Shown: piece after piece, positions 1-40,654 of the stretch | Layout of the letters: every line of letters begins with the position of its first letter | Numbering within the stretch: the first letter of the stretch is position 1 | DNA from: a virus | IMG/VR virus record: IMGVR_UViG_3300022743_000008 | Span: 1-40,654 of that record | Length of the DNA stretch: 40,654 bases | Direction: 5' to 3' (one strand) | The notes under the pieces: model-generated | Databases searched by the model: none | What the model saw: only the letters and a program-made list of their open reading frames with translations | Told to the model about the DNA's origin: nothing | Made by a program: the position numbers and the translations under genes

Positions 1-117
1 TAATCGCAGACATGTCCCCCACCTGAACCGGGACGCCAGCACCACCCAGCGCCCCGCGATCCAGAGGAATCGGCCTTGCGGCGGCGCTACCCTAACACCT
101 TTACCATGGAGTCCAAG

Positions 118-405
118 ATGGACCTTCCCGACTCGCCCCTCGTCCTGCATGATCTGCCCATGACAGACGACATTCGCGCCAGATTTTCCGCCCTGTTCGG
201 CTATGGCTGGCAAAGCCTGCTGGCAGAAGCCCTTGACGTGCGGGTCGCTACCATTTCCGACCAATTCCGGCTCGGATCGGTGCAGCCCTACATTATCGCC
301 CATCTGGAATGGCTGGAATCCACCCCGGTCAGCCGCTGGCCTGCCCGCTGGTCCAAGCTGGCCGACCTGCAAAAGGCCAAAGCCAAGAAGGACGCCGCAG
401 CATGA
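118..405 (+). CDS. Hypothetical protein, 95 aa
   Basis: I do not recognise a family. The product is mixed alpha-helical, with a short stretch (AEALDVRVATISDQFRLG, about residues 37-54) that could be a weak helix-turn-helix, and a basic Lys/Ala-rich tail. The start at 118 is chosen because GGAG lies 6 bases upstream; an in-frame ATG at 106 and a TTG at 76 lack such a site. The gene overlaps the next one by ATGA, so the two form a small rightward transcription unit. It lies at the window edge beyond the far end of the leftward early operon. Existence is fairly sure; function is unknown. Confidence 0.6.
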   Translation: MDLPDSPLVLHDLPMTDDIRARFSALFGYGWQSLLAEALDVRVATISDQFRLGSVQPYIIAHLEWLESTPVSRWPARWSKLADLQKAKAKKDAAA

Positions 406-530
406 ACTATGCCGAAGTGTTCGACCCGAACCGGGGAACGTTCGACTTCCTGTTCCATGGCCTAGGGCTGGTCCTGCTGCTCTACATCGTCGGTCTGGTG
501 TTTGCCGGGATTGCGAAGCTGCTGAAGTGA
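402..530 (+). CDS. Small membrane protein, 42 aa
   Basis: A 42-residue protein with a polar N-terminus and one clear hydrophobic segment (about residues 17-38, FLFHGLGLVLLLYIVGLVFAG), ending in a short basic tail. It should be a single-pass inner-membrane peptide. The start codon overlaps the stop of the preceding gene (ATGA), which argues for coupled translation. A strong rho-independent terminator follows about 120 bases downstream. Small holin-like or toxin-like peptides look like this, but no function can be assigned. Confidence 0.6.
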   Translation: MNYAEVFDPNRGTFDFLFHGLGLVLLLYIVGLVFAGIAKLLK

Positions 531-652
531 TGGCGGCTGTGGGTGGCTAGAGACGATCTGAATGGGTATTGGGGTTTCCCCCGCAGGGATTCTCGCCAAC
601 CCGCTACTGCAATCCCTTTTTCGCGCCGCCATCACCCTTAGGAATGACAGAA

Positions 653-678
653 GGCCGGGGGAATAACCCGGCCCTTTT
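653..678 (+). terminator. Rho-independent terminator of the short rightward unit
   Basis: A perfect 7-bp GC stem (GGCCGGG / CCCGGCC) with a 7-base loop (ggaataa) is followed by C and four T. It lies downstream of the two rightward genes and between them and the converging leftward operon. Bases 531-652 show no gene. Confidence 0.8.
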
Positions 679-724
679 GCACACTTCTTCCGATAATGCC
701 TGGATACGTGCGTTTCTGACTCAA

Positions 725-741
725 AGCAAATCTTTTTTGCT
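725..741 (-). terminator. Weak hairpin after the leftward early operon
   Basis: AGCAAA/TTTGCT arms with a 5-base loop sit just past the stop of the last leftward gene at 753. The stem is AT-rich and short, so this is at best a weak terminator on the minus strand. Confidence 0.3.
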
Positions 742-752
742 GCCCCGTAACC

Positions 753-1436
753 CTACTCCACCTCTACCCCGCCAAACTCAAAGGGCGGGGAAAAGCCCCA
801 GGCATCCCAGGCCGCGTCAATCGCGTCCAGCGCGACCCGCAGCCCCTCCGCTACCGCCTTGCGCTGGCGATCCGGGACCACGATTTTCAGACTGCCCTTG
901 TCGTCCCGCCGCTCGACCCACCAGCCATTGTTCAGGGCGATATGCTCAAGGCTGAATCCCATGACGCAAATCCCGTGGGCAAGCCGCGTCATATCAATCC
1001 CGTGGTGCGGCCCCATCTTCAGCTTGTCGTCCCCATGTCGCTTGCCGATCCGGTAGCGAAGTGTGGACAAATCCCCCAAAGCCTCGTTGGCCACGTCGAT
1101 AACGCTGATCACCATGGCCTGCGATTCCGAATACCCGCCCCCACCGCTTGATCCCCCATCAACGAACACCTTCAGGAACTCGGAACTGCCCCCGGTTGCC
1201 CGCCGCTCGGTATATGCCCCATAGCACTGCCCTGTAGCCCGCTGGCGCGCTGTCAGCTTCAGTCGTGGGTCCAGCATATACCCGACAAGAGTTATGCCCC
1301 CTGCGGCTGTCTCACGCTCTCTGTTGGGGCCTGAGACGGAATAGACCGTTGCCGGTGCGCCGCGCCGCGCTTGCCTCATGCCGCCCAGGGACAACCACGC
1401 GCGAAACTTCTCATCCTTGCTTGCCTCACGCTCCAT
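753..1436 (-). CDS. Hypothetical protein, 227 aa, last gene of leftward operon
   Basis: A 227-residue soluble protein at the distal end of the early leftward operon. A central segment reads MLDPRLKLTARQRATGQCYG, then a Gly/Ser-rich linker, then a helical part ending in an aromatic acidic tail. The 'LTARQR..G..Y' pattern recalls proteins annotated DUF6456 in Alphaproteobacteria, but the match is weak and made by eye. A late-gene activator or antiterminator often sits at the end of an early operon, and this is the best positional candidate here; that is inference only. The gene overlaps the 3' end of its upstream neighbour by 11 bases. Confidence 0.7.
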   Translation of the reverse strand: MEREASKDEKFRAWLSLGGMRQARRGAPATVYSVSGPNRERETAAGGITLVGYMLDPRLKLTARQRATGQCYGAYTERRATGGSSEFLKVFVDGGSSGGGGYSESQAMVISVIDVANEALGDLSTLRYRIGKRHGDDKLKMGPHHGIDMTRLAHGICVMGFSLEHIALNNGWWVERRDDKGSLKIVVPDRQRKAVAEGLRVALDAIDAAWDAWGFSPPFEFGGVEVE

Positions 1437-1632
1437 AGGTGTCCTCCGCCCATTTCTGGATGCCCGCCTTCAAAGCCTCTGGCAACTCGCTTGCCCGCAG
1501 AACAATCAGCCCATGCTCTTGGAACATCTTGCGCCGCAGCATTTCCACCTTAGCCCAGGTCCGCATGGGGTCATGGTCCACGGGCGGTTGCCCGAAGCGG
1601 TAGACGCTGGAAATCGTCGGTTGCCCCCTCAT
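1426..1632 (-). CDS. Hypothetical protein, 68 aa
   Basis: A short basic protein without a recognised domain. Its second half (HGLIVLRASELPEALKAGIQKWAEDTYGA) looks like two amphipathic helices. Its ATG overlaps the stop of the gene upstream (ATGA), and its 3' end overlaps the next gene, so it is embedded in the translationally coupled leftward operon. That context is the main support for its reality. Confidence 0.6.
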   Translation of the reverse strand: MRGQPTISSVYRFGQPPVDHDPMRTWAKVEMLRRKMFQEHGLIVLRASELPEALKAGIQKWAEDTYGA

Positions 1633-2147
1633 TTGGGAAGCCGTGCTTTTTCGATCAAACCCGCCCCGGCCCGAATTTCCCCGACATAGCTTTTCGACAT
1701 TCCGACGATAGCCCCGATGTCCCGATCCATCAGGCCGCTCTCGTAGAGCGGGCGGATGCGCTGCAACATTTCGCTGTCATCCGGGCTGTTCCATGTGGGG
1801 ACTCTGGAATAGACCGCCGCGCTCCACCGGGATTGGGTAGACTGAATCGCCCCCAAAAGCCGCAGCCGCAGAAGAATGGAACACACCCGATATTTTCCGA
1901 TTCCGGTTGCGTTGATGATGTCGTTGATCGTCGCTGGCTTTTCCAAGACTTTCAGGACCGCCGTCCCTTCCGGCCCGTTCCATGTCAGCCCGGTCTGCGC
2001 AACAACGGCCTTCACCGGCGCGCGGCATTCCGCCTTCATTGCCGCAAGAAGCGAATATTCCGCCGCTTCTGCCTTGGCCCATAGCCGCCGCTGCGTCGCA
2101 TAGGGCAACGCCCCGTTGATACACCCGCTGTAGATGAACAGGTTCAT
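1629..2147 (-). CDS. Helix-turn-helix protein, 172 aa
   Basis: The protein has two helix-turn-helix-like parts: a winged-helix-type middle region (about residues 75-115, with KPATINDIINATGIGKYRV followed by a helix) and a C-terminal part (about 135-165, GLMDRDIGAIVGMSKSYVGEI) resembling a sigma-region-4/resolvase-type recognition helix. It is probably a DNA-binding protein of the early region, either regulatory or replication-associated. Start and stop overlap both neighbours by four bases. No specific family is recognised. Confidence 0.7.
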   Translation of the reverse strand: MNLFIYSGCINGALPYATQRRLWAKAEAAEYSLLAAMKAECRAPVKAVVAQTGLTWNGPEGTAVLKVLEKPATINDIINATGIGKYRVCSILLRLRLLGAIQSTQSRWSAAVYSRVPTWNSPDDSEMLQRIRPLYESGLMDRDIGAIVGMSKSYVGEIRAGAGLIEKARLPK

Positions 2148-2686
2148 GCTGCCCCCTCAAATTTTCCGATTTCATTGCCCCAGCAGGTAAAGCCGGGCCG
2201 ATCTTCCCGCGCGAACAACTCGACCTTGCGCGCATCGGGAAGCCTTTGTTCGATGATGTGATGAACCCAATCCGGCTTGCGAGAATGCTCACGCCGCTTT
2301 TCCCGGATCATCGACGTGGGAAACATCGCGGGCCTTGGCGCTGGGAATCTCCCCTTCTTCCCGATTAAGAGAAGTTCATGCGCGCCCCGGACCCAGTAGC
2401 CGGTCCCAATGCCCTGCTTGTCCCAGCAAAGCTGCGACACATAACGGAACCCCCAAGCCTTCATTGTTTCCATCGCCTCGGGCAGCATCGGGGAAGTTGC
2501 CCATAAAAAAAGCATCGCGGCCTTGGCCGTGATCTGCGGAACCGGCAGCGCCACGATTTCTGGCGTGGTCATGCACTCGTAATGCCGCTGGGCATTCCTG
2601 CCGGGCTTAGCCTTGCTGTTTGAGGCGAAGCGCCAGGGCGGGTCTGCCATCACGACATCAAACTGGCCAGTGGGGAATCCTTCCAT
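2144..2686 (-). CDS. MT-A70 family adenine-N6 DNA methyltransferase, 180 aa
   Basis: This is an MT-A70-type methylase that should transfer a methyl group from S-adenosylmethionine to N6 of adenine in DNA. The catalytic DPPW motif lies at residues 15-18 (VVMADPPWRF). It is followed by the family's LFLWAT motif, the W-GF-Y-V segment, and an ...ELLLIGKKGR...PR... region, ending in the ELFAR-(x)n-W-G-NE block typical of these proteins. The ATG at 2686 shares a base with the upstream stop (TGATG) and has GAGG 8 bases upstream; a GTG at 2692 is less well placed. Methylases of this class are usually orphan and protect phage DNA or adjust regulation; no cognate endonuclease is visible. Length is normal for phage members. 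Confidence 0.93.
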   Translation of the reverse strand: MEGFPTGQFDVVMADPPWRFASNSKAKPGRNAQRHYECMTTPEIVALPVPQITAKAAMLFLWATSPMLPEAMETMKAWGFRYVSQLCWDKQGIGTGYWVRGAHELLLIGKKGRFPAPRPAMFPTSMIREKRREHSRKPDWVHHIIEQRLPDARKVELFAREDRPGFTCWGNEIGKFEGAA

Positions 2687-2901
2687 CACCACGGCCTCGC
2701 ATAGGCCCGAAGGACTTCTTTCTGCGGCTCACCAGACTCTTTCAGATCGGCCTTGAGGACGCGGTTGATGATGACCGACACCGCCGCGCGGGAAATCCCA
2801 TAGGAAGCCCCGATAGCCTCTTGGGTTTCTCCAGCGGTGAAGCGCCGGATCATGTCCAGATGCGCGCGGTCTGTCGAGCGAGGGACGTAGGTTGCAGCCA
2901 T
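2686..2901 (-). CDS. Small helix-turn-helix protein, 71 aa
   Basis: A compact DNA-binding protein: residues 17-50 (MIRRFTAGETQEAIGASYGISRAAVSVIINRVL) form a standard resolvase/sigma-like HTH with the 'S/T-Q-E-x-I-G-x-x-x-G-I-S-x-x-A-V-S' pattern. The start at 2901 has GGAGG 5 bases upstream; an overlapping ATG at 2904 is also possible. Coupled to both neighbours by overlapping stop and start codons. It may be a minor regulator of the early operon; target unknown. Confidence 0.75.
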   Translation of the reverse strand: MAATYVPRSTDRAHLDMIRRFTAGETQEAIGASYGISRAAVSVIINRVLKADLKESGEPQKEVLRAYARPW

Positions 2902-3161
2902 CATGCCCTCCCGAAATCATAGTCGGTCAAGCCAATCATTTGGGCTTTCCGGTAGCAGGCCCTCTCGGAATAGCAGTGCCACCAGCGCCCGGTTTTCAGG
3001 TCGCTCAGAAGCCACTTGGCAGAACGGTTTCCGACGATCTGGGCAATCTCGGTCGCGGGCAGGCCGACATTGTCCGCAATTTCGTCAATATCCATGGTCT
3101 GCGCCATGTTGCGGATTTGGTCGTAGGATGGGCGCGTCATGTTCTTGCTGCGATACTTCAT
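2901..3161 (-). CDS. HTH-like small protein, 86 aa
   Basis: An 86-residue protein with an N-terminal helical HTH-like region (about residues 13-40, ending in IADNVGLPATEIAQIVGNR) and a C-terminal half rich in Trp, Cys and Tyr. The start at 3161 has GAGGGA 6 bases upstream and lies 10 bases after the stop of the helicase gene. It is probably DNA-binding because of the HTH pattern, but no family is recognised. Confidence 0.65.
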   Translation of the reverse strand: MKYRSKNMTRPSYDQIRNMAQTMDIDEIADNVGLPATEIAQIVGNRSAKWLLSDLKTGRWWHCYSERACYRKAQMIGLTDYDFGRA

Positions 3162-3171
3162 CTGGATTCCC

Positions 3172-4593
3172 TCACTCAAAGCCCATTTCTGCCTGCCCGG
3201 CAGGTTCGCCTTTGGCCCGGTAAAGCCCCCAAGCCGGGGCAAATTCGACAACCGACGTTCCGCGCTGGGTGCCGTAAAGCAGCGTATCGCGCGTTTTCCA
3301 GTTGATGATCTGGACCTCGTGTTCCTCGTCTCCGGGATGAACCGTTATTCCCAAGCCCGGCTTGTTGAAGAATGCCGCAGAGTCCGCCACGTCATATCCA
3401 GTGGGTGGGCGCGGCTTTCCCTCGCTCTTGATCTTGGATGGGTGCGCGACGATGCAAATGTGCGCCTCAAGAGACTTCGCCCAATTTCGCACGGTCTTGA
3501 TGGCGAAGTTGATATAGTTGGTCATGGACTCGCCCTTCTCGGGCAAATGCTCCAACTCGTTCCACGGGTCCAAGATCACCAGCTTGCAGCGGTCCCGAAC
3601 CACTAGTGTCCGAACCATTGCTTCCAGCCAGCCAAGGTGATGGTCCGCCTCGGATGAGGCGTGGACAATCCGCCAGCGCACGTCCAAATCGGCCACCAGA
3701 AGCCGTCGCTCATCATCCGATAGGGATTTCCATGCGCGATGGGTAGTCGATCTGGCAAGTTGGTCCCGAATACGGAAAGGGTGGGTTTCAAACCCGATCA
3801 TCCCGACCCGGACCTTCTCTGCCTTGGATATTTCATCAGCAACCCAAGTCACCAGTGTTGATTTACCGTGACCCGGCAACCCGGTCCAAACGCTGATTTC
3901 CCCCAATTCCAAAGCAATGACCCGATCAAACGGATCACGGCCAATCTTCAACACGCGCTGCGTGGACATTGGCGGCAAATCTGAAAAGCCGGTGATTGTC
4001 CCTCCCGGCGGGTCAATTCGCTTCGCCTCGTTCAGGCAGCGGGCAAGTGTTCCCTCGCCAAACAGCATCAGAACGTCGTTTGCGTCCTTGCACCCTTCCG
4101 GCCAGGTAGCGAACCGAACGTCATGCCCGGCAAGGATAGTCGCCACAGTCCGTGGAAGGCTCTCCCCAGCTTCATCTTGGTCCCCCGCCACCAGGACATA
4201 GGGAGACGCGAGAAGGGCCTCTAGCGCCTCTGTAATCGCCTCTGTCTTGTTGCCTTGGGCCGTCCATCCATCTGGTAGGGAAACCGCGCGCTGAAAACCA
4301 GCCTGAATGACACTCAGACAGTCAATCTCGCCCTCGGTAATCACGATGGGCAGGTTCAGGTCCACCGAAAGCGCGTCGATGTTGTAAAGGCCCCGGCTCA
4401 CGCCCTTGGTTGAGAGGAACCTCTTGTCCACCGTTCTGAATTTCGCGGCGACGTTCTTTCCGTTCACCCGATATGGAAACGCCACTGCCTGGCCCAGATG
4501 ATCGTGCTGAATTGCCCGAACTCCCATATCCGCCAAGAGAGCGCCGTCCAGTTTTCTCTGGCTTTGGAGCCACATCATCACGTCCTGAGTCAA
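3172..4593 (-). CDS. Toprim primase / DnaB-type replicative helicase (T7 gp4/Twinkle-like), zinc domain in a separate frame
   Basis: The protein unwinds the fork and probably makes primers. With the start at 4593 it has 473 residues: a Toprim domain (ITEGEID at 85-91, AGDQD at 136-140, KDANDVL at 169-175), then a RecA-like helicase core with Walker A GLPGHGKST (238-246) and Walker B LVILDPWNE (338-346). T7 gp4-like proteins normally begin with a zinc-binding domain; here that domain is encoded in another frame immediately upstream. I chose the TTG at 4593 because GGAAGGGAGGG ends 7 bases before it; a GTG/ATG pair at 4581/4578 is an alternative. The frame is closed by a stop about 60 bases further upstream, so it cannot include the zinc domain without a +1 frameshift. 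Confidence 0.92.
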   Translation of the reverse strand: MTQDVMMWLQSQRKLDGALLADMGVRAIQHDHLGQAVAFPYRVNGKNVAAKFRTVDKRFLSTKGVSRGLYNIDALSVDLNLPIVITEGEIDCLSVIQAGFQRAVSLPDGWTAQGNKTEAITEALEALLASPYVLVAGDQDEAGESLPRTVATILAGHDVRFATWPEGCKDANDVLMLFGEGTLARCLNEAKRIDPPGGTITGFSDLPPMSTQRVLKIGRDPFDRVIALELGEISVWTGLPGHGKSTLVTWVADEISKAEKVRVGMIGFETHPFRIRDQLARSTTHRAWKSLSDDERRLLVADLDVRWRIVHASSEADHHLGWLEAMVRTLVVRDRCKLVILDPWNELEHLPEKGESMTNYINFAIKTVRNWAKSLEAHICIVAHPSKIKSEGKPRPPTGYDVADSAAFFNKPGLGITVHPGDEEHEVQIINWKTRDTLLYGTQRGTSVVEFAPAWGLYRAKGEPAGQAEMGFE

Positions 4594-4786
4594 AATACTG
4601 CCCTCCCTTCCATCCGCAGTGATGACAAAGCCAAACAATCCCGTCCGATTTGAATGTCACACTGAGGCATGGTTCTCGCTTCTTTTTCCGGTGCGCGCTG
4701 CATTCTGGGCATAATGTGATAACCGTCCCGCTATTCCGTTTTACGGATATCCCCGCCTCTCTCAGAATTTCGTCGCTCGATTTCAT
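4322..4786 (-). CDS. Primase zinc-finger domain protein, overlapping the helicase gene
   Basis: The first about 62 residues are a primase-type zinc-binding domain: CPEC at residues 26-29 and CHHC at 54-57, with the usual 'KCLSV'-like strand between them. Such domains recognise the primer start site in T7 gp4-like primase-helicases. After GWKGG the frame runs on for about 92 residues of Gly/Arg/Ser-rich sequence that is simply the out-of-frame reading of the Toprim gene. The start at 4786 has GGGAGG 6 bases upstream. So either the phage makes a separate zinc protein with a junk-like tail, or ribosomes shift +1 near 4600 to make a full-length primase-helicase. A base error in GGGAGGG is a third possibility. 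Confidence 0.75.
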   Translation of the reverse strand: MKSSDEILREAGISVKRNSGTVITLCPECSAHRKKKREPCLSVTFKSDGIVWLCHHCGWKGGQYFDSGRDDVAPKPEKTGRRSLGGYGSSGNSARSSGPGSGVSISGERKERRREIQNGGQEVPLNQGREPGPLQHRRAFGGPEPAHRDYRGRD

Positions 4787-4931
4787 GCAGAACCTCCCAG
4801 CGTTTTTTGCCCTGCTCTTTTGCCGCTGCTGTTTCGGCCTGATAGCGCGAAAGCCCGCCTTCATATTCCATGATGGCCGCACGTTCCTCGAATTTATCCA
4901 GATCGGTCAATTTAATTTCGGCCCCGTCCAA
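4731..4931 (-). CDS. Hypothetical protein, 66 aa
   Basis: A highly charged helical protein (Glu/Lys/Arg-rich, e.g. FEERAAIMEYEGGLSRYQAE) without cysteines or membrane segments. It overlaps the DUF1376 gene upstream by 25 bases and the zinc-finger gene downstream by 56 bases, so the three are likely co-translated. Sitting between two replication genes suggests a replication accessory role, but nothing in the sequence proves it. Confidence 0.6.
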   Translation of the reverse strand: MDGAEIKLTDLDKFEERAAIMEYEGGLSRYQAETAAAKEQGKKRWEVLHEIERRNSERGGDIRKTE

Positions 4932-5608
4932 AAGTCGTAATCCTCAACTTTGCGCTTGGCCTGACGGAAACAGCCTTCGATGAATGCCACTGGATCAATC
5001 GCGCCCTCTCGCTGGGCCTTGCCCAACGCGGCGATGACCGCCTCGGCCCCATGCGCACCTCTCCACTTCCCGAGAATGCCCCTCGCCTTCCCGTCTGGGA
5101 TTCCCGCCTGACCCAGGAATCGAACCCCGGAATCGAACATGACTTTCACTGGGTCTGGCGGCGTGGAAACGCCCGTAGATTTATCTACGGAACTCTTATC
5201 TCTTCTATTCTCTTCTATTCTGCTTGAAGCATTTGCTTGCGCTGTATCCTTATTTAACAATGCCTTAGCGGCGTTCTCAGCGCGCGTTCGCCCACCTTTC
5301 GCTCCACTTTCAGACCTCGAAATGGTCACGAACCCTCGCTGAACCATGTCCGAACGTGCCTTTTCATTCCAGATTTTGTCATCCTCGACGGTAAGCTTTC
5401 CGGCCTTGATCAGAGCATCGACTAAGGCCCGTGCCTTGCGGGTAGATGTGCGAAACATGCCAGCCAAAACCCTGTCATTGTCCGGCACCGGGCCGTCATG
5501 CTTATGGATGGCGTTGACTATCCGAAGATAGGCAGCCTCTTCCTCAAGGCTTAGGTCGGAGGTTCCGAAGTCCCATTTGGACGGGTCCATTTTGTAGAAT
5601 CCGCTCAT
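4907..5608 (-). CDS. DUF1376 (YdaU-like) replication-associated protein, 233 aa
   Basis: The N-terminal about 100 residues match the DUF1376 pattern: YKMDPSKWDFGTSDLSLEEEAAYLRIV followed by P-PD-D-R-LA and a winged-helix-like segment. These proteins occupy the place of phage replication initiators or helicase loaders, next to helicase genes, as here. The middle is a flexible, Asn/Ser/Lys-rich linker (about 125-155), and the C-terminal about 70 residues form a helical domain (VRFLGQAGIPDGKARGILGKWRGAHG...), typical of the loader-like tail. The linker DNA is unusually AT-rich and carries a hairpin and direct repeats (see the entry at 5173), resembling phages whose origin lies inside the initiator gene. 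The ATG overlaps the RusA stop. Confidence 0.88.
   Translation of the reverse strand: MSGFYKMDPSKWDFGTSDLSLEEEAAYLRIVNAIHKHDGPVPDNDRVLAGMFRTSTRKARALVDALIKAGKLTVEDDKIWNEKARSDMVQRGFVTISRSESGAKGGRTRAENAAKALLNKDTAQANASSRIEENRRDKSSVDKSTGVSTPPDPVKVMFDSGVRFLGQAGIPDGKARGILGKWRGAHGAEAVIAALGKAQREGAIDPVAFIEGCFRQAKRKVEDYDFWTGPKLN
5173..5265. other. Candidate replication origin: AT-rich patch with hairpin and direct repeats
   Basis: Inside the linker of the DUF1376 gene lies a perfect 8-bp hairpin (CCGTAGAT-tt-ATCTACGG, 5173-5190), then a tandem direct repeat of TCTTCTATTC (5201-5210, 5211-5220), then the small palindrome TGCTTGAAGCA (5221-5231), then an AT tract with cttatttaac. By hand count the stretch 5177-5267 is about 35% G+C in a clearly GC-rich genome. 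Lambdoid phages carry their origin, with iterons and an AT-rich tract, inside the initiator gene in just this way. No experiment supports it here. Confidence 0.45.
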
Positions 5609-6039
5609 TGTAGAAGGCCCCGTAGGTTCTCATGCACTGAACCTCGCACCGTCTCGGCGCTAATTTCCATCGCGGCGACCTTGATTTTAACGACGCATCC
5701 GGCCATTCCGGGAACCCAAACGGAACTAGTGCGGCGGACCCATTTACGGCTGTCGTCGTGAATTACGCCGTGCTTCACTAGAGCGTCGGTAAAAGCCTTG
5801 AACACGTTGTCAGTGTCCATTTGCCCAATGCGCTTTTCTCCAACGTAGAACGTCATTTCCACGGGCAGAGCGAATTGAGGAAGTGGACGTTGGGCGGAAA
5901 GTATCTGTGCGACAACCTTCCGCCACGCCTTGTAGTCTCGCGTCACGACCCGCCCCCTGCCGGGAAGGTTCCCGAACAGGTTGTTGGTGCTGATCGGATC
6001 AGGCAGCACAAGATAAGCGGGCGGGTCGAGTTCCAGCAT
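5605..6039 (-). CDS. rusA: RusA family Holliday junction resolvase, 144 aa
   Basis: RusA-type endonuclease that cuts four-way junctions produced by recombination and replication. Visible marks are the N-terminal strand VLPDPISTNNLFGN, the R-x-x-Y-K-A-W-R segment (34-40), the acidic metal-binding motif DTDNVFKAFTDAL (75-87) and DD (95-96) followed by the usual 'W/V' strand. Length is normal for the family (about 120-145). It helps finish phage DNA replication together with the RecE/RecT pair encoded on the other arm. Start and stop overlap both neighbours. Confidence 0.93.
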   Translation of the reverse strand: MLELDPPAYLVLPDPISTNNLFGNLPGRGRVVTRDYKAWRKVVAQILSAQRPLPQFALPVEMTFYVGEKRIGQMDTDNVFKAFTDALVKHGVIHDDSRKWVRRTSSVWVPGMAGCVVKIKVAAMEISAETVRGSVHENLRGLLQ

Positions 6040-6416
6040 CAGGAAGCTTCTTCGCTGGGGTCGAAGTCAGGGCCATAGCTGGGCGCAGCGGGCTTCAGTT
6101 CCATCGTTGCGGTTCCTTGCCCGGAGACGTGGGCTTTCACCATCGGAAGCGCCGCTTCCAGCGACATGATGATGTCCATGGCCTTGTGCTGATCATCATC
6201 CTTGGGAAGCTGCTTCAGGATCGACGCGCAGACCGAGCGGGCCTTGCTGTTCATCCCGGTTTCTTCCAGCCAAGCCTTGATGCTGGCGCGCGTTTCTCCG
6301 GCGCTGCTTGCCCGGCGATGATCGGCATCGTTGCAGTCGGACAGATGGCCGATCAGATTATCATGGTCCAGGTCCGGGCCGTTCATAGCAATCCGAACCT
6401 CGCGTCCTTCATTCAT
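6039..6416 (-). CDS. Hypothetical early protein, 125 aa
   Basis: An acidic protein with a predicted helical middle (about residues 40-95) and a Pro/Ala/Asp-rich tail. I do not recognise a family. It is the second gene of the leftward early operon, between the Cro-like regulator and RusA, and its stop overlaps the RusA start. An AGAGGAG ribosome site lies 9 bases before the ATG. A role in recombination or replication is likely from position only. Confidence 0.7.
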   Translation of the reverse strand: MNEGREVRIAMNGPDLDHDNLIGHLSDCNDADHRRASSAGETRASIKAWLEETGMNSKARSVCASILKQLPKDDDQHKAMDIIMSLEAALPMVKAHVSGQGTATMELKPAAPSYGPDFDPSEEAS

Positions 6417-6484
6417 GTTGGTGTTCTCCTCTGGGGTTTGTGTCCGCTTCTCGCGTTGGACTGGTGCGCCCGTGCCGCCTTACC

Positions 6485-6497
6485 CTGAGTGACTCAG
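6485..6497. promoter_or_regulatory. 13-bp dyad CTGAGT-g-ACTCAG in the leader of the second early gene
   Basis: A perfect 6+6 palindrome with one central base lies in the 106-base gap between the cro-like gene and the next gene. It could be a protein binding site or a small RNA hairpin. No T-tract follows, so it is not a standard terminator. Confidence 0.3.
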
Positions 6498-6522
6498 CCC
6501 GCGCCAAGGGGGTGCAGGTCGG

Positions 6523-6810
6523 CTATCCCTCGGTGATGGGGTGGGAGGTCGGCGCGGGCAAATCGGATGCGTTCTCGGGTTGTTCACGTTGCACGACGGC
6601 AAGGCGATACCCACCTTGATCGTCAGGAACCCACGACGCAGCGGGCACGAAGCCCGAAGTCGCACGTTCGATGCGCGCCGCCAGTTCAAGACTGGGCAGC
6701 GTTGCGCCGCGTATGATGCGAGAAATCGTGGACTGCGTGGTTTTCACCGCGCCAGCGAAGTTCTCTTGCGTGATGCCGTGTTCGGCCAGAAAGAATTTGA
6801 GGTTCGACAT
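6523..6810 (-). CDS. Cro-like XRE family regulator, 95 aa
   Basis: A small helix-turn-helix regulator, divergent from the repressor gene. Residues 3-45 (NLKFFLAEHGITQENFAGAVKTTQSTISRIIRG) are a typical XRE domain, with Q-x-x-F-A and the recognition helix QSTISRI. The C-terminal half is Pro/Gln-rich and poorly structured. By position it is the Cro equivalent and first gene of the leftward operon. The start at 6810 is preferred over an in-frame upstream codon because the XRE domain begins there. The likely promoter puts the transcription start at or next to the A of the ATG, so the message may be leaderless; no Shine-Dalgarno is present. Confidence 0.85.
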   Translation of the reverse strand: MSNLKFFLAEHGITQENFAGAVKTTQSTISRIIRGATLPSLELAARIERATSGFVPAASWVPDDQGGYRLAVVQREQPENASDLPAPTSHPITEG

Positions 6811-6817
6811 GCCGCAA

Positions 6818-6846
6818 AATATGCGCACAGCGATTAGCCGCGTCAA
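6818..6846 (-). promoter_or_regulatory. Leftward early promoter (cro promoter)
   Basis: On the minus strand: TTGACG (-35, 6846-6841), a 17-base spacer, and CATATT (-10, 6823-6818), with the cro ATG only 7 bases beyond. The spacer carries GCGnnTAATCGC, a partial dyad that recurs in the same place in the rightward promoter at 7689-7717. That repeat marks it as a probable operator. Confidence 0.7.
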
Positions 6847-6873
6847 GCACTTTCATCCGCCCGGCGACTTTGC

Positions 6874-6893
6874 GGACCATATCTGTATGGTCC
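6874..6893. promoter_or_regulatory. Putative repressor operator overlapping the repressor start codon
   Basis: A perfect inverted repeat, GGACCATA-tctg-TATGGTCC (8-bp arms, 4-base spacer), lies between the divergent regulators and includes the repressor ATG at 6887. Its size fits a dimeric XRE repressor, and its position would allow direct autoregulation. No second full copy was found by eye. Confidence 0.6.
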
Positions 6894-7195
6894 ATAGTCG
6901 AGCGTTGAACCTGACCCGCATCAGAAAGGCCAAGGGCCTGACCCAGATCGACCTTGCGGAGGCGATGGGGGTGACTCAATCCACCGTATCCAGAATGGAG
7001 CGCGGGGATGAGGGCTGCGCCTTGGAACTGTTCGGGCGGGCAGCGACGGTTCTTGGCGTGAGCCTTGAGGATATGTTCTCTGAGGACCGCAGCGCCGCAG
7101 AAGCCGAACTGGTCAGCTTCTTTCGGTCGCTTCCCTCGGATCGGCAGCGCCGGTGGCTGGAACTGGCAAAGGTTGCGAGTGGGCTTCTGCCATAA
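6887..7195 (+). CDS. XRE family phage repressor (CI-type, short), 102 aa
   Basis: The N-terminal about 65 residues form an XRE helix-turn-helix (RIRKAKGLTQIDLAEAMGVTQSTVSRMERG), the best HTH in the window, followed by the common ALELFGRAATVLGVSLEDMF segment. The C-terminus is a short helical tail with no S24/LexA-type protease, so induction would not go through RecA-stimulated self-cleavage. It is transcribed away from the cro-like gene and should keep the early operons silent in a lysogen. The start at 6887 lacks a good ribosome site and sits inside the putative operator; a leaderless start or GTG/TTG further in is possible. Confidence 0.85.
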   Translation: MVHSRALNLTRIRKAKGLTQIDLAEAMGVTQSTVSRMERGDEGCALELFGRAATVLGVSLEDMFSEDRSAAEAELVSFFRSLPSDRQRRWLELAKVASGLLP

Positions 7196-7414
7196 GCGCC
7201 GCCATCAAAGACCTGAGTTGCCCATCAGTTAAGCCAGCCACGATCTGCGCAAACCGTCTATCCATCGCCACCATCCACAGATCAGAGCTAGAACGTTTGC
7301 AGAACTAAGCCGCTGCGGCAAGCCGCTTCATATTGAGGCAAAGGTTTCCCCTAGCGCGAGCCATAGGCCGTGCGCATATCCTTTTGGGTGAATCAAACCT
7401 TGATGGAGTCCGCC

Positions 7415-7654
7415 ATGATCCTCGCCGTCCTTCTCCTGATTGCCGCCATCCTCCTGTTCGGAGCCGGTCCCGTCACCGGCTTTCTAAGCTGGATCGCGGC
7501 CTTCATACTTGTCAGCTTCTCAGTCGGGATGATTTCCGCCGCTACCGGGCTTTCCCCGACTGCCGTGTTCGTCCTGGTTCCCGTCTGCGGCGCGGCCCTG
7601 TTCGGCGCGGTCATCGGGGTCGCCATCCTCTATGAGGGCCGCAAGCGGAAGTGA
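7415..7654 (+). CDS. Small two/three-helix membrane protein, 79 aa
   Basis: A very hydrophobic protein with about three membrane segments (residues 1-15, 18-38 and 47-70) and a basic tail (YEGRKRK), so the C-terminus is probably cytoplasmic. Start 7415 has GGAG 6 bases upstream, and the same TGGAGTCC box precedes the gene at 118. It lies between the repressor and the rightward early promoter, so it could be expressed from the prophage, as superinfection-exclusion membrane proteins are. That role is inferred from position only. The 219 bases before it show no gene or clear signal except a CATATC box (7375-7380). Confidence 0.65.
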   Translation: MILAVLLLIAAILLFGAGPVTGFLSWIAAFILVSFSVGMISAATGLSPTAVFVLVPVCGAALFGAVIGVAILYEGRKRK

Positions 7655-7688
7655 TTCGATAAAATACGCGCCACACGACTTTTTTCTG

Positions 7689-7717
7689 TTGACGCGAATA
7701 ATCGCCCAGTGCATATT
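7689..7717 (+). promoter_or_regulatory. Rightward early promoter, near copy of the cro promoter
   Basis: TTGACG (7689-7694), 17-base spacer, CATATT (7712-7717). The block TTGACGCG-nn-TAATCGC-n6-CATATTT is shared base for base with the leftward promoter apart from the n positions. It lies about 50 bases before the first gene of the long rightward operon. The same regulator should act on both. Confidence 0.7.
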
Positions 7718-7769
7718 TCGGGCATAGGGAGCGACAAAGTGAGCCTCCCTCATCGCTTGGGAGACTGCT

Positions 7770-8201
7770 TTGGACCTTTCCGACCTCACCCCCGCCGAAC
7801 GTGCCGACGCCTACAAGATGTCGGAGCAGATCGTTCTTTCGCCCGCGTCCAGCGCCGCCGCGCGTGAACTGGCCGCCGACGTTCTGGCGCAATCCACCAT
7901 CGCCCGCCAGAAGGCTCTGGCGCAGGAAGTCCGCTCCGGCCTGAACGCCGGGGCTGGGGCTGAACTTGTGACCGACCCGTCGCGGTGGGCGGCGGAATCC
8001 AAGCGCCGAGAGCGGTATCTCGACATGGTTTCCCGCAGCACGGATTGGGTAAGGCCCGAACCGGCTTATCGGAAAGACCCGGAGCCTGTCGCAGCCTGGG
8101 ATGAAATGCTGTGGGAAATCGCCGCCCGGATGCCGATGCTGATCGTCGGCGCAGGGGCTGGTGCAATTTTGGCGATTATGACGATCTGGCTTTGGGCCTG
8201 A
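7770..8201 (+). CDS. Hypothetical protein with C-terminal membrane anchor, 143 aa
   Basis: The first gene after the rightward promoter. The N-terminal 100 residues are soluble, helical and Ala/Arg-rich. The last about 22 residues (MPMLIVGAGAGAILAIMTIWLWA) form one membrane helix, so it should be a tail-anchored inner-membrane protein. The TTG at 7770 has GGGAG 7 bases upstream; an ATG at 7818 has no such site. Being first in the early operon, it may act on the host early, but no family is recognised. Confidence 0.7.
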   Translation: MDLSDLTPAERADAYKMSEQIVLSPASSAAARELAADVLAQSTIARQKALAQEVRSGLNAGAGAELVTDPSRWAAESKRRERYLDMVSRSTDWVRPEPAYRKDPEPVAAWDEMLWEIAARMPMLIVGAGAGAILAIMTIWLWA

Positions 8202-8202
8202 C

Positions 8203-8364
8203 ATGCGGCCCGAACCGTCCATCCCCGAGAAGATTTCCGAACTGACCGATCCTTTGGAACTCGAAGGCTTCGCCGGTCGGCTCTTTGAGGACGGTCGGAT
8301 CACCCCGGAAATCCAGCAAGCTATCGCCCGCCGTCGCGCGGAATTGCAGAGGAACAGGAAATGA
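8203..8364 (+). CDS. Hypothetical protein, 53 aa
   Basis: A short charged protein: an acidic first half (PEKISELTDPLELEGFAGRLF) and a very basic end (IARRRAELQRNRK). Its start lies one base after the previous stop, and its stop overlaps the next start (ATGA), so it belongs to the coupled operon. No domain is recognised. Confidence 0.55.
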   Translation: MRPEPSIPEKISELTDPLELEGFAGRLFEDGRITPEIQQAIARRRAELQRNRK

Positions 8365-8516
8365 CCGTCGAGCAAAGGGCCAAAGAGAAGCCGAAGGCCG
8401 ACCCCCATTGCGCTTACTGCAAGGGGCGCGGCGTCATCACAGAGGACACCCACCAGTCGGACAATGGCCCCGGCGCGACCCGATACATCATCAGCCAGTG
8501 CCAGTGTGTGCGCTGA
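8361..8516 (+). CDS. Small zinc-ribbon protein, 51 aa
   Basis: A 51-residue protein with CAYCKGRG (18-25) and a terminal CQC (47-49), which together look like a small zinc site; the first half resembles a DnaJ-type CxxCxGxG turn. It overlaps the preceding gene by ATGA. Function is unknown, but protein- or nucleic-acid-binding is typical for such phage ribbons. Confidence 0.6.
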   Translation: MTVEQRAKEKPKADPHCAYCKGRGVITEDTHQSDNGPGATRYIISQCQCVR

Positions 8517-8543
8517 GACAATCAACACGATAGGACAATTGAA

Positions 8544-8960
8544 ATGGACAACTCTCGTATCGTCTTTCTGATCAATGACACCGTTCGCGCGGTGATGGCG
8601 AAGTATGAAGAAACCGGCCAGCCGGAAATGTTTAAGACGTTCGACCCGACCATTGCCGTTGGCGATCTGTCGGTAGTCGAATCCACCACGCGATACAACA
8701 TGACCGTCGTAAAGGTGGTGGCCGTCGATGTGGACGTGAATTTCGATGCTACCGCGCCGATCAAGTGGATCGTGCAGAAGGTGGACGGCCCGGCCTTTGG
8801 CGAAGTGCTGAAGCAGGAAGGTGCGGCGATTTCTGCCGTTCAACAGGCCGAACTTCGTCGGAAGAAGGAAGAACTTCGCAAGACGATGTTCAAGGACCAT
8901 GAGGCAAGCATCGCGGCTCTGGCATTGACAAGCCACGGCGATCAGCCCGTCACCGAATAA
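8544..8960 (+). CDS. Hypothetical protein, 138 aa
   Basis: A soluble mixed alpha/beta protein. A beta-rich middle (about 55-90, TVVKVVAVDVDVNFDATAPIKWIVQKV) is followed by a charged helix or coiled coil (about 98-125). No family is recognised. The gene is followed by about 180 non-coding bases with three hairpins before recE, so it may end an early sub-operon. Confidence 0.75.
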   Translation: MDNSRIVFLINDTVRAVMAKYEETGQPEMFKTFDPTIAVGDLSVVESTTRYNMTVVKVVAVDVDVNFDATAPIKWIVQKVDGPAFGEVLKQEGAAISAVQQAELRRKKEELRKTMFKDHEASIAALALTSHGDQPVTE

Positions 8961-9139
8961 CAGGATATGACGTGACCTGGTGCCCAGCCCCACAGGAGCG
9001 TCAAACAGCAGACCATGCGGTCTGCTGGCTAATCTTCCCTAAGGGAAAGATCAGCGGGGGTTAACAGGAAGAATTGCGTGGGGCTTCAAAGGCGAAGTGT
9101 CCTTCCTGTTAACCCGCCCGAATTTCAGAGGATACCACC
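8961..9139 (+). ncRNA. Structured leader upstream of recE/recT (three hairpins)
   Basis: The largest gap inside the rightward operon. It holds a perfect 9-bp hairpin CAGCAGACC-atgc-GGTCTGCTG (9006-9027), a smaller one around CTTCCC-TAA-GGGAAAG (9034-9049), and a perfect 14-bp inverted repeat GGGTTAACAGGAAG / CTTCCTGTTAACCC (9058-9071 and 9102-9115) with a 30-base loop. The last arm ends 24 bases before the recE GTG, so it could gate its translation. None has a T-tract. It may be an attenuator, RNA-stability element, small RNA or antitermination site. Confidence 0.5.
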
Positions 9140-10231
9140 GTGTCAAATTGCCGGAAGTGCGGAGCAAAGAGGGTGACGAAGCGTAGGGCTGGCGAGTTCT
9201 TTTGCCAGCACTGCGGGATGCAGCCCGGACCCGCAGGTTTTGACCGGACGGGCCAACTCAAAGAGGTATGCAGCTTGATTAAAGACCTTCCTGATGGCGA
9301 ACTGATCCAAGAGCCGGGCTTCTACCGGATCAGCTTGGAGCGCCACCACTCGCAGCCCTGCGACGGACCGTCGATCACGTCCAGCGTTCTTCGCAAGATG
9401 GAAACATGGACCCCCGCCGATGTGTGGGCGTCGTCGTCCATGAACCCCGCGCGCACCGAGAAAGAGGATACGGACGCGCTGCGCAAGGGCCGGGCCATGG
9501 CGGCTTTCGTAGAGGGCGGGCGGGACTGTGTGCTGCAATCCTTCCTGCTTCTGCCAGAGGATGCCCCCAAGAGGCCCACAGCGGCCCAGAGAGGGGCCGT
9601 GGAGAAGGGAACTGCCCAGACGGCATCCATAGAGGCTGTGCGCTTCTGGGCCGCTGTAGAGGCCGATGGACGGCCCCTCGTAACCCAATCGGAAATGGCG
9701 GAAATCGAAGCCATGGGCGCGGCTCTGGTGGCGGACGCCGGTGCGGCTGCGGTGATGGAGGGCCTACCCGAAATAAGCATGGCTTGGCAGGACGAGGAAA
9801 CCGGGATTTGGCTTCTGTCGAGGCCTGACACCGTCGCCATGAGTGGGGTTCTGACCGATTACAAGCGCATGAACACCCAAGGTCGTCCGTTCAATACCCG
9901 GCTGGTAGACTCGCGGATCACCGAGCATGGTTATGACCAACAGATGGCCCTTGCCGCCGATGTGTTCGAGCGCCTGACCGGAAGCCGCCCAGAGGCCGCG
10001 ATTGTCGCGCAATGGGACAAGGCCCCTTACCACGTCGTCCTGCGGCCTATTTCCGACGAGGATTTGCGGATCGGCTCCCTACGGAACCGCCGCGCCCTGG
10101 TGCGGTTCAAGGAATGCCTTGAGTCCAATTACTGGCCCGGCCCCGGCGAACATGTGGGTGCGTATCAGCGCCCCGATTGGCAGCGCGAAATGCTGCTTCA
10201 ACAATTCCAGACTGAGGGAGTTTCCCCGTGA
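9140..10231 (+). CDS. RecE/exonuclease VIII-like PD-(D/E)XK nuclease with N-terminal zinc ribbon, 363 aa
   Basis: The protein should resect one DNA strand so that RecT can anneal the other. The core carries the PD-(D/E)XK signature: D230 in LLSRPDTVAM, then D240-Y-K242 in GVLTDYKRM, then Y265-D-Q-Q in the RecB-type motif. The segment LRKGRAMAAFVEGG (114-127) aligns with the motif that usually has a histidine, absent here. An N-terminal zinc ribbon (C4, C7, C22, C25) precedes the nuclease, which is unusual. Start GTG at 9140 with AGAGGA 7 bases upstream. Its stop overlaps the recT start, as in other RecE/RecT pairs. Confidence 0.85.
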   Translation: MSNCRKCGAKRVTKRRAGEFFCQHCGMQPGPAGFDRTGQLKEVCSLIKDLPDGELIQEPGFYRISLERHHSQPCDGPSITSSVLRKMETWTPADVWASSSMNPARTEKEDTDALRKGRAMAAFVEGGRDCVLQSFLLLPEDAPKRPTAAQRGAVEKGTAQTASIEAVRFWAAVEADGRPLVTQSEMAEIEAMGAALVADAGAAAVMEGLPEISMAWQDEETGIWLLSRPDTVAMSGVLTDYKRMNTQGRPFNTRLVDSRITEHGYDQQMALAADVFERLTGSRPEAAIVAQWDKAPYHVVLRPISDEDLRIGSLRNRRALVRFKECLESNYWPGPGEHVGAYQRPDWQREMLLQQFQTEGVSP

Positions 10232-11049
10232 CCGACCAATCACTTACCGCCGAACAGGCCCCGAAGTCCATCACCAATGCGAACCTGCAACAGGGCGGTT
10301 TGGTGGCGCTGATTCCAGCATCCCTTGAGGATGCGTTCCGCCTGTCAAAGGCGCTGGCCGCGTCCGGGGACATGGTTCCAAAGCCGTTTCAGGACAAGCC
10401 TGAAGCAACGATGGCGGCAATCCTGCGCGGGATGGAAATCGGACTCGCGCCCATGCAGGCCCTGTCATCCATCGCGGTCATCAACGGGCGGGCCTCCCTC
10501 TGGGGTGACGCCCTACCGGCTCTTATGTTCCGGGCTGGCCATACGGTCGATGTGGTGCTGACCGGAGAGGGCGATGACATGGTGGCAACGGCCACCTTGA
10601 CCCGTGGGGACAGCGGCACATCCTTCGTCCGCTCATTCTCTGTGGCGGATGCAAAAGCGGCTGGCCTGCTGGGTAAAGCAGGCCCGTGGACCCAATACCG
10701 GCCCCGAATGCTATCCATGAGGGCGCGGACTCTGGCAATCCGCGACGGTGCGCCGGATGCACTGATGGGCCTTCAGGTGGCCGAGGAAGTGCAGGACTAC
10801 GCCCCCATGCGGGATGTGACCCCTCCACAGTCCAAGATTGCCGAAATCGCCGCCAAGGCCCGCCAGAAGGCCACAGAGCCGCACTGGACGGCCATGATCG
10901 ACACGGCGGGGGCTTTCCCTGGGTCGGACGCCTTTGATGCTGGCGTGGCTGCTTTCCAGTCTGGCGAGGCGCGCGAGTCCTGCCCGCCGCTAGAGGATGC
11001 CGCCGACTGGCTGGGCGGCTGGGATGCGGCGAAGGGGGCGGCGGAATGA
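10228..11049 (+). CDS. recT: RecT family single-strand annealing protein, 273 aa
   Basis: RecT-type recombinase that pairs complementary single strands in phage recombination. Visible family marks are the N-terminal LSKALAASGDMVPKPFQDKPEATMAAI region, GLAPMQALSSIAVINGRASLWGD (a hallmark of this family: 'G..p..a...i..i.Gr..l..d'), and the downstream W-x-x-Y-x-x-x-M-L-x-x-R-A segment (about 153-167). The last 60 residues are variable. It overlaps the nuclease upstream and the DUF1364 gene downstream, forming a recombination cassette. Confidence 0.9.
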   Translation: MTDQSLTAEQAPKSITNANLQQGGLVALIPASLEDAFRLSKALAASGDMVPKPFQDKPEATMAAILRGMEIGLAPMQALSSIAVINGRASLWGDALPALMFRAGHTVDVVLTGEGDDMVATATLTRGDSGTSFVRSFSVADAKAAGLLGKAGPWTQYRPRMLSMRARTLAIRDGAPDALMGLQVAEEVQDYAPMRDVTPPQSKIAEIAAKARQKATEPHWTAMIDTAGAFPGSDAFDAGVAAFQSGEARESCPPLEDAADWLGGWDAAKGAAE

Positions 11050-11399
11050 TCCACACCCCCGCCGTCCTTCTGCCCAAGGTCCGGTCATCGGTCCTGATGC
11101 AATCCGCCAATGGGATGCCGTGCAGTATCCGGTTGCCCGGAGTGTGCAATCACAACCCGGCAACCACGGTCTGCGCCCATCTTCCCGGCATCGGAAAGAG
11201 CCATGCCTCCAAGGTGTCTGACCTGCACGTCGCCTACGCTTGTTCCGCCTGTCACGACGCGATTGACCGCTTCACTTGGGAAAAGCGGGGCCTGACAGAG
11301 GCAGTCGTGCTGGACGCCATGCTGCGGGGGCACGGGGAGACTCAATCCCGCATGGCTGGTCTTGGGATAATCGCCGTCAAGGGAGGGGTTCTGAAATGA
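11046..11399 (+). CDS. DUF1364 (YbcO-like) HNH-type putative nuclease, 117 aa
   Basis: The family is recognised by C-x-H-x-P-T-T-V-C-A-H-L-P-x-x-G-K (C34 to K50) followed by KVSDLHVAYACSACHDAID, which provides Cys/His pairs for a metal and an HNH-like catalytic turn. YbcO-like proteins occur in the nin-type regions of lambdoid phages, near recombination genes, as here, and are thought to be junction or structure-specific nucleases. Length is normal. Overlaps both neighbours by four bases. Confidence 0.85.
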   Translation: MIHTPAVLLPKVRSSVLMQSANGMPCSIRLPGVCNHNPATTVCAHLPGIGKSHASKVSDLHVAYACSACHDAIDRFTWEKRGLTEAVVLDAMLRGHGETQSRMAGLGIIAVKGGVLK

Positions 11400-11551
11400 C
11401 TCGCGCTGAAATCCAAGACGTAATCCGCGCTACCGATGATGCGATTGAGGCGGGCAGCATTGCCTTGCTGGTTATCGGCTCCATCGGCATTTCCGCCGCC
11501 GTTGGCATGGGGCTGGGCTGGCTTGCCGCCCTGATCGGGTGGCCGCTGTGA
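11396..11551 (+). CDS. Small membrane protein, 51 aa
   Basis: The N-terminal 19 residues are charged (TRAEIQDVIRATDDAIEAG). The rest is one long hydrophobic region, about two short membrane helices (SIALLVIGSIGISAAVGMG and LGWLAALIGWPL). It overlaps DUF1364 upstream by ATGA and the next gene downstream by GTGA. Function unknown. Confidence 0.6.
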   Translation: MTRAEIQDVIRATDDAIEAGSIALLVIGSIGISAAVGMGLGWLAALIGWPL

Positions 11552-11736
11552 GTGCGATTGACCGCATCGTTAAGGCACATGTGGCTGCTAGGTCTGCCCA
11601 ATATCACATCGGCAAGGCAGGCTTTTGCGTTGACGTGAATGACCGCCCCGCCGCCCTCGCATCGCTGACAAGCGCCCATGTCGCGGCGTTGGAACTGATC
11701 GAGGCGATTGTAAAAGCTAAGGAGGAATTGAAGTGA
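11548..11736 (+). CDS. Hypothetical helical protein, 62 aa
   Basis: A small Ala-rich helical protein (two long helices, 1-22 and 33-62). The GTG start at 11548 overlaps the preceding stop (GTGA), and the stop overlaps the next GTG in the same way. No family is recognised. Confidence 0.55.
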   Translation: MSAIDRIVKAHVAARSAQYHIGKAGFCVDVNDRPAALASLTSAHVAALELIEAIVKAKEELK

Positions 11737-12482
11737 AAGCGATCAAGGGATTTGACCGGAACCTGCAATGTCGCGGCTTCCAGTTTGAGGTTGGAAAGAC
11801 CTATACCGCAACGGGCAAGATCAAGGCTTGCGAGAATGGTTTCCATGCCATCCCGGAAGATGTGCATCCGTTCTATGTGTGGGAGTTTTACCCGGTCACA
11901 GATAGCCGCTTTTTCGCGGTGGAACTGGCTGGCAAAACGGACGCGGACGGAAACAAGGTCGCCGCTGAAATCCTGACTGTTGGCAAAGAATTAGGCATTG
12001 CTGGCCTTGTGGCTGAGGCAGTGGCATGGGTGAGCGCGCGAGCAACTGCGGGTGGTTCTGAACTTTCCAGCGGCTACGGCGCGAATATCGGGTCCAGCGG
12101 CGACGGCGCGAAGATCGGGTCCAGCGGCTACGGCGCGAATATCGGGTCCAGCGGCTACGGCGCGAATATCGGGTCCAGCGGCGACGGCGCGAAGATCGGG
12201 TCCAGCGGCTACGGCGCGAAGATCGGGTCCAGCGGCGACTACGCGAAGATCGGGTCCAGCGGCGACTACGCGAATATCGACTGCGATGGGAAAGGTGCGG
12301 TTGCCGCGAGTGCGGGCCGCGACACCAGATTCAAGGGAAAGGCTGGTGCATGGTTCAGCCTCGCCAGTTATGACGATGGCGGCAAGTGCAACGGCTTCGC
12401 AACCGGATGCGTCGGCCAAAACGGCATCAAGCCCGACACTTGGTATCGCGCCGAGGGCGGAAAACTGGTGGAGGAGAAATGA
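11733..12482 (+). CDS. DUF7666-like protein with a 9-residue beta-repeat array, 249 aa
   Basis: The N-terminal about 95 residues (KAIKGFDRNLQCRGFQFEVGK...CENGFHAI...) match a family found in many phages and named DUF7666 in recent Pfam releases; its function is unknown. Residues 112-183 are eight tandem 9-residue repeats of the type S-S-G-[YD]-[GY]-A-[NK]-I-G, which should wind into a small beta-solenoid. The C-terminal 65 residues form a globular cap with AWFSLASYDD. Repeat solenoids can mimic DNA or bind ice or ions; here a DNA-mimic or anti-host role is speculation. GTG start coupled to the gene upstream. Confidence 0.8.
   Translation: MKAIKGFDRNLQCRGFQFEVGKTYTATGKIKACENGFHAIPEDVHPFYVWEFYPVTDSRFFAVELAGKTDADGNKVAAEILTVGKELGIAGLVAEAVAWVSARATAGGSELSSGYGANIGSSGDGAKIGSSGYGANIGSSGYGANIGSSGDGAKIGSSGYGAKIGSSGDYAKIGSSGDYANIDCDGKGAVAASAGRDTRFKGKAGAWFSLASYDDGGKCNGFATGCVGQNGIKPDTWYRAEGGKLVEEK
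12066..12281 (+). repeat. Eight tandem 27-bp in-frame coding repeats
   Basis: Eight contiguous 27-bp units begin with tccagcggc and end with atcggg, coding the 9-residue repeats of the DUF7666-like protein. Units differ only at the [ctac/cgac], [ggc/tac] and [aat/aag] codons. There are no spacers, so it is not a CRISPR array. Unit number is likely to vary between related phages by slippage or recombination. Confidence 0.95.
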
Positions 12483-12826
12483 TCTTCGTCTTTGGCAGCA
12501 ATCTGGACGGTATTCACGGCGCGGGTGCGGCGGCATACGCTCATAAGCACCACGGCGCGGTATGGGGAGTCGGACACGGTCTGACTGGCGACAGCTATGC
12601 GCTGCCGACCAAGGGTCACGGCATTACCGATATGACGCTGGCCGAGATTGAGCAGCACGTCGCCGCCTTCCTGTGGTTTGCAAAGCGCCGCAGCGATCTG
12701 ACCTTTGCCTTGACGCCGATTGGAACCGGGCTTGCTGGTCATTCCAAGCGCGACATCTGGGCCATGCTGGAAAAGCACGGACTGCCCCGCAACATCTATC
12801 TGACAAGTACATGGGTGACAGAATGA
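12479..12826 (+). CDS. A1S_2505-family phage protein, macrodomain-like, 115 aa
   Basis: The start (IFVFGSNLDGIHGAGAAAYA) matches a phage non-structural family named A1S_2505 that looks like a small macrodomain: V-F-G-S-N-L-x-G-x-H-G-A-G-A. The later parts YALPTKG and the strand LTPIGTGLAGHSKRDI fit the same fold. Macrodomains bind or remove ADP-ribose, but whether this branch is enzymatic is not known. ATGA overlap with the repeat protein upstream; the two may act together. Family assignment is good, biochemical role is inferred. Confidence 0.82.
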   Translation: MIFVFGSNLDGIHGAGAAAYAHKHHGAVWGVGHGLTGDSYALPTKGHGITDMTLAEIEQHVAAFLWFAKRRSDLTFALTPIGTGLAGHSKRDIWAMLEKHGLPRNIYLTSTWVTE

Positions 12827-13059
12827 CCTTCCGTGAGAAGCTTGCCGACTGGATCAGTGGGGGCGCATATCGGAAAGCGCGCAATCTGCAATCTCACGCA
12901 GAAGCCGACCGAAAGTTCTACGTCAATTTGGCGATGATGAACGCAGAGGTCGCCAAACAATGGTCAGCCGCCCTTCGCGCCATTGCCGCCATGGAGACAG
13001 CCTCTGCGAACGCCACCGTCAAGCGCATGGCCAAGACTGCGCGGGAGGCGTTGGAGTGA
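12823..13059 (+). CDS. Hypothetical helical protein, 78 aa
   Basis: A highly helical protein with basic and Ala-rich stretches (RKARNLQSHAEADRKFYVNLAMMNAEVAKQW). It has no Cys motifs or membrane helices. Coupled by ATGA to the gene before and by TGATG to the one after. The family is not recognised. Confidence 0.6.
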   Translation: MTFREKLADWISGGAYRKARNLQSHAEADRKFYVNLAMMNAEVAKQWSAALRAIAAMETASANATVKRMAKTAREALE

Positions 13060-13370
13060 TGGGCGCCCAGAACCTTCCCATCCTCTATCAGAACGTCATG
13101 TTCGGACTCTCGTCAGACCTTGGGCGCGATGCCTTCCTGTGGGCAACGGAGCGCCCCGGCGAGGACCGCATGTGCTACCGCGCCGAACGCTTCGCGCATG
13201 AGGTTGAGCGGCTTATGGGCAGCTTGCGCCCGATGCTGGACGCGGCGTCGAAGATACACGGCAGGGATGACCATGACCCGGACTTGATGCGCTTCATCCT
13301 GGTTCGCCATGCCAATTGGCGCTTTGGCGGAAACCTGTCGCCGGACTATGCCCAAGGAGTGAACGAATGA
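13059..13370 (+). CDS. Hypothetical protein, 103 aa
   Basis: A soluble, helical protein. It has two blocks, FLWATERPGEDRMCYRAERFAHEVERLMGSL (about 26-56) and a C-terminal HANWRFGG segment. The start at 13059 overlaps the previous stop (TGATG). No family recognised; the context is the accessory operon. Confidence 0.6.
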   Translation: MGAQNLPILYQNVMFGLSSDLGRDAFLWATERPGEDRMCYRAERFAHEVERLMGSLRPMLDAASKIHGRDDHDPDLMRFILVRHANWRFGGNLSPDYAQGVNE

Positions 13371-13618
13371 CCCGCAAGCCCCTTCCGCCGTACCAGATGG
13401 ACGTGCCCCTGCAATTGACCCCTGCCGGAAATGGTGGGTGGGTCGTCCACGCGCAATACGGTCGGAACCAATATGAGACCGCGACTCCGATGGGGGCCTT
13501 CACAGATGCCGCCGACATGCTGGCCGCACTGACTGAGGCGATGATGAAGCCTCCCAGCGGGCCGGAAGTCACATTGGCCGATTATTCCGCCCGCACGGTG
13601 AAAGGGGTTTCCGAATGA
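13367..13618 (+). CDS. Hypothetical protein, 83 aa
   Basis: A small protein with an N-terminal beta-like part (MDVPLQLTPAGNGGWVVHAQYG) followed by a helix (DAADMLAALTEAMMKPPSG). The pattern 'gGwvv...y....et..a.f.da.dmL..L...m' is common in small proteins of Rhodobacterales phages, but no named family can be given. Overlapping ATGA on both sides. Confidence 0.6.
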   Translation: MTRKPLPPYQMDVPLQLTPAGNGGWVVHAQYGRNQYETATPMGAFTDAADMLAALTEAMMKPPSGPEVTLADYSARTVKGVSE

Positions 13619-13914
13619 CCCGAAACCCGCTGGACCCGATCACGGTTGGCGACCACGAACTGGACGCCCATGACGATGATCGCATCCTGATCACCCACCG
13701 CTACCGGGATGGGGCGATGATCCTCCGTCTGTCCGAAGCCCCCGCCGTCGCCGCTGCAATCCTGACCCTCGCCCGCGAAATGGGCGCGGACGTGCCGGAT
13801 GCGGACGCCGTGATCTGGGCGCTGGTGGAGGCGCTGAATGATGAAGCTGCTTTCTTGGAGCCGCCAGCGCAAGCCGCCCTCGCCGCCGCGCAGGCTTACT
13901 TGGAGGGGCGGTGA
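13615..13914 (+). CDS. Hypothetical protein, 99 aa
   Basis: An acidic protein with an N-terminal beta hairpin (DDDRILITHRYRDGAMILRL) and a long Ala-rich helical C-terminus. No catalytic motif is visible. Its start overlaps the previous stop by ATGA, and its stop ends one base into the next start. Confidence 0.55.
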   Translation: MTRNPLDPITVGDHELDAHDDDRILITHRYRDGAMILRLSEAPAVAAAILTLAREMGADVPDADAVIWALVEALNDEAAFLEPPAQAALAAAQAYLEGR

Positions 13915-14252
13915 TGGTCATCGGCCTTGCGCAAGGCGAGCGGACGGCGCGCAAGTCGCAGCGGTGCTTCCATTGCTGCCGCGAAATTCCTCCGGGCACC
14001 CGCTACGGATTTCAGACAAATAAGTATGACTACGTCTACACGCTGGCGTGGCATCTAGACTGCAATGAACTTGCCCGATCCTATCGCAGGTTGACGGGAG
14101 AGGATTATGACGACGAGGGCTATCCCGGATTGCGCGATCAGTGGTGCGACAGCGGGGAATACTATGTCGAGTGCGATGCTTGGCGCGGGTTTTATCCACA
14201 CGTCATCGCCCGCATGGAATTGACCGATCAATTGCGGAAGGCCAGAAAATGA
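13914..14252 (+). CDS. Zinc-ribbon protein, 112 aa
   Basis: Residues 17-46 hold C-F-H-C-C-R-E-I-P-P-G-T-R-Y and later W-H-L-D-C, a CxxC...H-xx-C site as found in LIM/PARP-type fingers ('C..C...I..G......... .WH..C'). The rest is Tyr/Asp-rich. The protein probably binds one zinc and a protein or DNA partner. Start chosen at ATG 13914 (GGAGG 7 bases upstream); a GTG at 13911 is also in frame. Confidence 0.7.
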   Translation: MVIGLAQGERTARKSQRCFHCCREIPPGTRYGFQTNKYDYVYTLAWHLDCNELARSYRRLTGEDYDDEGYPGLRDQWCDSGEYYVECDAWRGFYPHVIARMELTDQLRKARK

Positions 14253-14479
14253 CCAAGCTGACACCGGTACAGGTGCGGGCGCTGCGGGCGTGGGGTGATT
14301 GCGACGCCAAGACGCCTCGCGCGATGGAGGTCGCACCAATCGTTGCTGATGCCTTGATCACCAAGGGGCTTCTTCGCGTTTCATCGTGGCATTCAACGAT
14401 GAAGATCAACCGCAGCAGTCTTTGCATCACCCCCGCCGGGCGCGCAGCCCTTGCGGCGCATGAGGGAGAGACGAAATGA
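14249..14479 (+). CDS. Small winged-helix-like protein, 76 aa
   Basis: The sequence LTPVQVRALRAWGDCDAKTPRAMEVAPIVADALITKGLLRV followed by a strand ending LCITPAGRAALAAHEG has the order helix, helix, 'L..KGLL', strand, 'T..G..AL', typical of winged helix domains (MarR/PadR-like ends). Probably DNA-binding, perhaps as a regulator; family not assigned. ATGA overlaps on both sides. Confidence 0.6.
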   Translation: MTKLTPVQVRALRAWGDCDAKTPRAMEVAPIVADALITKGLLRVSSWHSTMKINRSSLCITPAGRAALAAHEGETK

Positions 14480-14721
14480 GTGACATGCCGGAACGGATTT
14501 GGGCTTGGCCCGATAAGGGGCGCTGCCAGCCCCATGCCCCGACTGATGGAACGCCGTCTGGGTCGGTTGAATACGTCCGCGCCGACCTTAAGATGACGGT
14601 CGCTGAGGCGGCTATGGTTCTTCTGCACAGCCATACCGTGGAAACTATGACGGCGGCAGGGAAGCCTCTGGACTTGGTGAAATCTCTGCAAGCCTTGGTG
14701 AATGGAGACGGCCATGAGTGA
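14476..14721 (+). CDS. Hypothetical protein, 81 aa
   Basis: The N-terminal half (ERIWAWPDKG ... SVEYVRADL) matches a motif common in phage small proteins, IW-W followed by YVRADL, also seen in the gene at 15061. The second half is helical. Its first 19 bases are identical to those of the Lar-like gene at 14714, so both products begin MSDMPE. No function is known. Confidence 0.6.
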   Translation: MSDMPERIWAWPDKGRCQPHAPTDGTPSGSVEYVRADLKMTVAEAAMVLLHSHTVETMTAAGKPLDLVKSLQALVNGDGHE

Positions 14722-14732
14722 CATGCCGGAAC
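14476..14732 (+). repeat. 19-bp direct repeat at two gene starts
   Basis: ATGAGTGACATGCCGGAAC occurs at 14476-14494 and 14714-14732, in both cases as the first 19 bases of a gene. A shorter version (ATGAGTGAC) starts the gene at 15354. Recombination between the two long copies would delete the 14476 gene and leave the 14714 gene intact. Confidence 0.9.
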
Positions 14733-15064
14733 TTCTTCCCTGCCCATTCTGCGGGGGAAAAGCAAAGTTGTATCTGTCATGTTTCGGCGGACCCGACATG
14801 GCCGTGGAGTGCGTGGATTGCGGAATGGGAACGCATAATGGTGACAGGGATGAAGAAACCGCGCAGTGGAACCGCCGCGCCGCGATAGCGGAATTGGATA
14901 CATTGTATGTCGTGCTGCGGAAAGTGCCGAACGCACTGAACCGGGCATTCAGCGCCGGAACCGAAGAACGTGAGGGCGGATCGGCTCGCAGGCAGGGGAA
15001 GGATTTGGAAGTCGTTGAAGCCCTGCGTGATGAAATCCGCACTATTTTGGAGGCCAGAAAATGA
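14714..15064 (+). CDS. Lar-like restriction alleviation zinc-ribbon protein, 116 aa
   Basis: The N-terminus ELLPCPFCGGKAKL ... VECVDCGMGT ... ETAQWNRR is the Lar_restr_allev family pattern: two CxxC knuckles and the final 'A...WN.R'. In the Rac prophage, Lar modulates type I restriction. The C-terminal 50 residues are a helical extension. Start 14714 has GGAGA upstream and overlaps the previous stop. Many phage members of this family have no shown anti-restriction activity, so the family is sure but the role is not. Confidence 0.8.
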   Translation: MSDMPELLPCPFCGGKAKLYLSCFGGPDMAVECVDCGMGTHNGDRDEETAQWNRRAAIAELDTLYVVLRKVPNALNRAFSAGTEEREGGSARRQGKDLEVVEALRDEIRTILEARK

Positions 15065-15357
15065 CGCCAGAGAAGATTTGGATCAACTGGAAAGAAGCCA
15101 ATCGGGCGCACTTGGCTTACGACGATCCGCCAGAGCATGACGGTCAAGACTGCCGTGATGCATACGTTCGCGCCCTCCCATCGCCATCCCACGCCGATTT
15201 GCTGGCCGAGGCGCTGCGGCTTTCAGAGGTCAAGGCGCTGGTGGAGGCGGCGGAAGCGGTTATCGCTCGCTGGGATGGCCCGGCATGGGCTGATCTACCA
15301 CATACGCAGGAGAGCATTGATCGGCTGCGGGCCACGCTGAAAGGAGCCGGGAAATGA
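15061..15357 (+). CDS. Hypothetical protein, 98 aa
   Basis: The N-terminal part EKIWINWKEANRAHLAYDD ... DAYVRALP repeats the IW-W ... YVRA theme of the gene at 14476. The C-terminal 55 residues are helical (LLAEALRLSEVKALVEAAEAVIARWDG), a form often seen in small phage proteins. No function known. ATGA overlaps with both neighbours. Confidence 0.6.
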   Translation: MTPEKIWINWKEANRAHLAYDDPPEHDGQDCRDAYVRALPSPSHADLLAEALRLSEVKALVEAAEAVIARWDGPAWADLPHTQESIDRLRATLKGAGK

Positions 15358-15536
15358 GTGACCATTTCATATTCGCAGCGATCTACTTCGGCATCGCGGC
15401 GCTATTCTGCTTTGGCATCATGCTGTCCTGCATCGACGGGACAAAGCACCACTGGACGCGCCCGTTCGCAGGCATCCTCTGGCCGCTTCTGGCGGTCATT
15501 TCCATCTGGATCATTTGGGTGAAGCGCTATGACTGA
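15354..15536 (+). CDS. Small two-helix membrane protein, 60 aa
   Basis: Two hydrophobic segments (about residues 5-25, FIFAAIYFGIAALFCFGIMLS, and 36-56, RPFAGILWPLLAVISIWIIWV) flank a short charged loop (CIDGTKHHWT). It should span the inner membrane twice. Its 3' end overlaps the next gene by 8 bases. Function unknown. Confidence 0.65.
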   Translation: MSDHFIFAAIYFGIAALFCFGIMLSCIDGTKHHWTRPFAGILWPLLAVISIWIIWVKRYD

Positions 15537-16239
15537 TGCCAAGAATATCATCAAGGCCAAGCTGGCCGAATACCTGCAATTCGGGCGCGCAGGGCAAGAT
15601 TTCCCCGAGTTCATTCTGGACCAAGCTGCCGAAAACCTGCTGGGCAAGATCAGCACCGCGCAGGACGCCGCAGAGGCCCGCGCCGTGGAACAGAGTGATG
15701 GCAGTGTTCTAACTGGCGTTTGGCCGGATTTCATCGCCCCGTCGAAATATGAAAATCCTGATCCACGATGGATTGACCCTGGTCTTCCTGACTTTCGCCT
15801 GATCTGGAAGATCGCTCGCGAAGCTGGTTATTCGATCGGCCTGCATGGGTCCATGAAACGCGATTGCGACATGATCGCAGCGCCGTGGACAGAAGAAGCA
15901 ATTTCAGCACAAGAACTGATTGACCGGCTATGTGGGGGGCTGAATGCAGACGCCTTGCCAATTGCAAACCCAAAGAAGGCGGCTGTTCTGAAGCCGCATG
16001 GCAGGGTCGCATGGGCGCTACAGATCAAGGATGCTTACAAGAAGGTGTTAGACGTGTCCGTCATGCCTCGCACCACCCGCATTCTTTCCGACGTGGAAGC
16101 GGTGGACGTGGAGGCAGCGGTACATGCCGAGCGGGAGGCCTGTGCTACGCTATGCGACCGTATCCAGCGACGCGAACTGGGGGCCGCATTTTGGAACGCG
16201 GGTGATTGTGCCGCCGCTATCCGGGCGCGGAGGGGATGA
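15529..16239 (+). CDS. Hypothetical protein, 236 aa
   Basis: The central segment GYSIGLHGSMKRDCDMIAAPWTEEAISAQELIDRL (about 101-135) is a recurrent, well conserved block in phage proteins of unknown function; 'GLHGS..RD.D..A.PW' recalls a minimal nucleotidyltransferase G-S...D-x-D core. The N-terminal 60 residues and the C-terminal end are helical, and the tail carries C-A-T-L-C-D. Nucleotidyltransferase-like activity is a hypothesis; it is among the larger accessory genes here and worth structural modelling. Confidence 0.75.
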   Translation: MTDAKNIIKAKLAEYLQFGRAGQDFPEFILDQAAENLLGKISTAQDAAEARAVEQSDGSVLTGVWPDFIAPSKYENPDPRWIDPGLPDFRLIWKIAREAGYSIGLHGSMKRDCDMIAAPWTEEAISAQELIDRLCGGLNADALPIANPKKAAVLKPHGRVAWALQIKDAYKKVLDVSVMPRTTRILSDVEAVDVEAAVHAEREACATLCDRIQRRELGAAFWNAGDCAAAIRARRG

Positions 16240-16436
16240 TGGAAAAGACTTGCGGCACATGCGGCCACTGGGGCGGGAAAAGCGGGTGGCTTCGTTCTTC
16301 TATTGGGGGTCCCTGCCAGCGGTTCCCGCCATATCCATTCAATCAGCAGGGTATGACAGCGCGGACGTGGACGATCACTGGAAAAGACGACTGGTGCGGC
16401 GAATGGACCGTCCGGCCCGAAGGGGAGGGGAAGTGA
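16239..16436 (+). CDS. Small Cys-rich protein, 65 aa
   Basis: A 65-residue protein beginning MEKTCGTCGHWGG, a CxxC knuckle, followed by C-x-R-F-P-P and a late D-D-W-C-G-E-W. Four cysteines in this spacing suggest one zinc site. Similar 'C..C.hW......g.C....' proteins are common in phages. Start at 16239 has GGAGG 5 bases upstream; an ATG at 16236 overlaps it. Confidence 0.65.
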   Translation: MEKTCGTCGHWGGKSGWLRSSIGGPCQRFPPYPFNQQGMTARTWTITGKDDWCGEWTVRPEGEGK

Positions 16437-16552
16437 TGGAGGCCCGGTTCCACTACGTTCCGATTGACCCAATCACGCGGGCGATCCGCCGCTTCTTCTT
16501 CGAACCGTGCCGGATTTCCGATGCGGGGCGTCCGTGGGAGGATTTTGCATGA
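16436..16552 (+). CDS. Hypothetical peptide, 38 aa
   Basis: A 38-residue basic, aromatic peptide (FHYVPIDPITRAIRRFFFEPCRI). The start shares a base with the previous stop (TGATG) and the end overlaps the next start by ATGA; GGGAGGGG lies just upstream. The coupling is the main support. Confidence 0.45.
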   Translation: MEARFHYVPIDPITRAIRRFFFEPCRISDAGRPWEDFA

Positions 16553-16638
16553 CGTTGCCGTGGGTCGCCGATATTGCATTCGGCGCGTTCGTCGCTGGAA
16601 CGTGCTTTGGAATACTTGTTGGGCGGCTTACAAAATGA
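16549..16638 (+). CDS. Tiny membrane peptide, 29 aa
   Basis: A 29-residue peptide that is almost entirely one hydrophobic helix (PWVADIAFGAFVAGTCFGILVG) with a short basic end (RLTK). GGGAGGA lies upstream and both ends overlap neighbours by ATGA. Possibly a small membrane-active or partner peptide; reality is moderately supported. Confidence 0.45.
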   Translation: MTLPWVADIAFGAFVAGTCFGILVGRLTK

Positions 16639-16997
16639 CCGCCCGCGCCGCCGTTCGCCAGTCCGACCTTGCCCGCGTCATCAAGGCCGCGCGCGCCGTT
16701 GATCCAGGCGCGATTGTCGAGGTGACACGCGACGGCACGGCAGATCAGCCGGGCAACGGAAGCGATGAAAAGGAGAGAAGAATGAAACACATCCTGTATA
16801 TCGTGGCGCGGTGTTTCTTTGCCGCTGCGGTCTTTTATCTCTTTTTCGTGTGGGTGTCGGCTGACTGGTTTTGGCTGAAAACGCTATCAGTAGCTGCAGG
16901 TAGGCAAGCAATTCTTATGCGAGTATGGGTCGGATTTTTCTTCTTGGCGGTGGCTTTCTCTGGCATTGCAGCCATATCCAATCGGCCCCGCAAATGA
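16635..16997 (+). CDS. Membrane protein with soluble N-terminus, 120 aa (possibly two starts)
   Basis: Residues 1-35 (ARAAVRQSDLARVIKAARAVDPGAIVEV) match a widespread small phage peptide of the form 'a.vtqadi.RaikA....g....v.v.' that usually ends soon after. Here it runs straight into a separate-looking membrane protein with two helices (about 52-75 and 92-112) and a basic tail. An internal ATG at 16782 has AAGGAG 7 bases upstream, so the membrane part may also be made alone. This may be a recent in-frame fusion of two genes. Confidence 0.6.
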   Translation: MTARAAVRQSDLARVIKAARAVDPGAIVEVTRDGTADQPGNGSDEKERRMKHILYIVARCFFAAAVFYLFFVWVSADWFWLKTLSVAAGRQAILMRVWVGFFFLAVAFSGIAAISNRPRK

Positions 16998-17068
16998 CCA
17001 TGGCAACATTCACGTTCCGGGCATGTTCCGTTCCGTCCGGCAGAATCGACAGGAAAGTGAGGGGATGA
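16994..17068 (+). CDS. Possible 24-aa peptide
   Basis: A 24-codon frame (TMATFTFRACSVPSGRIDRK) fits exactly between two genes, with ATGA overlap to the preceding stop and TGATGG overlap to the next start. No ribosome site is obvious, so it may serve only to couple translation. Confidence 0.25.
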   Translation: MTMATFTFRACSVPSGRIDRKVRG

Positions 17069-17337
17069 TGGACGATAGAGCCAAGATCGAGGCTGCATGG
17101 CAGCGGCACTTTTCCCTTCATTGGGACTTCAACAACGGACCTTGCACGGTTGCGGTTTGGCCCGATCTGGCCGCGCCAGATCGGCTTGAAGATCAGAACC
17201 CGCCGCTTGTGCCTTCCATGCACGACGTCGTGACCTTTCGCCGCGAAGCCGGAACAATCGAGGGCAAGCCCGCCCAGCGGTTCATCGGGTCGCTGCGCGG
17301 GACAGAATTGGTCATGCAGGAGGACGTGCTGCGATGA
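17068..17337 (+). CDS. Hypothetical protein, 89 aa
   Basis: A soluble protein with an aromatic N-terminus (AAWQRHFSLHWDFNNGPCTVAVWPDLAAPDRL) and a beta-rich C-terminus. The family is not recognised. The 'W..F..........vWPD..aP....d' wording resembles the early part of the gene at 15529 (GVWPDFIAPSKYE), so the two may share a short motif. Start 17068 has GAGG 5 bases upstream. Confidence 0.6.
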   Translation: MDDRAKIEAAWQRHFSLHWDFNNGPCTVAVWPDLAAPDRLEDQNPPLVPSMHDVVTFRREAGTIEGKPAQRFIGSLRGTELVMQEDVLR

Positions 17338-17381
17338 CCCGGCAACCGATTAAGGCGGCTCCGCCAGAAACAACCCCCTGA
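17334..17381 (+). CDS. Possible 15-aa terminal peptide
   Basis: ATGA overlap with the preceding gene and 15 codons to a stop just before the terminator hairpin. It is too short to judge and may not be a gene. Confidence 0.15.
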   Translation: MTRQPIKAAPPETTP

Positions 17382-17417
17382 AAAGCAAAAAGCCCGCCCG
17401 GCGTGAACCGGACGGGC
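17381..17417 (-). terminator. Terminator of the late operon
   Basis: On the minus strand a 10-bp stem (GCCCGTCCGG / CCGGGCGGGC, one mismatch, loop ttcacg) is followed by TTTTTGCTTTT. It lies 64 bases past the last late gene and in the convergent gap between the rightward early operon and the leftward late operon. On the plus strand the stem lacks an immediate T-run but may still slow polymerase. The rest of the gap (17418-17481) shows nothing further. Confidence 0.8.
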
Positions 17418-17481
17418 AATGTGCATTTTCTGCACTTTGGTCAGTTGCGCCGCCACCAGCGCCGGAACCTTGGGCGCGACT

Positions 17482-17739
17482 TCATTCCGCTTCCGCCACC
17501 TTCCGCTCAAGCCAAGCCGTCAACTGCGCTGCCGATTGTGCCGCCGCCTTGATTGCCGCGATGCTTTCGTGCTGCCCGCACCAATCGTCACGGGTCACGC
17601 GGGGTAGAAAGGGATCGTTCAGCGACTTGAGCCGATACTTCCCCATGTCAGGGCGGCGGCAAACGCCACATGCGCCCCAGAACCGCGCCTTGTGGCATGT
17701 CGGGCAGCGGTCTTTCGGCTTGGCGTCGATGTAGGTCAA
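17482..17739 (-). CDS. Small zinc-ribbon protein, 85 aa, last late gene
   Basis: Cysteines C12-x2-C15 and C24-x2-C27 (CPTCHKARFWGACGVC) form a zinc ribbon. They are followed by D-P-F-L-P-R-V-T-R-D-D-W-C-G-Q and a C-terminal Ala-rich helix. The pair 'DDWCG' also appears in the Cys-rich gene at 16239, suggesting a shared family. It is the last gene of the late operon. Function unknown. Confidence 0.65.
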   Translation of the reverse strand: MTYIDAKPKDRCPTCHKARFWGACGVCRRPDMGKYRLKSLNDPFLPRVTRDDWCGQHESIAAIKAAAQSAAQLTAWLERKVAEAE

Positions 17740-18065
17740 GGCGCAGGCACCGGAACCGGATCACTGTCGGCAAAGAGGCAGGACGGGCTATCCGCCTGCA
17801 CCTTCCACCCGGTCAGGGTATTTGCCCGCTTGACGATGACATGCCACCACATCGACTTCACCGGGTCCATGTAGACCTCCAGCTTGCGCCCATCTGCCAG
17901 CCCGCCGCCTTCGATAAAGACCGCCCCCTTTTGCGCTTTCAGCCGCGTCACCATTTCATCGTGACGCAGATAGGTGCAGGGCGTTCCGATGGGCAGCGGG
18001 CCGGTAGGGTCAACAGCGGCCAGTGCGGCTTCGGTCATCAGCAGGAATGCGATGACGGCGCGCAT
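17736..18065 (-). CDS. Secreted or periplasmic protein, 109 aa
   Basis: The N-terminus MRAVIAFLLMTEAALA is a short signal peptide with a plausible cleavage after ALA (residue 16). The mature part is a small beta-rich domain with one Cys pair (C30 and C96) that could be a disulfide in the periplasm. It may be a lysis- or envelope-related accessory protein. Start at 18065 shares bases with the stop of the upstream gene. No family recognised. Confidence 0.65.
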   Translation of the reverse strand: MRAVIAFLLMTEAALAAVDPTGPLPIGTPCTYLRHDEMVTRLKAQKGAVFIEGGGLADGRKLEVYMDPVKSMWWHVIVKRANTLTGWKVQADSPSCLFADSDPVPVPAP

Positions 18066-18244
18066 TACCGCTTCCCAACCGGGGCGGTGGTGATCATGCG
18101 CAGGCCGATGTTCAGCCCGCCGACGATAAGCATCGCAGCCTGGGGCGAGACGTAATGCGTCCAGTCGAGGCCAGCCGCCCAGGGCAGAACAGCGCCAAGA
18201 GCGACGACGAGGCCATTGGCGGCGAGAGTGCGATAGCCCTTCAT
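18065..18244 (-). CDS. Small two-helix membrane protein, 59 aa (holin-like size)
   Basis: Two hydrophobic segments (about 8-25, ANGLVVALGAVLPWAAGL, and 35-52, QAAMLIVGGLNIGLRMI) with a basic end (VGKR). The length and topology fit a class II holin or a small membrane accessory protein. It lies directly before the secreted protein. AAGGAAA lies 5 bases upstream of the ATG. A better holin candidate lies beside the endolysin at 23252. Confidence 0.6.
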   Translation of the reverse strand: MKGYRTLAANGLVVALGAVLPWAAGLDWTHYVSPQAAMLIVGGLNIGLRMITTAPVGKR

Positions 18245-18255
18245 GGTATTTCCTT

Positions 18256-18561
18256 TCACGGTTTGATGTTCCACTCGGACGCCGCAACGATCTGCGACTG
18301 GTATCCGGGCGGCGTTGCGGTAACGAGAATCTCCCAAGTGCCAACCGACAGAACGCCGCCCGCAAAGGCGCAGCGGACAACAAGGGCGGACACGACGGAA
18401 CAAGAGCCTTGAACAACCTCGCTCGTGTCGAGATTGCGGGCCGAGACGCTCACAGCCGCACCGATAAGGGTATTGGCCCCGAGCGTGGCGTCAAAGGTGG
18501 CGTCGGACAGAAAGTTGATCGCACTGCCGACGATGGATTCTTGCTTTTGAAAGACGGTCAT
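18256..18561 (-). CDS. Beta-sandwich structural protein, 101 aa (paralogue of next gene upstream)
   Basis: The C-terminal half GTWEILVTATPPGYQSQIVAASEW is clearly related to GEWELQIRATPPAGQAQTMRRLKW in the gene at 18576. Both look like small Ig-like or beta-sandwich units. The two are adjacent and in the same direction, so they probably arose by duplication. They follow the large fibre gene, so they may decorate or cap the adsorption apparatus. No family recognised. Confidence 0.65.
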   Translation of the reverse strand: MTVFQKQESIVGSAINFLSDATFDATLGANTLIGAAVSVSARNLDTSEVVQGSCSVVSALVVRCAFAGGVLSVGTWEILVTATPPGYQSQIVAASEWNIKP

Positions 18562-18575
18562 CTGATTTTCCCCAG

Positions 18576-18899
18576 TTATGCGGTGAAGGCCGACTTGAGG
18601 ACGGTCCACTTGAGCCGCCGCATGGTTTGGGCCTGTCCAGCCGGGGGAGTCGCCCTGATCTGAAGTTCCCACTCCCCGACAGGGACCGCATTGACCGCGA
18701 AAGACCCGTGCCCCTTCAGGGCTGAAACGATGGTCCCTGTCCCTGCGATGCGAGTCTCGCCATTGACGAAGGCGACTTGCGCTGATCCGCCGACAAAGGT
18801 TGTGACCGTGGACTCTGCATCTGGGGTGATGGGGAAGTCGAACTCAATCGGGTCGCCGTAGACGGACTCCCACTTGATCGTTTCGGCAGTGAGGATCAT
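18576..18899 (-). CDS. Beta-sandwich structural protein, 107 aa
   Basis: A beta-rich protein with a VYGDPIEFDFPI start and the GEWELQIRATPPAG segment shared with the gene at 18256. The start at 18899 overlaps the stop of the fibre gene by ATGA, so both are made from the same message. It is likely a minor virion component or a fibre partner. Family unknown. Confidence 0.65.
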   Translation of the reverse strand: MILTAETIKWESVYGDPIEFDFPITPDAESTVTTFVGGSAQVAFVNGETRIAGTGTIVSALKGHGSFAVNAVPVGEWELQIRATPPAGQAQTMRRLKWTVLKSAFTA

Positions 18900-20914
18900 G
18901 CGGCCCTCCATTTGGTTGTGATTGAAAGGCCGCGATGGGTCGTCTCAATTGAGAGCGGGTCGCGGTAGGAAGCGGGAATGGATACGCCACGGTGCGGTGC
19001 GGCGATGGACAAGCCCATGTGCGCGACCGGGATGGAAAGGCCGACATAGGCGCATTCGATGGAGAGTTGCGGGACGACAATCCCCAGGGCATTCCCAACC
19101 CCTGCAACCGCCGCATAGGCGAGGATAGAACCATCCGACCGAGCGAGCGCCGTCGCGGTCCCGCTGAATCCAGAGGTCGCGGCGATGTTGCCGTTTGCCG
19201 CCGCATTGACCCGCAAGACCCCGGTGACGAGTCCGGTCGCGCTGATCGTGCCGGTCGAAATGAACAGGCTCACGGCCTGCCCGGAAACGGAAGCCGCCGC
19301 CGTGATAGTTCCGGTTGCCGAGATGCCAGCCGATCCAGAAGCCGACACCGCCGCAGACGCCGCCAGAGCGCCCGTGGACGCTGCATTTGCCGCCCCGGCC
19401 CCTGTTACCGCCCCAACCGCAGATAGCGTCCCTGCGGCCCCTGCCAGCCCCGCGCCAGTCCCGTTGACGGCAGAGGTCGCGGTAATCGTTCCAGTCGCAG
19501 CCGCGATGGATGCGCCAACGCCATTGACCGCCGAGGTCGCGGTGATGGTCCCGCTGTTTCCGGCCCCCGTCGATTGCCCGACGCCATTGATCGCTGCGAC
19601 GGCATCAATCGCCCCGACCGAAGCGGCAACGCTGGATGCGGTTCCGGTTACTGCTGCGACGGCAGCAATCGAGCCTGCCGCAGGGATCAGCGCATTGCCC
19701 GCGCCCGTGACGGCGCTTGTCGCGGCGATAGACCCAGTCGCTTGGGCGATGGATGCCCCGGCCCCGGTAACAGCAGCAACAGCCGCCGCCGTTCCAGTAG
19801 ATGCCGCCAGAGACGCGCCAGAGGCCGCTACAGCGCCGATTGCCGCAATGGACCCTGCCCCAGCCGCAAGAGCCGCAGACGCGCCAGAAACCGCGCCTAT
19901 GGACGCTATGGAGCCGGTAGCCGAAACCGCTGCCTGACCGGCCCCGGATACCGCCGCAGAGGCCGCGATTGTGCCAGTCGATTGAGCGAGGGCGGCGCCC
20001 ACGCCAGTAACGGCTGCGACCGCTGCAATCGCACCATCGGCATTCGCCGTGCTTGACCCCGCGCCCGCGACCGAGCCGGAAGCAATGATGCTGCCAACGG
20101 CATTGACGTTGCCGGAAATCGGGGTGCTATCGCCGGGGATAATCCCGCCGTCCGCCCGCAGATAGCCGTCTTCGTCCAGTTCCTGCGCGACGATCTCGAC
20201 CGAGATCATTGCCCACATGAGGGCGGACAGGCCCTTGGACGTGCGGGCCGCTGTCATTCCGGTCGCGTCTAGCCGCTCAAAGCCGACCGAAACGACTTCA
20301 TTCCCGGTTTCCGCAAGCGCGATGTAGTTCAGCGGACGCAGGTTCGGGGCGAGCGCGATTTCGTTCTGCCCGGCGAAGCAGTAAAGGACCGGGTTGCGGT
20401 TCCGCGCATTCAGCGTTGGGGCTGTGCCGTTCAGGTTCGAGAAAATCGACGTCGACCCGAACGCGCCAATCCGCAGGGCATTCGAGAACGTGACCATGAC
20501 CGCGCCAACGCCGGTCGTCGACGTTGGAACGATGCTATAGCTGGCCGGTTCGCTGGATGCCTGCCGGGTGAACAGGTAGAGGCTTGCCCAGTTCGATCCG
20601 GGCGATTGCCCCGGCTCATAGGTCAGCAGCGTCCAGCCTGCCGGGGTGTTAATCCGCTTGCCAACCCCGTTTTCGATTTCGACAAACAGCACCATCAAGT
20701 CGCCGTTCGCCGTCGAGGACGGGACGGGAACGGTCAGGCTTGATGTAGATGTCGCAGCGGCTTTGCTGGTTCCCGAGACTTCTGGGAAAACGTCTCCCTC
20801 GACGGTGTTGCCGCGAAGCCAGCCGTCAATCTGGTCGTTCTCAAACGGAACGTCGACCGGGTCTAGGTAATACTCCCCATCACCGAATGGGAGCAGGAAG
20901 CCTTGATAGGTCAT
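18896..20914 (-). CDS. Repeat-rich tail fibre / adhesin, 672 aa
   Basis: Three parts are visible. Residues about 45-250 form a beta-sandwich domain often found in phage adhesins (NGDLMVLFVEI ... TPAGWTLL ... SYSIV). Residues about 274-614 hold roughly 17 tandem 20-residue repeats of the type G-[ST]-I-x-A-x-x-A-V-x-G-x-G-x(3)-A, extremely Ala/Gly/Val-rich and probably a beta-solenoid shaft. Residues about 614-670 hold six 9-residue repeats of the type [LV]-S-I-x(3)-[YHW]-x-G, at the tip. No enzyme motif is seen. Probably receptor binding, as it lies at the end of the tail genes with other adhesins. N-terminal attachment residues 1-40 resemble the start of baseplate-anchored proteins (FLLPFGDGEYYLDP). 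Confidence 0.85.
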   Translation of the reverse strand: MTYQGFLLPFGDGEYYLDPVDVPFENDQIDGWLRGNTVEGDVFPEVSGTSKAAATSTSSLTVPVPSSTANGDLMVLFVEIENGVGKRINTPAGWTLLTYEPGQSPGSNWASLYLFTRQASSEPASYSIVPTSTTGVGAVMVTFSNALRIGAFGSTSIFSNLNGTAPTLNARNRNPVLYCFAGQNEIALAPNLRPLNYIALAETGNEVVSVGFERLDATGMTAARTSKGLSALMWAMISVEIVAQELDEDGYLRADGGIIPGDSTPISGNVNAVGSIIASGSVAGAGSSTANADGAIAAVAAVTGVGAALAQSTGTIAASAAVSGAGQAAVSATGSIASIGAVSGASAALAAGAGSIAAIGAVAASGASLAASTGTAAAVAAVTGAGASIAQATGSIAATSAVTGAGNALIPAAGSIAAVAAVTGTASSVAASVGAIDAVAAINGVGQSTGAGNSGTITATSAVNGVGASIAAATGTITATSAVNGTGAGLAGAAGTLSAVGAVTGAGAANAASTGALAASAAVSASGSAGISATGTITAAASVSGQAVSLFISTGTISATGLVTGVLRVNAAANGNIAATSGFSGTATALARSDGSILAYAAVAGVGNALGIVVPQLSIECAYVGLSIPVAHMGLSIAAPHRGVSIPASYRDPLSIETTHRGLSITTKWRAA
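18907..20095 (-). repeat. Coding repeats in the fibre gene (60-bp units, then 27-bp units)
   Basis: About 17 imperfect 60-bp units (20 residues each) run from about 20095 to 19070, followed by six imperfect 27-30-bp units to about 18907. DNA identity between units is moderate; the period is clearer in protein. Rearrangement between units is likely. Confidence 0.8.
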
Positions 20915-20928
20915 TCAGGCCCCCAGCG

Positions 20929-21411
20929 TTAGACCCCGGTCAGGTTCTGTTTCGTCGTTCCGAAAACGTCCGGGGGGCCGCTCTTGTAGAACACGATGAA
21001 ATGCTGATCGGCATACCAGCTATAGAGGCTGAACGTGCCATCCGAACGGGACGTGAAGTCCTGAATCCATGCCCGATCCGAGACGTGGAACAGCGAGCAA
21101 GTGACGTTCGCCAGCGGTGCGCCATAGGCATCCCGCGCCGTGCCATAGAAGCCAAGGCGGGATGCGATGCCCTGCGCGACACGCTCGGTTTCCGGTGCCC
21201 ATGACGTGGCCTGTTGGATGCCAATGTCCGTGGCATAGTCACCCACGAAGCCCCGGTTTCCCGGCCAGTGCAGGTTGGCATAGCCTTGATCGCGGAACGC
21301 GTTCAGGCGGTTATAGGTCCGGGTAATGGCCCGCGAGGATAGCCGCAGCCGCGTATCATCGGCGGCGATGTAGCCCAAGGATGGATCAGCGGCCCCGATG
21401 AATTGCGACAT
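20929..21411 (-). CDS. Tail protein with carboxypeptidase-regulatory-like domain, 160 aa
   Basis: The N-terminal half (SQFIGAADPSLGYIAADDTRLRLSSRAITRTYNRLNAFRDQGYANL) is unrecognised. The C-terminal about 75 residues (FYGTARDAYGAPLANVTCSLFHV ... TSRSDGTFSLYSW) are a transthyretin/carboxypeptidase-regulatory-like beta-sandwich with the usual 'G.v.d..G.p...v' and 'sd.dG.y.l' marks. Such domains are common add-ons in phage virion proteins and may bind surface sugars. Start at 21411; it overlaps no neighbour. Confidence 0.75.
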   Translation of the reverse strand: MSQFIGAADPSLGYIAADDTRLRLSSRAITRTYNRLNAFRDQGYANLHWPGNRGFVGDYATDIGIQQATSWAPETERVAQGIASRLGFYGTARDAYGAPLANVTCSLFHVSDRAWIQDFTSRSDGTFSLYSWYADQHFIVFYKSGPPDVFGTTKQNLTGV

Positions 21412-21412
21412 G

Positions 21413-21667
21413 TCAGAAATACCCCTCGGGCCGCGCCTTGGCGGTGCCATAGGCCGGGGGAGTGATCAGCGTCCCCCGGTCCTTTCCGTTTGCCTTCACT
21501 ACGTCGATTGCCTGTTGCAGCATGTCCAGGCACAGGGCCTTGTCGCCAAGCGGGGCGGATAGGCCCATGGTCCCATCATGGTGGGCAACGATGGTGATCT
21601 TGGCGACATAGGCGGGAGCGTTTTCCGCGTCCCGCTTCAGTCTCAGAAGGCGGTCTTCGTCCAGCAT
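21413..21667 (-). CDS. Hypothetical protein, 84 aa
   Basis: A charged N-terminal helix (LDEDRLLRLKRDAENAPAYVAK), a beta hairpin and an extended Gly/Pro-rich tail. It stands between two probable virion proteins, one base from its neighbour's start. A minor structural or assembly role is suggested by position; nothing more can be said. Confidence 0.65.
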   Translation of the reverse strand: MLDEDRLLRLKRDAENAPAYVAKITIVAHHDGTMGLSAPLGDKALCLDMLQQAIDVVKANGKDRGTLITPPAYGTAKARPEGYF

Positions 21668-22092
21668 TACGCATCCACGGCGCAGTTGACGTCCATGGCG
21701 ACAGCGGCGGTGATGTTCCAGCCGACAACCGCGCCAGAGGCGGCAATCACCAAGCCGCGCGGGAAGGTCCAGACAACCCCAACCCCGATGGTCGCGGCGC
21801 TGTTCCAGCGGCGGTGAAATACGGTAGGGGCCGTGGGCTGGGCTGACCAGGTCAGATAGGTGTTGACGACAGACGCCGCGTCGTTCGGATCGTCCGTCTG
21901 CATCAGCGTGGCGGTCGTCGGGGTGCCGATGGTTAAGGGACGTCCAAGGCCAATCGACTGCGCCGTACCGGTAACCTGGATCATGCTGTATTCCAGCAAG
22001 GCCGCGCGCACGGTCGACGGGGGGTAGATGCCGAAATTGGCGTTGGCAATGGTGGTGCCCGAGGTGCGAGCGCCCATGGATTGAATGGTCAT
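21667..22092 (-). CDS. Probable virion structural protein, 141 aa
   Basis: A beta-rich Ser/Thr/Ala protein without charged clusters, containing the patch YLTWSAQPTAPTVFHRRWN and a final WTFPRGLVIAASGAVVGWNITAAVAMDVN typical of small capsid or tail surface beta proteins. Similar 'r.....gvvw.fp.gl.i..s.....wn....a..d....' ends are common in phage virion proteins of unknown name. No enzyme signature. Confidence 0.7.
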   Translation of the reverse strand: MTIQSMGARTSGTTIANANFGIYPPSTVRAALLEYSMIQVTGTAQSIGLGRPLTIGTPTTATLMQTDDPNDAASVVNTYLTWSAQPTAPTVFHRRWNSAATIGVGVVWTFPRGLVIAASGAVVGWNITAAVAMDVNCAVDA

Positions 22093-22104
22093 GTGCGGGG
22101 GTCC

Positions 22105-22545
22105 TTAATCCAGGGTGAAGGTGGTGGAGGTGGTCAGTTGCGGAGTGACGCCAGTCGACACCGCAATGGTCGGGGAAATCGCACCGGAGGCGATGATGGC
22201 CGTCGCGCCAGATGAGGCCACGCCGATGCTCATGTGCGTGATGGTATTCGTGCCGCCCGTGCAGGCCGGAAAGCTGATGGTGGCAACCGGGACGGCTTGC
22301 GTCGGGCTGGTGCCGCTGATGGTCCAGCCGCCCGTGGTCCGGGCAACCGCCACGCGGGCGTAGCTGGTATAGGTCGCCTCGCTGGTGGATTGGTTGCCAG
22401 CATCGCCGGGGTCTGCCGTATGCAGCGCCACGTAGAGGTTGGTCAGGGGCGAGGTCGCGGCATTGTCAGCCACGTTCGCAATCGCGGTGGCGTTCAGCAG
22501 CAGTTTCAGGATGTTCTGTTCATAAGCGTCGGAAAAGCCAGCCAT
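22105..22545 (-). CDS. Phage tail fibre-like protein, 146 aa
   Basis: The segment LYVALHTADPGDAGNQSTSEATYTSYARVAVAR (about 37-70) is a strong marker of a family of small phage tail-associated proteins; the rest is a beta-rich Thr/Ser domain with GISHMSIGVASS-type strands. These usually lie next to fibres or the lysis cassette, as here. Function is structural, probably receptor-proximal. Confidence 0.8.
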   Translation of the reverse strand: MAGFSDAYEQNILKLLLNATAIANVADNAATSPLTNLYVALHTADPGDAGNQSTSEATYTSYARVAVARTTGGWTISGTSPTQAVPVATISFPACTGGTNTITHMSIGVASSGATAIIASGAISPTIAVSTGVTPQLTTSTTFTLD

Positions 22546-22608
22546 AGGGGCACTCCATGCGGAAAGACCCGCCAGAGCGGGCAGTTGGGGTCAGATTGGG
22601 TGGGTGGG

Positions 22609-23100
22609 TTAGCGGCCCGCCAGCCCTTCCAGGCAGGCTTGGCGTTCAGCATTGCGCCGGTTGGTCAGGCCCTTGATGGGCTGAAGGACTCCAGCGATCC
22701 GGCCTTTGTTCCACGCCAGAAGGGCATCGCAGGCCCCGCGCAAATCACCGGCACGCGCCTTGCGCGACATGCTGGATTTGCAGAAGGCCGCTGATCCGAT
22801 GTTGTATGCCACGTCGATAAAAGCGGCCTGCATCTTGTCAGGCAGGCCGAGCGGTAGGCATGGCGCGATTTCTGCCCCGAATTGCGCAAGCCGCGCGGAA
22901 AGCTGGCTCTTGCAGTCGGCAGGCGAAGCGGATTGACCTGGCACCACGCCCTTGGTTTCGCCATAGCAGATGGTCCAAACCCCCACCACGTCCTGATATG
23001 ACCGAGTACGCAGCCCCTCCCAATTCGCGGCCATGGTGGTGGCGATGGCAAGCGCGCCAGCCGTAATGGCAGCGGTTGTCTTGGTCCGCGTGGCGGTCAT
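22609..23100 (-). CDS. Endolysin, glycoside hydrolase family 24 lysozyme with SAR-like N-terminus, 163 aa
   Basis: The lysozyme core has the family's E-x8-D-x5-T triad: E28, D37 and T43 in WEGLRTRSYQDVVGVWTICYGET. It is followed by the usual QAAFIDVAYNIG segment, and by the R-R-N-A-E-R-Q-A-C-L-E-G end, all as in P21/R21-type endolysins. Residues 8-25 (TTAAITAGALAIATTMAA) form a weakly hydrophobic Ala/Thr helix, typical of signal-arrest-release, so it probably reaches the periplasm without a large holin hole. It cleaves peptidoglycan glycan strands at lysis. ATGA overlap with the gene upstream. Confidence 0.93.
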   Translation of the reverse strand: MTATRTKTTAAITAGALAIATTMAANWEGLRTRSYQDVVGVWTICYGETKGVVPGQSASPADCKSQLSARLAQFGAEIAPCLPLGLPDKMQAAFIDVAYNIGSAAFCKSSMSRKARAGDLRGACDALLAWNKGRIAGVLQPIKGLTNRRNAERQACLEGLAGR

Positions 23101-23255
23101 TGCGTCACCTGTTCCGCTGGATTTGCCGCCATCGGCGCTGGCCGTTCATTCCGGTCAAAGGCATGAAGGACCAGTGCCAGCATCGCCATGCACATAGCGG
23201 CTGTGGACCAGACCTTGATTTCCTTGGCCAAAGTGGACGTTGCCCAATCCTTCAT
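23097..23255 (-). CDS. Small membrane protein of the lysis cassette, 52 aa
   Basis: One membrane helix (about 14-31, IKVWSTAAMCMAMLALVL) followed by a short Pro/Ala-rich tail. It lies between the holin candidate and the endolysin with overlapping starts and stops. Candidates are an antiholin or a reduced i-spanin; the periplasmic tail is too short for a normal coiled-coil spanin. Confidence 0.65.
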   Translation of the reverse strand: MKDWATSTLAKEIKVWSTAAMCMAMLALVLHAFDRNERPAPMAANPAEQVTQ

Positions 23256-23566
23256 TTCTTCAGTCCTTTCCCGCGCGCTCGAATGAGGTCGATGAGTGCG
23301 CCGGTCAGGGAAATGCCACCAAGCCCCACGGTGAAGGCCGAGAACCCGCCCACGTCGCCCGCAGGGGCCACGTTGGACAGAACCGGATTCAGCAGGGGAA
23401 ATATGATGGGGCCAAGGTAGAGCGAGCAGACAGCCCCGACGACAAGCGAGACAAGGCCGTCCCGCCAATGTTCCCGTAGGGTCATCCACCTAACCAACCC
23501 GCCAGCGGCCCCGGCGAGCGTTGTCTTGCCCGCGTCTGAAGTAAGCGAGGTCAGCCAGTCGAGCAT
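23252..23566 (-). CDS. Probable holin, 104 aa
   Basis: Two or three hydrophobic helices: about residues 15-30 (weak), 37-59 (LVSLVVGAVCSLYLGPIIFPLLN) and 72-93, with a basic C-terminus (RARGKGLKK). The size, topology and position directly upstream of the endolysin fit a holin, which permits timed release of the lytic enzyme. The N-terminal LTSDAGKTTLAGAAGGLVRW resembles a family of phage holins in Alphaproteobacteria. Assignment rests on topology and context. Confidence 0.72.
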   Translation of the reverse strand: MLDWLTSLTSDAGKTTLAGAAGGLVRWMTLREHWRDGLVSLVVGAVCSLYLGPIIFPLLNPVLSNVAPAGDVGGFSAFTVGLGGISLTGALIDLIRARGKGLKK

Positions 23567-23656
23567 CGGCCCTGTCCTTTTAGCCAAGTTGCGGCGCACG
23601 GTCGAAGTGCAATGATGCATCCACCACGCCGATGAGCAGATCGGTTTGGATTTCAG

Positions 23657-23690
23657 CCGCCGCCAGGATTGCCGTCCGGGCGGCGGTTTT
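23657..23690. terminator. Hairpin just after the tail-tip gene
   Basis: A perfect 8-bp stem CCGCCGCC / GGCGGCGG with a 14-base loop. On the plus strand four T follow immediately, giving a terminator shape. On the minus strand, in which the genes run, it directly follows the tail-tip stop codon without a T-tract, so there it may rather protect the message or pause polymerase before the lysis genes. The rest of the 124-base gap has no gene. Confidence 0.4.
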
Positions 23691-26654
23691 CTATCTCACC
23701 ATCGCCTCTAGCTGGGCATCTGTTTCCAGAACCCTGAACAGGCGGATATGGCGAATGACGCCGTTCATGTAGTTCCCGGCGAAGTCAGCCCCGATCCTGA
23801 CAATAGGCTCGGTTGCGAATGCCGGAAGCGATGTGCTGGTGTCTGTCTGAACGGATGATCCGTCCGTCGAAACCGCCACGTCATTGGTGTAGATGCGCGC
23901 TGCCAACCCAAGCAGCGCCTCAGACGTTCCCGATTGCGTCCCATCTATCGCTACGACAGTTGACCCGCCCACTTCGATTTGAAGGCCAGATGGCGTTGCC
24001 GTCCGGTTCAGAACACGAATTTGGTTAGATGACGACGATGTGTCGATGGACAGCGCCGGGCGAAGTCCCGAGTTCAGAGCCGCCCCACCGAACCACTTCC
24101 CTTCAACATAGATCGAGAGTTTGTCTGGGTCGAAGAACGATGCGAGAAGCTGGGTGACGTGAACGTCGGCGTTGCGGGTCACAGAGGCAGTCGTCGTCGG
24201 GATGATGTACCCATAGGTTTGACCGACTCTCGCATCCCCGCCCCAGGCGTAAATCCCAGATGTCCCCGTGCCAGTGAAGATCGTTGTCCCGCCCGTCCGC
24301 ATCCGAACGCTGAATGTCACGGTCGCGCTTGAAACGGTCGTGCAGGACATATTCACTTCCCACCAGCCATCCCGAAGTTCACGCGCGAACGTGTCCGGGC
24401 TGTTAGCAAGGTTGGAGAACGCGCCGGTCGAAATGTTGAACACGCAAGAGGTGTTCGTCATGCCCGTGGAAACGGCGAGGATCGTCGCTTCGCTGTATTC
24501 CGCCGCCTTCAGGTGGATTTTGAACCAGCACTTGACCCCAGCCGTGAGCGTGACTGCCTGCTTGACGGCATGAACGACGCCAGCCGTCGTATTGTCCAAA
24601 ATCTTGGAAGCGTTGACCGTTCCATCTGGGCTTTTGGTCGCGTTCAGAGTCGCGCTGGCATTGTCGAAGGCCCAGGGCGACGTTCCGACCGACAGGGCTT
24701 GCAGACAGGCATTCGTTGCCTGCCCCTCGCAGATGATCCCCTCAATGTCCCCGGTTATTGGGTCGTAAGTGATGCGCGCCTTGTTCGCCGCAGCGGAGTC
24801 GTAATAGCCGCGAGCGTTGATGAGGGTGCCGGTTGTCGATCTGGTTGTTGTGACGACAGCGGAAAGGACCGATGCCGAAGCGTCCGACCTGATTTCATAC
24901 AGCCGGTTGATCGGGTCGCAGAGCGGCGTGAAATCCGGCAATTCATCCGGCCAAGTCACCGTATCGGGCCAGCCAGCCTGCGTGTTCGTGTTGCGAACGG
25001 ACTCCCGGTAGGCAAGCGCCCTGATTTGCTGCGACATCGTGAAACGCCCATAGGCATCATCGACCACGAGCCAGTCCGACCAGCGCATGAGTTCATTCCG
25101 CACAAAATGCGCCCGAATGGCGCGCGGACTGGCCACCGGATAGGTCGGGGTCACATAGCTGGTGTAGGTGTAGTCGTAGTCGGTCGGGTCAATTTCGATG
25201 ATGTCCGCGACAATCGAAGAATCCGGCTGATCCACAACCGCATTCACCCGGAACAGCTTGGCGGTATAGCCGTGCCGCGTGGAGGTCCATGTCACGCAAT
25301 CGTTCGGCTCGACCTTCCAGAACGTGGGCGACAGCGTGATCTGGTGGCGGCGCGTCCTGCGAACCTCCGTCACCAGAGCCGCCTGAAGCCGCTGCACCTG
25401 ATAGGGATACGGGACAGTGTTCAGCGTCAAGCTGGCGAGCAAGCGCCGCCCCTGATCCTTGGCTTCAAGGTCGGTTCGGTAGTAGGGCGTTGCCGCTTTC
25501 GGCTCGTAACCAGAGTTCGGGTCCGGGTAGGTCGCCGTTACGCCATTGATCGTATCGGCCAGTTGCTTCACCGGATTGAATGGCGCGTCCTCTGTGGAGA
25601 GAAGGTCATCATCGGTGAACGTGGCCAGGGTAGACCCGACTGTCCCGGCCAGCGGCTTGTAGATGCCGCCGTTATCCGCAATCCGGCCCGCGCAGGACGC
25701 CATGATTTGCTCAAGTGCCGCGCCGCATTCGGTATCGAAGGTCAGGAAGCCCCCGGCCCGGTATTTGTATTCTGTGTGGGTCGCATCCCAGTTCACCAGA
25801 GTACGGCAAACGGCAATCTGCGCAATCCAGTCCGCATCCGGCAGTTGGGCTTGCGACGTGCCCTGAAAGCCATAGACCCACGCCCCGGCATAGCTGATGC
25901 CGCGCATGATATTGTACGCCTGCACGATGGGCAGATCATCGCCATCACCGCCCCAAGTGGACGGGGTTGCCCACCGCTGCGCCCCGGAACCGCCAACAGA
26001 GGTATCCTTGGAGGCGTCGTAAAGCTTGATCGACTGGACTTCAAACTTGAACTCAGGGAAGCCCTGGAACAGCGCCTCATTGTAGCGCGTGGTCACGATG
26101 GCGTAGGCAATGCCGGTCCCGACGCGCCCAGAGTCGTAGGGGAAATTGGCATCGGACCCGAAAGTGGAAGTCAGGTAGGAGTCGGCGGTGACCTGCGTCC
26201 CGTCGTAGAACTTGACCCACATGAAATCAGAACTGCCGCTCACGAAGTCGGTTACCGGATAGCCCTTCCCTGCGGGGTCCAGCGTCCCGCCAAGAGTCGC
26301 CCACTCCCCATTGACCATCACGCGGTTGAGGCCCTTGATCGGCAGGTCGGACAGGGCGATGACCTGAACAAGGTAGCAGTTCGGCGTCCCGGCAGACGAC
26401 GTTCCCCAGGTGTTGGCGTAGACCAGAGAGCCAGCCGTCATGCAGAGGCCGATGGGTGCCCCACGAGGAACGTCCTCGCCAGCCTGCAACTTGCCCTGAA
26501 TGCCGAATACCGATGACTTGTCGCCGCCCAGGATCAGGTTGACCAAGGCGCTGGTTGCGACCTTGGCAAAGGTTTGGATCAGGAACGCCCCAATAGCCGA
26601 CTCCGCAAATGTCGCGTCAAGTGCGCTAACGGCAAGAGCGGTAAAAATCGGCAT
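23691..26654 (-). CDS. Tail tip / central fibre protein (gpJ-like), 987 aa
   Basis: The largest distal tail protein. The N-terminus is hydrophobic (ALAVSALDATFAESAIGAFLI...), then GDKSSVFGIQGKLQAGEDVPRGAPIGLCMTAGSLVY, typical of tip-attachment proteins in small siphophages. The middle (to about 560) has the beta-rich hub pattern with ...LEQIMASCAGRIADNGGIYKPLAG... seen in gpJ-like proteins. The C-terminal about 380 residues carry a concanavalin/LamG-like and carbohydrate-binding-like module (WAFDNASATLNATKSPDGTVNASKI ... FKIHLKAAEY), likely for host contact. It is downstream of the distal tail genes and a GNAT gene. Its stop is followed by a hairpin. Confidence 0.85.
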   Translation of the reverse strand: MPIFTALAVSALDATFAESAIGAFLIQTFAKVATSALVNLILGGDKSSVFGIQGKLQAGEDVPRGAPIGLCMTAGSLVYANTWGTSSAGTPNCYLVQVIALSDLPIKGLNRVMVNGEWATLGGTLDPAGKGYPVTDFVSGSSDFMWVKFYDGTQVTADSYLTSTFGSDANFPYDSGRVGTGIAYAIVTTRYNEALFQGFPEFKFEVQSIKLYDASKDTSVGGSGAQRWATPSTWGGDGDDLPIVQAYNIMRGISYAGAWVYGFQGTSQAQLPDADWIAQIAVCRTLVNWDATHTEYKYRAGGFLTFDTECGAALEQIMASCAGRIADNGGIYKPLAGTVGSTLATFTDDDLLSTEDAPFNPVKQLADTINGVTATYPDPNSGYEPKAATPYYRTDLEAKDQGRRLLASLTLNTVPYPYQVQRLQAALVTEVRRTRRHQITLSPTFWKVEPNDCVTWTSTRHGYTAKLFRVNAVVDQPDSSIVADIIEIDPTDYDYTYTSYVTPTYPVASPRAIRAHFVRNELMRWSDWLVVDDAYGRFTMSQQIRALAYRESVRNTNTQAGWPDTVTWPDELPDFTPLCDPINRLYEIRSDASASVLSAVVTTTRSTTGTLINARGYYDSAAANKARITYDPITGDIEGIICEGQATNACLQALSVGTSPWAFDNASATLNATKSPDGTVNASKILDNTTAGVVHAVKQAVTLTAGVKCWFKIHLKAAEYSEATILAVSTGMTNTSCVFNISTGAFSNLANSPDTFARELRDGWWEVNMSCTTVSSATVTFSVRMRTGGTTIFTGTGTSGIYAWGGDARVGQTYGYIIPTTTASVTRNADVHVTQLLASFFDPDKLSIYVEGKWFGGAALNSGLRPALSIDTSSSSNQIRVLNRTATPSGLQIEVGGSTVVAIDGTQSGTSEALLGLAARIYTNDVAVSTDGSSVQTDTSTSLPAFATEPIVRIGADFAGNYMNGVIRHIRLFRVLETDAQLEAMVR

Positions 26655-27082
26655 CAGAGTCCCTTGGCGAAAGTGGTTTCAGCCGGGGCGAACCCAAGCC
26701 GTTGATAGAGCGGTTCAGCAGTCCCGATAGGGCACGACATGCCGATGACCTCTGCACCACGGCTGCGCGCCCATGCCTCGAACTGTCTGGCCATGACGCC
26801 TGCCCACTTCCCGCGATGGCTGGGGTCGATCCAGAACACGTCCTCATAGGCGCAAAGGACGCGCCCAAGTGGGTATGCCCTCACAGAGGCCAGCAGCGCG
26901 CCGTGGAGGCCCATATCGTCCAAAACCAGTGCGAGGGTGCCGGGACTGTCAATCGCCGCCATAGAGGCCGCTGCGGCGCTCTCCGGGGCAAATGCGAAGC
27001 GAGACATCGGTGACGCGGCGTGAAACGCTTCCGCCATCCTGACCATCTGCGGCACATCAGCCCGCCGCGCTTCCCGGATCAA
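26654..27082 (-). CDS. GNAT family N-acetyltransferase inside the tail module, 142 aa
   Basis: A compact GNAT fold. The first strand and helix IREARRADVPQMVRMAEAFH match the family start, followed by YEDVFWIDPSHRGKWAGVMARQFEAWARSRGAE, containing the acetyl-CoA loop R/Q-x-x-G-x-[GA] in the form HRGKWAG, and the final LYQRLGFAPAETTFAKGL. The TTG at 27082 overlaps the upstream stop (TTGA), so it is translated with the distal tail gene. Such genes occur in this position in other phages where a peptidase-type tail assembly gene is otherwise found. Its substrate is unknown; possibilities are a tail protein or a host target. Confidence 0.85.
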   Translation of the reverse strand: MIREARRADVPQMVRMAEAFHAASPMSRFAFAPESAAAASMAAIDSPGTLALVLDDMGLHGALLASVRAYPLGRVLCAYEDVFWIDPSHRGKWAGVMARQFEAWARSRGAEVIGMSCPIGTAEPLYQRLGFAPAETTFAKGL

Positions 27083-27711
27083 ACCGCTGGCGCCTTCTTC
27101 TGGCCCCAGTAGAGGGTCCAGTCGCCTACCGTTACCGCGTCCTTGTAGAACGTGTCCCCGGCTGAACGCTTCTGCTGGCTGGCGTCCGATCTGGTGTCCG
27201 GGTTGTTGCGCGTGGCCTCTTGGGTCCGGGAGACGCAGGTAATCGTGGCCCACCCGGCAGAGTTCTCCGGGATGGTCGGGATGGTGATGTCGTCAATGTG
27301 CCCGAGAAACCGAACCTCTGCCGACGCGGACATCTTCCGCGTAGTCTTATCCAGAAACCCGCGCCAAATCCGCACCGGGGCAAGCGTCGGGTCATAGGTC
27401 CGCAGGATTTCATCAGTCACGGACCCGAAGGCCAGAAGCCGAATGTCGATCCTCTGGACCTCAATGGAGGACACGCGCGGGATGGGGTCCATGTCCACCA
27501 GCCCGTAGGCCCCGCGCCACGTATATGACGGCTCTGTCCCGGTATCCGGGTCGCGCACGGCGGCGGTGAAGTTGTCCCACGAATCCGACCAGAGCCGCTT
27601 GATGACAGCGGCCCCGGTCGAGCGGTCTTTGACCGTGATTTCCAGAAAGTCCCGAGGCAAGAGGACAGTATCTGAAATCGCCGTCGTATTCGCGGACAGA
27701 AGGGATTTCAT
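27079..27711 (-). CDS. Distal tail protein, 210 aa
   Basis: A beta-rich protein with LPRDFLEITVKDRSTGAAVIKRLWSDSW at the start, a R-x-W-R-G-F-L-D-K-T segment, then VRFLGHIDDITIPTIPENSAGWATITCVS. Genes of this kind lie between the tape measure and tail tip protein in many small siphophages and build the distal tail hub. Alternative: a gp14-like (DUF2163) relative; sequence marks for that family are weak. Start overlaps the gene upstream. Confidence 0.75.
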   Translation of the reverse strand: MKSLLSANTTAISDTVLLPRDFLEITVKDRSTGAAVIKRLWSDSWDNFTAAVRDPDTGTEPSYTWRGAYGLVDMDPIPRVSSIEVQRIDIRLLAFGSVTDEILRTYDPTLAPVRIWRGFLDKTTRKMSASAEVRFLGHIDDITIPTIPENSAGWATITCVSRTQEATRNNPDTRSDASQQKRSAGDTFYKDAVTVGDWTLYWGQKKAPAV

Positions 27712-28235
27712 CAGGCCGTCCGGGCGAGGATGCCAATTTGGTAGACAGCAGACGCGCCAGCCGAGTTGTTCACTCGCAGCAGGTCGGAACTGGCATCAAC
27801 CACGGTCCCCATGCCGGTGGAGTCCGGGTTGAACATGAAGAACGCGCCGCCTGGGCGAATGTTCGCCGTAGCTTGGGATGCGGAGCCGACAATGCCCAGG
27901 AAGGTGTTGCCAGCGCCCCCGATGAACAGGTTCGTCGTATTGGGGGTGGAGGTCGTTCGCGGGGCATTGATAATCAGGACCGCAACCGGCTTGACGATGA
28001 CCTTCTGCAAGTTGTCAGGGTTCGTCGGAGCCGATGTCAGGTCGATGTTTTCGGAAGCGCCAGACGCAAGGGTGCGCTCGTCCATCCAGATGATGTCTGC
28101 TTGGTTGGCCCCGGTGCCGGTCGCAAGGTCGATCACTTGCTTCATGGACTGGTTGAAAACAGGACCGCCAAACTCATGGTCGCCAGTGAATGACACGTCC
28201 ATAGAGGCGGTAAGGCGCGCGGAAAGGGAAGCCAT
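27711..28235 (-). CDS. Probable tail/virion structural protein, 174 aa
   Basis: A beta-rich Ser/Thr/Ala protein. The C-terminal half reads like a small virion surface protein (FLGIVGSASQATANIRPGGAFFMFNPDSTGMGTVVDASSDLLRV). No catalytic motif is visible. It stands among distal tail genes. Its role as a minor tail protein is inferred from position and composition. Confidence 0.7.
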   Translation of the reverse strand: MASLSARLTASMDVSFTGDHEFGGPVFNQSMKQVIDLATGTGANQADIIWMDERTLASGASENIDLTSAPTNPDNLQKVIVKPVAVLIINAPRTTSTPNTTNLFIGGAGNTFLGIVGSASQATANIRPGGAFFMFNPDSTGMGTVVDASSDLLRVNNSAGASAVYQIGILARTA

Positions 28236-28244
28236 GGTTGATCC

Positions 28245-28868
28245 TCATGCTTGCATTGCGGAGAAGGTCACAGTCCCAACAGCGCGACCTTGGTCGTTGA
28301 ACTGAATGGAGCCGGGTTCCAGCCGCATGACGCAGGCCGGGTTTTGGAAAACGACAGCGGAGCCAGTCGTCATTGCTGGGTCGAAGTGCGGTTCTGCGGT
28401 CTTTTGAGCCGTCACCCCGGAACCGTTGGCCGTCACCGCTTCAGACATCTGGTAAAGGCGCGGCGTTCCGCTGACTGTCACTTGGAAGTAGTCGCCACGG
28501 TTGATGACGAAACTTGCCGGAAGGCCGGTGAATGCCAGGCTCTTGCCGTCAGCGTTCAGGCTCAGGACCGTTCCCGTGTCCGAGAATGCCCCTGTTGGGT
28601 AGTTGCGCGGATAGATGCGCCGCGTGTCCCGGCCGTAAAACGTCCCAGCCGCCCCTTCGATAGAGTGAAGTTGCGCCTGAAAATCCACGCAATCGTCGTA
28701 GGACATCTTCACCGTCTCATAGGCAGCAGCCCAGATTGCCACGCCGAAGTCATAGGCCAGCGCCGCGCCGCCCGCAGTCCGCGAAATCGACTGCCTTGGT
28801 GTGAGGACAAACTTGGTCGTCAAGACCTTGTTCGACAGCAGGTTTGTGACCGGGAAGGTTACGGCCAT
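28245..28868 (-). CDS. Distal tail-like protein, 207 aa
   Basis: Beta-rich protein with YDFGVAIWAAAYETVKMSYDDCVDFQAQLHSIEGAAGTFYGRDTRRIYP, then a second half with GTPRLYQMSEAVTANGSG, ending ...MRLEPGSIQFNDQGRAVGTVTFSAMQA. The combination 'aq...l.a...G....f...d...' is typical of distal tail (Dit-type) or gp11-like proteins right after the tape measure. The start overlaps the tape measure stop by one base. Confidence 0.78.
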   Translation of the reverse strand: MAVTFPVTNLLSNKVLTTKFVLTPRQSISRTAGGAALAYDFGVAIWAAAYETVKMSYDDCVDFQAQLHSIEGAAGTFYGRDTRRIYPRNYPTGAFSDTGTVLSLNADGKSLAFTGLPASFVINRGDYFQVTVSGTPRLYQMSEAVTANGSGVTAQKTAEPHFDPAMTTGSAVVFQNPACVMRLEPGSIQFNDQGRAVGTVTFSAMQA

Positions 28869-31800
28869 CAGAGGCTCCTAGACTTCTGCGCCGACTTGAC
28901 CGCCGAAACGACACGCCCCGGCAGTTCCTTCTTCAACTGAGCAATCTGCCCCTCAATGAACGGACGCATCGACGGATCGGCCCCGCGCATGTCGATTGGC
29001 ATGTTGATGCTCACGCCGCCGCCAGCAGGGGAGAACCCCTTGGGGAGAACCGTCTCGCCCTTCTGAAGGATGGCCGTGAACTCGTCGGGCATCAGGCCGT
29101 TGTGGAAACGCGGCGCACCCATGAATGCCATCGGGGAGATTGATCGCGCGTTCTGGGTTCCGAAGCCGCCGCCCGAGTGGTTCTGCCCGGTCAGCATGTT
29201 CCCCAGCCACGTTCCGGTAGAGTCGCCGGTTTGCTTTCCGGGGGTCAGCAGCGCCGTGAAGAAATCAGGGCCGTAGGACTGCACCAGCGAGGCGAGGATA
29301 TGGCGCACCACGTCCCCAAAGTTGGTCCAGTCGGTGATGGCATTGGCCAATTGGTTCGACAGGTCATCGAACAGTTGCTGTTGCGCCTGAGCCGCCTCAT
29401 CGGCACTGTCCCGATACCGCTGAATCGCCGCGTCCAGATCGGCCACGGCCTGCGCTTCCGGCCCATAGGATTCCACCAGCCGTTGCCGCAGCGCCAGCAG
29501 TTCGGTCAGTTTCGCCGCCCGCTGTTCTTCGGCGGTCATCATTTCCTTGATGAAGTCGAGAGCGGCCTTCTGATCCTTTTCGGCCTGAGTCTGTCCGCCA
29601 CCGCCACCTTTTTTCGGCTTGCCGGGGTTCTCAGAGATCGGGTCCGCTGGCGGTGCGCCCATACCAGCAGGACCGCGCAGTGCCGGGATGGACGCAAAGT
29701 CCCAAGCCTGAATCGTCAGCTTGTTCAACCAGTCCAACATCGTGGAGAACTGGCCCATCAGCCCGTCAAACCGCATCGCGTCCACGCCGTTCAGGCTTTG
29801 CACGTATAGGTCGGTTTGGTCCTTAAGGGATTGGGTGAGGGTCAGGAACTCATCCGCCGTGATCCGGCCCGCCTCAAAATCCGCCTGATAGGAGGCCATT
29901 GCATCGGCAAGGCTCATCATCTGCCCGGCAACGTCCGTATTCCCGATGGCGGCGAAGGATTGCGCCAGCCCGGAAATCTCTGCCTGAACACCAGAGGCAG
30001 ACCGATCCACAAGGGCAATCATGCCCTCCTGGGTCGCCACCAGCGCCTGAGTCAGCGCCGCAGCCTGATCGTCTACCTGTTGCCGAGCCTGAACGAGCGT
30101 GAGGTGATGGTTCAGGAACTCAGTCTCAGCCGCATCCAGCTTCTGACCGGCCATGATCTTCTTTTGCAGGCCGTCCACATAGGATTTGACTTCGGCATCA
30201 TTCGCCGGAACAGGTGCGCCCTTGGCGTAGAACTTGCCGCCGACAACTGCCGTCTTGCCGATAGCCGCGCCAGCGTCCCGCGCCTCAGTCGCATTCAGGG
30301 TTGCAAGTGCGTCCTTTGACTCTTGCAGCTTCGCCGCCATGAGGGCGGTGTAGGTTTGCAGAAGTTCCCGGTTCTTGGCAATCCGAGCGTCAAGCGCCGT
30401 GATTTCCCCTTGGGCGGCGAGTTGGACCTCAGTATCCCCGGAGCGAACCGCATCCGCCACGTCCTTGTGGGCTTGTTCCAGCGAGCGCAGGTCTTGGGTG
30501 ATCTGATCAGCAGCCGCGCGATATTCATCCTTCAGTTCCGAAACGGCAGTCTGATTGTCGCTGATACCCTGCGCCGCCTCGCCAAACGCTGCCTCTGCGC
30601 TGGATTTCAGTGCATAGAAGGCAGTCCCGGCGATAAGCAGCAGGCCCGGCCAGCCGCCCATGAAGGCCCACGCCGCTTTGGCGACATTCGCGGCAGCAGC
30701 CCCAGCCCGAGCAGCAAACGAAAGACGCTCTTGTGCTACGGCGGCAGCATTCGTGGCGGTAATCAAAACCTCGCGCTGAATGATCAGCGCCTTTTCCGCA
30801 GCGAGAACCCCAGCCTGAGCCTTTGCCAAGGAAGCGGCGGAGGTCGTCCCCTTTGCTTCCGCCAGGGCAAGCGCGGCCTTCTTCTTCGCCAGAGTATCGG
30901 TGGCGTTGGAAACGGCGGTCTGCGCCAGAACCACATCGTTCCGCAGCGCCAGAAGGTTTTGCCGTGCAGACTCCCCCGTCTTTGCCTCGCGGAGAAACGC
31001 GCTAAGCCAAGACGTTGCATCGCTGATCTTACGGCCCGCGAATGCGCCCGCAAAGAGAACCCCAGCAACCTTCACCGCCTCGCCAAACATGCGCGCGGCC
31101 CCGGCGCTCTGACCGAGAATATTGCCGACCTCAGACAGAGTCCCAACGACAGCGGACGACAGCCCAGACCCGCCGTTGAACGCTTCAGCGGCGACGATAG
31201 CGCCGTTCCGCAGCACGTTCACCGCGTCCCCGATGGTCAGGGTCACTTTCCCAATCCGCGCGTCTGCGGTCGCAGCAAGGCTATCCAGCGCCCGGATCAT
31301 CACTTCGGTTGTGATGACGCCCTCTTGGCTGAACTTCTTCAGGTCGGCCAGTGTTCCGCCCGCTGCCTTGGCAATCGCCCGCAGGAACTCCACCGGGGCG
31401 TTTTCCCGCAAGGCGCGCATTTCGTCGCCTTGCAGCGCACCAGCCTGAAGCGCCTGAGTGAATTGCAGCAGGGTAGACGCGCGTTCCGCCTCGCTCTTGC
31501 CACTCACGGCCAGAAGCTTGGTCAGGGTTTCAACCTGCCGAACCGTTTGGTCAAACGACTGCTTGTCGCCCATGACCTTCTGAGTCCGCAGAACCGCAGA
31601 CGTGAAGGCATCAATCGGGGCCAGCGAACGGGTAGCCGCAAGGTAGACCTTCTGGAAATTGGCGTTCGAGTCCTCGCCAATCCCCCGCAACTCGTTCCGA
31701 ATGCGGATAGATGTGTCGATGAACTGTGTGAACTGAGACGCGCCCAGACCGCCCGCGACGAGGTAGGACACATTCCGCAGCCGGGCGGCATAGCCCAGCA

Positions 31801-31942
31801 GGGAATCAAGCCCCTTCTCGACGCGGGAGAACCCTGCAAGAGTGCCCTTCTCGAACCGGGCAACGCCCTGCTCAATGAGGCGAACCTTGGCATTGAACGG
31901 GCCGTCAATGGCGTCGAACTCTGCCAGAACCTTGCGGGCCAT
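28868..31942 (-). CDS. Tape measure protein, 1024 aa
   Basis: This sets tail length and delivers DNA through the membrane. The N-terminal about 250 residues carry the tape measure N-domain (TIGR02675-like): RNELRGIGEDSNANFQ, AFTSAVLRTQKVMG, LQFTQALQAGALQGDEMRALRENAPVEFLRAIAKA. Then come long Ala/Gln/Glu-rich coiled coils (about 330-760). One or two hydrophobic segments lie around 410-430 (AAWAFMGGWPGLLLIAGTAFYAL). The end contains the terminal YGPDFF and Pro/Gly-rich portion with a final basic KSAQKSRSL. Typical size for a roughly 150 nm tail by the usual 1.5 angstrom per residue rule; that is an estimate. Confidence 0.92.
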   Translation of the reverse strand: MARKVLAEFDAIDGPFNAKVRLIEQGVARFEKGTLAGFSRVEKGLDSLLGYAARLRNVSYLVAGGLGASQFTQFIDTSIRIRNELRGIGEDSNANFQKVYLAATRSLAPIDAFTSAVLRTQKVMGDKQSFDQTVRQVETLTKLLAVSGKSEAERASTLLQFTQALQAGALQGDEMRALRENAPVEFLRAIAKAAGGTLADLKKFSQEGVITTEVMIRALDSLAATADARIGKVTLTIGDAVNVLRNGAIVAAEAFNGGSGLSSAVVGTLSEVGNILGQSAGAARMFGEAVKVAGVLFAGAFAGRKISDATSWLSAFLREAKTGESARQNLLALRNDVVLAQTAVSNATDTLAKKKAALALAEAKGTTSAASLAKAQAGVLAAEKALIIQREVLITATNAAAVAQERLSFAARAGAAAANVAKAAWAFMGGWPGLLLIAGTAFYALKSSAEAAFGEAAQGISDNQTAVSELKDEYRAAADQITQDLRSLEQAHKDVADAVRSGDTEVQLAAQGEITALDARIAKNRELLQTYTALMAAKLQESKDALATLNATEARDAGAAIGKTAVVGGKFYAKGAPVPANDAEVKSYVDGLQKKIMAGQKLDAAETEFLNHHLTLVQARQQVDDQAAALTQALVATQEGMIALVDRSASGVQAEISGLAQSFAAIGNTDVAGQMMSLADAMASYQADFEAGRITADEFLTLTQSLKDQTDLYVQSLNGVDAMRFDGLMGQFSTMLDWLNKLTIQAWDFASIPALRGPAGMGAPPADPISENPGKPKKGGGGGQTQAEKDQKAALDFIKEMMTAEEQRAAKLTELLALRQRLVESYGPEAQAVADLDAAIQRYRDSADEAAQAQQQLFDDLSNQLANAITDWTNFGDVVRHILASLVQSYGPDFFTALLTPGKQTGDSTGTWLGNMLTGQNHSGGGFGTQNARSISPMAFMGAPRFHNGLMPDEFTAILQKGETVLPKGFSPAGGGVSINMPIDMRGADPSMRPFIEGQIAQLKKELPGRVVSAVKSAQKSRSL

Positions 31943-32453
31943 TACTGCTCCTTGGGCTGTGCTTCCTCTACCGCGCTAAGCGCCTCGAAGAACTCATTCG
32001 GGGTTGCCGCCCAGAAGTCCTTGGGCGTCCACTTCAGGACGGCGACAGCGGCGCGGTAGCAGGATCGAAGCCGCCCAGAATCGCCGCCATCTGATCCTGG
32101 GCTTTCTGCGCTTCGGCCCTCTGGGCTTTTTTTGCGATGTATTGCTCCGGGGTGTAGAGCAACGCCTCGCAAATGTCGGTTTCGAGCAACACCAGATCGT
32201 CGGATGCCACGCCCAACTCGAACAGCATCTTGCGCACGGCTTCGTGCTTCCAGTTGAACTCGCCAACGAAACCGGCGCGGGCGGCTTCCATGATCAGGGT
32301 GGCCCGCTGGTGGACAGTTGCGGTCCCATTCACCAGGTTCATCAGGTGCTGGATCAAGCTGCCGTGGCGAGTCTCGAAGTTGTCCAGAACCTCAAAGGTG
32401 GGCAGGAGTTGGTATTCCCGCCCACCATGCTTGAGAATGCGAGCATCCCGCAT
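31942..32453 (-). CDS. Tail assembly chaperone fusion (gpGT-like), made by -1 frameshift
   Basis: Ribosomes that slip back one base at A AAA AAA (32133-32127) read past the short chaperone's stop. They join its first 109 residues to a 61-residue extension in the -1 frame, giving a product of about 170 residues. The extension contains VLKWTPKDFWAATPNEFFEAL, which matches the W-x-P-x-D-F-W motif of tail chaperone C-domains known from gene transfer agents and siphophages. The long form is thought to wrap the tape measure and recruit tail tube subunits. The slip site fits the X-XXY-YYZ rule in the correct frame. Confidence 0.85.
32034..32453 (-). CDS. Tail assembly chaperone, short form (gpG-like), 139 aa
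   Basis: The product of normal decoding of the same start. The N-terminal part (ARILKHGGREYQLLPTFEVLDNFETRHGSLIQHLMNL) and helical middle match tail assembly chaperones of GTA/HK97-type phages. It lies, as expected, between the tail tube and the tape measure. After the slip site the short form ends in AQDQMAAILGGFDPATAPLSPS. The start at 32453 overlaps the stop of the tail tube gene (TGATG). Confidence 0.85.
   Translation of the reverse strand: MRDARILKHGGREYQLLPTFEVLDNFETRHGSLIQHLMNLVNGTATVHQRATLIMEAARAGFVGEFNWKHEAVRKMLFELGVASDDLVLLETDICEALLYTPEQYIAKKAQRAEAQKAQDQMAAILGGFDPATAPLSPS
32127..32133 (-). promoter_or_regulatory. Programmed -1 frameshift slippery site A AAA AAA
   Basis: Seven A on the minus strand, in the register GCA-AAA-AAA-GCC, in the tail chaperone gene. 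It is the canonical heptamer and joins two frames whose products both match chaperone parts. Confidence 0.88.
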
Positions 32454-32860
32454 CAGACGGTGGACCAGGTCATGGTGCCGTTTTCGCTGATGTCGATGGT
32501 CCACTCGACCACACCCTTGGTGGGCTCGGTAATCTGGGTGATGGCGACCATCACCGGGCCGACGATCTTCTGAGAACCCGTGGTGGACGACTTGATTTCA
32601 ACGTAGGTCGAACCGCCGTTCTGGAAGTGCGTCCACAGGTATTGCTGGCCGGTCGAAAGCGGCTCGTTCGGGCCAACGGTGCAGGACGCCGAGAAACCAT
32701 CGTTGCCCTGGGCGGTCAGCGCGCCGTTCTTGTAGGACGTGCGCTCGTTGGTCTTTCCGGGGTTGATCTGCATGTCGCCTTGCAGTTCGACTTCGGTCAT
32801 CGTCCCGCCCACAGCGGCGGTGGACGAAATGTAGAGTTTGTAGTTCTTGCCGGTAGCCAT
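32453..32860 (-). CDS. Major tail tube protein, 135 aa
   Basis: A compact beta protein with the tail tube pattern: GKNYKLYIS near the start, EVELQGDMQINPGKTNERTSYKNGALTAQG, then a C-terminal ISENGTMTWSTV. The length and the order, after the tail terminator and before the chaperones, are as in GTA and HK97-like phages, where this is the tube subunit, the most abundant tail protein. TGATG overlap to the chaperone gene. The 38-base gap before it holds only its leader. Confidence 0.88.
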   Translation of the reverse strand: MATGKNYKLYISSTAAVGGTMTEVELQGDMQINPGKTNERTSYKNGALTAQGNDGFSASCTVGPNEPLSTGQQYLWTHFQNGGSTYVEIKSSTTGSQKIVGPVMVAITQITEPTKGVVEWTIDISENGTMTWSTV

Positions 32861-32898
32861 GTTTCACTCCTTGGCTTGAAGGTGCGGCCACCGCCGCG

Positions 32899-33282
32899 TC
32901 AGAGGATCACCGAGTATCGGCTCCAAACATGAGCCGTTGCCCCGTCTAGATCGGGGGCCGCGTCCATGGTTTCGTGATCGAGACGCCCGCCCGCAGGTGA
33001 GGACGCCATCAACGCGGCATGTGCCGCCGCAATCTTCTCTTTCCCGCGCTTCATCCCACGCTGCGCCACGGTCGCTGTGGGCCGCAGGAAGTGATGCACG
33101 ACGAAACTGTGCCGCCCGCGCTCTGCGTTCTTTGGGGAGTCGTCGGCCAGATTGAACCCGTCCAGCCGCATGTATTCTTCAGGGGCATCGGTCGGGATAT
33201 GGTCAAAGACCTGAAGCCCCGTGGCGGCAACGACAGTCGTGTAGATCGCCTGTTGCAGTTCCCAGCTTTTTGCGACGGTCAT
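32899..33282 (-). CDS. Tail completion/terminator protein (DUF3168-like), 127 aa
   Basis: Recognised from LQQAIYTTVVAATGLQVFDHIPTDAPEEYMRLDGF and the RHSFVVHHFLRP segment, which match DUF3168, the GTA-type tail terminator family. It forms the ring that joins the tail tube to the head connector. Its position before the tail tube gene agrees. Start overlaps the gene upstream by ATGA. Confidence 0.88.
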   Translation of the reverse strand: MTVAKSWELQQAIYTTVVAATGLQVFDHIPTDAPEEYMRLDGFNLADDSPKNAERGRHSFVVHHFLRPTATVAQRGMKRGKEKIAAAHAALMASSPAGGRLDHETMDAAPDLDGATAHVWSRYSVIL

Positions 33283-33722
33283 GGAAGCCTCGAAAGGACG
33301 TTCAGCAGGGCCTTTTGCTGCGCCGATGCGAACAGGTTCCGTTCTTCCTCAAAGGCAATGTCATGCACCGGGCGCGCGGGCTGGTGCGACGTGCCGTTCA
33401 GGAAGAAATACAGGTGGAACCCGGCTCGCTCTGCGCCCGGCGACAGTTGCCCGACCCGCCCGGTCAGACCCTTGTTGACGATGGAATAGCGGTAGGACTT
33501 CCTCGCAGAACCGGCGGGGTGAAGTGGCGTGTCCACGTCCTGCATCCCCGGAAGCCCGTGGTAGAAGGGCGCAAGGGACGATGCGCTGTTCAGCAGCTCC
33601 ATGACGCGGCGGTGCATCCGAACGGTGGACGCCTTGACCGGCTTCATGGCTTCTTCCCGCAAGGCTTCAGGAAGGCGCTTCAGGTCCGCCCGAAGTTCCT
33701 TTGCCCCACGAATGCGAGCCAT
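33279..33722 (-). CDS. HK97 gp10-like neck protein, 147 aa
   Basis: The N-terminus (GAKELRADLKRLPEALREEAMKPVKASTVRMHRRV) is the basic helix of HK97 gp10-like proteins; then follows a beta domain with YRYSIVNKG, GFHLYFFLNGTSHQPARP, and a final helix. This family belongs to the neck. The order of connector, adaptor, gp10, terminator is standard. Length is normal. Confidence 0.85.
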   Translation of the reverse strand: MARIRGAKELRADLKRLPEALREEAMKPVKASTVRMHRRVMELLNSASSLAPFYHGLPGMQDVDTPLHPAGSARKSYRYSIVNKGLTGRVGQLSPGAERAGFHLYFFLNGTSHQPARPVHDIAFEEERNLFASAQQKALLNVLSRLP

Positions 33723-34081
33723 CAGGTAGGCTCGCCCTTGGTCGCAGTCAGGGTGATCAGCGCGCCCTTGCCGGTGAAGTCCTGGGCCGTGTTGACCCCA
33801 TAGACCTCGCCCGTTTCCGCGTCCTTCAGCCGGTAGCCCGCCGCGTTAGCCAGAAGGTCGGGGTAGTTTTCATGCGGGCGCAGGTTGACCTCGACCTTGG
33901 GCATGGACGTAATCTGTCCGCCAGACTCACCCTCAATCCCGCGCGTCCGGGACCGGATCGGGACAACCTCTGCCGGGACAGTATCGACCTGCATCCACTC
34001 GATGGTGAATCCGCCGCCGCCGTCCGAGGTCTTTTTCTGCCGCTCAATGATGATCTGAGAGCGGAACCGGCCAGCGCCCAT
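33722..34081 (-). CDS. Head-tail adaptor / head closure protein, 119 aa
   Basis: A small beta-barrel protein. GRFRSQIIIERQKKTSDGGGGFTIEW is the usual start of the SPP1 gp16/HK97 gp7-type head-tail joining family, followed by EVVPIRSR. The final VYGVNTAQDFTGKGALITLTATK fits the end strands. It closes the connector for tail attachment. Start touches the stop of the gene upstream. Confidence 0.83.
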   Translation of the reverse strand: MGAGRFRSQIIIERQKKTSDGGGGFTIEWMQVDTVPAEVVPIRSRTRGIEGESGGQITSMPKVEVNLRPHENYPDLLANAAGYRLKDAETGEVYGVNTAQDFTGKGALITLTATKGEPT

Positions 34082-34386
34082 CAGCCGATGATTTCCGAAA
34101 GGGGCGTCACGGCAACTAGTTCTTCGGGCGGCTCCGGCTTCTTGTTCGCTTCGATATTGGCCGCGATGTCAGCCGCCACACGGGCCGCTTCCGCTTCCGC
34201 CAACGCCTTCTGTTGTGCCGCGATTTCGGCCATCGCCTTGGGCGCATCCTTCTCAGCCACGGCAACCGCCTTGCCAAGCTGGCAGAGAGCAATCCGCTCG
34301 TTCGGCTGAAGGCTGGTAATGTCGGCCCCGGCTTGCAGGACGCCCGCGCCGGTCACGGCTTCTTCGGTCAGGATATACTTGCGCAT
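34081..34386 (-). CDS. Ala/Glu-rich helical protein in the connector module, 101 aa
   Basis: The N-terminal 40 residues are globular (RKYILTEEAVTGAGVLQAGADIT). Then comes a long Ala/Glu helix (about 50-85, KAMAEIAAQQKALAEAEAARVAADIAANIEANKK), possibly a coiled coil, and a Pro-rich end. Start 34386 has GAGG 6 bases upstream; an ATG at 34398 is in frame but overlaps the upstream gene. It may be a head-tail joining or assembly accessory factor. Confidence 0.65.
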   Translation of the reverse strand: MRKYILTEEAVTGAGVLQAGADITSLQPNERIALCQLGKAVAVAEKDAPKAMAEIAAQQKALAEAEAARVAADIAANIEANKKPEPPEELVAVTPLSEIIG

Positions 34387-34394
34387 GGGAGTCC

Positions 34395-34949
34395 TCATAG
34401 GGGCTTGATGCGATAGAGCCGCATCAGTTCAGACGCCGCGAACGGCGAGACATGGGCTTGGTCGGTGGTGACGGACTCCCTACGGTCGTAGAGGTCGGCC
34501 ACGATGATCTTGATGGCAGTCACCAGCGCCGTGGGGATGGTCGTGTATCCAGCCATGTAGGAAATCACGACGGGATAGAGCGTCCCCGTGACGCCGGGCC
34601 AGGAAGTCGCGGGAAACACGCGCGCCGGGCTATCGCCATAGACGGTGCAGCCCGCGATGGTCGCCCCATCCACGACAACCGAAGTCAGAGAGTTCACGAC
34701 GCCGCCCGGCAACTCAACCCCGGTATCATCCGAGAACCCCTGAAGCTTTAGGGTGCAGGCCCGCGACGTGAGCAGTCGGCCAGTCGTGCGCTCAACGATG
34801 TTCTGCGCGGCGAGGCCGTAGGAAATAATGACTTCATCGTCCCGCGTGGAGACGACGTTAAGGTGCGCCTTCAGGGCCGCAGCCGTGACAACGTTGGTCG
34901 TCAGGTCGGCACACTGAAACACCCGGTCATATGGCCGCTGAAAGGTCAT
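34395..34949 (-). CDS. Head-tail connector (gp6-like), 184 aa
   Basis: An all-helical N-terminus (AAALKAHLNVVSTRDDEVIISYGLAAQNIVERTTGRLL) and a beta hairpin insert, then helix AIKIIVADLYDRRESVT, as in HK97 gp6 / phage connector adaptor proteins. It binds the portal ring and is the first neck component. Placement directly after the capsid gene is standard. Confidence 0.85.
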   Translation of the reverse strand: MTFQRPYDRVFQCADLTTNVVTAAALKAHLNVVSTRDDEVIISYGLAAQNIVERTTGRLLTSRACTLKLQGFSDDTGVELPGGVVNSLTSVVVDGATIAGCTVYGDSPARVFPATSWPGVTGTLYPVVISYMAGYTTIPTALVTAIKIIVADLYDRRESVTTDQAHVSPFAASELMRLYRIKPL

Positions 34950-34969
34950 GAAGGCTCCCCCGGAAGGGA

Positions 34970-34991
34970 GGGCGCGAGTTTCCCCGCGCCC
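34970..34991 (-). terminator. Possible attenuator after the capsid gene
   Basis: A 7-bp stem GGGCGCG / CGCGCCC with an 8-base loop lies 8 bases past the capsid stop. No T-tract follows, so it is probably a partial terminator or a stability element that raises capsid over downstream expression. Confidence 0.4.
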
Positions 34992-34998
34992 CCAGAAG

Positions 34999-36225
34999 TC
35001 AGGTGGCAGCGTTCACGAACAGCTTGACCGCGTTGGTATCCAGCAGTTGACCGCCCGTGCGCATCCACGCCAGGAAGCCGACTTGGCCCAGCTTGGTGAA
35101 GGCCGAGTCCGTGAAGCGGAACATGCTGAAGGCCATCACATCGCGGATCGTGTAGTAGCTGAAGTCACCGAAGATGATCGACTTCGCACTCGCCGCCATC
35201 GACGCCACGTCCTGGTTCAGGACGATGGGGTAGCCCATCAGGGAGTCGGGCTGCGAACCGGTCGCGCCGGGGATTTGGGTATCGTATCCCGGCGTGAACA
35301 GCGGGCGGCTTTGGCCGTCCACGATCTTGCGGATCACCTTCACCGACGAGTCGTTCATCATGAACTTGCAGGCCCCGCCCATCCGATAGGCCGGATCAAC
35401 CGAGTGGATCAACTCGACCAGCGAGGCATAGACGATGGCCGTCACCTGCGAAGTCGCGTTCGACGCCGTATAGCCCGTGGCGGCAGCGGTCACGATGCCG
35501 TTCGGGGCCGAGGTTCCGTTGCCGGTGGTATAGCCGGTGTTGGTCAGGCGCCCCAGACGCTGACCAAGGCGCTTGTTCACCAGCGCCTCCACGTCCACCT
35601 GCGAGTCTTGCAGCAGTTCGTAGGGAACCGTCACATACTTGGACGAAGCCTTGAAGGTTTTCAGCGTGACCGAGCCGAAGCTGATGTCAGCCGCCGTCGC
35701 GGTCGTGTTCTGCGCGATCCATTCGCCCGTTTCCGACGTGCCGTCCGAAGTCGGGAATTGAATGTCGTTGCCGCCATCGGTGCTGATGACATTGGCAACG
35801 GCGCGCATCCCGCCATAGGCCTTCATGTAGTCGATGACCGAGGTCGCCACGTCGGTTTGGACGGTGTAACCGCCTTCACCAGCGGTCGTGGTGGACATGG
35901 TGTTGCGGATGTCCAGCCATTCCTGGGCCGACAGGGCATTGTCGCCACCCTTCAGCCAGCGGGCATACTGGTTCAGGGCGGGCTTGGCCTTGTCCTTGGC
36001 AACCCGCAGCGCCGCGTCGGCGGCAGCATCGTTGACGGCGGTTTCGGCCAGGATTTCGTCCGACTTGATCTGCGCCGAAATGCGGGTATCGACGGCGTTC
36101 AGATCGTCCACCGCCTTGTCATAGGCGGCGCGGTCGGTCGTGGCGTCCCAATCCTTCTTGGAGGCCAGGTCGCGCATTTGATTGGCGATGCGCGCGCGTT
36201 CTTCCCGCAGGATTTGCAGGCTCAT
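34999..36225 (-). CDS. HK97-family major capsid protein, 408 aa
   Basis: The shell subunit. Residues 1-100 are a charged coiled-coil delta domain (LQILREERARIANQMRDLASK), normally cut off by the protease after assembly. Then follow family marks GGYTVQTDVATSVIDYMKAYGGMRAVANVIST, PTSDGTSETGEWIAQN, YVTVPYELLQDSQVDVEALVNKRLG, and near the C-terminus YTIRDVMAFSMFRFTDSAFTKLGQVGFLAWMRTGGQLLDTNAV. Start 36225 has AGAGG 6 bases upstream; a longer frame upstream lacks family similarity. Confidence 0.95.
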   Translation of the reverse strand: MSLQILREERARIANQMRDLASKKDWDATTDRAAYDKAVDDLNAVDTRISAQIKSDEILAETAVNDAAADAALRVAKDKAKPALNQYARWLKGGDNALSAQEWLDIRNTMSTTTAGEGGYTVQTDVATSVIDYMKAYGGMRAVANVISTDGGNDIQFPTSDGTSETGEWIAQNTTATAADISFGSVTLKTFKASSKYVTVPYELLQDSQVDVEALVNKRLGQRLGRLTNTGYTTGNGTSAPNGIVTAAATGYTASNATSQVTAIVYASLVELIHSVDPAYRMGGACKFMMNDSSVKVIRKIVDGQSRPLFTPGYDTQIPGATGSQPDSLMGYPIVLNQDVASMAASAKSIIFGDFSYYTIRDVMAFSMFRFTDSAFTKLGQVGFLAWMRTGGQLLDTNAVKLFVNAAT

Positions 36226-36265
36226 GGTAAACCTCTTTCTTGGTGGTGGCTCTGGCGCGGCGCGC

Positions 36266-37018
36266 TCAGATGGGGGAGGTGCGGATGAGAGCGTCAGCAT
36301 GGCGCAGCCGTGCATCACGCTCCATTTCCGCATTGTTCGCCGGGGCCGGTTCGACCGGGGGCGTCGGAACCGCCGCGACTTCTGCGACGGAGGTCGGGGC
36401 AGCGGCGAACGCCGACAAGTCCCAATTCATTTGGGCGCGCTGGGTGTTGTTCTGCGCGACCTGATCCGCAAGTTTCGCGGCTACCGCTTCATCAGCGGTC
36501 AGCCACGTTTCAGCGGCCATCTTGGCAAGGAAGTCATCGACCGATCCGCCAGCCTTTTCGGCGTAGGTGGCAGCTATTGACCCATCCAGCTTGTCCAGCA
36601 GCGCGGCCATTTCGTTCATATCGGTGGAGTTCCCGACCGACACGCCCCAAGCCTTGTGGATCATCATCATGGCCCCCGGAACCATCGTGCAGGAGGCGCA
36701 AGAGACGGCGAGAACCGACGCCGCAGAAGCGGCAAGCGAGTCCACCTGGGCGGTAATTGGGCCGTTGTATTGCCGCATCGCCGCGACCATGGCTTGCGCC
36801 CCAAATACCGAGCCGCCTGGGCTGTTGATCCGCAGCGTCACCGGCCCGGACATGGAGTCCAGTTGCGCGATGAACGCTTCCGGGGAAACCCCACCCCAGA
36901 AGTCCGCCTCGTCCTGATTTGACGCAATCGCGTCATAGAGGAAAATGGTGCTTCCCTCTGAGCGGAAGGAACCTTTGCCCTTGTTGGCAAGGCGCATCTT
37001 GATCTGGGCGTAGTTCAT
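36266..37018 (-). CDS. ClpP-like (S14) head maturation protease, 250 aa
   Basis: A serine protease that removes the capsid delta domain. The ClpP pattern is clear: RINSPGGSVFGAQAM (64-78), SLAASAAS with the nucleophile at S98, and MMIHKAW with H121. The third triad residue is not obvious, but the AETWLTADEAVAAKLAD block (169-185) is typical. The C-terminal Ala/Pro-rich tail may be a scaffold-like extension. It lies between portal and capsid genes, as usual. ATGA overlap with the portal gene. Confidence 0.93.
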   Translation of the reverse strand: MNYAQIKMRLANKGKGSFRSEGSTIFLYDAIASNQDEADFWGGVSPEAFIAQLDSMSGPVTLRINSPGGSVFGAQAMVAAMRQYNGPITAQVDSLAASAASVLAVSCASCTMVPGAMMMIHKAWGVSVGNSTDMNEMAALLDKLDGSIAATYAEKAGGSVDDFLAKMAAETWLTADEAVAAKLADQVAQNNTQRAQMNWDLSAFAAAPTSVAEVAAVPTPPVEPAPANNAEMERDARLRHADALIRTSPI

Positions 37019-38286
37019 GCCGCCGCTCCCTTCGTGGGTTCATTGCTGGGCACGGTGCCCGTCATCACACGCGGCAGGCGCACCATGGCGCGGCCTTCTT
37101 CGGTGGTCAGGAATGCAGGCTCACCAGCACGCCCAAGGCCGATCCGAACCGCCTCGAACATGGCCTTGGTGTCGCCCCGTTCCAGTTCGGTGGTGTCAAA
37201 CTCGATCACATATGGCGCGCGCGGGAAGAACTTCCGGTTCATTTCGTTGTGGAAGGCGGTCAGGTGGTCACGCAGCGTGTAGCGGACAAACCCGGCCCCC
37301 ATTGCCTCAACCCCGGTCCCCCAGGATGATGTCTTTTCCGTGTGGCCCAGCATGAACGGCGGGACCATGAAGGCGCGGGCAATTTCCTCAACCTGAAACT
37401 TCCGGGTTTCGAGAAGCTGCACGTCCTCAAGGGGCATCGTGAGCGTCTGAATTTTCAGACCGCCTTCAAGGATCATTGGGCGACCGGCGTTTTCCGGCCC
37501 CTCATGTTCCGAAAGCATGTCCTTCAGGCGCGCGAATTGGTCTTCGGTCAGGTTCCCTTCGGTCCCCACCGCGAAATCAGGCCGCGCTTGGTTTTTCAGA
37601 AATTGCGCCGAGAACACGTCGGCATTCTTCGCCAAGGGTCCAGCCGTCCGCAGGGCGTAGCGCAGCATCGACAGGCCGCGCGTCCCGTTGAAGCCGAATC
37701 CCGGCACATGGATCATGTCATCCGAGTTCAGGACGCGGATTTTGCGCGCCTCGTCGGACGGGTTGTAGACGGTCGGATCGGGAGAGACGACATAGACCAG
37801 CCTCCACCCGGCAGGATCAGTGATTGCCTGAACCCGCGTCGGATGGATCGGCATCAGCCCGACAATCCGGCCCGCCAAGTCCCGTTTGATTTCCGCAAAA
37901 GCGTCCCCGTAGAGCAGCTTGGAGGCGGTGAGGAACCACCATCCAGCCGCCGCAGTCCACCGGGGCGAGAATTGCTCGTTCAGAACCCACCAGAGCGGGT
38001 TTTTGAAGTCGCGGTTCAGGTCGCCATCCTCTGCCCGCGCATAGACATGGGCCGGAAGGGACGCGATTGCCCCGGAAATCAGTTGCACCGCAGCAGAGAC
38101 GGTCGTGACTGAGTAGGCTTCACCTTCTGACAGTGGAGTCGGCGCGGTCACCCCGCTGTTGCCGGTGAAAACGTCATACATGAAGTTCCCGCGCTTGACC
38201 TGCGACGAGTCCACCGAGTTCCGCGCCAGCGGAGGCTCGACCCGTGCGGGCGCTGGGCTGGCAAAGAGTCTCGATAGGATGCTCAT
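37015..38286 (-). CDS. HK97-family portal protein, 423 aa
   Basis: The portal ring through which DNA enters and leaves. Family marks include the start NSGVTAPTPLSEGEAYSVTTVSAAVQLISGAIASLPAHVY, LLYGDAFAEIKRD, MIHVPGFGFNGTRGLSMLRYA, and MVPPFMLGHTEKTSSWGTGVEAMGAGFVRYTL with the 'g.....s.e.....f' segment. Length is normal (about 400-430). It overlaps the terminase stop by ATGA. Confidence 0.95.
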   Translation of the reverse strand: MSILSRLFASPAPARVEPPLARNSVDSSQVKRGNFMYDVFTGNSGVTAPTPLSEGEAYSVTTVSAAVQLISGAIASLPAHVYARAEDGDLNRDFKNPLWWVLNEQFSPRWTAAAGWWFLTASKLLYGDAFAEIKRDLAGRIVGLMPIHPTRVQAITDPAGWRLVYVVSPDPTVYNPSDEARKIRVLNSDDMIHVPGFGFNGTRGLSMLRYALRTAGPLAKNADVFSAQFLKNQARPDFAVGTEGNLTEDQFARLKDMLSEHEGPENAGRPMILEGGLKIQTLTMPLEDVQLLETRKFQVEEIARAFMVPPFMLGHTEKTSSWGTGVEAMGAGFVRYTLRDHLTAFHNEMNRKFFPRAPYVIEFDTTELERGDTKAMFEAVRIGLGRAGEPAFLTTEEGRAMVRLPRVMTGTVPSNEPTKGAAA

Positions 38287-39977
38287 GCGATTCTGATCCG
38301 TGCCACCGGAGCGGCCATAGGGTTGAGGAACATCAACATGGATGCGTTGAACAAAGCGATCAGCGGGTCGATCTTTGCGGCCCCGGCGATCTGCTTCGTG
38401 ACGATGTAGTTGGAACCCTTGAGTTCCTGCTTGGCATTCCCCACAGCCCAGGACAGAAGCCCCTGGTTCCCGTGGATCAGCCGCTTATCCTCAAGTTTCA
38501 GGGGAAGCGTGGAAATCGCGGTCTGCAACTTCCACCCCTGGGCAACCGGACATACCAGCGGCGCGGCCATCTGCCGGGCCTCCAGAGCGTCGATCAGAAG
38601 CGCCACCCCGGCCACGTCTAGACCAATCCCCGCCGACTCAGGCAGGATTCCAGCCGTCTTGACGCGGGCGCAAATTTCAGCCGCTTCAATGGCTTGCTGT
38701 TCGCCTGTCTCGACAACCCGCAGGTCGCCAGCCGCAACGAAGTCTTTCAGGCGAGGGGCAATCTCTTTCCGCCGGTCGAATACGCTAGGCCGCGCCCAGG
38801 ACATGGACCAGACCATCCAAGTCTTGTCATGCCGCCGCCGACCGAGAACCGCCAGCGATGCAAGGTCATCCGCGCCGCCCCAGTCTGCCCCGATGGTCGC
38901 AACGTCGCAGTTACGCAGGATTTCATCCAGGTCCAGCCCGTCTTTTCCACACGCCAGCCAGTGCCGCGCCCCATCCCAAGCATCCTGACTCAGCCCAAGG
39001 CCGATCTGGACGTTCAGATGTTGCGAGGCATGAAGCGCCAGGGCTTCGGGGCCATCCGTTTCCGCCGCAAGCAGTTCTTCCCGCAGGAAGTCAGCCGATA
39101 CAGACCGCCCAAGGTGCGGGTTGACCATCGACCACGTTTCCGGGTCGCGCCAACCGTCCTCCACCATCAGCCGGATTGGCAGTTCATATAGAACCGGCAG
39201 CAGGGGAAGGATGATCTTGCCATCCCTGACCTTGCGCGCCCGATCCAGTTCTGCCTTGAACACCCCAGCAGGCGCTACCTTGCTCTGGGTCGTGATCTGA
39301 AGCAGGAAGCCCTTGTTCTGCGGGTGAGACAGACCGCCCCGGATTTCCTTGAACACCCCCGCCGCCCGCGTGTTGCTGGCGAACACATGGGTTTCGTCAA
39401 TCAGGATATAGGTCGCCTTAGACCCGGTGATGACGTCCGCATCCGCCGCTTTGATCGACATCTTGGACGGGCATGAGTCCGACAGGTAGTCAATCGCCTT
39501 GATATGCCGGTGAAGCGCGAATAGGCCCAGCAGCGGTGTTCCAGATGCAGTGGCGGAAATCTTGATGATGCCCTCTGCTTGATCGAATGCCATTTCGGCA
39601 ATCTTTTGCGTCGGGGCGATCAAGAGGGCTTCCGCGCTGGGCCGCTCATTCACCATCAGCGCCACGACGATGATTGCCGCAGCGATGGATGTCTTTCCGT
39701 TCTTCTTCGGGATCAGGACGAAGTATTCCCGGATGAACCTGGTATTCGTCTCCGCATCAAAGGCCCCGAACACCGCAGCGACGAGGCGGAACACCCAATC
39801 CCCGCAGACCTCGCCATAGGTCGGATTGCCCTCAATGTCGGGAACCTTCAGCGCCTTGAACAGCCGCAGCGCCCGGCCTGCCCTCGTATCGTCAAGCGGA
39901 AGGTCCGGGATCAGGCTTTCGCGCCCGACGATCCGCTGTTCCCAATCCAGGACAGCGGTGGACCAATCCAGCGACAT
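38283..39977 (-). CDS. terL: Large terminase subunit (Terminase_1/HK97-type), 564 aa
   Basis: The ATP-driven DNA packaging motor and nuclease. Walker A variant PKKNGKTS lies at residues 90-97, Walker B ILIDETH at 191-197, and a coupling motif LQITTQS at 226-232. The RNase H-like nuclease begins with D365 in IGADWGG and continues with D454 in GIGLDVAG. The length fits the family. It follows the small subunit by one base. Confidence 0.95.
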   Translation of the reverse strand: MSLDWSTAVLDWEQRIVGRESLIPDLPLDDTRAGRALRLFKALKVPDIEGNPTYGEVCGDWVFRLVAAVFGAFDAETNTRFIREYFVLIPKKNGKTSIAAAIIVVALMVNERPSAEALLIAPTQKIAEMAFDQAEGIIKISATASGTPLLGLFALHRHIKAIDYLSDSCPSKMSIKAADADVITGSKATYILIDETHVFASNTRAAGVFKEIRGGLSHPQNKGFLLQITTQSKVAPAGVFKAELDRARKVRDGKIILPLLPVLYELPIRLMVEDGWRDPETWSMVNPHLGRSVSADFLREELLAAETDGPEALALHASQHLNVQIGLGLSQDAWDGARHWLACGKDGLDLDEILRNCDVATIGADWGGADDLASLAVLGRRRHDKTWMVWSMSWARPSVFDRRKEIAPRLKDFVAAGDLRVVETGEQQAIEAAEICARVKTAGILPESAGIGLDVAGVALLIDALEARQMAAPLVCPVAQGWKLQTAISTLPLKLEDKRLIHGNQGLLSWAVGNAKQELKGSNYIVTKQIAGAAKIDPLIALFNASMLMFLNPMAAPVARIRIA

Positions 39978-39978
39978 G

Positions 39979-40395
39979 TCAGTTCTGGCGCAAGTCCGAG
40001 TCGCCAGAGATGGCTTGTGCCGCCCCGAGCGCCCGCGATTCCTTCTTCCCCAGGGCCGCAGCCTTCACTTCGCGGGGCTGTTCTTCCCGCTTGGCCTTGG
40101 TCGCCTTCGGTCGAACGCCCGCAGTCTGAAGCGTCCCCTCGTTAACCATGCGGATTGCCGCCGTCTTTCCCTTGGCGGCTTGCTCCATCAGCAGGTCCAG
40201 CAGATAGCCCTGAAGCATCGTCCAGCCCTTGGACAGTTCTTCCGCGTAATGCTTCCGTAACGTCGGCTCAGAGACGCCCACATCTTCCGCGATCAGTGAC
40301 ACTTTCCACTGCGCGGCAGCACGGACCATCACTCGTTTTGCCAAGGCTTCTGTGCGCTCATGCTCAGGACGCCCGCCTTTATTCACCTCAGTCAA
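39979..40395 (-). CDS. terS: Small terminase subunit, 138 aa
   Basis: The DNA-recognition subunit of the packaging enzyme. Residues 20-50 (KRVMVRAAAQWKVSLIAEDVGVSEPTLRKHYAEEL) hold a helix-turn-helix, then a helical oligomerisation region (LQGYLLDLLMEQAAKGKTAAIRMV) typical of small terminases, and a charged C-terminal tail. The TTG at 40395 is preceded by AGAGGA. The non-coding stretch upstream is the natural place for its binding site. Confidence 0.88.
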   Translation of the reverse strand: MTEVNKGGRPEHERTEALAKRVMVRAAAQWKVSLIAEDVGVSEPTLRKHYAEELSKGWTMLQGYLLDLLMEQAAKGKTAAIRMVNEGTLQTAGVRPKATKAKREEQPREVKAAALGKKESRALGAAQAISGDSDLRQN

Positions 40396-40654
40396 CAGAT
40401 GTTTCCTCTGAGTAGTGGTAAAAAAAACCTGTGCGTGGGGCGAGGGCCGGTCAGCCCCTTTTTAACCCCTAGCCTTTGCCTACCCCCCCCCTGGGCGGGC
40501 CTTGGCCCCGGCAGCACCGTAGCTGGCTCTAGGGAGGGCCTTGCGCCTTGCCTTGGCATCCCACCTAGCCAGGTGCGGCTTGCCCCTATGGTGGCCCGCT
40601 AGCCCCCGGTGTATGGCGAGCCTCTCTCCTGCCTCTGCTTGGTGCTGTCGTGGC
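40396..40654. other. Non-coding end region, candidate cos/pac site
   Basis: About 235 bases without a gene, directly beside terS. It contains four CTAG tetranucleotides (40469, 40529, 40565, 40599), three of them as CTAGCC, two GCCTTGGC copies, and many C-runs. There is also an A8 stretch at 40421-40430. This clustering is unusual in the window and would suit terminase binding sites. A GGGGC/GCCCC hairpin is followed on the minus strand by T8, which may end leftward readthrough into terS. Confidence 0.45.

What the first reader, a model, noticed from the sequence alone, without database searches (positions are those of the whole stretch)
4322..4786. Primase zinc finger and Toprim-helicase encoded in overlapping frames
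A clean primase zinc domain (CPEC...CHHC, start 4786) and the Toprim/RecA helicase (3172-4593) lie in two frames offset by +1. The zinc frame stays open for a further 92 meaningless-looking codons. A strong GGAAGGGAGGG sits at the junction, exactly where it could serve as a ribosome site for a TTG start, or as the stimulator of a +1 frameshift as in prfB. Normal T7 gp4-like proteins have both domains in one chain. Either the phage makes a split primase, or it makes both fused and short forms from one locus, analogous to gp4A/gp4B by another route.
Basis: partly seen in the sequence, partly recalled or inferred. Interest (0 to 1): 0.65.

Follow-up and report, generated by a model that had tools for sequence, protein, structure and literature searches.

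The report
Overprinted zinc-finger subunit of phage primase
Hundreds of phages, including this one, encode the zinc finger of their DNA primase as a separate small protein whose tail is written in a second reading frame on top of the helicase gene, and selection keeps that second frame open even though annotation tends to miss it.

Summary
A primase zinc-ribbon ORF (4786-4322, minus) and a T7 gp4B-like helicase (4593-3172, minus) overlap by 272 nt in frames offset by +1. It is not an error: of 213 non-redundant relatives, 152 keep the same +1 overlap, 58 are fused (one side of one branch), 3 are split without the long overlap. The helicase has its own start (134 of 152; TTG in the window) and a Shine-Dalgarno made from the zinc finger's glycine codons. 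The zinc frame's tail is not meaningless: across 144 relatives the first 25 overlapping codons hold 0 zinc-frame stops, against 109 +/- 9 in synonymous shuffles; the third frame (156 vs 121) and fused relatives (49 vs 50) show no depletion. In one clade rare NNT helicase codons spell a C-terminal Trp-Trp-stop. No shift codon is conserved. Best reading: two overlapping genes make a split primase, the zinc subunit's tail being overprinted on the helicase gene and probably helping it dock. Expression and the tail's role are untested.

The parts
4322..4786 (-). Zinc-ribbon primase subunit ORF, 154 aa; residues 1-65 the ribbon, the rest a predicted disordered tail
   Evidence: 10 invariant columns incl. 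four Cys; homologous to the N-terminal ribbon of fused relatives, hhalign 99.6%, E 9e-24; model pLDDT ~90 for 1-60, ~50 after 70
4792..4797 (-). Shine-Dalgarno GGAGGT of the zinc ORF, 5 nt from ATG 4786
3172..4593 (-). Toprim + RecA/SF4 helicase ORF, 473 aa, TTG start, equivalent of T7 gp4B
   Evidence: Toprim_2 7e-11, AAA_25 1e-11; phrog_239 primase/helicase 3e-55; PDB 6n7i T7 gp4 residues 82-529, E 1e-23; fold match 5ikn/1q57
4602..4606 (-). GGAGG Shine-Dalgarno of the helicase, made of the zinc finger's Gly-Gly codons (GGA GGG), 8 nt from TTG 4593
   Evidence: GGA is 46% of Gly codons here in relatives vs 9% in their helicase genes
4322..4593 (-). Overlap: the zinc subunit's C-terminal tail is read in one frame and the helicase N-terminus in the +1 frame
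   Evidence: zinc-phase stop depletion 0 vs 109 in 144 relatives; hazard in the window's clade: 0 stops in 40 codons vs 38 expected

Best explanation
Two same-strand overlapping genes together make a split T7 gp4-type primase-helicase. The upstream gene makes a small primase zinc-ribbon protein. Its stop lies inside the helicase gene, so its C-terminal tail (about 40 selected codons in the window's clade, about 20-40 or about 110 in others) is overprinted on the helicase N-terminus in a different frame. The helicase gene starts inside the zinc gene, at ATG/GTG/TTG (TTG here), with a Shine-Dalgarno supplied by the zinc finger's own glycine codons. Supported by sequence statistics: two genes in fixed +1 phase, internal start with SD, selection for an open zinc frame. 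Inferred: the ribbon acts in trans on the helicase ring and its disordered tail (aromatic-ended in one clade) serves as a docking or DNA-contacting tether in place of the linker of fused relatives; the overlap also couples translation of the two subunits.
For: +1 phase in 152 of 213 non-redundant relatives, fused on one side of one branch. Zinc-phase stops 0 vs 108.7 +/- 9.1 in the first 25 overlapping codons of 144 loci; the other phase 156 vs 120.7; fused control 49 obs vs 50 exp over codons 0-19 of the same helicase region. T-ending helicase codons are not avoided where they make no stop. Short-tail clade: T3 at the two codons before the zinc stop in 22 and 23 of 38 vs 4.7 expected, giving WW*/GW*/WY* ends. 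Long-tail clade: raised synonymous conservation over codons 15-104 (1.17-1.33), about 1.06 after, fused flat, and stops enriched at codons 110-119, 29 vs 11. Start codon in 134/152 vs 21/58 fused; SD match of at least 4 nt in 87% vs 38% control, mostly 5-12 nt spacing. Exceptions L024, L286, L318 carry a free-standing zinc ORF with its own stop at or just before the helicase.
Against: No expression, proteomic or functional data. 18 of 152 relatives lack ATG/GTG/TTG at the expected place; some have ATT or CTG there, and a few (L053, L166, L215, L107) no plausible start nearby. Tail sequence is weakly conserved and tail length differs between clades; beyond about 40 codons the window clade's tail looks incidental. 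The Foldseek match of the zinc model is not significant. Loci within a clade are not independent.
Confidence: 0.8

Rival explanations
1. Programmed +1 ribosomal frameshifting near GGAAGGGAGGG joins the zinc domain to the helicase, giving a gp4A-like fusion besides the short form.
For: The offset is always +1; an SD-like element lies at the junction; a few relatives lack a canonical helicase start. Fused relatives show that the fused form works.
Against: No conserved shift codon (best position 21/158), no stop at the junction, SD spacing typical of initiation. Zinc frame selected open 25-110 codons past the junction and, in one clade, to end in a defined terminus. Three lineages have the zinc ORF closed by its own stop at or before the helicase.
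Confidence: 0.07
2. The zinc protein is real and separate, but the tail has no specific role: the frame is kept open only because an early stop there would disturb the ribbon or because read-on is harmless.
For: Weak amino-acid conservation of the tail in the window's clade; predicted disordered. The decoupled L286 manages with 32 residues after the last Cys.
Against: The ribbon model is complete by residue ~65, yet selection extends 40-110 codons further. Tail ends are shaped by rare codons in one clade and synonymous sites are constrained across most of the overlap in another.
Confidence: 0.13
3. Frame openness reflects nucleotide-level constraint around the helicase start (low structure, codon bias), not translation of the zinc frame.
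For: T3 is somewhat low in the first 10 codons (116 vs 156 expected); initiation regions often have unusual codon choice (general knowledge).
Against: Depletion is specific to T followed by AA/AG/GA (0 vs 110) while other T3 contexts are in excess (386 vs 317); the third frame has more stops than expected; the effect reaches 40-110 codons.
Confidence: 0.02
4. Sequencing or assembly error in GGGAGGG, or a decaying gene.
For: The zinc frame ends in different-looking sequence; GGGAGGG is a G-rich run.
Against: Same frames in 152 relatives under 90% identical, and in loci from isolates (Paracoccus homiensis, P. laeviglucosivorans) and a complete chromosome (Sphingopyxis sp. PET50).
Confidence: 0.01

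Closest known systems
T7 gene 4 primase-helicase (gp4A 63 kDa / gp4B 56 kDa)
   Same: Same domain order of ribbon, Toprim primase and RecA helicase; the helicase protein starts about where T7's internal-start form starts and matches gp4 residues 82-529. Both loci make a ribbon-less form from an internal start with its own ribosome site (PMC12593628).
   Different: In T7 the internal start is in frame and the ribbon stays on the long form. Here the internal start is in the +1 frame, so ribbon and helicase are separate chains and the ribbon gains an overprinted tail.
Fused relatives of this family (e.g. phage vB_RanS_PJN03 'bifunctional DNA primase/helicase', L080, L081)
   Same: Homologous ribbon and helicase; sister group in the unrooted tree.
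   Different: One continuous frame with a linker; no depletion of stops in the other frame.
Standalone primase-type zinc ribbon of jumbo phages
   Same: The primase ribbon is a separate protein (PMC7824862).
   Different: Their partner is described as DnaG-like; the passage read mentions no overlap. Here the partner is a gp4/Twinkle-type helicase and the genes overlap out of phase.
prfB (RF2) programmed +1 frameshift
   Same: An internal SD-like sequence before a +1 frame change (PMC5009743).
   Different: No conserved shift codon, no stop codon at the site, SD mostly 5-12 nt from a start codon.
Overprinted viral genes (same-strand overlaps, PMC8227390)
   Same: Two proteins from one DNA stretch in different phases.
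   Different: Here the overlap extends an old, conserved domain (the ribbon) with a new tail rather than creating a whole new protein (inference from the fused relatives).

Membership tests
T7 gp4 / Twinkle-type primase-helicase | RecA/SF4 helicase domain with Walker A | tested here: met
   GLPGHGKST in P0002; AAA_25 1.3e-11; PDB 6n7i E 1e-23; Foldseek 5ikn/1q57 E 1e-24 to 1e-27
T7 gp4 / Twinkle-type primase-helicase | Toprim RNA polymerase domain with EGE and DxD motifs | tested here: met
   Toprim_2 7e-11; TEGEID and GDQDEAG present, E87 and D140 invariant
T7 gp4 / Twinkle-type primase-helicase | C4 zinc ribbon at the N-terminus of the same chain | tested here: not met
   Ribbon in a separate frame, offset +1, in 152 of 213 relatives; fused only in the sister clade. 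Filed as a split variant, not a full member.
T7 gp4A/gp4B two-form strategy | Internal start in the same frame giving a ribbon-less form | tested here: not met
   Internal start exists with SD but in the +1 frame, so no ribbon-containing long form follows from normal decoding
prfB-type programmed +1 frameshift | Conserved shift-prone codon, stop at the shift site, SD-like element close upstream | tested here: not met
   No conserved tetranucleotide (max 21/158), zinc stops 33-163 codons away, SD mostly 5-12 nt from a start codon
Same-strand overprinted gene pair | Both frames under selection | tested here: met
   Helicase frame conserved as protein; zinc frame stop depletion and raised synonymous conservation
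Same-strand overprinted gene pair | Both proteins made in the cell | not testable with these tools
   No expression data available
Standalone primase zinc ribbon (jumbo phage type) | Ribbon on its own ORF next to a ribbon-less primase | tested here: met
   but the partner is gp4-like, not DnaG-like

The most novel reading that the evidence does not exclude
The primase zinc ribbon of a large group of mainly alphaproteobacterial phages is an unannotated, exchangeable subunit of the helicase ring, held by a docking tail that arose by overprinting on the helicase gene when an ancestral fused gene was broken by a frame change; clades have fixed different tail lengths and, in one, a Trp-Trp C-terminus.
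Probability: 0.45. Interest if true: 0.75.

Novelty: new variant of a known kind. Interest (0 to 1): 0.62.

Why it matters
Where I could see annotation, these loci list a 'primase/helicase' without its template-recognition finger (phage KY940711, and a Microvirga plasmid whose gene table is incomplete), because the finger's gene is hidden in an overlap. If right, hundreds of phages have a two-chain version of the T7 primase-helicase. That gives a natural test of whether the zinc domain can act in trans, and a well-sampled case of how splitting a protein produces a new selected tail on top of an essential gene.

Tried and rejected
(1) Sequencing error or pseudogene: rejected on conservation. 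(2) prfB-like +1 shift: no shift codon, stop or spacing. (3) Shift at the distant zinc stop: stop distance 33-163 codons and no consistent re-pairing codon before it (TGG commonest, 19 of 158). (4) Chance openness from GC content: rejected by within-gene synonymous shuffles, the third frame and the fused clade. (5) Strong protein-level constraint on the whole tail in the window clade: not found beyond the first ~15 codons (ratio 1.29), apart from a rise at codons 60-89 around TEGEID. (6) The first pooled synonymous test was diluted across clades and stopped with an error; repeated per clade. (7) Pfam, NCBIfam and PDB sequence searches did not recognise the zinc ORF as a primase ribbon; homology was shown through fused relatives instead. 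(8) A viral scan with L107 returned nothing. (9) Paper searches found no report of this overlap; the library is open-access only, and one search failed on syntax.

Full report
Observation. On the minus strand an ORF from ATG 4786 to 4322 carries CPEC-x10-C-x13-CHHC, and a second ORF ending at 3172 carries Toprim and RecA domains. The helicase frame is the zinc frame +1. GGAGG at 4606-4602 lies 8 nt before TTG 4593; the zinc ATG has GGAGGT 5 nt upstream. The window is a 40.6 kb IMG/VR record with tailed-phage terminase, portal and tape-measure genes and, beside this locus, RusA-like and primosomal-protein-like genes.

The two proteins. The helicase matches T7 gp4 residues 82-529 by sequence profile (6n7i, E 1e-23) and T7 gp4 structures by fold (5ikn, 1q57). 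Its model (mean pLDDT 86.5) has its first helix at residues 5-12, so it starts at a domain boundary. The zinc ORF's first 65 residues or so are a ribbon (pLDDT ~90) and the rest is disordered. The ribbon is homologous to the N-terminal ribbon of fused relatives (hhalign 99.6%, E 9e-24). General libraries do not recognise it and the Foldseek search gave nothing significant.

Relatives. Scans of viral contigs and GTDB genomes gave about 350 loci. Of 328 with both parts found, 236 have the zinc ORF overlapping the helicase in the +1 relation, 87 are fused in one frame, 2 are in the -1 relation and 3 in the same frame with a stop between. After removing near-identical helicases: 152 / 58 / 3. On a FastTree tree the fused ones are one side of one branch (support 100) and the three exceptions arise singly among the +1 ones. 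The zinc ORFs of L024, L286 and L318 stop at or just before the helicase, 45, 32 and 42 codons after the last Cys, which argues that separate chains suffice. L010 has the ribbon farther upstream. Named isolates and a complete chromosome are among the +1 loci, so this is not an assembly fault.

Internal start. In the helicase frame, 16-40 nt after the last zinc Cys, 134 of 152 +1 loci have ATG/GTG/TTG (115 ATG) against 21 of 58 fused loci. GGA makes up 46% of Gly codons in the finger's CGxxGG segment against 9% in the helicase gene. Of 131 starts, 87% have an SD match of 4 nt or more (38% in control positions), mostly 5-12 nt away. A subset uses ATT/CTG or has no clear start.

The tail is selected. 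Synonymous codons of each helicase gene were shuffled within the gene. Over all loci the zinc frame runs 74 codons on average against 34 expected. In the first 25 overlapping codons of 144 loci there are no zinc-phase stops against 108.7 +/- 9.1; the third frame has 156 against 120.7. Helicase codons ending in T are avoided only where they would make a zinc-frame stop (0 vs 110; other contexts 386 vs 317). The same helicase region in the fused clade shows no depletion (codons 0-19: 49 vs 50). The stop hazard shows where selection ends. In the window's clade it is 0 against 38 expected in 40 codons and near chance later. In the other clades depletion continues, apart from the short-tail group, to about codon 110, where stops are in excess (29 vs 11). 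In 38 loci with short tails, mostly GC-rich genes use rare T-ending codons at the two positions before the zinc stop (22 and 23 of 38, 4.7 expected), producing WW*, GW* and WY* termini. In the long-tail clade synonymous conservation is raised across codons 15-104 and falls after the overlap; the fused clade is flat. Together these indicate that the zinc frame is translated through the overlap and that the tail matters. Loci within a clade share ancestry, so counts are not independent events.

Frameshifting. A shift at the junction would not need the zinc frame open beyond it; no shift-prone tetranucleotide is shared at one position by more than 21 of 158 loci; there is no stop at the junction; the SD sits at initiation distance. 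Compare RF2, with its conserved CUU-UGA site and SD (PMC5009743). A minor fused product remains possible.

Mechanism. Supported by sequence: two overlapping genes, internal start with SD inside the ribbon's coding sequence, selected tail. Inferred: the ribbon works in trans with the helicase ring, with the disordered tail replacing the covalent linker; overlap couples expression. T7 already makes a ribbon-less form from an internal start (PMC12593628), and separate primase ribbons are described for jumbo phages (PMC7824862). What I did not find in the papers searched is a ribbon gene overprinted on its helicase.

Annotation. In phage KY940711 the helicase gene is annotated and the zinc ORF is not. 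In the Microvirga plasmid CP016620 the gene table, which is incomplete, also lacks it, although the +1 arrangement is there.

Noticed in passing
window 4731-4910, minus strand: A small ORF (LTDLDKFEERAAIMEYEGGLSRYQAETAAAKEQGKKRWEVLHEIERRNSERGGDIRKTE) overlaps the start of the zinc ORF. A pattern-recognisable relative lies upstream of the zinc ORF in 23 other loci, in the same phase in 23 of the 24; in several it runs over 120 nt into the zinc gene, so a second selected overlap is possible.
   Followed up: partly
L046, L050, L113, L174 (ATT) and L120, L310 (CTG), about 22-25 nt after the last zinc Cys: Helicase frames without ATG/GTG/TTG at the usual start but with ATT or CTG there; L053, L166, L215 and L107 have no evident start. 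Rare start codons or an upstream start may be used.
   Followed up: partly
L024, L286, L318, L010: Lineages that undid the long overlap: the zinc ORF ends with its own stop before or beside the helicase, with a basic tail ending KRRFS, AKRGW or VKRSF in the first three.
   Followed up: partly
window 12066-12279, + strand: 27-bp tandem repeat, 7.9 copies, inside ORF 11733-12482, giving a glycine/serine-rich SGDGAKIGS repeat protein.
   Followed up: no
window 9140-11049, + strand: Exonuclease VIII-like and RecT-like genes on the opposite strand from the primase module.
   Followed up: no
L098 and L086 (genome contigs): Close relatives sit in MAGs labelled Verrucomicrobia although most of their kin are in Rhodobacterales; probably mis-binned phage contigs.
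   Followed up: no
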